Shown here piece by piece: positions 1-33,079 of a stretch of 33,079 nt of DNA. The stretch lies in assembly GCA_029858425.1 (NCBI GenBank), contig JAOUFE010000012.1, positions 1 to 33,079 of the forward strand, given 5' to 3'. Each line of letters starts with the position of its first letter. Position 1 is the stretch's first letter. The DNA is from Spirochaetia bacterium (GTDB taxonomy: Bacteria; Spirochaetota; Leptospiria; Turneriellales; JAOUFE01). The translations under genes and the position numbers were made by a program. The notes under the pieces are model-generated. The model was not told the DNA's origin, did no database searches, and was given only the letters and a program-made list of their open reading frames with translations.

Positions 1-73
1 GCCTGCGGCCTTGGTACCTGGAAGTAAATTTTCTTTGAAAACCTCTTTTTTCTGTAGGGGTTGATGGAGGCTC

Positions 74-108
74 TTTGGGAAACCGGCGTCTTGCGGCGGT
101 TTCCCAAA
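74..108. repeat. 12-bp perfect stem-loop
   Basis: An inverted repeat TTTGGGAAACCG (74-85) pairs perfectly with CGGTTTCCCAAA (97-108) around an 11-nt loop. No T-run follows on either strand, so it is not a textbook terminator by itself. It sits just left of a second hairpin that does end in a T-run and may belong to the 3' end of a plus-strand gene outside the window. Confidence 0.6.
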
Positions 109-118
109 AGCCGGAATC

Positions 119-143
119 AAGGGGCGTAAGCCCCTTTTTTTTT
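119..143 (+). terminator. Rho-independent terminator, plus strand
   Basis: A stem AAGGGGC / GCCCCTT with a GTAA tetraloop is followed at once by an unbroken run of T on the plus strand. This is the standard intrinsic terminator shape. It would end a plus-strand transcript entering from left of the window and face the dinG-like gene, whose stop lies 11 bases further right. On the minus strand no T-run follows the stem, so it probably does not terminate dinG. Confidence 0.7.
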
Positions 144-153
144 GCCTGATTTA

Positions 154-2268
154 TTAAATTAAACTATTCTTTTTTATAACAGATTTTAAGTCAGCCAACG
201 TCTTAACTAACGGGATATCAGGCAGGTTCGCGAGCATTCGTTTGCCGTAATTTTTATGTAGCAGACGGCTGTCGAGGATAGCCACAAAACCGGTATCTGT
301 CTCGCTGCGAATCAACCGCCCAAAAGCCTGCTTTAACATCAGGCACGATCTGGGCAGCGAAATTTTCATAAACGGATTTTCATTTTTCTTTTCCAGGATT
401 TTGGATCGCGCCTGCAAAAGGGGATCCCCGGGAGGAGTAAACATCATTTTGGTAATAATCAAAGACCGCAACTGTTTGCCCGTAACATCGATTCCCTGCC
501 AGTATGAATTGGTGCCCAATAAAACCGAATTGGGCGTTTCCTTGAATTTTTTTAAAGCCAGATCGGCGCCAAATTCCAATTGTGAAAATACCGGCAAATT
601 CAGTTGTTCCTTTATAATCATGCCCGCATGATTGAGCAAATAGTTTGACGTAAACAAGACGAGCGCTCCGCCACCAGAAAGTTTGATCAACTCTAATACT
701 TCTTCCATTAAATTACGCTCATAAAGTTCTTTGGCGCCTCCAGATGCTCCCCATTCCGGAGCGCTGAGATGGGCTGGAATATACATGACGCTTTGTCGGG
801 CATAATTAAACGGCGACTCAAAATAATCAGTTTTGAAATCCATGCCCATATCGCTTTCCGGCGACTGCCCAAAGGCTTCCGACATAAAATCCCTGAAATA
901 TCCTCCGCGCAAAAGATCTGCTTTGTCTCGCGGGCGTTTGTCGAAAGGCCAGTAGCCGATTGTGGCGCTTGTCCAGACCTGCCCTTCTGTCATGAGGGGA
1001 GAAAGCTCATCGCCCAGATTTAAATTGCACACAAACAAATAGAAACGGCTGTGAATTTTTTCTCCCCAATACACCATTTTTTCAAAGTTCATGTGCTGAT
1101 AATACGTAAAAAAAAGCATGGCTTTTTTTACTGCCTTTAAGATTCCATTGAGCGCATTTAATGTGCCCGAATCTTTTTCATCAATGACAAGCTCTGCAAT
1201 ATTGTCGCATATTTTTTCCAGTAAAAACAAACATTCTTTTGTATCAATATTTTGTTTTTCAAAAATAATTTTTCGGCTGTTTTCCTCAAAATTAAGCGAA
1301 AGTTGAACTTCCCACGATGAGAAAAAAACATGCCACACGCTCTCCAGGTTTTTCCAGTTTTCCGACCACTCCTCATAGGCTTCCTGCGGTAGAGATTTTT
1401 TTATTCTGGATTCAAATTTACGACTGACTTCGCGGATGGTTTCTGTGGAAAACCGGTGCGTTAATATAGATTGACCGCTCTGAATTAATCCATGAGCTTC
1501 ATCAAACACCACGGCCGAATATGGGGGAAGGGTGCGTTTTTCGTTAAAGAGGTTGTACAAAAAAAGGTGATGATTTGCAATGATGATTTTACTGTTGTTC
1601 CAGGCGGCCTTTGCCCTGTAATAATTGCAGTAATTAAAATGCAGGCATTTATTGGCCGGGCAGCCATCTGGATCGCGTCCAATAAATTTCCAGAAATCTT
1701 CGGGAAAGGGTTTTTCCATGTCAAAAATATGCCCATGGATTTTATTTTCATTAACTTCCTTTGTCCAGGTATTATAGCGTTCGAGCTCTGATTCAGAAAC
1801 CAGATCCCTGAATTTGCCTTCCACAAATGCTTCATCATGCCGGAGCCGACAATAATAATTGCTGCTGCCCAGAGCCAGTTCAAAGGCAAGGTCGACCCCC
1901 AGCAGGCTTTTTAGCGAGGGGATATCTTTTCTAAAAATCTGCATTTGAAGATTTTTTGTCTCGGTTGTGACAATGACCCTTTCATCTGTGAGGTATGAAT
2001 AGGCGATGATTGCAATAAGATAGGCAAAGGACTTTCCAATTCCTGTTCCAGCCTCGACGATATAAACAGATTCATTCATCAGGCTTGCGAGTATGTTTTT
2101 GGACATCTCAATCTGGTCTTTTCTGCTTTGGTATTCCGGATACTCACCTGCAATCCGGTGAAATGCGCCTTCAATAATTTCATTCAACACTTCTACGGAT
2201 ATATTTTCCGGCTTTTGATTTTCTCCATCATACCACGGAGGAAATGAAATATTTTCTTTTTTTTCCAT
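154..2268 (-). CDS. dinG: DinG/XPD-family ATP-dependent DNA helicase
   Basis: The product is a superfamily 2 helicase of the DinG/Rad3/XPD type, about 704 residues, close to the family length. Visible motifs are Walker A (GTGIGKS, about residue 75), the Walker B/DEAH box (VVFDEAH) and the C-terminal block LKQAFGRLIRSETDTG (helicase motif VI). Between Walker A and DEAH lie four spaced cysteines (one in NYYCRLRHD, three in CPANKCLHFNYC) that match the iron-sulphur cluster ligands of this family. Such enzymes unwind DNA 5'-3' and act on D-loops, R-loops or damaged DNA in the cytoplasm. The gene is last in a tight minus-strand group after the oppD-like and RNase H-like genes. The ATG at 2268 is preferred over a GTG two codons upstream, but neither has a good Shine-Dalgarno. 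The pairing with RNase H suggests R-loop handling, which is inference. Confidence 0.88.
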   Translation of the reverse strand: MEKKENISFPPWYDGENQKPENISVEVLNEIIEGAFHRIAGEYPEYQSRKDQIEMSKNILASLMNESVYIVEAGTGIGKSFAYLIAIIAYSYLTDERVIVTTETKNLQMQIFRKDIPSLKSLLGVDLAFELALGSSNYYCRLRHDEAFVEGKFRDLVSESELERYNTWTKEVNENKIHGHIFDMEKPFPEDFWKFIGRDPDGCPANKCLHFNYCNYYRAKAAWNNSKIIIANHHLFLYNLFNEKRTLPPYSAVVFDEAHGLIQSGQSILTHRFSTETIREVSRKFESRIKKSLPQEAYEEWSENWKNLESVWHVFFSSWEVQLSLNFEENSRKIIFEKQNIDTKECLFLLEKICDNIAELVIDEKDSGTLNALNGILKAVKKAMLFFTYYQHMNFEKMVYWGEKIHSRFYLFVCNLNLGDELSPLMTEGQVWTSATIGYWPFDKRPRDKADLLRGGYFRDFMSEAFGQSPESDMGMDFKTDYFESPFNYARQSVMYIPAHLSAPEWGASGGAKELYERNLMEEVLELIKLSGGGALVLFTSNYLLNHAGMIIKEQLNLPVFSQLEFGADLALKKFKETPNSVLLGTNSYWQGIDVTGKQLRSLIITKMMFTPPGDPLLQARSKILEKKNENPFMKISLPRSCLMLKQAFGRLIRSETDTGFVAILDSRLLHKNYGKRMLANLPDIPLVKTLADLKSVIKKNSLI

Positions 2269-2292
2269 AATCACGGGTTTTTCACAGGATAT

Positions 2293-2712
2293 TTATTTAT
2301 AGGCTTGATTGGCAAGGTAGTCGGCTATGGCATTTTTTTCGCGGGGGATATGGGAAAACATATATTCTCCTCCCCGGGATAACGCCTTCACCTGTATCCA
2401 GAGTTTTTCAAGATTCAAATTTTTCACTTTATACTGGCCGTTTATCTGCCGGATGACCAGTTCGGAGTCCATAAAGATTTGCGCCTTGCGAATGTCGTGC
2501 GCCAATAGTTTTTTCAGGGCGGCCATGACAGAAAGATACTCCGCTTCGTTGTTGGTTTTTACTCCGACTGCTTCGCTTATGGAAAATACCGGCTGAAATC
2601 CGGATTTAAATTCAACAAGATCTGGAATTGTATTTAAGAAACACACAGCCCCGATGGCCGCCGGGCCGGGATTGCCGCGCGAAGCGCCGTCTGTAAAAAC
2701 CGTATAACTCAT
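2293..2712 (-). CDS. RNase H-like protein (RNase HI / RVT_3 type)
   Basis: This 139-residue protein has the RNase HI fold signatures: FTDGASRGNPGPAAIG at the N-terminus (first catalytic Asp), NNEAEYLSVMAAL (catalytic Glu), MDSELVIRQINGQYKVKN (third acidic residue) and HIPREKNAIADYLANQA at the C-terminus (fourth, Asp). All four acidic positions are present, so catalysis is expected. The family cleaves the RNA strand of RNA-DNA hybrids. It lacks the basic handle of the long E. coli form and resembles the compact plant/archaeal-like group. The start is set at ATG 2712 because it overlaps the TGA of the upstream ABC gene as ATGA, a typical translational-coupling arrangement. A GTG three codons earlier is also open. 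Confidence 0.85.
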   Translation of the reverse strand: MSYTVFTDGASRGNPGPAAIGAVCFLNTIPDLVEFKSGFQPVFSISEAVGVKTNNEAEYLSVMAALKKLLAHDIRKAQIFMDSELVIRQINGQYKVKNLNLEKLWIQVKALSRGGEYMFSHIPREKNAIADYLANQAYK

Positions 2713-3674
2713 TTTACGCACCGGTAATAATGTTTGCCGCTGCTTTTGACAGGAATATCGGTGTCGCAGGATTTATCGTATGAAGTACACCGGTTGCTGA
2801 AAACACATCCTTCCGGAATTTCCCTGAGTTCCGGCACTTTTCCGGGAATTGGTTCCAGTCTTTTTTTGTTTTTCTGCTGCACGTACACCGAAGGTAGAGA
2901 ATTTAATAAACCTTTTGTGTAGGGATGTTTTGGTTTTGACAGCACTTTTCTGGTTTCTCCGAATTCCATTATCAACCCGGCATACATTATGGCAATTTTA
3001 TCGGCAACAAGACTTACAATTCCGATATCATGCGTAATTAACAAAACAGCCATCTGGTTTGAATGGCTCAAATTTTTTATTAGATGCAGAATTTGCGATT
3101 GTATGGTAACATCCAGAGCGGTGGTTGGCTCATCTGCAATGAGCAGGGATGGCGACATGGCCAGAGCCATGGCAATCATGGCGCGCTGCCGCATTCCGCC
3201 GGAGAGTTCAAAAGGATACGAATCTACCCGGCGCTGTGGTTCGGGAATCCCGACATGGGCTAACAATTTAATTGCCTTTTCCCTTGCTTCTTTTTTGGAG
3301 TAATTCCCGTGGGTGATGAATACCTCTCCAATCTGTGTGCCTACGGAAAATACCGGATTTAAAGCCGTCATCGGCTCCTGAAATATGATGGATGCTTCGG
3401 CGCCCCGCATTTTGTTCAATCGTTCATCCCCCATTTTCAGGATGTCTTCATTTTTAAAAAGTATTTGACCTGCCGTAATCCGTCCCGGCGCTTCCACAAG
3501 ATTCAACAGACTCATTGCTGTCAGCGACTTTCCGCAGCCGGATTCGCCAACAAGCGCCGTAATCTCTCCCTCGTTGATATTCAAATCAATTCCCCGAACC
3601 GCAAGCAGCAACCCCGATGGGGTATCAAATCCAATTTGCAAATCTCTGATTTGCAGTAGAGGTTTATCTGACAT
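2709..3674 (-). CDS. Oligopeptide/dipeptide ABC transporter ATP-binding protein (OppD/DppD family)
   Basis: This 321-residue protein is an ABC ATPase. Walker A is GESGCGKS (about residue 43), the Q-loop lies in IIFQEPMTALNPV, the signature is ELSGGMRQRAMIAMAL, Walker B is LLIADEPTTALD, and the switch histidine is in LLITHDIG. After the ATPase core comes the OppD/DppD-specific C-terminal extension, with PIPGKVPEL and the cysteines of CVFSNRC. It would sit on the cytoplasmic face of a peptide or nickel permease. The odd point is context: no permease, binding protein or OppF-like partner is visible, and the downstream genes are nucleic-acid enzymes. It either works with components encoded elsewhere or is an operon relic. 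Confidence 0.88.
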   Translation of the reverse strand: MSDKPLLQIRDLQIGFDTPSGLLLAVRGIDLNINEGEITALVGESGCGKSLTAMSLLNLVEAPGRITAGQILFKNEDILKMGDERLNKMRGAEASIIFQEPMTALNPVFSVGTQIGEVFITHGNYSKKEAREKAIKLLAHVGIPEPQRRVDSYPFELSGGMRQRAMIAMALAMSPSLLIADEPTTALDVTIQSQILHLIKNLSHSNQMAVLLITHDIGIVSLVADKIAIMYAGLIMEFGETRKVLSKPKHPYTKGLLNSLPSVYVQQKNKKRLEPIPGKVPELREIPEGCVFSNRCTSYDKSCDTDIPVKSSGKHYYRCVK

Positions 3675-3896
3675 AATTCATAATTTGTAGATTAATGAGG
3701 ACGTAAAGCAGGAAACTGCCGAGACTGTGCCGGTATCCTTGGGTGCCAGGCTGAAACTGGAAATTCATACTGTTTGATGTTAAAAGGATGCTGTTCCGGG
3801 GCGCTTTGCGCCCCAAAACAGCATCAACGAAACCAGCCCTGACTGCAAAATTCAGTTGCCCTCATGTATTCTTTTTCAAATGCTCCGATCTAAAAG
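3675..3896. other. Divergent intergenic region with a 39-nt hairpin
   Basis: This 222-bp gap separates the divergent oppD-like and DUF475 genes and must hold both promoters. I could not pick a convincing -35/-10 pair. The only clear structure is a two-part stem-loop at 3787-3825: outer arms GATGCTGTT / AACAGCATC and an inner stem GGGGCGC-TTT-GCGCCCC. No coding potential is seen. Metal-responsive riboswitches precede some TerC-type genes, but I could not fit the yybP-ykoY consensus here. Confidence 0.4.
3787..3825. promoter_or_regulatory. Long stem-loop upstream of the DUF475 gene
   Basis: A 9-bp outer stem (3787-3795 with 3817-3825) encloses a 7-bp GC-only inner stem (3798-3804 with 3808-3814) with a three-base loop. 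It ends about 70 bases before the DUF475 start. No T-run follows on the plus strand, so a simple terminator is unlikely. An attenuator or an mRNA-stability element in the leader is possible, which is inference. Confidence 0.4.
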
Positions 3897-4862
3897 ATGC
3901 AATGGGCCAATATTATATTAACCATATCCGGGCTTGCCCTGTTTGAATTGATTTGCAGCATCGACAATGCCATTATTAATGCCGAAATTTTATCTACCAT
4001 GCAGGAGCGCGCCCGAAAATGGTTTTTGCTATGGGGGTTTGGTTTTGCCGTTTTTTTTGTACGCGGATTTCTTCCCTTGATGATCGTCTATGTTGTAAAT
4101 CCCTCTCTTGGATTATGGGGGGCGTTTACGGCCATGTTTAGCCATGACCCGGAGATTTCCAGAGCAATTGAAGCTTCTGCGCCCATTTTATATATGGGGG
4201 GCGGAATTTTTCTTTTATTTTTGGCTTTGTACTGGCTATTTCTGGAGGAAAAAAACATAGGAATGCATGTTGAAAAAATTATCATGACTCACGGATTCTG
4301 GTTCTATGCGATTGCCAGTATAATACTAACCGTTGTCGTCTGGTTTTCCATGCAAATGGATACTCTGCGGGCATTTGGAGCTGTGGTCGGTTCCAGCGTT
4401 TTTTTTATTACTCACGGGTTTAAGCACAACGCGGAAGAAAGCGAGAAAAAACTTATCGATCAAAAATCGGGCAGGTTATCTGATTTAAGCAAACTTCTTT
4501 ACCTCGAAGTTATTGATACCACCTTTTCTATCGACGGGGTTCTCGGGGCATTTGCATTTACTCTGGCGGTTCCCCTGATTTTGGTGGGCAACGCCTTTGG
4601 AGCATATGCAGTTCGTCGCTTGACTATTGGAAATATTGAGAAGATTAAGAATTATCTTTATCTAAAAAATGGCGCCATGTACTCCATATTGGCTCTCGGA
4701 GTGGTGATGTTGGCCGATGGTTTTTCAGTTCACGTCCCTACCTATGTTTCGCCGGGTATTACCTTTTTATTTGTGGGCTATTTTTACTGGAAGTCCATAA
4801 AACATCCGGAATATTTAAAAACGAGCGGCAATAAAAAAAAGGATAAAAAAAACAAGAAATAA
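3897..4862 (+). CDS. DUF475 / TerC-like integral membrane protein
   Basis: This 321-residue polytopic membrane protein begins with FELICSIDNAIINAEIL, the acidic in-membrane motif typical of the TerC/DUF475 group. The partner motif sits in the second half as LEVIDTTFSIDGVLGAFAFT. Such paired Glu/Asp motifs in an inverted repeat are known in the LysE/TerC/MntP transporter superfamily, whose characterised members export Mn2+ or protect from metal and tellurite stress. About eight hydrophobic segments are visible, and the tail is very lysine-rich (KKKDKKNKK). The gene stands alone on the plus strand and converges with a lipoprotein gene 10 bases away. The Shine-Dalgarno (AAAAG) is weak. The metal-ion role is a family inference. 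Confidence 0.8.
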   Translation: MQWANIILTISGLALFELICSIDNAIINAEILSTMQERARKWFLLWGFGFAVFFVRGFLPLMIVYVVNPSLGLWGAFTAMFSHDPEISRAIEASAPILYMGGGIFLLFLALYWLFLEEKNIGMHVEKIIMTHGFWFYAIASIILTVVVWFSMQMDTLRAFGAVVGSSVFFITHGFKHNAEESEKKLIDQKSGRLSDLSKLLYLEVIDTTFSIDGVLGAFAFTLAVPLILVGNAFGAYAVRRLTIGNIEKIKNYLYLKNGAMYSILALGVVMLADGFSVHVPTYVSPGITFLFVGYFYWKSIKHPEYLKTSGNKKKDKKNKK

Positions 4863-4872
4863 TCTGATAGAC

Positions 4873-5304
4873 TTATTTTAAATCGGGATCGGCCAACAGC
4901 TCTACATCTGCCTTGTTTGAGCGGACAATAATTACCTTGCTCTCAAATTTTTCATTTTTGGAAGAAAGTCGAAAAAGTGTTTTTGCGGGCACAAACAACG
5001 CTTCGCCTGGCTTCAGCTCGTTTGTTCCCTGTTTCAGATCCACCAGTGTTGTTTCCCGAACAGCGTATATAAAAATTTCGTCGGCAGGTAATATTGTAAA
5101 AACCTGCGGTCTCTTGCCAACACTTAAAACAGAACCATTTAATTCGTCTCCTTCAAATATCTCGAGATTCTTCTTTGCAGGAGACGCAGAATCTGTAAAA
5201 TTGTGAAAAGATAAAAACCGGATTGGTGGTTGTTGTTTCCTGTCGCAAAAACTACTTAAAGTAAAAACTCCAATGATTACAGGGATAATTGCCTTGTTTT
5301 TCAT
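4873..5304 (-). CDS. Small lipoprotein with cupin-like segment
   Basis: This 143-residue protein has a short signal peptide ending in TLSSFC, a loose spirochaete-style lipobox, so it is probably lipidated at Cys20. The mature part is rich in predicted beta-strands. The stretch LKPGEALFVPAKTLFRL resembles the G-E-x-x-x-x-P strand-turn of cupins, but no metal-binding histidines are present. Start support is AGGA about nine bases upstream of the ATG. The gene lies beyond the terminator that closes the three-lipoprotein group, so it may have its own promoter. I do not recognise the family and assign no function. Confidence 0.65.
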   Translation of the reverse strand: MKNKAIIPVIIGVFTLSSFCDRKQQPPIRFLSFHNFTDSASPAKKNLEIFEGDELNGSVLSVGKRPQVFTILPADEIFIYAVRETTLVDLKQGTNELKPGEALFVPAKTLFRLSSKNEKFESKVIIVRSNKADVELLADPDLK

Positions 5305-5340
5305 ATTTGTTTTCCTGATTCCTGGATAAATTTCAGAGAA

Positions 5341-5377
5341 ATAATAGAAGAGCAGAATATTTCCGCTCTTCTATTAT
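5341..5377 (-). terminator. 13-bp hairpin after the lipoprotein trio
   Basis: ATAATAGAAGAGC (5341-5353) pairs perfectly with GCTCTTCTATTAT (5365-5377) around an 11-nt loop. On the minus strand it lies just after the stop of the last C-X9-C lipoprotein gene and is followed by a T-rich stretch (TTTCTCTGAAATTT). It probably ends that transcript or protects its 3' end. The palindrome could also serve the convergent direction. Confidence 0.6.
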
Positions 5378-5395
5378 AAAATGGTAGCTTCCTGG

Positions 5396-5635
5396 TTAGT
5401 GTATTATTCCAGGAGCAGTTACCTTTACAGTTTTGCAATTCAATGCGCCGCCTGCTGTAGGCTTGCAATATTCGGTAAGGCTTGGATCTTCAATTACTCC
5501 AAAAACTACATAGGTAAGTTTTGATCCAACTCTGTATACTCCGCCCTTACCATCAGATGCATAGGATCGGAACGTGCGTATACATGAACCGAAAAAAAAT
5601 ACGGATATTAGCGTTAAAAATATTAATTTTTTCAT
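5396..5635 (-). CDS. Small C-X9-C lipoprotein, paralogue 3
   Basis: This 79-residue protein has the signal peptide MKKLIFLTLISVFFFGSC, with Cys18 as the likely lipidation site. The mature part is only about 60 residues and contains YRVGSKLTYVVFG followed by two cysteines exactly nine residues apart (EYC to LNC). The same C-X9-C spacing occurs in the two upstream genes, which marks a tandem paralogous group despite low identity. The pair could form a disulphide in the periplasm or at the surface. A strong AAGGAG precedes the start. It is last in the trio and is followed by the 5341-5377 hairpin. The function is unknown. Confidence 0.7.
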   Translation of the reverse strand: MKKLIFLTLISVFFFGSCIRTFRSYASDGKGGVYRVGSKLTYVVFGVIEDPSLTEYCKPTAGGALNCKTVKVTAPGIIH

Positions 5636-5656
5636 ATTATTCTCCTTATTGTTTTG

Positions 5657-5911
5657 TTATTTCTCATTAACCGCACCGAATCCGGTTGTTAAGAAACCCG
5701 CACCGTTTTTGCCAGGAACACATTTGAAATTTCCTGACGCATCTGCTGTGCACAATGCCAGATACATTTTATCTGAAAATAAACCTACAACTTCTGTTTC
5801 CAGAGAGTATGTCCTATCGCCTATTTTTTTAATGTATCCGTAATGGTACGTTTCACAATTGCTGATTGCAAATACGGATATTAAAAATGCTAAAATTATT
5901 AACTTTTTCAT
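5657..5911 (-). CDS. Small C-X9-C lipoprotein, paralogue 2
   Basis: This 84-residue protein has the signal peptide MKKLIILAFLISVFAISNC, with a lipobox-like ISNC. The mature domain starts ETYHYGYIKKIGDRTYSL and carries the paired cysteines ALC and FKC with nine residues between them. It ends in a glycine-rich tail (GAGFLTTGFGAVNEK). An AAGGAG sits at good spacing before the ATG. It is 21 bases upstream of paralogue 3 and 13 bases downstream of paralogue 1, so the three are almost certainly co-transcribed. No known domain is recognised. Confidence 0.7.
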   Translation of the reverse strand: MKKLIILAFLISVFAISNCETYHYGYIKKIGDRTYSLETEVVGLFSDKMYLALCTADASGNFKCVPGKNGAGFLTTGFGAVNEK

Positions 5912-5924
5912 ATTTTTCTCCTTT

Positions 5925-6170
5925 TTATTTCGCCATTTCTACGGCTACTGAACCGCAGGTCATTTCTAATTCGGATGTGGCAGTACATTTCAGTATTGTC
6001 CCAACAAAACTTTTCTTCCCATTACCGGATGTTCCCGTTTCTGCAGCTGCAGATATATAATAGGTACCTGCTTCTACCCCTTCTGTTATTCCATTGAAAT
6101 GAATAGTAGAGCATGACGCAGCTACAAGCAAAACTCCAAGAGCAACAATTAACACTTTAATTTTATTCAT
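5925..6170 (-). CDS. Small C-X9-C lipoprotein, paralogue 1
   Basis: The start is placed at ATG 6170, because GGAGG precedes it at good spacing and a signal peptide (MNKIKVLIVALGVLLVAASC) begins there. The frame is open further upstream but lacks both features. The lipobox AASC is close to consensus. The 81-residue product contains AGTYYISAAAE and two cysteines nine residues apart (LKC to MTC), as in the two downstream genes. It is the first gene of the trio. An inverted repeat at 6197-6215 lies just upstream of the ribosome-binding site. The function is unknown. Confidence 0.7.
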   Translation of the reverse strand: MNKIKVLIVALGVLLVAASCSTIHFNGITEGVEAGTYYISAAAETGTSGNGKKSFVGTILKCTATSELEMTCGSVAVEMAK

Positions 6171-6196
6171 TTTTTCCTCCATAAATAAACTTATTC

Positions 6197-6215
6197 GAAT
6201 CTGTTTTTCAGATTC
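6197..6215. promoter_or_regulatory. Inverted repeat in the leader of the lipoprotein trio
   Basis: A perfect 7-bp inverted repeat GAATCTG-N5-CAGATTC lies 27 bases upstream of the start codon of the first lipoprotein gene. Its size and place suit an operator or an mRNA leader hairpin. The spacer is TTTTT on the plus strand and AAAAA on the transcript. Confidence 0.45.
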
Positions 6216-6257
6216 CAAAGCATTGACGCAATGGTTGTGCATAATGTCAATTCATTT

Positions 6258-6297
6258 CCGGGTTTAAGTTATGAGTTTAAGTTCCGAGTTTAAGGTT
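6258..6297. repeat. Three 13-nt direct repeats in a divergent promoter region
   Basis: Three consecutive copies of about 13 bases run CCGGGTTTAAGTT, ATGAGTTTAAGTT and CCGAGTTTAAGGTT, with core GAGTTTAAGTT. They lie between the divergent lipoprotein and heme-motif genes. Tandem sites with a near 13-nt period could be a regulator-binding array, but slippage-prone low-complexity DNA is an equal explanation. Confidence 0.5.
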
Positions 6298-6361
6298 AGG
6301 CCGCGCAATTATTGATTGACATGGCGACATATCCTCCCCAATCACCGCAAGGAGAATGATC

Positions 6362-6793
6362 ATGATAAAAACCTTATTCAATATTTTTCTTGTGTTAGCT
6401 TCATCTATGGCCTTGAGCCAATGTTCAGCTACGGCTGCAAGCAATTGCCAGAGTACGCCTTCGGCAACCGGACTAACCACTTCTTCGGCAACCAGTATCA
6501 GTCATCGTCCTGGAGAAGCATGTCTTGGCTGCCATGGCGGTTCAGTTTCAACTGTTTTTACTTCCGCTGGCACATTATATGTCGGGGCTAATTCTACAAC
6601 AACAGCCACAACGGGTACTGTGACAGTAGATACTCAATCTCTTACAGTAGATACCTGCGGAAACTTTTACACTACAAAAAATATTGCTTTCCCGGCATCA
6701 ACAAGTACCGCCGCTAAAGCGATGTCCAATCCTGCCAGTTCCGGCGATTGTAATGCTTCAGGCTGTCACGACAGCAACCGTCGAGTATACTGA
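6362..6793 (+). CDS. Small lipoprotein with CXXCH and CX4CH heme-type motifs
   Basis: This 143-residue protein has a signal peptide ending in MALSQC (probable lipidation). It then has a Ser/Thr-rich linker, SHRPGEACLGCHGG (a canonical CXXCH c-heme site) and, near the C-terminus, GDCNASGCHD (C-X4-CH, a rarer but known heme-binding spacing). Between them is a beta-rich segment with AGTLYVGAN and CGNFYTTKN. It looks like a small exported di-heme c-type cytochrome or cytochrome-like lipoprotein at the inner or outer membrane. ATG 6362 is chosen over ATG 6356 because AAGGAG ends seven bases before it. No cytochrome partners are nearby. Electron transfer is inferred from the motifs only. Confidence 0.7.
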   Translation: MIKTLFNIFLVLASSMALSQCSATAASNCQSTPSATGLTTSSATSISHRPGEACLGCHGGSVSTVFTSAGTLYVGANSTTTATTGTVTVDTQSLTVDTCGNFYTTKNIAFPASTSTAAKAMSNPASSGDCNASGCHDSNRRVY

Positions 6794-6801
6794 TTTTGAC
6801 G

Positions 6802-6848
6802 ATAGCGCTGATTGCGATCAGGCTAAAACCTGTTGTGATTAGCGCTAT
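6802..6848. terminator. Long imperfect hairpin between convergent genes
   Basis: ATAGCGCT (6802-6809) pairs with AGCGCTAT (6841-6848), with further interrupted pairing inside (ATCAGG with CCTG near the loop CTAAAA). It fills the short gap between the plus-strand heme-motif gene and argJ and overlaps the argJ stop codon. A bidirectional terminator is plausible, although neither side has a long T-run. Confidence 0.5.
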
Positions 6849-8005
6849 GTTGTATAAAACGCATTGATACGAACATATTCTTCCGTTAAATCGCATCCAT
6901 ATACGCGGCAGGATGATTTTCCGGAACACATATCCACAGTTAGGAATAATTCTTCATTTTCGCGCAAATATTTGCTTAATGCGGTTGTTGAACTTGAATC
7001 AATCTCCCGGTTTTTTCCCCAGAAAATCTGGATTTGGGGTTCCCGCAAATGCACACCGGAAGTTTTTCCGACAGCCATATAAATTCTTCCCCAGTTGGGA
7101 TCGCCCTGATAAATCATGGTTTTTACCAACGGTGAGTTAATGATGCTTTTGGCAATTTTTTTTGCAGCATCGGCTGAGTCGGCGTTTATTACATCCACGA
7201 TAAAGAGTTTTGTTGCGCCCTCTCCGTCTCTTGCCAGCATTTTGGTTAAATCGGTACACAGCGATAATAATGTATTCTCAAATTCAACAAGATCGACTTT
7301 CCCGGCTTTACCGTTAGCCATAATTACAAGGGTGTCTGAAGTAGAGGTGTCAGAGTCGACAGAAAGGCAGTTAAAAGTTTTATCTGCGCACGATCTTAAA
7401 ATACGATCAAGATCATTACTGGAAATTTCGGCATCGGTAAAGAAGTAAGACAGCATGGTCGCCATGTTGGGCTCAATCATTCCCGATCCTTTGGCAACGC
7501 CAACAATCGAGGCGTTTCCAGTTTGTGCCGACACAAATTTCGGAAAAGTATCGGTAGTCATAATGGCTGCTGCAAAACCAGGGAAGTCGGCGGGGTTTAC
7601 CAGTTGATCTTTCAGGGAGTCCAGACCAGCCAAAACTTTTTCAAATGGCAGAGGTCGGCCAATAACGCCGGTAGACGAAGGTAAAACGGAGTCAACGGGA
7701 ATATTCAACTCCTGGGCGGTTTTACGGCAAATTTTAAGAGAATTTTCATAACCATCCGATCCGGTGGCCACATTGGCATTTTTAGAGTTCACCACAATGG
7801 CTTGAAGCAATCCGTTTTGAATAATTTTTCGACCAATTTTAACCGGCTCGCCTGGAAATGCATTCCGGGTAAATACTGCTGCGCTATTTGCCGGGGTTTC
7901 CGAAAAAACCACCCCAAGATCCAGCGTATTGTCTTTGATCCCACAGCTTGTGTGATAAGACAAAAACCCCTCCGGATAAAATTGAATTTTCGAGGGTTTT
8001 ATCAT
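6845..8005 (-). CDS. argJ: Glutamate N-acetyltransferase / amino-acid acetyltransferase ArgJ
   Basis: This 386-residue product has the normal ArgJ length. ArgJ transfers acetyl between N-acetylornithine and glutamate in the cyclic arginine pathway, and some members also use acetyl-CoA. Visible signatures are GSGMIEPNMATMLSYFFTDA, whose Thr (about residue 182) is the self-cleavage site and nucleophile of the mature beta chain, and DSDTSTSDT, KMLARDGEGATK and YQGDPNWGRI. The start is ATG 8005, because the family homology begins right there (IQFYPEGFLSY). The frame stays open upstream only because it runs into the end of the oxidoreductase gene. It lies 28 bases after that gene and could be co-transcribed. 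No other arginine genes are in the window. Confidence 0.93.
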   Translation of the reverse strand: MIKPSKIQFYPEGFLSYHTSCGIKDNTLDLGVVFSETPANSAAVFTRNAFPGEPVKIGRKIIQNGLLQAIVVNSKNANVATGSDGYENSLKICRKTAQELNIPVDSVLPSSTGVIGRPLPFEKVLAGLDSLKDQLVNPADFPGFAAAIMTTDTFPKFVSAQTGNASIVGVAKGSGMIEPNMATMLSYFFTDAEISSNDLDRILRSCADKTFNCLSVDSDTSTSDTLVIMANGKAGKVDLVEFENTLLSLCTDLTKMLARDGEGATKLFIVDVINADSADAAKKIAKSIINSPLVKTMIYQGDPNWGRIYMAVGKTSGVHLREPQIQIFWGKNREIDSSSTTALSKYLRENEELFLTVDMCSGKSSCRVYGCDLTEEYVRINAFYTT

Positions 8006-8033
8006 AACAAATACAGTCTTGACAAAAATAGCC

Positions 8034-11000
8034 CTATTTTTCTGGTTTGGATTTAGCCAAAGATTCCATACCGGCTGCAAAAGCCTTATACTTGTGCCAT
8101 CTCTCGGCGATGGCAATTTTGGCTTCAGCCAGATATTTCCTGGCCAATTCAGGCTCCGTTTTTTTCAGGATAGCAAATCTGTTTTCATTGTAAAGAAAAT
8201 CTTCAAGTGGAATTTTAGGATCTTTTGAATCCAGTCTGAACATCGGTTTGCCTTGCTTTGCATAATCCGGATTATAACGAAATAATGGCCAGTATCCGCT
8301 GTCTACGGCAAGCTTCATCTGGGTCATACCATGTCTCTGATCGTAACCATGCTCAATGCAGTTGCTGTAGGCGATAATCAGCGAAGGTCCGTCAAAAGCC
8401 TCAGCTTCTGCAAATGCTTTTACTGTCTGGTTATCGTTGGCTCCCATGGCAATTTGGGCGACGTATACATTCCCATAGTTAATCATCTGCATTCCAAGGT
8501 CTTTCTTGATAATGGATTTTCCCGAACTGGCAAATTTTGCAAATGCCCCAAGGGGGGTTGCCTTGGACATTTGACCTCCGGTGTTGGAATACACTTCCGT
8601 ATCCATAACCAGAAGATTCACGTTATGGCCGGTTGCCATAATATGATCCACCCCGCTAAAGCCAATGTCGTATGCCCAGCCGTCGCCGCCAAACACCCAT
8701 ACGCTTTTTTTCACAAGGTAGTCGCAAATCTTTTCCAGCAATCGGGCTTTAATCGAGTTTACATGGTGAAGTTTTTGCTTAAGCGCCGCAACACGTTCTC
8801 TTTGTTTAAAAATTTCGGCTTCGTTTTCCTGTCGGGAGTTCAGTAGTTCATCGCTCAAAGAATCGCCAATTTCAGCGGCCAATTCCTTTAATATTTCTTT
8901 CGCATGATCTCTCTGTTGATCTACTGTCAGACGAAACCCAAGTCCAAACTCCGCGGTATCTTCAAAAAGAGAATTGGACCATGTTGGACCGCGCCCTTCG
9001 TGGTTGGTGGAATAGGGAGTGGTGGGCAAATTTCCGCCGTAAATGGAAGAACAGCCGGTAGAATTGGCAATCAACATTCTGTCGCCAAACAACTGGGTCG
9101 CGAGCTTTATATAGGGAGTTTCACCGCAGCCGGCGCATGCTCCCGAAAACTCAAAAAGCGGTTGCAAATATTGCGAACCTTTTACGCTGTCTTGCTTGAT
9201 AAGGCTTCGGTCTACTTCTGGCAGCGCCAGAAAATAATCCCAGTTTTCAATTTCTTGTTCTTTTATCGGAGCAACTGGTTCCATCATCAATGAGCGCTTC
9301 TCCGGGTTTTGTTTGTCTATGCCAGGACATATTTCATAGCATATCGCGCATCCGGTACAATCTTCGGGAGCCACTTGAATCGTGTACACAGAATTTTCAG
9401 GAAAATCTTTTCCAATCATTTCCATGTGCTTAAAGGAATCCGGAGCATCTTTTAAGAATTTTTTATCATAAGCCTTTATACGAATACATGCATGAGGACA
9501 TACAATGGAACATTTTCCGCACTGAATACAGAGGTCTTCATACCATACCGGGATTTCTTCTGCAATGTTGGCCTTTTCCCATTGTGTGGTGCTTAACGGG
9601 TATGTGCCATCCACTGGCATCATACTGACCGGAAGCAGGTCGCCTTTTCCTTCGATAATATTCCCGATAAAATTACGAACAAATTCGGGAGCTTTCGGAG
9701 AAATAACAGAGACTTCCCAGGTTTTTTCGTTAGGAGCAGCCGGAACCGTTACTTCAAAAAGATTGGCTACAGCCTTGTCTACGGCTTCAAAGTTTTTTTG
9801 AACCAGCTCCTCGCCTTTTTTTGAATAGGTTTTTCGAATGGCATCTTTAATGGCCTTGATAGCCTCATGTTTTGGCAGAATATCGGCAATGGAGAAAAAA
9901 CAGGTCTGCATTATCGTGTTAATTCGGCTGCCCATTCCTGCTTCTCTGGCTACTTTATAGGCATCCACCACATAAAATTTGATTTTCTTTCGGATAATCG
10001 TTTCCTGAAGTTTTCCCGGTAAATGACTCCATACAGAGTCAGCGTCATACGGAGAATTTAATAAAAAGACTGCTCCGGGAATCGCGCTGTCGAGCATATC
10101 AAATCGTTTCACTAAATTGTATTGATGGCATGCCACGAATTTTGAAGCATTGATTAGATAGCTGGACTGGATTTTGTGTTTGCCAAACCGTAAATGGGAA
10201 ATGGTAACAGCGCCCGCTTTTTTGGAGTCGTAAACAAAATAACCCTGGGTATTAAAGTCCGTAGCCTCGCCGATAATTTTTATGGAGTTTTTGTTGGCGC
10301 TTACAGTACCATCGGAACCAAGACCGTAGAAAACTCCGCGGAAGGTACCATTTTGTTCTACGGAAAATGCAGGATCAAAATCAATGCTTAAATGAGTCAC
10401 ATCGTCGTGAATACCAACCGTGAATCTTCTTTTTGGTTCGGGCTTGCCCATTTCGTCAAAAATACCCTTTATCATGGCCGCATTAAATTCTTTGGAGGAC
10501 AGCCCGTAACGTCCGCCAATAATACAAACCTTGTTTTTGAAATTTTTAAAATTATATTCATTGTTCTCGTGAAATGCCCCAATAATGTCCATTAAAAGCG
10601 GTTCGCCAATGGCTCCGGGTTCCTTGGTCTTGTCCATAACGGCGATGGTTTTGAGCGTATCCGGAAGCGCCTCGATTAAATGTTTTGAGGAAAAAGGCCT
10701 GAAAAGCCGTACTTTCAAGACGCCCACTTTTTCGCCTTTTTCGGCAAGAAATTCCACAGTTTCGTGAACGGCTTCAGCGCCAGAGCCCATAATCACAATT
10801 ACTTTTTCCGCTTTTGGATCGCCCTCATATTGAAAAAGTTTATAGGCGCGTCCCGTTAAAGAAGCAAATTTATCCATTTGATCCTGCATGATGCCCGGCA
10901 GACGCTCATAATATTCATTGACCCTTTCGCGGGACTGAAAAAACACATCCGGATTTTGTGAAGTGCCCCTCAAGACAGGTTTGTCGGGAGTCATGGCTCT

Positions 11001-11693
11001 GTTGCGTACTTCATAAAGCATTTCATCGGTAATCATTGTGCGCAATTGCCCGTCAGATAATTCCTGAACTTTTTGAATCGCATGGGAAACCCGGAACCCA
11101 TCAAAAAAATGTACGAAGGGGATTCTGGATCGCATGGAGGCAGCCTGGGTAATGCAGGCAAAATCGTGTGCCTCCTGAACAGAATTCGACGGCGTCATGG
11201 CCCAACCGGTAGTTCTAACCGTCATTACATCCGATTGATCGCCGAAAATAGAAAGAGCGTGAGTGGCAATGGTTCGGGCGGCCACATGAAAAACTGCGGG
11301 GGTTAATTCTCCTGCAATTTTGTACATATTGGGGATCATCAGCAATAGCCCCTGAGATGCGGTATATGTAGTGGTGAGAGATCCTGCCTGAAGAGCGCCG
11401 TGAACGGTTCCGGCGGCTCCAGCTTCGCTTTGCATTTCAATTACAGTTGGCGTGGTATCCCAGATATTTTTATGATTTTGAACAGCCCAAGCATCGGAAA
11501 GTTCTCCCATCCCGGAAGAAGGCGTAATTGGATAAATAGCGATTACTTCATTAATTCGAAAAGCAACATTGGCAACCGCTTCATTGCCTTCCACAATAAT
11601 TATGGACTCCGTAGTATTTTTGTCAGAATCTGCTGCAGATTTTTTTTCTGGCGATTTTTTGGAGTGTGATTTTTTTTTTAGCGTTTCCGGCAT
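8034..11693 (-). CDS. nifJ: Pyruvate:ferredoxin (flavodoxin) oxidoreductase, single-chain
   Basis: This 1219-residue homodimer-type enzyme converts pyruvate and CoA to acetyl-CoA and CO2, reducing ferredoxin or flavodoxin. Domain order matches the family: a pyruvate-binding/TPP pyrimidine domain (IAIYPITPSSGMGEL from about residue 50), transketolase C-like and gamma domains, then a two-cluster ferredoxin domain (CIQCGKCSIVCPHAC near 720; CTGCAICYEICPG near 780). The C-terminal TPP domain has CAGCGETPY (near 853), GDGWAYDIGFSGVDH (near 1000) and DTEVYSNTGGQ. An unusual lysine-rich extension of about 28 residues precedes the first domain. AGGGGA precedes the ATG and a plausible promoter lies at 11719-11746. 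It marks an anaerobic or microaerobic central metabolism. Confidence 0.95.
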   Translation of the reverse strand: MPETLKKKSHSKKSPEKKSAADSDKNTTESIIIVEGNEAVANVAFRINEVIAIYPITPSSGMGELSDAWAVQNHKNIWDTTPTVIEMQSEAGAAGTVHGALQAGSLTTTYTASQGLLLMIPNMYKIAGELTPAVFHVAARTIATHALSIFGDQSDVMTVRTTGWAMTPSNSVQEAHDFACITQAASMRSRIPFVHFFDGFRVSHAIQKVQELSDGQLRTMITDEMLYEVRNRAMTPDKPVLRGTSQNPDVFFQSRERVNEYYERLPGIMQDQMDKFASLTGRAYKLFQYEGDPKAEKVIVIMGSGAEAVHETVEFLAEKGEKVGVLKVRLFRPFSSKHLIEALPDTLKTIAVMDKTKEPGAIGEPLLMDIIGAFHENNEYNFKNFKNKVCIIGGRYGLSSKEFNAAMIKGIFDEMGKPEPKRRFTVGIHDDVTHLSIDFDPAFSVEQNGTFRGVFYGLGSDGTVSANKNSIKIIGEATDFNTQGYFVYDSKKAGAVTISHLRFGKHKIQSSYLINASKFVACHQYNLVKRFDMLDSAIPGAVFLLNSPYDADSVWSHLPGKLQETIIRKKIKFYVVDAYKVAREAGMGSRINTIMQTCFFSIADILPKHEAIKAIKDAIRKTYSKKGEELVQKNFEAVDKAVANLFEVTVPAAPNEKTWEVSVISPKAPEFVRNFIGNIIEGKGDLLPVSMMPVDGTYPLSTTQWEKANIAEEIPVWYEDLCIQCGKCSIVCPHACIRIKAYDKKFLKDAPDSFKHMEMIGKDFPENSVYTIQVAPEDCTGCAICYEICPGIDKQNPEKRSLMMEPVAPIKEQEIENWDYFLALPEVDRSLIKQDSVKGSQYLQPLFEFSGACAGCGETPYIKLATQLFGDRMLIANSTGCSSIYGGNLPTTPYSTNHEGRGPTWSNSLFEDTAEFGLGFRLTVDQQRDHAKEILKELAAEIGDSLSDELLNSRQENEAEIFKQRERVAALKQKLHHVNSIKARLLEKICDYLVKKSVWVFGGDGWAYDIGFSGVDHIMATGHNVNLLVMDTEVYSNTGGQMSKATPLGAFAKFASSGKSIIKKDLGMQMINYGNVYVAQIAMGANDNQTVKAFAEAEAFDGPSLIIAYSNCIEHGYDQRHGMTQMKLAVDSGYWPLFRYNPDYAKQGKPMFRLDSKDPKIPLEDFLYNENRFAILKKTEPELARKYLAEAKIAIAERWHKYKAFAAGMESLAKSKPEK

Positions 11694-11966
11694 ATTGTTC
11701 CCCTGATAATACCTGATAATAATAGAGCAAATGTAGCATTAAACAAGATAAATTTCCAGTTTCCGCAACGCTCTACAGTATGACGAAGGACTCTTTTTCA
11801 GGAATCTCCGGTCAATTCTTTTTTAGACGCATGTCAGACAGATGTAAAAAAGCCAGGGGTGCGGGCGCACATGGTTGCGCCGCAGGGGCTTGTTATAGAA
11901 GTTTTACCAGCGCAGCCACTAACGAAATTCAAAATATGCAATATGCGATAACAGGATTTATTTCAA
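11694..11966. other. 273-bp intergenic region, promoter plus hairpin
   Basis: The gap lies between the TonB receptor stop and the oxidoreductase start, both minus-strand. It holds a likely promoter (11719-11746), a near-perfect direct repeat CCTGATAATA at 11702-11721, and an imperfect stem TGCGGGCGCA / TGCGCCGCA (11860-11884). A plus-strand frame of 65 codons here has no Shine-Dalgarno or recognisable content and is not called. Confidence 0.5.
11719..11746 (-). promoter_or_regulatory. Putative sigma70 promoter of the oxidoreductase gene
   Basis: On the minus strand TTGTTT (11741-11746) and TATTAT (11719-11724) are separated by 16 bases and lie about 25 bases upstream of the start codon. The -10 box is good and the -35 box is only fair. 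Confidence 0.4.
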
Positions 11967-14438
11967 TTAAAACTTGATTTCAACCCCGAAGTTGGGCACA
12001 AAAGGCATTACCTGGTTTGAAATCGTAAGGGTCGGGTTTACTCCCTCCTGATATGGTTTGTCGTATCTCCATTTTAATGTATCGCGCGGTTTGTAAATGG
12101 CGCCAAGCACATTTAGGGCTTCAATGTAAAATGAAATTTCTCCCCATTTCACGGGTTTTGTCCAGGAATATCGAAGGTCAAGAGAAATAGAAGGATCAAA
12201 CCACCTTGTATTCGGCGTAGAGTTATATACAGGGGCATACCGACCAATTTGAAACGGATCGCCGTCGTCGCCTGTAATGGTCGTATAAGGAAAAGACGAA
12301 CTGACGGCCAGTTTTCCGCTGATGGTGTGCGCGCCAAACCTGTAACCTGCGACTCCCTTTACAGAATGAACCTCTTCCCGTTGCGAATCAATGTATTTGT
12401 CCTTGTATGACTGGTTGGGCACTCCGGTTTTCAATTTGGCCTGAGTCCAGGTATAGCTTATCCAGCCAAACAAACCCTGCTCGTCCTCTGAGGCAAATTT
12501 TTTCAGCAAAATTTCAAACCCGTAATTATTGGCCACGCCGGAATTTATGAATGTCAGGGGGTCTCCATTTGCATCTACCTTGTCGGGAGAGCGGTATGCA
12601 TATGAGGTGTCGTAAAAATAGTTATAGTAAACTTCGCCTTTTATCGAAAATTGTTTAAACTTTTGTTCAACCCCAAAAACGGAATGCAAGGCTTTCTCGG
12701 ATAAATAATCGGGGGTTACCGCAATTACAGGGTTGCGATCAAAATAGCTCATATTGGACTGCATAAACTGGCTGTATTTGCCGCCGGCAATGGATACAAG
12801 CGTACCGCTGTCAAATTCATAGCTGATGAGTCCCCGTGGATCCCAGATCAACTCTTTGCTTAATTGTAAATAATCGAGACGAATTCCGGGCATAAAAACA
12901 AAACCGCCAAATTTAAACTTGTTTTCGGCATATCCGCCGATAACCTCATTTTTGGCAAATTTGTCGTAAGGGCGAAGTTCGTACTGGGCGGGATCAGAAA
13001 AATTGGGCGGCCCCGTTTGTCCGCTTATTCCCGGAATCCAGGGTTTTAAAGGCACAATATCTATGCCGGAAGATTTAAAATCAAAGTAATAATATTCAAG
13101 ACCAAGCTTGAAAACCGTATCATTATTTATCCATTTTACGGAAAGATCGTCTTTCAGGCCATATATATTGGGCAGGGTTTTTTTGCTGATATCTGCCGTT
13201 CCGCTGCCATAGGTCATTTTCATATTGTAAATCTGGTCATTAAATGACGAAAAAACCATCAGGGTATTGGAAAAAAAATCCCCGGGTTTAAACTCATAAT
13301 AAACACCCTGATTGTGGCTGCTCAGAGAATACTGAACATCGACTCCTTTCATTGTGTTGAGCGGATCATCTCCCTCATGCACCTTGAACAATTCAGCCTG
13401 GGCCGCAGGTGAAGGATTAAACAGAAACTTGTCGCCAGTTCCCATTACAAAAAGGCGAATGGAATTTTTTTCGTTTAAATAGTACTTGATTTTTCCCTGA
13501 TAGTCATAGTATTCGGGAAGCTGGCTCACGGGAGACTTTAAAATCGTATTGAATATGGGAAATAATACAGAGAGATAGCCCACTCTTCCTGAAATAAACC
13601 AGTAACCCCGGTTTATTTTTTCGTTATTTTCAACAGAGATGATGGGTCCCTTGATTATAGCGTTGGCCGATATGAGCCCAATATCGGCGCTGCCGCCCGT
13701 TTTTTTTACCTCATCGAGAGTGTTCATGCTGATAACCGCCGCGTTTGTAAAACCAAAGCTCGCGGGGGCAGCCGATGAAAAAACATCTACTTCAGAAATC
13801 GCATCGGATGAAATAATTGTATGCAGGCCAAGAAAATGACGCGGATCCATTATGGGTATGTTATCAATGGAATAATAGTTTCCGTCCGGATCTGCGCCGC
13901 GGATGACAAGCGAGCCGAAAAAACCGCGCGAGGTAATGCCAGGCATGGATGCAAGACTGCGCACAATATCGTTAAAACCAGCCGGCACCTGTTTTATTTC
14001 TTTTGCGTTCATCGTGGTTCTGGAAACCTGCTGTAGATCGCGCGTGCTGCGAACTGTAAGAGATTTCCCGGTCACATGAATGGCGCTGATGAGAAAATCA
14101 TGTACGGTACTGGTTTTTATTTCGAGGACTTCCTGGAGAGGTTTGAGGTTTTCTGCGCTGATCACAAAGGTGTAGGTTCCGGGTTTTGGTATTTCCAGGG
14201 TATATGCGCCATTTTCATCCGATTTTGTTTTTAATCTTGATTCGATAATGGCGATTGTTGCGAACTCCAGAGGTTTGTCCGTTACTTCGCTTGTAATTGT
14301 CCCCGAGACTGTAATTTTTTCAGGCGCAGAAAAAATTCCAGAAGATAAAATGAGTATCCATGCGATGATGAATACAAGGATCTCTTTTTTTTGTTTCAAA
14401 TAATATATTTTTGTCATTTTAAAATGCCCGCGTTTCAT
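11967..14438 (-). CDS. TonB-dependent receptor with N-terminal carboxypeptidase-regulatory-like domain
   Basis: This protein of about 820 residues has an N-terminal signal segment (VFIIAWILILSSGIFSAPE) and a CarboxypepD_reg/CNA-B-like beta-sandwich (VSGTITSEVTDKPLEFATI to about residue 110). A plug domain follows (QQVSRTTMNAKEIKQVPAG, then VIRGADPDGNYYSIDNIPI), then a beta-barrel ending in a terminal Phe (VEIKF), the usual outer-membrane assembly signal. Such receptors import chelated metals, vitamins or oligomers with TonB/ExbBD, none of which is encoded here. The substrate cannot be told. Two starts are possible, 14438 and ATG 14417; neither has a strong Shine-Dalgarno. A TATAAT at 14450-14455 lies so close to 14438 that 14417 may be the true start. 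Confidence 0.88.
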   Translation of the reverse strand: MKRGHFKMTKIYYLKQKKEILVFIIAWILILSSGIFSAPEKITVSGTITSEVTDKPLEFATIAIIESRLKTKSDENGAYTLEIPKPGTYTFVISAENLKPLQEVLEIKTSTVHDFLISAIHVTGKSLTVRSTRDLQQVSRTTMNAKEIKQVPAGFNDIVRSLASMPGITSRGFFGSLVIRGADPDGNYYSIDNIPIMDPRHFLGLHTIISSDAISEVDVFSSAAPASFGFTNAAVISMNTLDEVKKTGGSADIGLISANAIIKGPIISVENNEKINRGYWFISGRVGYLSVLFPIFNTILKSPVSQLPEYYDYQGKIKYYLNEKNSIRLFVMGTGDKFLFNPSPAAQAELFKVHEGDDPLNTMKGVDVQYSLSSHNQGVYYEFKPGDFFSNTLMVFSSFNDQIYNMKMTYGSGTADISKKTLPNIYGLKDDLSVKWINNDTVFKLGLEYYYFDFKSSGIDIVPLKPWIPGISGQTGPPNFSDPAQYELRPYDKFAKNEVIGGYAENKFKFGGFVFMPGIRLDYLQLSKELIWDPRGLISYEFDSGTLVSIAGGKYSQFMQSNMSYFDRNPVIAVTPDYLSEKALHSVFGVEQKFKQFSIKGEVYYNYFYDTSYAYRSPDKVDANGDPLTFINSGVANNYGFEILLKKFASEDEQGLFGWISYTWTQAKLKTGVPNQSYKDKYIDSQREEVHSVKGVAGYRFGAHTISGKLAVSSSFPYTTITGDDGDPFQIGRYAPVYNSTPNTRWFDPSISLDLRYSWTKPVKWGEISFYIEALNVLGAIYKPRDTLKWRYDKPYQEGVNPTLTISNQVMPFVPNFGVEIKF

Positions 14439-14525
14439 AACCAGGTTTCATTATAACAAACTTTTGCCGGGACGGCGACTGTCAATATTTAAGGAACCAG
14501 TTATTCACCATGATTTAAATTAGCT

Positions 14526-14687
14526 CGTTTTTGGGGTTGTCCAAAAAGTCGGCAATTAACCCCGGAGGCACGGAGAACACGGAGATTTTGATGAACTAAC
14601 GCCTCAAAAAGCATTTTTTTCGCATTTTCTCCGTGCGCCAGTGTCCTCCGTGGCGATATTTTTTCTTTCTTGACAGCCCCAAAAACG
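14526..14687. repeat. 162-bp palindromic, MITE-like element
   Basis: Terminal arms match in inverted orientation: CGTTTTTGGGGTTGTC (14526-14541) against GACAGCCCCAAAAACG (14672-14687), 15 of 16 bases. Inside lie further inverted copies of CACGGAG: CACGGAGAACACGGAG on the left and CTCCGTG repeated on the right. The whole element can fold into one long interrupted hairpin. Minus-strand open frames here are by-products. No transposase is nearby and no target-site duplication could be defined with confidence. Similar CACGGAG/CTCCGTG-rich palindromes are scattered in many environmental genomes, as far as I recall. Confidence 0.65.
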
Positions 14688-14747
14688 TGCATTTTAATAC
14701 ATTTTCACAAGAATATGCAACTCCAATTCGGGAGCCAAAGGATAACC

Positions 14748-15569
14748 ATGAGTAAAAAAAGAATCATAAAGATGGTGTATAAAGCGTTAAAGACTTCGGA
14801 TGGAGCCGGCGTAAGCATAAATCGCTCCATTGGTACACAACAATTGAGCGTCGTCGACCCATTTTTGCTACTGGATGAATTTTCATCGGATGATCCAGAT
14901 GACTACATTGCCGGATTTCCATCGCATCCTCATCGGGGTTTCGAAACCGTAACTTATATGATTGACGGTAAATTGCAGCACGAAGATTCGGCCGGAAACA
15001 GGGGAGAATTGCAAAGCGGCTCCGTTCAATGGATGACCGCTGGTAAAGGGGTTGTGCATTCGGAAATGCCCCTTCAGGAAAATGGTTTAATGCGGGGATT
15101 TCAACTCTGGTTGAATCTTCCAGCCAAACATAAAATGATGGAACCCCGTTACCAAAATCTGGAACCTTCCGATATACCAGAGATTATGGAGGAGGACTAT
15201 AAGGTAAAAGTTATCGCCGGTGAGTTCCAGGGCATCAAAGGGCCGGTAAACGGCGTAATTACCGATCCCGTATACCTTGACGTAACAATAAATCCTGAAA
15301 CAGAAATGCAAATTGCAATGCCTGACAATCATAATGCCGTGGCCTATATTTTTGAAGGAGCTGTTGATCTTGGAGAAGGGTTGATCGACCGGGGAAACCT
15401 CATTGTACTATCAAACGAGGGAGACCTGTATGCAAAATCAGGCAAGGATGGAGCCCGGTTTTTAGTTCTGGCCGCAACAGCCTTAAATGAACCAATAGCC
15501 CGTTCCGGACCATTTGTAATGAATACCCGCGAGGAAATTATGAAAGCCTATGAGGATTTTCGCTTTTGA
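14748..15569 (+). CDS. Pirin family protein (bicupin)
   Basis: This 273-residue bicupin has the pirin metal-site motif HPHRGFETVTYMIDGKLQHED near residues 60-80, followed by GELQSGSVQWMTAGKGVVHSE. This gives the usual His/His/His/Glu iron ligands. The C-terminal pirin domain follows (VYLDVTINPETEMQIAMP). Bacterial pirins include quercetinase-like enzymes and metabolic modulators, so the substrate is not predictable. ATG 14748 is chosen because AAAGGA precedes it and homology begins soon after. The frame is open further upstream into the palindromic element, but that part is not pirin-like. The gene is isolated, and its promoter must lie between the element and the start or within the element itself. 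Confidence 0.88.
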   Translation: MSKKRIIKMVYKALKTSDGAGVSINRSIGTQQLSVVDPFLLLDEFSSDDPDDYIAGFPSHPHRGFETVTYMIDGKLQHEDSAGNRGELQSGSVQWMTAGKGVVHSEMPLQENGLMRGFQLWLNLPAKHKMMEPRYQNLEPSDIPEIMEEDYKVKVIAGEFQGIKGPVNGVITDPVYLDVTINPETEMQIAMPDNHNAVAYIFEGAVDLGEGLIDRGNLIVLSNEGDLYAKSGKDGARFLVLAATALNEPIARSGPFVMNTREEIMKAYEDFRF

Positions 15570-15595
15570 CAAGTGAAGTTGCCCAGTTTGAAACT

Positions 15596-16234
15596 TTATT
15601 CTATGGAGAGCTTGTTTAAAAAAGACTGCACGAGATCTCTTTTTAAAAAATAGGATCCTGGGTTTAAAATCAATCGGGCAGAACTCTCCATGATTTTCGG
15701 TCCCTGAACAAGATTGTTTTCCTGCAGAGTTTGTCCGGTTGAGACAAGGTCGACAATGACATCGGCAATTCCGGTTAATGGCGCAATTTCAATCGAACCA
15801 TAAAGTTCAATAATCTGAAAATTAAAACCCTGATCAAAGAAATATTTTGAGGCCAGCTTTGGATATTTTGTGGCAACGCGGATATTCTTTTTGCTTTGCC
15901 AGTCTTTGTGTTGTTCGCTGTACGCTGTGCAAAGGCTGCACTTTCCAAACGGCAGTTCTGCCGGAATAAAGACATCGTATTGGCCTTCCACCAGCAAATC
16001 ATAGCCAATGATTCCAAAATCACAGGAGCCATGTTCTACATAAGTAGCCACATCCTTGGATCTGACAAGAACATATTCAATATTTTTTTCAGGATCATTA
16101 AAAATCAGTTTTCTGTTCGAGGGAAACTCTGAAAAAGAAGATAATTTCCTGGAATGAAGATATGCAATGCTTTCTTCGCTCATTCTGCCTTTGGGCAGGG
16201 CAATTCTCAGCGATGCGCCTTTTGGGGGTTTCAT
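15596..16234 (-). CDS. hisG: ATP phosphoribosyltransferase catalytic subunit, short form
   Basis: This 212-residue protein catalyses the first step of histidine synthesis, condensing ATP and PRPP. Signatures are LRIALPKGRMSEES at the N-terminus, GSCDFGIIGYDLLVEG, RVATKYPKLASKYF and the PRPP-binding region IADVIVDLVSTGQTLQENNL. The C-terminal regulatory domain of the long form is absent, so it is the HisG-S type that normally needs HisZ, which is not in the window. Its ATG overlaps the stop of the TPR gene as ATGA, and no separate Shine-Dalgarno is seen, so translation is probably coupled. It is the last gene of a four-gene minus-strand unit that also holds hisD. Confidence 0.93.
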   Translation of the reverse strand: MKPPKGASLRIALPKGRMSEESIAYLHSRKLSSFSEFPSNRKLIFNDPEKNIEYVLVRSKDVATYVEHGSCDFGIIGYDLLVEGQYDVFIPAELPFGKCSLCTAYSEQHKDWQSKKNIRVATKYPKLASKYFFDQGFNFQIIELYGSIEIAPLTGIADVIVDLVSTGQTLQENNLVQGPKIMESSARLILNPGSYFLKRDLVQSFLNKLSIE

Positions 16235-17013
16235 TTTTTTGCGGATTTCTTTAGCTGTACCAGGACAAGGTAATTTTTTGCCTTGCCGAGATAGCCGCTG
16301 GTTTTGTAATTTTCAATAATATCTTTAAAACATTTTTCAGCTTCATTAAGCTTATTGTTGTAATAATAAATTCGTCCCCGGTGAAAAAGTGAAAAATCCT
16401 TTCCTGTTTTTTTATCCAGATAAGAGCCGAGTTTATCGTAAAGCTTTAATGCCTGATCCAGATCGCGGCTCGATTCAAAATTGTACCCGGAATAAAAAGC
16501 TGCATAGGCGGCTAACGCCCTACTGTTTACTTTTCCTGAGAATTTTAATAAATAGGAAGCGGTTTGCTTTGAGTCCCCCAGTTCGTTTGTAAAAACGGCA
16601 GACAAAAAACAACCGGCATTACTGTACCTGGTTGACCACAATGCATTGCAGAGTTTGACCGATCTGGATAGCAATTCTTTTAATTTTTTTTCATCCAGTT
16701 TCTTGTCGGGAGCATCTTTTTTTAATTTTTCGTATGTTAGCAAGGTAACGTAATAATCCGAGTTCTGTTTTTCGGTCATTGCGCTGTGTACAAACATTAG
16801 CATAAACGCAATGATACCTGTAAGCAGAAATCCAAAAATAATTTTTCGGGCTGTCGAGGGATTTATGCGCAACCAGTGCTTTAAGGCAATCATCCAGTTT
16901 TCTATAATATTGCGCTCAATTTCAACTACCTCGCCGGGAACTTTATGAACGCCCGGAACGTCTGTTTTTTTTCTTCGCCCGGAAATTTTTTTAATGCCTG
17001 AATTAGATGCCAT
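16231..17013 (-). CDS. Single-pass membrane protein with TPR-like repeats
   Basis: This 260-residue protein has a basic N-terminal region of about 55 residues, one membrane segment (IIFGFLLTGIIAFMLMFV, about residues 58-75) and a periplasmic helical part. The helices near the end fit TPR spacing (FHRGRIYYYNNKLNEAEKCF, YLGKAKNYLVLVQL). The layout resembles YfgM-like ancillary proteins or Tol-Pal-linked TPR proteins but I cannot assign it to either. It sits between hisD (41-bp gap) and hisG (4-bp overlap), so it is co-expressed with histidine genes even though a biosynthetic role is not obvious. GGAG lies two bases before the ATG, closer than usual. Confidence 0.7.
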   Translation of the reverse strand: MASNSGIKKISGRRKKTDVPGVHKVPGEVVEIERNIIENWMIALKHWLRINPSTARKIIFGFLLTGIIAFMLMFVHSAMTEKQNSDYYVTLLTYEKLKKDAPDKKLDEKKLKELLSRSVKLCNALWSTRYSNAGCFLSAVFTNELGDSKQTASYLLKFSGKVNSRALAAYAAFYSGYNFESSRDLDQALKLYDKLGSYLDKKTGKDFSLFHRGRIYYYNNKLNEAEKCFKDIIENYKTSGYLGKAKNYLVLVQLKKSAKK

Positions 17014-17054
17014 GACTCCAGATCGGATGTGAATTACATGTTGACAACTGTTTT

Positions 17055-18374
17055 CTATTCAAAACGCGCCAGGACAGAATAGCCGTGTTCGTCAAACAGC
17101 CCTTCTTCTTTGCTCATGTGGGTGATTGGAATTCTGGAGAGATCCAGTCCCTCGCGTGAAACCGTTTGATATGTAATTCTGCGAAAAAAACTGTGAACGC
17201 TCACACCTGAGGCAAATCTGGCTGCGCGGTTTGTGGGCAAAATATGATTGGTTCCGGAAAAATAATCGCCTATGGCAACGGGGGCATACGGACCGCAAAA
17301 AATACTTCCGGCGGCAGTAATTTGCTCCAGAACAAAATCATCCTTTTCAGTTTGAATTTCCAGATGTTCTGGCGCATATTCGTTTGAAAATTCGATCGCT
17401 TCATCAAGAGAAGGTACAATAAGTATTTTGCCATTTTTCTGGATGGAGTTTCGTGTAATAGTCTCACGCTCTTTTCTCCCGGATAACGCTTTCTCCATAA
17501 ATAGCACAGTCTCGCCGGCAATTTTTTCAGAAGTACATAGCAAGATGGCAGAGGCGTCTTCATCGTGTTCGGCCTGCGCCATTAAATCATGCGCAAGATA
17601 CCAGGGATTGGCCGTATGATCGGCAATAATTAATACCTCGGATGGTCCGGCAAAGGAATCAATTCCGCACAGGTTGTTTGAAAATACATAGTTTTTCGCG
17701 GCAGCAACATACTTGTTGCCCGGGCCAAAAATGTAGTCTACCGGCGCAATATTTTCTTCCGGAATGCCATATGCCATCGCAATAACTGCCTGGGCTCCTC
17801 CTGCCTGAACAATACGGTCAGCTCCGGAAATATGGGCAATGGCCTTAACAATCTCCGGCACTTTTCCTGTCTGCGGATTTGGAGGGCTGATAATGGTAAT
17901 ATCTCTGACCCCGGCAATTTTTGCAGGTATAACGCCCATCAGCACCGTAGAGGGATAAAGAGCTTTGCCGCCAGGGACATATAATGCAACTTTGTCAAAT
18001 GGGACAAATTTCATTCCAAGTTTATTTTTACTTATCGTGGTTTCAATATTTTGGGGTTTCTGTCTTTCATGAAAAAGGGTAATGTTGACTTTGGCCTCTT
18101 CAAACGACTTAATGGCGTCATATTTTGTATCCAGCATGGACGCGTAAGAATCCTTCATTTCCTGTTTGGTCACAACGAGGGGATCAGGGCGACACCTGTC
18201 CCATTTCCCGGAATACTCCAGAAGCTTTTTCCGGGTATCATTTTTCAAATCATTGCCCACAGGATGTACTACATCATTCAGAATGTCCGTTAAATCCAGG
18301 GATTTGCGGCATACAATATTTTGTTTTTCCTGCAAAGGCAGATCGGATAATTTAAGGATGGGCAGCAAACTCAT
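17055..18374 (-). CDS. hisD: Histidinol dehydrogenase
   Basis: This 439-residue Zn-dependent enzyme oxidises L-histidinol to L-histidine in two NAD+-linked steps. Visible blocks are VALYVPGGKALYPSTVLMG, GGAQAVIAMAYG, DYIFGPGNKYVAAAK, the signature GIDSFAGPSEVLIIAD, AHDLMAQAEHDEDA (Gln and His zinc ligands) and the C-terminal SVHSFFRRITYQ. Length and motif order fit the family. Its ATG overlaps the stop of the truncated CsgG-VWA gene as ATGA (18371-18374). That overlap seems to be a by-product of the deletion that cut the upstream gene. hisD and hisG are the only histidine genes here. Confidence 0.95.
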   Translation of the reverse strand: MSLLPILKLSDLPLQEKQNIVCRKSLDLTDILNDVVHPVGNDLKNDTRKKLLEYSGKWDRCRPDPLVVTKQEMKDSYASMLDTKYDAIKSFEEAKVNITLFHERQKPQNIETTISKNKLGMKFVPFDKVALYVPGGKALYPSTVLMGVIPAKIAGVRDITIISPPNPQTGKVPEIVKAIAHISGADRIVQAGGAQAVIAMAYGIPEENIAPVDYIFGPGNKYVAAAKNYVFSNNLCGIDSFAGPSEVLIIADHTANPWYLAHDLMAQAEHDEDASAILLCTSEKIAGETVLFMEKALSGRKERETITRNSIQKNGKILIVPSLDEAIEFSNEYAPEHLEIQTEKDDFVLEQITAAGSIFCGPYAPVAIGDYFSGTNHILPTNRAARFASGVSVHSFFRRITYQTVSREGLDLSRIPITHMSKEEGLFDEHGYSVLARFE

Positions 18375-19027
18375 AAACCAGCGTTTGATTTTAAATCCTT
18401 ATGAAAAGCAGGAAAAAACCATGCTTCCATAAAAGTAAATGAGTGTCCCTGGGCGATGAGTCCGTCCATACTGTTGCTGGTATCCAGAAGAATGGCGATT
18501 TGAATCAATGCAGCATTTTCTTCGGCATCATCCTGATTGGTAATTTTATTGATATCATCTTTTTTTTCATTCAGTTCAAGCCCGAGAGAAAGGGCAGAAA
18601 CAATTTCCCCGGTATTAGCATCCACAAGGCGGGCGTTCAATTCGGCTGTATTTTCGTTGATTTCCAGCAAAGTTTCTGTAACAACATAGTCCAGGTTTAA
18701 TATTTTTCCGGCTTCGACTGGAACATTCATAATGCCAGTCATATTTAAACCTTTTTCATTCAATAATTTTTTTAAAAGACGCCGCTCAACAATCGTTGCT
18801 TTTTTGGTTTGAACCGTAGCAGTAGTTAGTTGCTCGGCAAGGAGACCAGAAAACTCTTCGTAGGCAGGCGCAGAGGTCGTTTCAAAACCAAGTACTCCTA
18901 TTTTGGCCTTATGGTTATGTATGTTTTCCATCAGATTTTTGGCGATGTCATTCACAGGAGCAGTAATAAGCGGAGCAACAGAAAAAGCGAAAAAAATGGC
19001 CAATACCAGGCGATTCAAGGTTTTCAT
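18371..19027 (-). CDS. CsgG/FlgO-like exported protein with truncated VWA domain
   Basis: This 218-residue protein has a signal peptide (MKTLNRLVLAIFFAFSVAP) and a CsgG/FlgO/TolB-N-like domain (KIGVLGFETT, LLAEQLTTATVQ, ATIVERRLLKKLLNEKG, ILNLDYVVTETLLEI, ARLVDANTGEIVSALS). At about residue 175 it enters IQIAILLDTSNSMDGLIAQ, the first strand and MIDAS motif (DTSNS) of a von Willebrand A domain. The rest of the VWA domain is missing. The last 25 residues (GHSFTFMEAW onward) do not resemble VWA, and the other two frames of that stretch give none either, so a deletion rather than a frameshift is likely. ATG 19027 is chosen because the signal peptide begins there; the frame also allows TTG 19060. 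It may be a pseudogene. Confidence 0.7.
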   Translation of the reverse strand: MKTLNRLVLAIFFAFSVAPLITAPVNDIAKNLMENIHNHKAKIGVLGFETTSAPAYEEFSGLLAEQLTTATVQTKKATIVERRLLKKLLNEKGLNMTGIMNVPVEAGKILNLDYVVTETLLEINENTAELNARLVDANTGEIVSALSLGLELNEKKDDINKITNQDDAEENAALIQIAILLDTSNSMDGLIAQGHSFTFMEAWFFPAFHKDLKSNAGL

Positions 19028-19082
19028 AATCAAGGGTAGAAATTTGTATGATTTTGACAAGAAAAAATAAACAATAAGCCGA

Positions 19083-19111
19083 TTGAATATTCACTTGACG
19101 CGGCGTATGTA
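19083..19111 (+). promoter_or_regulatory. Putative promoter of trhP
   Basis: TTGAAT, a 17-base spacer and TATGTA lie about 20 bases before the trhP start codon. The spacing is ideal and the boxes are moderate. It would leave a very short leader with no clear Shine-Dalgarno. Confidence 0.35.
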
Positions 19112-19128
19112 TTTTTCTGAAATTTGGC

Positions 19129-20364
19129 ATGGTTGAACTATTGGCTCCTGCCGGTAATTTTGAAAAATTAAAGATGGCGCTACATTATGGCGCGGATGCT
19201 GTTTATGCGGGCGGTTTAAAATTCAGTCTGCGCGAACGCTCCGACAATTTTACACGGGAAGAATTTTCGGATGCCGTCAAATATACGCATCTGCTGGGCA
19301 AAAAAATATATGTGGCAGTAAACATATTTGCACACAACCATGACCTTGAGGAAATGCCGGAATATATAAAATTTTTACGGGATTCGGGGGTGGATGCATT
19401 AATATTTTCCGACCCTGGAGTCCTTGAAATTTCACGGGAAATTGCTCCCCAAATGCAGGTACATTTAAGCACCCAGGCAAGCACGACCAATTACCGGGCA
19501 GTAGAATTCTGGAAAAAGCAAGGCGTTAGCCGAATAATACTTGCCCGCGAGCTGGCTTACTCTGAAATCAGGGAAATAGTTTCGCGAAGCGGAATCGAAA
19601 TTGAAATGTTTGTACACGGGGCGCAGTGCATGGCCTACTCAGGCCGTTGTCTTATCAGCAATTATCTGGTCGACCGCGGAGCCAATCAGGGCGATTGCGC
19701 CCAATCCTGCCGATGGAATTACTCTCTGGTTGAAGAAAAGCGTCCCCGCGAATTTCATCCAGTAGAAGAAGACTCTCGCGGAACATACTTTTTCAATTCC
19801 AAAGATCTGGCTCTGATTGAATCCCTTCCCCAGGTTCTGGATACCGGGGTTCATTCTATAAAAATTGAGGGCAGAGTGAAAACCATTCATTATGTTTCTA
19901 CCGTTGTAAGGGCATACCGGGAAGCGATCGATTTATATTATGAAGGAAAAGAAAGGAATTTTGAAAAACAGCGTTTTCTTCAGGAGATTTTAAAAGTTTC
20001 CCATCGCGATTATTCAACCGGATTTTTCTTTGGAAACCCAGGGAGCCAGGGGCAGTCAACCGAAAGTTCAAGACCAAATAAAGGCATGGCCTTCCTTGGC
20101 AGAATCGAAAACGTAAATTGTGACAACCAGGCATTGATTGATATTCGCGGAAAATTTTCTATTGGCGACACCATAGAGGTAATGCGCCAAAAACTGGATC
20201 ATGATTTCTTGTTCCAGATTTCCCGGATTAAAGATGAAAAGGGAAAAGAAATAGAATTTACAAAACCAAACACAAAAGTCTGGGTTCAATTTGACAAACC
20301 GGTTGGCGAAAATGATATTTTACGTATGCACGAAGTCATGTCTGTTCAAGATGCGGTAAATTAG
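19129..20364 (+). CDS. trhP: U32-family tRNA uridine-34 hydroxylation protein (TrhP/YegQ-like)
   Basis: This 411-residue member of the peptidase U32 family starts with VELLAPAGNFEKLKMALHYG and has the family signature EMFVHGAQCMAYSGRCLIS. Two more conserved cysteines follow in GDCAQSCRW, giving a probable four-cysteine iron-sulphur site. A C-terminal beta-barrel domain follows (GRIENVNCDNQALIDIRGKF). YegQ/TrhP proteins are known to make 5-hydroxyuridine at tRNA position 34 with prephenate as hydroxyl donor. The assignment over other U32 types (UbiU/V, collagenase-like, RlhA) rests on the N-terminal blocks and on cmoA and cmoB, the next two enzymes of the same pathway, lying about 0.8 kb away on the opposite strand. 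Confidence 0.85.
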   Translation: MVELLAPAGNFEKLKMALHYGADAVYAGGLKFSLRERSDNFTREEFSDAVKYTHLLGKKIYVAVNIFAHNHDLEEMPEYIKFLRDSGVDALIFSDPGVLEISREIAPQMQVHLSTQASTTNYRAVEFWKKQGVSRIILARELAYSEIREIVSRSGIEIEMFVHGAQCMAYSGRCLISNYLVDRGANQGDCAQSCRWNYSLVEEKRPREFHPVEEDSRGTYFFNSKDLALIESLPQVLDTGVHSIKIEGRVKTIHYVSTVVRAYREAIDLYYEGKERNFEKQRFLQEILKVSHRDYSTGFFFGNPGSQGQSTESSRPNKGMAFLGRIENVNCDNQALIDIRGKFSIGDTIEVMRQKLDHDFLFQISRIKDEKGKEIEFTKPNTKVWVQFDKPVGENDILRMHEVMSVQDAVN

Positions 20365-20365
20365 T

Positions 20366-21133
20366 TTATTTGGAAAAATAAGCGGTTGCAAAAATAAACA
20401 GGGCTCCAAGGCATGTACACATGATGAGGCGCCCGGTTATCGAAGCCCGGTTTTGGGAATGCGCTTCTGGTAAAATATCGGATGCGGCAATATACAGTAA
20501 AAAGCCGGAAAAGAATCCAAGATAAAGAAGCAGCAGCGACGACGGTATTTTGAAAAACAATGTGGAAGCCGCGCCAATCAGGGGAGCCAGAGAATCCAGA
20601 ATCAGCATGGCATAGGAACGCGCATTGCTGTTGTGATGAGCCAGCATTAAACTGACCGTATTGAGTCCATCTGAAAAATCATGCGCAATTACGGCGACAG
20701 CAACAATGACTCCTGTTGCATCAGAAATCTGAAATGCAATCCCGATCCCGACTCCGTCCATGGCGCTGTGTCCGGCCAACGCAAGAGCAGAGAGAATACC
20801 TGTTTCCGGATGTCTGTGGGCGGCATAATCGGATTCATGGGTATGATGAATTAAAACAAACTTTTCGAGTCCATGAAAAAATAAAAATCCGGCAACCAGA
20901 GAAATCATGGCTCCAGTTGATGGGATTCCCGTGGTTTGAGACAATTCAAATATTTCAGGTAATACTTCAAAACTCACGACGCCCAGCAAAACCCCTGCAG
21001 TAAAGCTCAGAATATAGTGCAGCTTGTCCCGGAATTTAAAAGCAAGAAGCCCTCCTGCAAAGGTAGAAAAAAATGCAATTATTGAAAAAAAAACCGGGTT
21101 CATGCGATTGGTATCGAAATCAGGATACATCAT
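20366..21133 (-). CDS. ZIP family divalent metal transporter
   Basis: This 255-residue polytopic protein has the ZIP binuclear metal site: HSAMDGVGIGIAF in one membrane helix and IAHDFSDGLNTV in the next. About seven to eight hydrophobic helices are visible, beginning with FFSIIAFFSTFAGGLLAF, and a histidine-rich loop (HHTHESDYAAHRH) lies between helices, as in many Zn2+/Fe2+ importers. It is 43 bases downstream of cmoB on the same strand and probably ends that unit, meeting trhP tail to tail with a single intervening base. Two starts are possible (21133 and ATG 21103), neither with a clear Shine-Dalgarno. Metal identity is not known. Confidence 0.85.
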   Translation of the reverse strand: MMYPDFDTNRMNPVFFSIIAFFSTFAGGLLAFKFRDKLHYILSFTAGVLLGVVSFEVLPEIFELSQTTGIPSTGAMISLVAGFLFFHGLEKFVLIHHTHESDYAAHRHPETGILSALALAGHSAMDGVGIGIAFQISDATGVIVAVAVIAHDFSDGLNTVSLMLAHHNSNARSYAMLILDSLAPLIGAASTLFFKIPSSLLLLYLGFFSGFLLYIAASDILPEAHSQNRASITGRLIMCTCLGALFIFATAYFSK

Positions 21134-21176
21134 TTTAATCGAAACAGGGAATAAATGCTGTATCGTACATCATTTT

Positions 21177-22145
21177 TTATTTTTTGCGGGCTGTAAAATA
21201 TATTCTGGAAGGCGCTTCATAACCCTCGATGGTGCGTTTGGGATTATCCGGATCTGTAAAATCGCCCAAACTTTCTACGCGGGCCCAGTTTGTTTTTCGT
21301 TGTTCACCCTTGTCGAGAAAGTCATTATATATACACTTGATATCGGTAAATCCGCTTCTGCGCAGCATGTTTTCTGCCGCTGTCTGTGAAGGGATAAACC
21401 AGACATTTGGCATATTGGCGTATCTGCGTTTCGGGAAAAGACATATTTCTTCTTTTGATGAAATTCCCATCGTTTCAAGAATAATTTGGCCGCCTTTCTT
21501 TAACGAATGATGGCAATTGCGCAGAATCTGTACTGGATTTTCATGGTGATAAATAATTCCCATGCAAAGCAAAACGTCAAATACATCGTTAAAATATGCC
21601 AAGTCTTCAAAACCCAGCAGCTCCATGTGAAGATTTTTTTCCTGTGCAAAATGATTCAGATAATAAAAGGCCAGTTTGAATTTGCGGGTTGGATCCATGC
21701 CCAGAACCAACGCCGGGTTTGAGGCTGCCGCTTTAAACATAAAATATCCATTATTACAGCCCAGATCGCAAATGGATTTATTTTCCAGATTATCCATGTG
21801 CGGGGCAATGCGATTCCATTTGATCTCGCTTCTCCATTCTGCGTCAATTTCAATTCCGTAAATATGAAAAGGTCCTTTTCTCCATGGGCAAAATGTTTCC
21901 AGATGTGCCTGAATTGTTTTTTGCATTTCCGGAGCAATTTCTTCCGCGCGGCCAATAACAATGGCATTGTCTTTGTAATTTTTGTATACGGCATGAATAT
22001 TGGGTTGATCGGAAACAGCTTTTAACATGCTTTTGTTTACTTCATCAAAAAGCAAGCGATTTCGTTTCAATAAAATTAATTTTAATTTTTCAATATCGAT
22101 ATTGCTCTGACAGTCTTTGAGATAATTTAAATTGGTCTGGATCAT
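21177..22145 (-). CDS. cmoB: tRNA U34 carboxymethyltransferase CmoB
   Basis: This 322-residue protein matches the length of E. coli CmoB. It uses carboxy-S-adenosylmethionine to convert 5-hydroxyuridine at tRNA position 34 into 5-oxyacetyl-uridine (cmo5U). Visible blocks are EWRSEIKWNRIAPHM, the Rossmann glycine motif ICDLGCNNGYFMF, LGMDPTRKFKLAFYY, LLCMGIIYHHENPVQIL, GGQIILETMGI and NVWFIPSQTAAENML. Its ATG overlaps the cmoA stop as ATGA, so the two are coupled. The spread of CmoA/CmoB outside Proteobacteria is limited as far as I recall, which makes the pair a useful marker. Confidence 0.9.
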   Translation of the reverse strand: MIQTNLNYLKDCQSNIDIEKLKLILLKRNRLLFDEVNKSMLKAVSDQPNIHAVYKNYKDNAIVIGRAEEIAPEMQKTIQAHLETFCPWRKGPFHIYGIEIDAEWRSEIKWNRIAPHMDNLENKSICDLGCNNGYFMFKAAASNPALVLGMDPTRKFKLAFYYLNHFAQEKNLHMELLGFEDLAYFNDVFDVLLCMGIIYHHENPVQILRNCHHSLKKGGQIILETMGISSKEEICLFPKRRYANMPNVWFIPSQTAAENMLRRSGFTDIKCIYNDFLDKGEQRKTNWARVESLGDFTDPDNPKRTIEGYEAPSRIYFTARKK

Positions 22146-22867
22146 TTTTTTAGCGCAATGTACGATGCAAAATTAAACCACTTGTGATAAATAGAAACCG
22201 CCTGAAATCCAGCGTCTTTCATGAGTTCCATATTCTTTTCCGGAGTGTTGGGAATCAGGACATCTTCGATGGCGTCGCGCTTTTGCATAATTTCCAGATC
22301 GGAATATCCGCAGGCTTTTTTCATCAGGTGATGCATGTGAATAAAATGATTCGCAATTTCTTTATCGGACTCAACTACTTTTTCGGATAACAGCAAGACG
22401 CCGTTTTTGTTTAGCGAAAAATAAATATTATTTAGAAGCGCCGCTCTCTTTTCGGGAGGAATAAACTGAAATGTATAGTTGGCAATAATAATCCCGGCAT
22501 TTCCGTACGGAAAAGTTTCGATGTCGCCCAGAAGAAAATCTATTTTATGTATTTCGCTCATATCGTTTTTGGATTTTTCCGCTTTATCAATCATGGCGCT
22601 GGAATTATCGATTCCGATATACTGAAATGGCCGGTTTTCAAAGACTTGACTCAATGTTTGGGCAGTTTTTCCGGTAGAGCATCCAAGATCGTAGATAATA
22701 CTGCCGTCCGTATAAAACTCTTCTGCCATCTGGCAGGACATCGTTTGATTGGTTTCATAAAATGGTACAGATCGATGAATCATATCATCGAATACCTGCG
22801 CTACTTTTTCTGAAAATTCGAATTTGGGAATTATTTGAAAAGGTTTACTGTAAATATCATCCTTCAT
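22142..22867 (-). CDS. cmoA: Carboxy-S-adenosyl-L-methionine synthase CmoA
   Basis: This 241-residue SAM-dependent enzyme is close to the E. coli length. CmoA makes carboxy-SAM from SAM and prephenate, the cofactor used by CmoB. It shows FSEKVAQVFDDMIHRSVPFY near the N-terminus, YDLGCSTGKTAQTLSQ (SAM site), YIGIDNSSAMIDKA, IIIANYTFQFIPPEKRAALL and LNKNGVLLLSEKV. It lies six bases after the aminopeptidase gene and overlaps cmoB by four. Prephenate is also the TrhP co-substrate, so both branches draw on the aromatic amino acid pathway. Confidence 0.9.
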   Translation of the reverse strand: MKDDIYSKPFQIIPKFEFSEKVAQVFDDMIHRSVPFYETNQTMSCQMAEEFYTDGSIIYDLGCSTGKTAQTLSQVFENRPFQYIGIDNSSAMIDKAEKSKNDMSEIHKIDFLLGDIETFPYGNAGIIIANYTFQFIPPEKRAALLNNIYFSLNKNGVLLLSEKVVESDKEIANHFIHMHHLMKKACGYSDLEIMQKRDAIEDVLIPNTPEKNMELMKDAGFQAVSIYHKWFNFASYIALKK

Positions 22868-22873
22868 GCGAAA

Positions 22874-24004
22874 TTACCTGCATTTGTTTAAAACTTCATT
22901 TAAGTGAACTTCGGTTTCCATAAATATTTTTCTTGTTTTATTGTCGCAGGCCTTCAGCTTTTTAAGTCCGTCAAACCAGCAAACAATATCATTGTGGCAG
23001 TCATCCAATAACAATGAAAATCCGGTTTTTTTCCGGGATGGAGTATATCTTTGATTTTGAACCAAAAAAGCATTGTTGAACTCATTTAAATCTGTATCGC
23101 CTGCGGCGTATTTCAAGAACTTAAATCCGGCATTTTTTATTTTTGCACGCAGTTTTTCAAATTCTTCTTTTTTCTTTTGAAGTTTTATTTTATCCGGAAA
23201 ATCCGAGCTATATATATTTTCAAGATTTTTTCTTGCTTCATCCAGAAAATCCTGAAACAAACCATACTCCCTGATAAAATACAAATGTAGTTGATTTTGA
23301 TCAGGAGGCGTATTTATATTATGGTAAAAATAAAGGTTGGTCGCAATTTTTTCAATGTATACCGCCAGAGATTCAGAAAAATCGGTATCGCTATTAAAAT
23401 AAATTTTTTCGTGCGCCATTTCGTGAAGTACGAGACGCACAAGCTGGGCGTCGCTAAATTCAAGATAAGTGGAAAACACGGGATCAGAAAAATATCCGAG
23501 CGTTGAATATGCGCCTATCTCATTTTCATATACATCAAATCCCCGGGATATAAATTTATTTTTCCACTCATCTTTCATTTTTTCGTCAAAAAAACCAAGA
23601 TAGCCAAACGTTCCGACAAAAGGAAAACTAAATTCTTTTGCCTTTAACTCCAGAGCCGGGGCGGCGGTGAGATTCCAGCCAAGAGCTTTTCGGGGCAGGG
23701 AAACATAATATTCATAGCTGTGCGTTTCTTTAAGAGAATAAAGTATTTTCCCAAATTCTTTTGCTTTCTCTATCAGCTCCAGTTTCTTTTTTGCAGCATC
23801 ATTGATGCCGCCCGATTTCATAACGTCCGTTATTTTTTCTCTGTGAATTATCGCAGAAGCCTGATGATTGGCAAGATGGAGAATATAACCGATGCACGAC
23901 ATGTTTAAAATACATGCAAAAACTACAGTACCCAAAATCGATGCGAAAATGGTTTGGGGAGATATTGTAATATTTAAAAATCGAATACTTTTTGGTTTAT
24001 TCAT
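22874..24004 (-). CDS. Predicted membrane-anchored zinc aminopeptidase (COG4324 type)
   Basis: This 376-residue protein has one N-terminal membrane segment (TIFASILGTVVFACILNM, followed by SCIGYIL, which could also be a lipobox). A helical region follows, then the domain of the predicted aminopeptidase family: ALGWNLTAAPALELK, FPFVGTFGYLGFF, GAYSTLGYFSDPVFSTYL and the zinc motif LVLHEMAHEKIY (HExxH near residue 195) with FSESLAVYIE providing a likely downstream Glu. ATG 24004 is preferred because it overlaps the upstream PAP2 stop (ATGAATAA) and begins the homology. The longer open frame runs inside the PAP2 gene. Substrate and physiological role are unknown. Confidence 0.82.
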   Translation of the reverse strand: MNKPKSIRFLNITISPQTIFASILGTVVFACILNMSCIGYILHLANHQASAIIHREKITDVMKSGGINDAAKKKLELIEKAKEFGKILYSLKETHSYEYYVSLPRKALGWNLTAAPALELKAKEFSFPFVGTFGYLGFFDEKMKDEWKNKFISRGFDVYENEIGAYSTLGYFSDPVFSTYLEFSDAQLVRLVLHEMAHEKIYFNSDTDFSESLAVYIEKIATNLYFYHNINTPPDQNQLHLYFIREYGLFQDFLDEARKNLENIYSSDFPDKIKLQKKKEEFEKLRAKIKNAGFKFLKYAAGDTDLNEFNNAFLVQNQRYTPSRKKTGFSLLLDDCHNDIVCWFDGLKKLKACDNKTRKIFMETEVHLNEVLNKCR

Positions 24005-24788
24005 GGATATCTTCTGATCTTCGGCGGTAGATGTTAAGCAAATGAAAGAAAATATGGTATAAAAAATATATGCCAAGACTGGCGGCAATAAGAGCCGAAA
24101 ATCCAGAAATCGGGGAATAGGATTCTCGGGCAAAAATTATATAGGAAACAGCCGAAGTCAGTCCTGCTGAAAAAATAATAATAAAATTGTATTTATATTC
24201 CCTTCGGTCGATGCGACGGAACCTGACGCCGGCATAAACCAGAACAAGATGCGTAAGGCCAAATCCAATAAATCCGCCGGCAAGAACATCCACAGGGAAA
24301 TGCACGCCAATGTAAACTCTGGATAGAGCGCAGATTACCCCGAAGAAAAAAAAGGCCAGGGAAATTTTTTTATTCTGAACATCCTGCATGAGGTATCGAG
24401 TCAGGCTCATTACTGCGCTGGCGTGACCCGAAGGAAAGCTTTGTCCGGTTAAGATTTCCCCTGCATAGAAGATGGAATCATGGTAATAGGCCAGAGGCCT
24501 CCAGGAAATGTGCAGATATTTAATTAAATGAACGATCGCTGAAACAACAAGCCAGGCAATAATAAAAGACCAGTAATAGCGCCGTTTTTTTTGATAGGCC
24601 AGAGCAGAGAGCATGATTACAAAATGGCCATCGGCAAGAACAGTAAAAAGAATCATGGGCAATCCAATCAGGTTGCTCTGAAAACCGTTGATGGCCATGA
24701 AGATCTCATGGTTAAACCGCCACGTTAAAAAATAAAACGGTCCCGCAAAAACCGCCAACATCAGATAAAGTATCCTTTTTAAGTTCAT
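23997..24788 (-). CDS. PAP2-superfamily membrane phosphatase
   Basis: This 263-residue protein has about six membrane segments and all three PAP2 motifs: KYLHISWRP (K-x6-RP, about residue 90), FPSGHAS (about 119) and SRVYIGVHFPVD (SR-x5-H-xxx-D, about 155-166). Members dephosphorylate undecaprenyl pyrophosphate, phosphatidic acid, PGP or lipid A. The motif alone does not choose among these. AGG sits directly before the ATG, a poor Shine-Dalgarno. Its stop overlaps the aminopeptidase start, so this gene opens the minus-strand unit that continues through cmoA and cmoB to the ZIP gene. The 108-bp space upstream separates it from the srkA-like gene. Confidence 0.88.
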   Translation of the reverse strand: MNLKRILYLMLAVFAGPFYFLTWRFNHEIFMAINGFQSNLIGLPMILFTVLADGHFVIMLSALAYQKKRRYYWSFIIAWLVVSAIVHLIKYLHISWRPLAYYHDSIFYAGEILTGQSFPSGHASAVMSLTRYLMQDVQNKKISLAFFFFGVICALSRVYIGVHFPVDVLAGGFIGFGLTHLVLVYAGVRFRRIDRREYKYNFIIIFSAGLTSAVSYIIFARESYSPISGFSALIAASLGIYFLYHIFFHLLNIYRRRSEDIHE

Positions 24789-24896
24789 CCTGGTAGAACT
24801 GCATTTACCGTATATCCTGGAAAATTATTTTTTAATATTGATGGGGATGATTTTTGAGTTTGCGTCCAGGGTTACAGTTGTTGGCTCACCCGATGC

Positions 24897-25949
24897 TTAC
24901 ATATCCCAGAAAAAATCTTTGTTGGTCAATGTCTCCGGTTCGTTTATTTTCTGTGAAAAAATAAATGTCGTGTAATCGCTTTGAAAGAATGCAAGCTGCT
25001 CCTCAAGATCGTTTAATTCCTTCACCCAGTATTCTTCGGTTCCAAAGTGAGGAAAGGCCGAGGGAAAAGCCGGATCCTGCCAACGTCGGGCTATCCAGGC
25101 GCTGTAATGAATGTAGCGTAAAGAACGCAGCGGCTCAATGAGGTTTAACCAGGAGTTATCAAAATTCCTGAAGGTACGGTAGGCGTCCAGAAAAATCTGT
25201 TGGCGTTGCAGATCGGACGAATCGCGCCCCGACGAAATCATCCAGATATCCTGAACGGCCGGACCGTTGCAAAAATCGTCAAAATCCAGAAAGTACCAGC
25301 CGTCGCGGCCAAATAGCAAATTGCCAATATGGCAGTCTCCGTGAATGCGGTGAACAGGAACCCCTTTGCTTGATTCGTTGTACACAATAACCGTATCGTG
25401 CACAACCTTGCTAAAGCGCGCTTCCAAAAGTTCGGGAATAAATTTGTGATCCAATAAAAATTGCAGCGAGTCGAGACCCATCTTTTCAGCGCCCAGTGCG
25501 GGGCGATGGCGCGCTTCCCGGGAAGACCCGACATTGTGGATTCTGGCCAGAAGGCGTCCGGTAATTTCCAGCTCTTCGTCGGTAAATTCGGCGGGCTCGC
25601 GGCCACCCGTTAGAGGCCAGATGGCATAGTAAATTCCTTCTATACCTTGAATGCTTTGCCCGTCAGGAAAAAGCGCCGGATAAAGGGCGGGAATTTCGGC
25701 GTCTCGCAGATCAAATAAAAAATTGTGTTCCTCCTGGATTTGAGTCAGACTCCAGCGCCCCGGCCTGTAAAATTTAGCCACAATGTGGGTTCCATCTTCC
25801 AGCCCGATATCGAAAACCCGGTTTTCCAGACTGTTTAAAGCGCGGCAATGTCCCGTTGGGCGCAATCCTGCTTGTTCCGCCGCCCGCATCACCACTTCGG
25901 GCGTAAGGTGATAAAAAAATTCAGTAGAGTTTGGCGGAGTTTCAGACAC
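24897..25949 (-). CDS. srkA: Stress response kinase A-like protein (SrkA/YihE)
   Basis: This 350-residue protein of the aminoglycoside-phosphotransferase fold closely resembles SrkA/RdoA. It has LNSLENRVFDIGLEDGTHIVAKFYRPGRW at the start, the catalytic loop HGDCHIGNLLF (about residue 198), FLDFDDFCNGPAVQDIWM (metal-binding Asp, about 223) and the C-terminal block EPLRSLRYIHYSAWIARRW. SrkA phosphorylates Ser/Thr and protects cells under envelope or oxidative stress. The start codon is GTG with no clear Shine-Dalgarno. The SrkA homology begins about 10 residues in, so this start fits. It appears to be a single-gene unit. Confidence 0.87.
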   Translation of the reverse strand: MSETPPNSTEFFYHLTPEVVMRAAEQAGLRPTGHCRALNSLENRVFDIGLEDGTHIVAKFYRPGRWSLTQIQEEHNFLFDLRDAEIPALYPALFPDGQSIQGIEGIYYAIWPLTGGREPAEFTDEELEITGRLLARIHNVGSSREARHRPALGAEKMGLDSLQFLLDHKFIPELLEARFSKVVHDTVIVYNESSKGVPVHRIHGDCHIGNLLFGRDGWYFLDFDDFCNGPAVQDIWMISSGRDSSDLQRQQIFLDAYRTFRNFDNSWLNLIEPLRSLRYIHYSAWIARRWQDPAFPSAFPHFGTEEYWVKELNDLEEQLAFFQSDYTTFIFSQKINEPETLTNKDFFWDM

Positions 25950-26083
25950 GAGCGAAACTGGAAGCGGGAAACAGGTTGAATAGTTTATTTTATGAGCCGA
26001 AAACAGGGATTTTCATTGGATTTGCTGCATTTGACATCTCCAGTTCCCCTGAAATACGTTGCGGATAACGCGTAGTTCTTCAA
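25950..26083. other. Upstream region of the srkA-like gene, no gene seen
   Basis: These 134 bases separate repeat copy A from the srkA-like gene. I see no convincing promoter boxes. On the minus strand a GGAG followed by an ATG opens a 15-codon frame (MSNAANPMKIPVFGS), which I do not call. Confidence 0.3.
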
Positions 26084-26140
26084 GGGGGGAAGTTTCCCCA
26101 CTCGCTACAACCGCCCGTCCGGCGGGTTGCAGCTACCCCC
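26084..26140. repeat. Intergenic hairpin repeat, copy A
   Basis: This 57-bp element shares the exact 15-mer CTCGCTACAACCGCC with copies B and C. It has a small hairpin (GGGGGA/TTCCCC), then AACCGCC pairing with GGCGGGTT, and ends in GCTACCCCC. It starts 19 bases beyond the stop of the giant lipoprotein gene. Confidence 0.75.
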
Positions 26141-26159
26141 TCGATTTGGCCTATACTTA

Positions 26160-29100
26160 TTAATCCCTTTCATCTGCTCCTATAGACCAACCGGCGCCAA
26201 GGGCGCTTGACGGTACAGTAAGCGTACAGGGAAGACCCGCAAGATTTGCAGTACGCAATAAGCTGTCCATGTCATTGGTAAATGTCTTTGAAGCTGAATT
26301 TGTTGTATTGGACATATCAAGGCCGCCAAAAAATACATTGCAGGTGGCAGCAACTGGCGCTTTGAGATGAAAGTCTGGAAACACATTTGTCGCGCCCGCT
26401 GTGGCGTTGGTACCCCATAATACGATTGGCATATTGGAAACCGTGGCGGTTGCAAACACGGGGGTGAAGGTAATCAACGAAGCCGAGGCGGTGCAATTAA
26501 CCCCTGTTATCGTTCTAACGATCCCGTCATTGTTATAGACGAAGAATTGATTAAGCACATACCGGGAATCGGCATTGCATGCCGCGACTTCAATGGTACT
26601 GGTTGTTCCATCATATGTAGTATTGACATCGGGACCATCCTGTGTAATGTCATACATTACCGGGGCTTTTACAAAAAGCTGATTACCTGTATTGGCTATA
26701 TTAATGTTACCAGAGGCAGTCACGGCTCCTGTTCCATTGACGTTCAGGTTTGAAGTCGCAACAGTATAACAGTTTCTTGTTGTATCCGTAACGGCTGCGG
26801 CATTAATGCATGTCGTTCCTGTGGTCAAGGCATTCGGCTTATCGGCATAAACATAATATTTACCGAGCGAGCCACTATCAAAAACATTGTTATTTAACAG
26901 ATTAGTTGGGCTGGATGTTGTAGTTGTCGAGGACGAAAACTCATAAATTCCATAACGGTTATTAGCCATGCCGGAATTAAATATATTATTATTTTTTATA
27001 TCTATCGTTGGGTTGATAACTGTCCCCACATTGTCGACCCATATTCCATAGGAGTTTGTCAAACCGCTACCGCCATGAATGGTATTGTTATACAATTCAA
27101 TTCGAGGAGCATAGGTTGTGGATCTGTTGGAAATATATACTCCATACGTATTTGATCCGCTGCCCGCATTAATTGAGTTATTATACACTTCCATATTGTT
27201 TGCCATGCCTATTGTGGCGCTTACATTGGTGTAATAAACTCCATACGAAGAACCTGTTCCGGAAACAGCATTATCTATTGTATTATTATTAACTACAGTA
27301 TGGGATGCTTGATTGCTGGTCGTTTGCCGTGTATTATAAATACCATATACGCTACCATTTGTCCCCCCAAGAACACTAATTTTATTACTGGAAATAGTGA
27401 AGGGAGACCATTGCGAAGTAGATACGCCATCTGTTGAAATGCCATAGTTGCTCACCCAGCTTGCGTTGCTACTACTATTGTCTACAGCGATTGTATTATT
27501 ACTCATAGTGGTAATATGACCTTGGTCATTTAATCCATACATAGTATTGTTCATATTTATGTCTCCCTTAATAGTTATCGTATTGTTGGCAATGGTATCA
27601 ATGATTCCATAACCAGTTACTCCCTGAACTGGATCGGTGTATTGATTATTCATTATTCCCGTTTGCTTGGCATTGATGGTGTTATTGGCTATTATTGTAA
27701 TAGACACAGTAGGCGTACCATTGCTTGAATTCAGGCTTGGATTAAAAAATGCACTTGGGTCATTGTTTATTCCAGTACTGGCCGCATTGATGATATTGCC
27801 TATAATAACAGGCGAACCAATTCCGCTAATCAACGAGGTACTAGTATTGTATATTCCAATTCCCATGAAGTTTTTGTCGACGTTTATGGTGTTGTTGGTG
27901 ATCAATGGCGCTCCAAAGGCATTCATTATGCCTATAGACGCAAGGGTATTACCACCGTTAATTATATTTCCATTAATATTCGGCGATGACAAAATATTGA
28001 GAAGAGAAAAAGTATTGTTAGATATGCCTATGGCATATACACCCACTCCTCCATTGATGGTATTACTTAAAATACTCGGAGAAGAACCGGTGTTCGCGAC
28101 ACCAGATGAAAACATTGCAGCGGCGCCGGCATTTATAGTATTGTTTTGAATAATCAACTGCAACTGGCAGTTTTCTGTGGATATGCCAAAAGTATTAGCA
28201 ATACCGGTAGAAACATTGCTGAATGCAAACCCTTCAATTAAAGTATAGCGAGCAATATCACGAGCATAGGCAACATAGCTTGTATTCGCCCATACGTTTG
28301 TCTTGTTATTCATATTCTGGGCTGTAAAATTTGCATCCCATCCGCCATGAAGACTGATATTATCTTTAATAACCAATGTCTCTTGATAGGCTGTACCCGA
28401 ATTGTCCCTGGACGCTACATAAACATCTTTTTTGCCCAGTTGAAGCGCAGCCGAAATCCCTCCCATGATCGTTTGAAATGGCTTTGATTTGTTGCCTACC
28501 ACATTTACATCCGTGCAGGTAGATGTTGCTGAGAATTTTGATAAGCCGCCAGCCGTGGCCGCATAAATACTGCTACCTGATGCGTAAACTCCATATACAG
28601 TATTGCTTCCCAGTCCGTTGGCAATTGTATAATTGACCCATGAAGTTCCACCGTTTACAGAGACGAACAAGCCATTATTGGTGGCTGCGTAAATAACATC
28701 GGCTGTTACATCAACATAAACATTGTTAATTTGATTGGTCGATAGATAGTTAGTCCATGTTGAACCCGCATTCGTAGAAACGGCCATTCCATTAGCAGTA
28801 GCCGCATAAATCCGGTCTCCCGCACTAAAGACGCCATTGATTATACTGCTGGATCCAAAGCCGGCGGTCGCCGCCGTATAAGTTGCCCAACCCACCCATG
28901 GATTATTCACGGATAACCCGCCTGCAGTAGCTGCGTAAGTAAAGAGAGTTTTCGGATCTACAAATACACCATTGATAACATCATTTACGAGCCCACCGGC
29001 AGTATTCGCATTCGTCTGATTAGACCATGTAGTTCCGTTGGAAGAGGATGACAATCCACCTGTTGTCGCCGCAGTTATTCCAGAAAATAAACTCTTGGTG

Positions 29101-29855
29101 ATTTTATTCGTTGTATTGCTTCCAAGTCCATTTGCGGTTGTATAATTGATCCAGGTAGAGCCGTTATCCAGAGAGATGGACACGCCACCAGATGTAGCAG
29201 CATAAAGAGTATTACCTGCCGGGTATAAACCATTAACAGTATTACTACCCAGGCCATTGGCAGTAGTACTGTTGCTAAATGTCTGGCCATTATTAATAGA
29301 AACAGAAACTCCCCCGGTGGTAGCTACATATACATGGGAACCTGTTGCGTAAACGTCTTTAACGACATTACTCCCAAGACCATTGGCTGTAGTCAGATTT
29401 GTCCAGGTTCCCGACGAACCGGCAGCAGGAACCGGGCAGTACACATAAATTACGCTGTCAACAACATCAAAGGAGCCGCTCCCATATTGACCGGCGGTGG
29501 TGGTGTCCGCTTTAACGCGCCAGTAATAGGTTCCGTTCGTACTGAGATCTACCGTAAGACTGCTATTTGGAGCATCTACTGTAAAAGGACTGCCGGTTAT
29601 CGTATTGGAAAATGCGCTGTCCGTGGCAACATCAATGGTATATTTTGAGGCGCCAGCCTTGGCTGTCCATTGAAATACCACTTTAAGTCCGAGTACTTCA
29701 CCATCTTTGGGCGTTAATATGTTAGGCGGCGAGGTATCTGCCAGTTTGTTAATAAAATTCCCGTTTAGTAAATCAGCGGTAGAAGTATCTCCCTTGCATC
29801 CTGCCAATATGGCTGCCATCAGCAGCCCTGTAAAAATTCTTGTTCTTGTGTTCAT
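26160..29855 (-). CDS. Giant surface lipoprotein: Ig/FnIII-like domain, seven-blade propeller, beta-helix
   Basis: This protein of about 1231 residues has a consensus lipobox (AAILAGC, Cys20). A beta-sandwich follows (about 44-132: TPKDGEVLGLKVVFQWTAK, YYWRVKAD). Next come seven degenerate repeats of about 41-48 residues (about 150-445) with the pattern IYAATAGGLSVS-nnGtTW-NYTTANGLGSN, which fits a propeller. A right-handed beta-helix with many NNTINAG-type rungs runs from about 450 to 1040. Its entry block KPFQTIMGGISAAL and GGWDANF resemble DUF1565-type proteins, and the end GWSIGADERD is typical of such proteins. ATG 29855 is chosen for AGGAG and the signal peptide. It is probably a surface adhesin or glycan-binding protein, which is inference. 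Hairpin repeats flank the gene on both sides. Confidence 0.8.
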   Translation of the reverse strand: MNTRTRIFTGLLMAAILAGCKGDTSTADLLNGNFINKLADTSPPNILTPKDGEVLGLKVVFQWTAKAGASKYTIDVATDSAFSNTITGSPFTVDAPNSSLTVDLSTNGTYYWRVKADTTTAGQYGSGSFDVVDSVIYVYCPVPAAGSSGTWTNLTTANGLGSNVVKDVYATGSHVYVATTGGVSVSINNGQTFSNSTTANGLGSNTVNGLYPAGNTLYAATSGGVSISLDNGSTWINYTTANGLGSNTTNKITKSLFSGITAATTGGLSSSSNGTTWSNQTNANTAGGLVNDVINGVFVDPKTLFTYAATAGGLSVNNPWVGWATYTAATAGFGSSSIINGVFSAGDRIYAATANGMAVSTNAGSTWTNYLSTNQINNVYVDVTADVIYAATNNGLFVSVNGGTSWVNYTIANGLGSNTVYGVYASGSSIYAATAGGLSKFSATSTCTDVNVVGNKSKPFQTIMGGISAALQLGKKDVYVASRDNSGTAYQETLVIKDNISLHGGWDANFTAQNMNNKTNVWANTSYVAYARDIARYTLIEGFAFSNVSTGIANTFGISTENCQLQLIIQNNTINAGAAAMFSSGVANTGSSPSILSNTINGGVGVYAIGISNNTFSLLNILSSPNINGNIINGGNTLASIGIMNAFGAPLITNNTINVDKNFMGIGIYNTSTSLISGIGSPVIIGNIINAASTGINNDPSAFFNPSLNSSNGTPTVSITIIANNTINAKQTGIMNNQYTDPVQGVTGYGIIDTIANNTITIKGDINMNNTMYGLNDQGHITTMSNNTIAVDNSSSNASWVSNYGISTDGVSTSQWSPFTISSNKISVLGGTNGSVYGIYNTRQTTSNQASHTVVNNNTIDNAVSGTGSSYGVYYTNVSATIGMANNMEVYNNSINAGSGSNTYGVYISNRSTTYAPRIELYNNTIHGGSGLTNSYGIWVDNVGTVINPTIDIKNNNIFNSGMANNRYGIYEFSSSTTTTSSPTNLLNNNVFDSGSLGKYYVYADKPNALTTGTTCINAAAVTDTTRNCYTVATSNLNVNGTGAVTASGNINIANTGNQLFVKAPVMYDITQDGPDVNTTYDGTTSTIEVAACNADSRYVLNQFFVYNNDGIVRTITGVNCTASASLITFTPVFATATVSNMPIVLWGTNATAGATNVFPDFHLKAPVAATCNVFFGGLDMSNTTNSASKTFTNDMDSLLRTANLAGLPCTLTVPSSALGAGWSIGADERD

Positions 29856-29872
29856 TTTATTCTCCTGTTTTT

Positions 29873-29928
29873 GGGAGGGGCTTGGCACGCCCCTCGCTAC
29901 AACCGCCGGGCGGTTTTCGCTACCCCCC
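29873..29928. repeat. Intergenic hairpin repeat, copy B
   Basis: This 56-bp relative of copies A and C contains the same 15-mer (29893-29907). The first hairpin is different in sequence but equal in shape (GAGGGGC / GCCCCTC). AACCGCC pairs with GGCGGTT in the second. It fills nearly all of the gap between the barrel-protein stop and the lipoprotein Shine-Dalgarno. Confidence 0.75.
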
Positions 29929-29942
29929 GCATTATGTGTTCT

Positions 29943-31049
29943 CTAAAAATTCACATTTATCCCCAACTGCGCCATTGGTATATAGGTAAAGATCGTCTTT
30001 TGGGGCGATTTAAAGCTTTCGATTTGTGCATTAAACGTGCCGTCAAAAACCAGGCGCAAGGTATCGGTGGCCAGCCAGGCAAATTCAAATCCGGCGCTGA
30101 CATAAGGGATATCGTTGGTTACGTTTTGGGACACAGAGCCGCTTACCTGCGACGACTGGTTTATCACCCCGCCGCCCAGTTTAGGCGAGATGTAAAATAT
30201 ATCAGAGAGGCGAAAATCAACGCCCACCGCGCCGCCCATCATAAGATTGGTAGCCAATAGCGTAAGGTTGTTGGCGGTAAAATAATTGGTCGCGCCTTTT
30301 TTAATCTCGTGCTGATAGTAGCTTAAACCGGCTTCAATAAAAAACTGATCCCAGACAATGGGCATGTTGCCGCGAAGTAAAAACCCAAAAGCCGGCAATT
30401 TTGTGCTGAACTGGTCTGACCAGCCGCCGGCAAAAAAGTTGCCGCCTGCTCGAAGACCAAGAGCAATGTTGGCAAATATTTTCTTGGCCGGTTTTTTATT
30501 GCCTCGGTTTTTTTCCCAGTCTTCTTTATTTGGCAGCACTTTGGATGCTTCTTTGGCGGCCTTGTCGGCAACTTCGCCAATGGTCGTAAAGAGCTGATTG
30601 TTGGCCGGAATTTCAATGACCTGCTCGGCAATCACCCTTTTTTCGGTAATGCTGATAATGCGAACCGTGGTACTGACGGCATCCTGGTCTTTGCCGCCCT
30701 GCTTGATGATAAAGCCGCCGTTAATGACAACATCCTGCGTGGAATACAATCCAAGGTTTATGCCGTAGGTGGCCGTATAACATTCATTATCATAAAGAAA
30801 GTTTTTTTTGGCCACCGTTTTCCATTCCTGTTCGGGGGTCTCGCTAAAGGCAAATTTGGTTTTGAGCTTTGCCCGGATGGAATCGGTAATGGTTGCCTCG
30901 AGGTATTCATAATTGGGGTTTTTATCAATATTTTTAAAGGGGAGAATAATTACCTTTTGCATTTCGTCGGCATACAAATCGCCGCATACAGCGGGCAACA
31001 TGTATGTAGCCGCCGCTAAAAAAAGATATATTATTTTTTTCATATTCAT
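29943..31049 (-). CDS. Exported protein: FlgO/TolB-N-like domain plus outer-membrane beta-barrel
   Basis: This 368-residue protein begins with a signal peptide (MNMKKIIYLFLAAATYML, likely cut near LYA-DE). The first mature domain (MQKVIILPFKNIDKNPNYEYLEATITDSIRAKL onward, to about residue 165) resembles the TolB-N/CsgG/FlgO-type fold. After a lysine-rich linker (NRGNKKPAKK) the C-terminal half shows alternating strands ending in Phe (GINVNF), like an OmpA/OprF-style eight-strand barrel. ATG 31049 is preferred because AAGGA precedes it and the signal peptide begins there; the open frame reaches further upstream only by running through repeat copy C. It lies just upstream of the giant lipoprotein gene with repeat B between, so the two may share a transcript from the promoter at 31392-31420. 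Confidence 0.75.
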   Translation of the reverse strand: MNMKKIIYLFLAAATYMLPAVCGDLYADEMQKVIILPFKNIDKNPNYEYLEATITDSIRAKLKTKFAFSETPEQEWKTVAKKNFLYDNECYTATYGINLGLYSTQDVVINGGFIIKQGGKDQDAVSTTVRIISITEKRVIAEQVIEIPANNQLFTTIGEVADKAAKEASKVLPNKEDWEKNRGNKKPAKKIFANIALGLRAGGNFFAGGWSDQFSTKLPAFGFLLRGNMPIVWDQFFIEAGLSYYQHEIKKGATNYFTANNLTLLATNLMMGGAVGVDFRLSDIFYISPKLGGGVINQSSQVSGSVSQNVTNDIPYVSAGFEFAWLATDTLRLVFDGTFNAQIESFKSPQKTIFTYIPMAQLGINVNF

Positions 31050-31063
31050 TTTTTCCTTTTTTT

Positions 31064-31170
31064 GAGGGGGGAAGTTTCCCCCCTCGCTACAACCGCCGGG
31101 GATTTTGGCAGGGAACGGTCGCGACCGTTCCCTGCAACGGAATTCAACCCGGCGTTTTTCGCTAACCCCC
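31064..31170. repeat. Intergenic hairpin repeat, copy C, with inserted palindrome
   Basis: This 107-bp version of the A/B element carries the shared 15-mer at 31083-31097 and a GGGGGGAA/TTTCCCCCC hairpin. In its second stem (CGCCGGG / CCCGGCG) it has gained about 50 extra bases, centred on a perfect 28-nt palindrome. It starts five bases after the stop of the hemerythrin remnant and ends 14 bases before the barrel-protein start. Confidence 0.75.
31108..31135. repeat. Perfect 28-nt palindrome inside repeat C
   Basis: GCAGGGAACGGTCG is followed immediately by its exact reverse complement CGACCGTTCCCTGC with no spacer. Copies A and B lack it at the equivalent place, so it looks like a separate palindromic unit inserted in copy C. 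Confidence 0.85.
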
Positions 31171-31175
31171 ACATA

Positions 31176-31322
31176 TTAAATCTTGCCGATCAAATTGCAA
31201 GCATATTTTTTGTCTTCGATAACAATATGATCGATAACCCAGGAGGTTAGGCCGGAACTTGACATTCAGGGCTTGTCAATTTTTTCAATTCCCGATTTGT
31301 AATTTTCGTTCCATTTAATCAA
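31176..31322 (-). pseudogene. Internally deleted hemerythrin remnant
   Basis: A good Shine-Dalgarno (AAAGGAG, 31328-31334) precedes TTG 31322, which opens IKWNENYKSGIEKIDKP and then a TGA (31266-31268). The start matches the hemerythrin N-terminus (W-N-E-x-Y-x-x-G-I-x-x-I-D, normally followed by QHK). Downstream in the same frame comes SWVIDHIVIEDKKYACNLIG and a TAA, matching the hemerythrin C-terminus with its iron-ligand pattern HIxxED. The central 80 or so residues, holding most iron ligands, are missing. So about 48 codons remain of a normal length near 130. A strong promoter still lies upstream. Hemerythrins bind O2 at a di-iron site; this one cannot be functional. Confidence 0.75.
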
Positions 31323-31391
31323 ACGCACTCCTTTGCATTTATTGTTTTTTATTGTTTTTTCGTTATGATGATTGCGCATAATATTTTTTTG

Positions 31392-31420
31392 TTTATACAA
31401 AATAAAAAGGGCTTTGTCAA
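31392..31420 (-). promoter_or_regulatory. Near-consensus sigma70 promoter
   Basis: On the minus strand TTGACA (31415-31420) and TATAAA (31392-31397) are exactly 17 bases apart. The predicted start is about 60 bases upstream of the hemerythrin-remnant start codon. With that gene broken, the promoter probably now drives the barrel-protein and giant-lipoprotein genes through an untranslated leader. Confidence 0.65.
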
Positions 31421-31458
31421 CCGGAGTTATAACTCAGTAACACAATTTGATGATTTTT

Positions 31459-31735
31459 TTAGACTATTTTTCCGCTCATCGGACTCAACCCCGTTTCTTT
31501 TTTAAAGGCTTGATGAAAGGGGTTATAAGAAACAAAACCAGACTGGCAGGCAACCTGTTTAAGGGGCAGAAAATTGACTGTTTTCAAAAGTGTTTTGGTT
31601 TGCGGTAATGATTGATAAAATCCTGATATCTCTGGTGATGATATTGCTTTAAATATTCCGATATCTGATGAACTTTCAGATGTATTTGATCGGAAAAATC
31701 CCGGGGAAAAGGTTTTTTTCAGGTATTTTTTTCTT
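31459..31735 (-). pseudogene. Frameshifted AraC-family DNA-binding domain remnant
   Basis: Two frames on the minus strand together rebuild an AraC-type double helix-turn-helix. The first (about 31735 to 31600) reads FSDQIHLKVHQISEYL then QRYQDFINHYRKPKHF and stops at 31584-31586. The second (from about 31590) reads LKQVACQSGF, VSYNPFHQAFKKETGLSP and stops at 31459-31461. The join needs one frameshift near 31590-31600. No N-terminal ligand-binding domain is found before a stop just upstream of about 31735. The remnant lies directly upstream of the hemerythrin remnant. The match is by motif recognition only. Confidence 0.72.
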
Positions 31736-31821
31736 TTTTTATCAATAGCGCCATGGTTTACCCTATTTTTACCAAGTTTCTTATATGTAAACCTACCCGC
31801 TTTACCGAAGCATTCATCATT

Positions 31822-31834
31822 CGCGCAAAGCGCG
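31822..31834. repeat. CGCGC-AAA-GCGCG hairpin after the stop of copy 1
   Basis: A five-pair GC stem with a three-base loop abuts the stop codon of tandem copy 1. An identical hairpin abuts the stop of copy 2 at 32437-32449. Without a following T-run it may be an mRNA end-protecting hairpin. Confidence 0.5.
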
Positions 31835-32287
31835 TTACCCCTTCAAGGCTTCTTTCAATCGTTTGCGGGTTTCGGGTTTGGCCTTGTTTATCGCGGTAAT
31901 CATATCTTCCGCTTCGATGGATTTTCTTGAAATTTCGAAAAACCGGTCATCGTGCCGATTTAGTCTTTGCAGCATATACCCGACAACTGCCATAGACAGG
32001 GGAATCCAGATGCCGATAAACCACATCATCTGATTAAATCTGCCATCCATTTGAGACTGCACTGATTCAAACCGTTTATCTACTTGTTCAAACCGTTTAT
32101 CTACCTGTTCAAACCGTTTATTCATATCCTCGCGCAGATTTTTAATCTCGCGAATTGTATCCTCGCGTAAACTCTTGATTTCCCGCAAAATATCGCTTTC
32201 AGCAGAATATACCGCGCCTGAAGGCAACGATATAGCCAAAAGCAGAGAAAATCTTACAAGAAATTGTTTTATAGTATTGTTCTTCAT
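31835..32287 (-). CDS. Small secreted-coil membrane protein, tandem copy 1
   Basis: This 150-residue protein has a signal peptide (FSLLLAISLPSGAVYSAES), then a coiled coil of charged heptads (DILREIKSLRED, DMNKRFEQVDKRFEQVDKRF), one strong membrane segment (MMWFIGIWIPLSMAVVGYML, about residues 86-106) and a basic tail ending in RKRLKEALKG. Predicted topology is periplasmic coil and cytoplasmic tail. The heptad FEQVDKR is encoded by 21-nt DNA repeats. The next gene upstream is a close paralogue: the last 43 residues are identical and the signal peptides nearly so, but the coils differ. The Shine-Dalgarno is weak. The family is not recognised; the layout recalls XhlA-type or DUF1640-type coil-plus-anchor proteins. 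Confidence 0.75.
   Translation of the reverse strand: MKNNTIKQFLVRFSLLLAISLPSGAVYSAESDILREIKSLREDTIREIKNLREDMNKRFEQVDKRFEQVDKRFESVQSQMDGRFNQMMWFIGIWIPLSMAVVGYMLQRLNRHDDRFFEISRKSIEAEDMITAINKAKPETRKRLKEALKG
32066..32121. repeat. Three 21-nt repeats encoding coiled-coil heptads
   Basis: The 14-mer TTCAAACCGTTTAT recurs at 32066, 32087 and 32108, exactly 21 bases apart, so each step adds one heptad to the coil without changing the frame. Copy 2 of the gene has fewer such units, consistent with expansion and contraction by slippage. Confidence 0.8.
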
Positions 32288-32373
32288 ACCAATGCATCGC
32301 CAAAATAACCAATTTTTTACACTTTTGCAGAAAAAAAACGCAAAGTCAAGAGAAAATCACGGAAAACGTCAGA

Positions 32374-32437
32374 ATCACGGATTCAACGGATTACGCGGAT
32401 TTTAAATTCAACATTCAAAACTCAAAATTCATCATTC
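32374..32437. repeat. Low-complexity A/T-rich repeat tract between tandem copies
   Basis: Between copies 1 and 2 lies TCACGGATTCAACGGATTAC with further short echoes (GGATT three times), followed by four near-repeats of ATTCAACATTC/AAAATTCATC. Such GGATT- and ATTC-type tracts turn up between genes in many environmental genomes, as I recall. They are absent next to copy 1's stop, so the tract was probably added after duplication. Confidence 0.45.
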
Positions 32438-32449
32438 GCGCAAAGCGCG

Positions 32450-32902
32450 TTACCCCTTCAAGGCTTCTTTCAGTCGTTTTCGGGTTTCGGGTTTGGCCTT
32501 GTTTATCGCGGTAATCATATCTTCCGCTTCGATGGATTTTCTTGAAATTTCGAAAAACCGGTCATCGTGCCTGTTTAGACGTTGCAAGATATACCCGACA
32601 ACTGCCATAGACAGCGGAATCCAAAGGCCGATAAACCACATCAATTGATCAAAACGCTTGTCCACTTGTTCAAACCGCTTATTCATATCTTCACGCAAAG
32701 TCTTGAATTGGTTTGTTGTGTCTTCGCGCAGATTCCTGTTTTCTTCGTGAATGTTTTGGAATTCCCGGTTTGTATCCTCGCGCAGATTTTTAATCTCGCG
32801 CAAGATATCGACCTCAGACGAATACGCTGCGCTGGACGGCAGCGATATGGCCAGAAGTAGAAAAAATCTTACAAAAAATTGTTTTATAGTATTGTTCTTC
32901 AT
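32450..32902 (-). CDS. Small secreted-coil membrane protein, tandem copy 2
   Basis: This paralogue of copy 1, also 150 residues, has signal peptide FFLLLAISLPSSAAYSSEV. Its coil is built mainly from NLREDT-type units (REIKNLREDTNREF, ENRNLREDTTNQF, TLREDMNKRFEQVDKRF), then the membrane segment LMWFIGLWIPLSMAVVGYIL and a C-terminal tail identical to copy 1 from RLNRHDDRFFEIS to the end. The pattern of conserved ends and divergent coil suggests selection on the tail or anchor, with free variation, or specificity, in the periplasmic coil. Upstream DNA resembles that of copy 1. The function is unknown; a trimeric or dimeric scaffold or an envelope-spanning spacer is possible. Confidence 0.75.
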   Translation of the reverse strand: MKNNTIKQFFVRFFLLLAISLPSSAAYSSEVDILREIKNLREDTNREFQNIHEENRNLREDTTNQFKTLREDMNKRFEQVDKRFDQLMWFIGLWIPLSMAVVGYILQRLNRHDDRFFEISRKSIEAEDMITAINKAKPETRKRLKEALKG

Positions 32903-33016
32903 ACCAATGTATACCCAAAATAACCAACTTTTTTCACATTTGCAGAAAAAAGTGCAAAGTCAAGAGAAAAAATCACGAGCTGCGCGCGACTTGTACTGAG
33001 CGTCGAAGCAAACGCG

Positions 33017-33079
33017 TTACCCCTTCAAGGCTTCTTTCAATCGTTTGCGGGTTTCGGGTTTGGCCTTGTTTATCGCAGT
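33017..33079 (-). CDS. Small secreted-coil membrane protein, tandem copy 3 (partial)
   Basis: Only the last 20 codons lie in the window. They read TAINKAKPETRKRLKEALKG and a TAA, identical in protein to the end of copies 1 and 2. The rest runs off the right edge. The flank after the stop differs from that of the other copies apart from the CGCG beside it. The array may go on further. Confidence 0.75.
   Translation of the reverse strand, partial: TAINKAKPETRKRLKEALKG

What the first reader, a model, noticed from the sequence alone, without database searches (positions are those of the whole stretch)
31811..33079. Tandem array of secreted coiled-coil membrane genes with conserved ends and variable coils
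At least three copies share near-identical signal peptide, anchor and a 43-residue identical tail, while the coiled coil differs in heptad make-up. In copy 1 the coil is built from 21-nt DNA repeats that change length in frame. Both complete copies are still 150 residues, as if length were constrained. This looks like duplication plus gene conversion of the ends with diversification in the middle, possibly a specificity system or a set of periplasmic rulers.
Basis: partly seen in the sequence, partly recalled or inferred. Interest (0 to 1): 0.65.

Follow-up and report, generated by a model that had tools for sequence, protein, structure and literature searches.

The report
Tandem heptad-repeat coiled-coil membrane protein genes
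At the end of this spirochete contig lie at least three head-to-tail copies of a small exported rod-shaped membrane protein; recombination between neighbours has kept their inner ends alike while the rod changes in whole seven-residue steps, a pattern that recurs in a widespread but unnamed bacterial protein family.

Summary
The array is real. Two complete 150-aa genes (31835-32287, 32450-32902, minus strand) and the last 20 codons of a third lie at the contig end. A fourth copy (136 aa) and a remote one (120 aa) lie on other contigs. Layout: signal peptide, coil of whole heptads, one TM helix, 45-aa tail.

The "gene conversion of the ends" idea holds for one end only. Between copies 1 and 2 the tail has 2 synonymous differences in 25 sites; the signal-peptide/N part has 17 in 30, so purifying selection keeps it alike. 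Against the dispersed copy the same tail has 11-14 in 25, so no DNA-level constraint explains the identity.

The coil is not diversifying by replacement: shared coil blocks have saturated synonymous change and no amino-acid change. Copies differ by whole 21-nt heptads. 150 aa is not a fixed length.

Similar arrays occur in five unrelated loci, and the family spans many phyla. Members are solitary; one sister-species copy is broken. No Pfam or NCBIfam family passes its cut-off. Best reading: an accessory inner-membrane coiled-coil scaffold evolving by birth and death, concerted evolution of the tail and heptad slippage. The function remains inferred.

The parts
31835..32287 (-). Copy 1, complete, 150 aa: signal peptide + 8-heptad coil + TM + tail
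   Evidence: A2 alignment
32450..32902 (-). Copy 2, complete, 150 aa, same architecture, different heptad make-up
   Evidence: structure model
33017..33079 (-). Copy 3, last 20 codons and stop only; contig ends here
   Evidence: the rest of this copy is not in the assembly
32204..32287 (-). Copy 1 signal peptide (residues 1-28)
   Evidence: sequence; helix 3-19 then a lower-confidence break at 20-29 in the model of copy 2
32819..32902 (-). Copy 2 signal peptide (residues 1-28)
   Evidence: sequence
32027..32194 (-). Copy 1 exported coil, 56 residues = 8.0 heptads
32642..32809 (-). Copy 2 exported coil, 56 residues = 8.0 heptads
32066..32121 (-). 21-nt tandem repeat coding (DKRFEQV)n in copy 1
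31838..31972 (-). Copy 1 tail, 45 residues identical to copy 2; DNA homogenised with copy 2
32453..32587 (-). Copy 2 tail
31813..31834 (-). 22-nt element after the stop of copy 1 (CGCGC-TTT-GCGCG stem-loop); three copies in the genome, each after a copy of this gene
32428..32449 (-). Same 22-nt element after copy 2
32288..32362 (-). Conserved upstream region of copy 1
32903..32977 (-). Conserved upstream region of copy 2; also found 88% identical on contig C8 before a different small membrane ORF

Best explanation
A lineage-specific tandem family of small inner-membrane proteins. Each is exported by its signal peptide, forms an alpha-helical rod of whole heptads in the periplasm (probably a parallel homo-oligomeric bundle), crosses the inner membrane once and ends in a conserved, mostly helical cytoplasmic tail. 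Shown: the duplication; homogenisation of the last ~120 coding bases between neighbours (gene conversion or unequal crossing-over); purifying selection on signal peptide, TM, tail and on shared coil blocks; coil differences made of whole 21-nt (heptad) units. Inferred: copies arise and die as accessory genes (birth and death with concerted evolution of the tail); because one DNA repeat equals one heptad, slippage keeps the coil register and is tolerated; the rod is an oligomerising, membrane-anchored scaffold or spacer of loose length, and the tail is its conserved working part.
For: Copy 1 vs 2 synonymous differences: N part 17/30, TM 6/17, tail 2/25 (Fisher p=0.0006); tail vs the dispersed copy 11.5-13.5/25; mosaic breakpoint at the TM/tail border, no permutation of 5000 reaching it. 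Shared coil block LREDMNKRFEQVDKRF: about 9 synonymous and 0 amino-acid differences. Coil lengths 56/56/42 residues = 8/8/6 heptads. Same architecture in relatives and in 31 genes of many phyla. Five unrelated tandem arrays with like ends and coils differing in whole heptads (or one 11-residue step); 33 of 50 gaps between close relatives are multiples of 7. No conserved neighbour. Sister-species copy broken. Model: one continuous helix 30-135, mean pLDDT 85.
Against: No functional data; oligomeric state and topology were not tested. Tail homology to the wider family is only suggestive (profile-profile 93.5% probability; single sequences score no better than the best shuffles). The gaps are not independent. 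The conversion tract rests on 25 synonymous sites. The genome is a fragmented assembly, so the array length is unknown.
Confidence: 0.6

Rival explanations
1. A specificity or self-recognition system: coils are under diversifying selection so that each paralogue pairs only with itself or with its own partner, while the tail signals through a common partner.
For: Copies differ in heptad make-up while the tail is homogenised; one unrelated array (L099, a deltaproteobacterium) has coil synonymous difference 10/14 against about 12/98 in the ends.
Against: Shared coil blocks show strong purifying selection; four of five other arrays differ mainly by number of near-identical heptads; no conserved partner gene; the L099 value may come from repeats aligned out of register.
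Confidence: 0.12
2. Periplasmic rulers: the rod has a set length that spaces the inner membrane from the cell wall or outer membrane.
For: Both array copies are exactly 8 heptads; coil lengths are quantised; coiled coils are known as spacers (review PMC5082667).
Against: Paralogues and relatives have 6 heptads or fewer, and other members range widely; spacers are expected to conserve length rather than sequence (PMC5082667), the reverse of what is seen.
Confidence: 0.12
3. Nearly neutral or decaying duplicates: the copies are redundant relics, and the pattern is only repeat slippage and local recombination.
For: Patchy distribution (14 of 48 genomes of the class), broken copy in the sister species, no conserved neighbours.
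Against: All complete copies are open, with strong purifying selection at large synonymous distance, so they were functional for a long time; upstream and 3' elements are conserved.
Confidence: 0.12
4. A phage or plasmid membrane gene (holin, spanin, XhlA-like hemolysin) carried as cargo.
For: Weak profile matches to XhlA, holin and spanin families.
Against: No relative in 50,697 phage records; only partial coil-region matches in 7 Vibrio plasmids; no confirmed relative in viral contigs; the profile matches are below curated cut-offs and mostly lie in coil or TM.
Confidence: 0.04

Closest known systems
Unnamed bacterial family: signal peptide, (DKRFEQV)n coil, TM, tail ending ALRELA..D..LAEILR..LL (for example Thermodesulfatator autotrophicus L052, Leptospiraceae SKYG32 L094)
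   Same: Same order of parts, same heptad motif, single TM, tail of similar place and helical pattern; chain of intermediates C2, G008/G013, L094
   Different: Window tail is a distinct variant (...AINKAKPETRKRLKEALKG); wider-family tail homology is only suggestive
Cytoplasmic-N variant of the same coil-TM proteins (Thiocystis, Lamprobacter, Methylomicrobium arrays)
   Same: Heptad-step coil length variation in tandem copies with like ends
   Different: No signal peptide and no tail; TM at the C-terminus, so the coil should lie in the cytoplasm
Borrelia Bdr proteins (spirochete multigene family; inner-membrane associated, function unknown: PMC10016077)
   Same: Paralogous family, inner-membrane association; a central repeat region of varying length is from my own knowledge
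   Different: Different repeat (own knowledge), carried on cp32 prophages; no sequence link found or tested here
Streptococcal M-protein gene clusters (own knowledge)
   Same: Tandem coiled-coil genes with conserved ends and variable coil
   Different: Cell-wall anchored by LPXTG with the variable end outermost and exposed; none of that is seen here

Membership tests
Unnamed SP-coil-TM-tail family | Signal peptide, whole-heptad DKRFEQV-type coil, one TM, C-terminal tail over 15 aa | tested here: met
Unnamed SP-coil-TM-tail family | TM and tail homologous when the coil is left out | tested here: inconclusive
   hhalign 93.5%, hmmsearch not separated from shuffles; intermediates
XhlA (PF10779) / holin families | Profile match above curated cut-off | tested here: not met
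   17.2 bits against 34.7
Any curated Pfam or NCBIfam family | Score above cut-off | tested here: not met
   (relatives)
Borrelia Bdr | Bdr repeat motif and conserved TM end | not tested
   No Bdr sequence was compared; the Bdr review looked up by id was not held
M-protein-like cluster | Sortase anchor motif at the C-terminus | tested here: not met
   The C-terminus reads ...KRLKEALKG, no LPXTG

The most novel reading that the evidence does not exclude
A widespread, unnamed class of membrane-anchored coiled-coil proteins uses a 21-nt, register-preserving minisatellite together with conversion of the anchor end to generate sets of rods that differ in length and pairing, a modular way to diversify envelope scaffolds.
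Probability: 0.15. Interest if true: 0.6.

Novelty: new member of a known kind. Interest (0 to 1): 0.33.

Why it matters
The family lacks a curated profile although it occurs in many phyla, often in several copies. It is a clean natural case in which the DNA repeat unit equals the structural unit of a coiled coil, so length can change without loss of register, while neighbouring copies exchange their anchor ends. If the tail has a partner or the coils pair selectively, this would be a general way of tuning envelope proteins.

Tried and rejected
Length constraint at 150 aa: rejected by the 136- and 120-aa paralogues. Conversion of the 5' end: rejected by synonymous divergence. Nucleotide constraint on the tail as the cause of identity: rejected, because the dispersed copy's tail is diverged. 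Phage or plasmid origin: no phage relatives. Dispersed-repeat origin of the 22-nt 3' element and of the upstream GCGTAATCCGTTGAATCCGTG motif: they occur only 3 and 2 times in the genome, each beside this gene. Conserved operon partner: none found. Profile hits in Pfam, NCBIfam, PHROGs, PADLOC and the PDB lie mostly in coil or TM; the curated ones are below cut-off; treated as compositional. No paper holds the heptad motif as text. No fold search was run, since a single helical rod would match any long helix.

Full report
Observation. The window is the whole of contig C153 of a 2.65-Mb, 220-contig assembly. At its right end lie two complete minus-strand genes of 150 codons and the tail of a third, cut by the contig end. 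A fourth copy (C183, 136 aa, beside a VapBC pair) and a divergent fifth (C2, 120 aa) are elsewhere in the genome; a remote C108 relative lacks signal peptide and tail. The repeat unit is about 615 bp.

Anatomy. Signal peptide (residues 1-28), exported coil (32-87), TM (about 88-106), tail (106-150; cytoplasmic by the positive-inside rule, inferred). AlphaFold on an 18-sequence alignment gives one helix from 30 to 135 and a short one at 138-149, mean pLDDT 85. The coil from DILREI to MWFIG is 56, 56 and 42 residues in copies 1, 2 and C183, that is 8.0, 8.0 and 6.0 heptads. In copy 1 part of it is a 21-nt tandem repeat, 97% matching.

How the copies evolved. Copies 1 and 2 differ at 17 of 30 synonymous sites in the N part, 6 of 17 in the TM and 2 of 25 in the tail; the tail of C183 differs from both at 11.5-13.5 of 25. 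Informative sites mostly join copy 2 with C183 upstream of the tail, and copy 1 with copy 2 in it; the breakpoint is stronger than in any of 5000 permutations. The tail identity is therefore recent exchange between neighbours, not DNA-level constraint. The N end is alike only as protein (pN 0.08). The shared coil block has about 9 synonymous and no amino-acid differences in 16 codons, so the coil is conserved per heptad and changes by whole units. A 22-nt stem-loop element follows copies 1, 2 and C183 and was found nowhere else in the genome.

Relatives. Three genomes of the order carry the full architecture (G008, G012, G013), with no second copy at those loci and without shared neighbours. 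The sister species G001 has one copy broken into several reading frames (an assembly error cannot be excluded). The query held the heptad motif, so the motif itself is an ascertainment effect. Five of these loci hold tandem copies: the ends are alike and the coils differ by 7, 14, 21 or, once, 11 residues. Among 50 gaps between close relatives 33 are multiples of 7 (pairs not independent). In the L099 array the coil is far more diverged at synonymous sites than both ends, although repeats aligned out of register may inflate this.

What it is. No curated Pfam or NCBIfam family passes its cut-off, for the window proteins or for eight relatives. Phage records hold no relative; plasmids only partial coil-region matches in Vibrio. 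No neighbour is conserved. This fits an accessory, self-contained inner-membrane coiled-coil scaffold. Function is inferred; a specificity system or a ruler is not excluded but has no positive support, and a strict ruler is disfavoured by length variation.

Verdict. Real and well-ordered, but a new member of a known kind: repeat-built membrane coiled-coil multigene families are known, Borrelia Bdr among them (PMC10016077 for inner-membrane association and unknown function; its repeat structure from my own knowledge). Its value lies in the clear case of one-sided tail conversion and register-preserving heptad slippage in an uncurated family.

Noticed in passing
window 31466-31590 (-): Remnant of an AraC-type HTH domain (PF00165, 28.8 bits, above cut-off) just downstream of copy 1; further AraC-like stretches lie in another frame, so it looks like a broken gene.
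   Followed up: partly
L037 (contig C8) 1098-1201, window 32899-33001: The ~100-nt upstream region of copy 2 recurs at 88% identity before a different small membrane ORF, as if an upstream region had been copied to another gene.
   Followed up: partly
L036 (contig C183) 1493-2100: VapB/VapC (PIN) toxin-antitoxin pair directly beside the dispersed copy.
   Followed up: yes
L040 about 4200-4560 (G001): Broken copy of the signal-peptide type in the sister species, with the tail type of the wider family.
   Followed up: partly
window 29943-31172 (-): Neighbouring 409-aa protein with weak outer-membrane beta-barrel similarity (PF13505, below cut-off).
   Followed up: no
window 26160-29888 (-): 1242-aa protein with many similar repeated segments (NGLGSNTV...), apparently a secreted repeat protein.
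   Followed up: no
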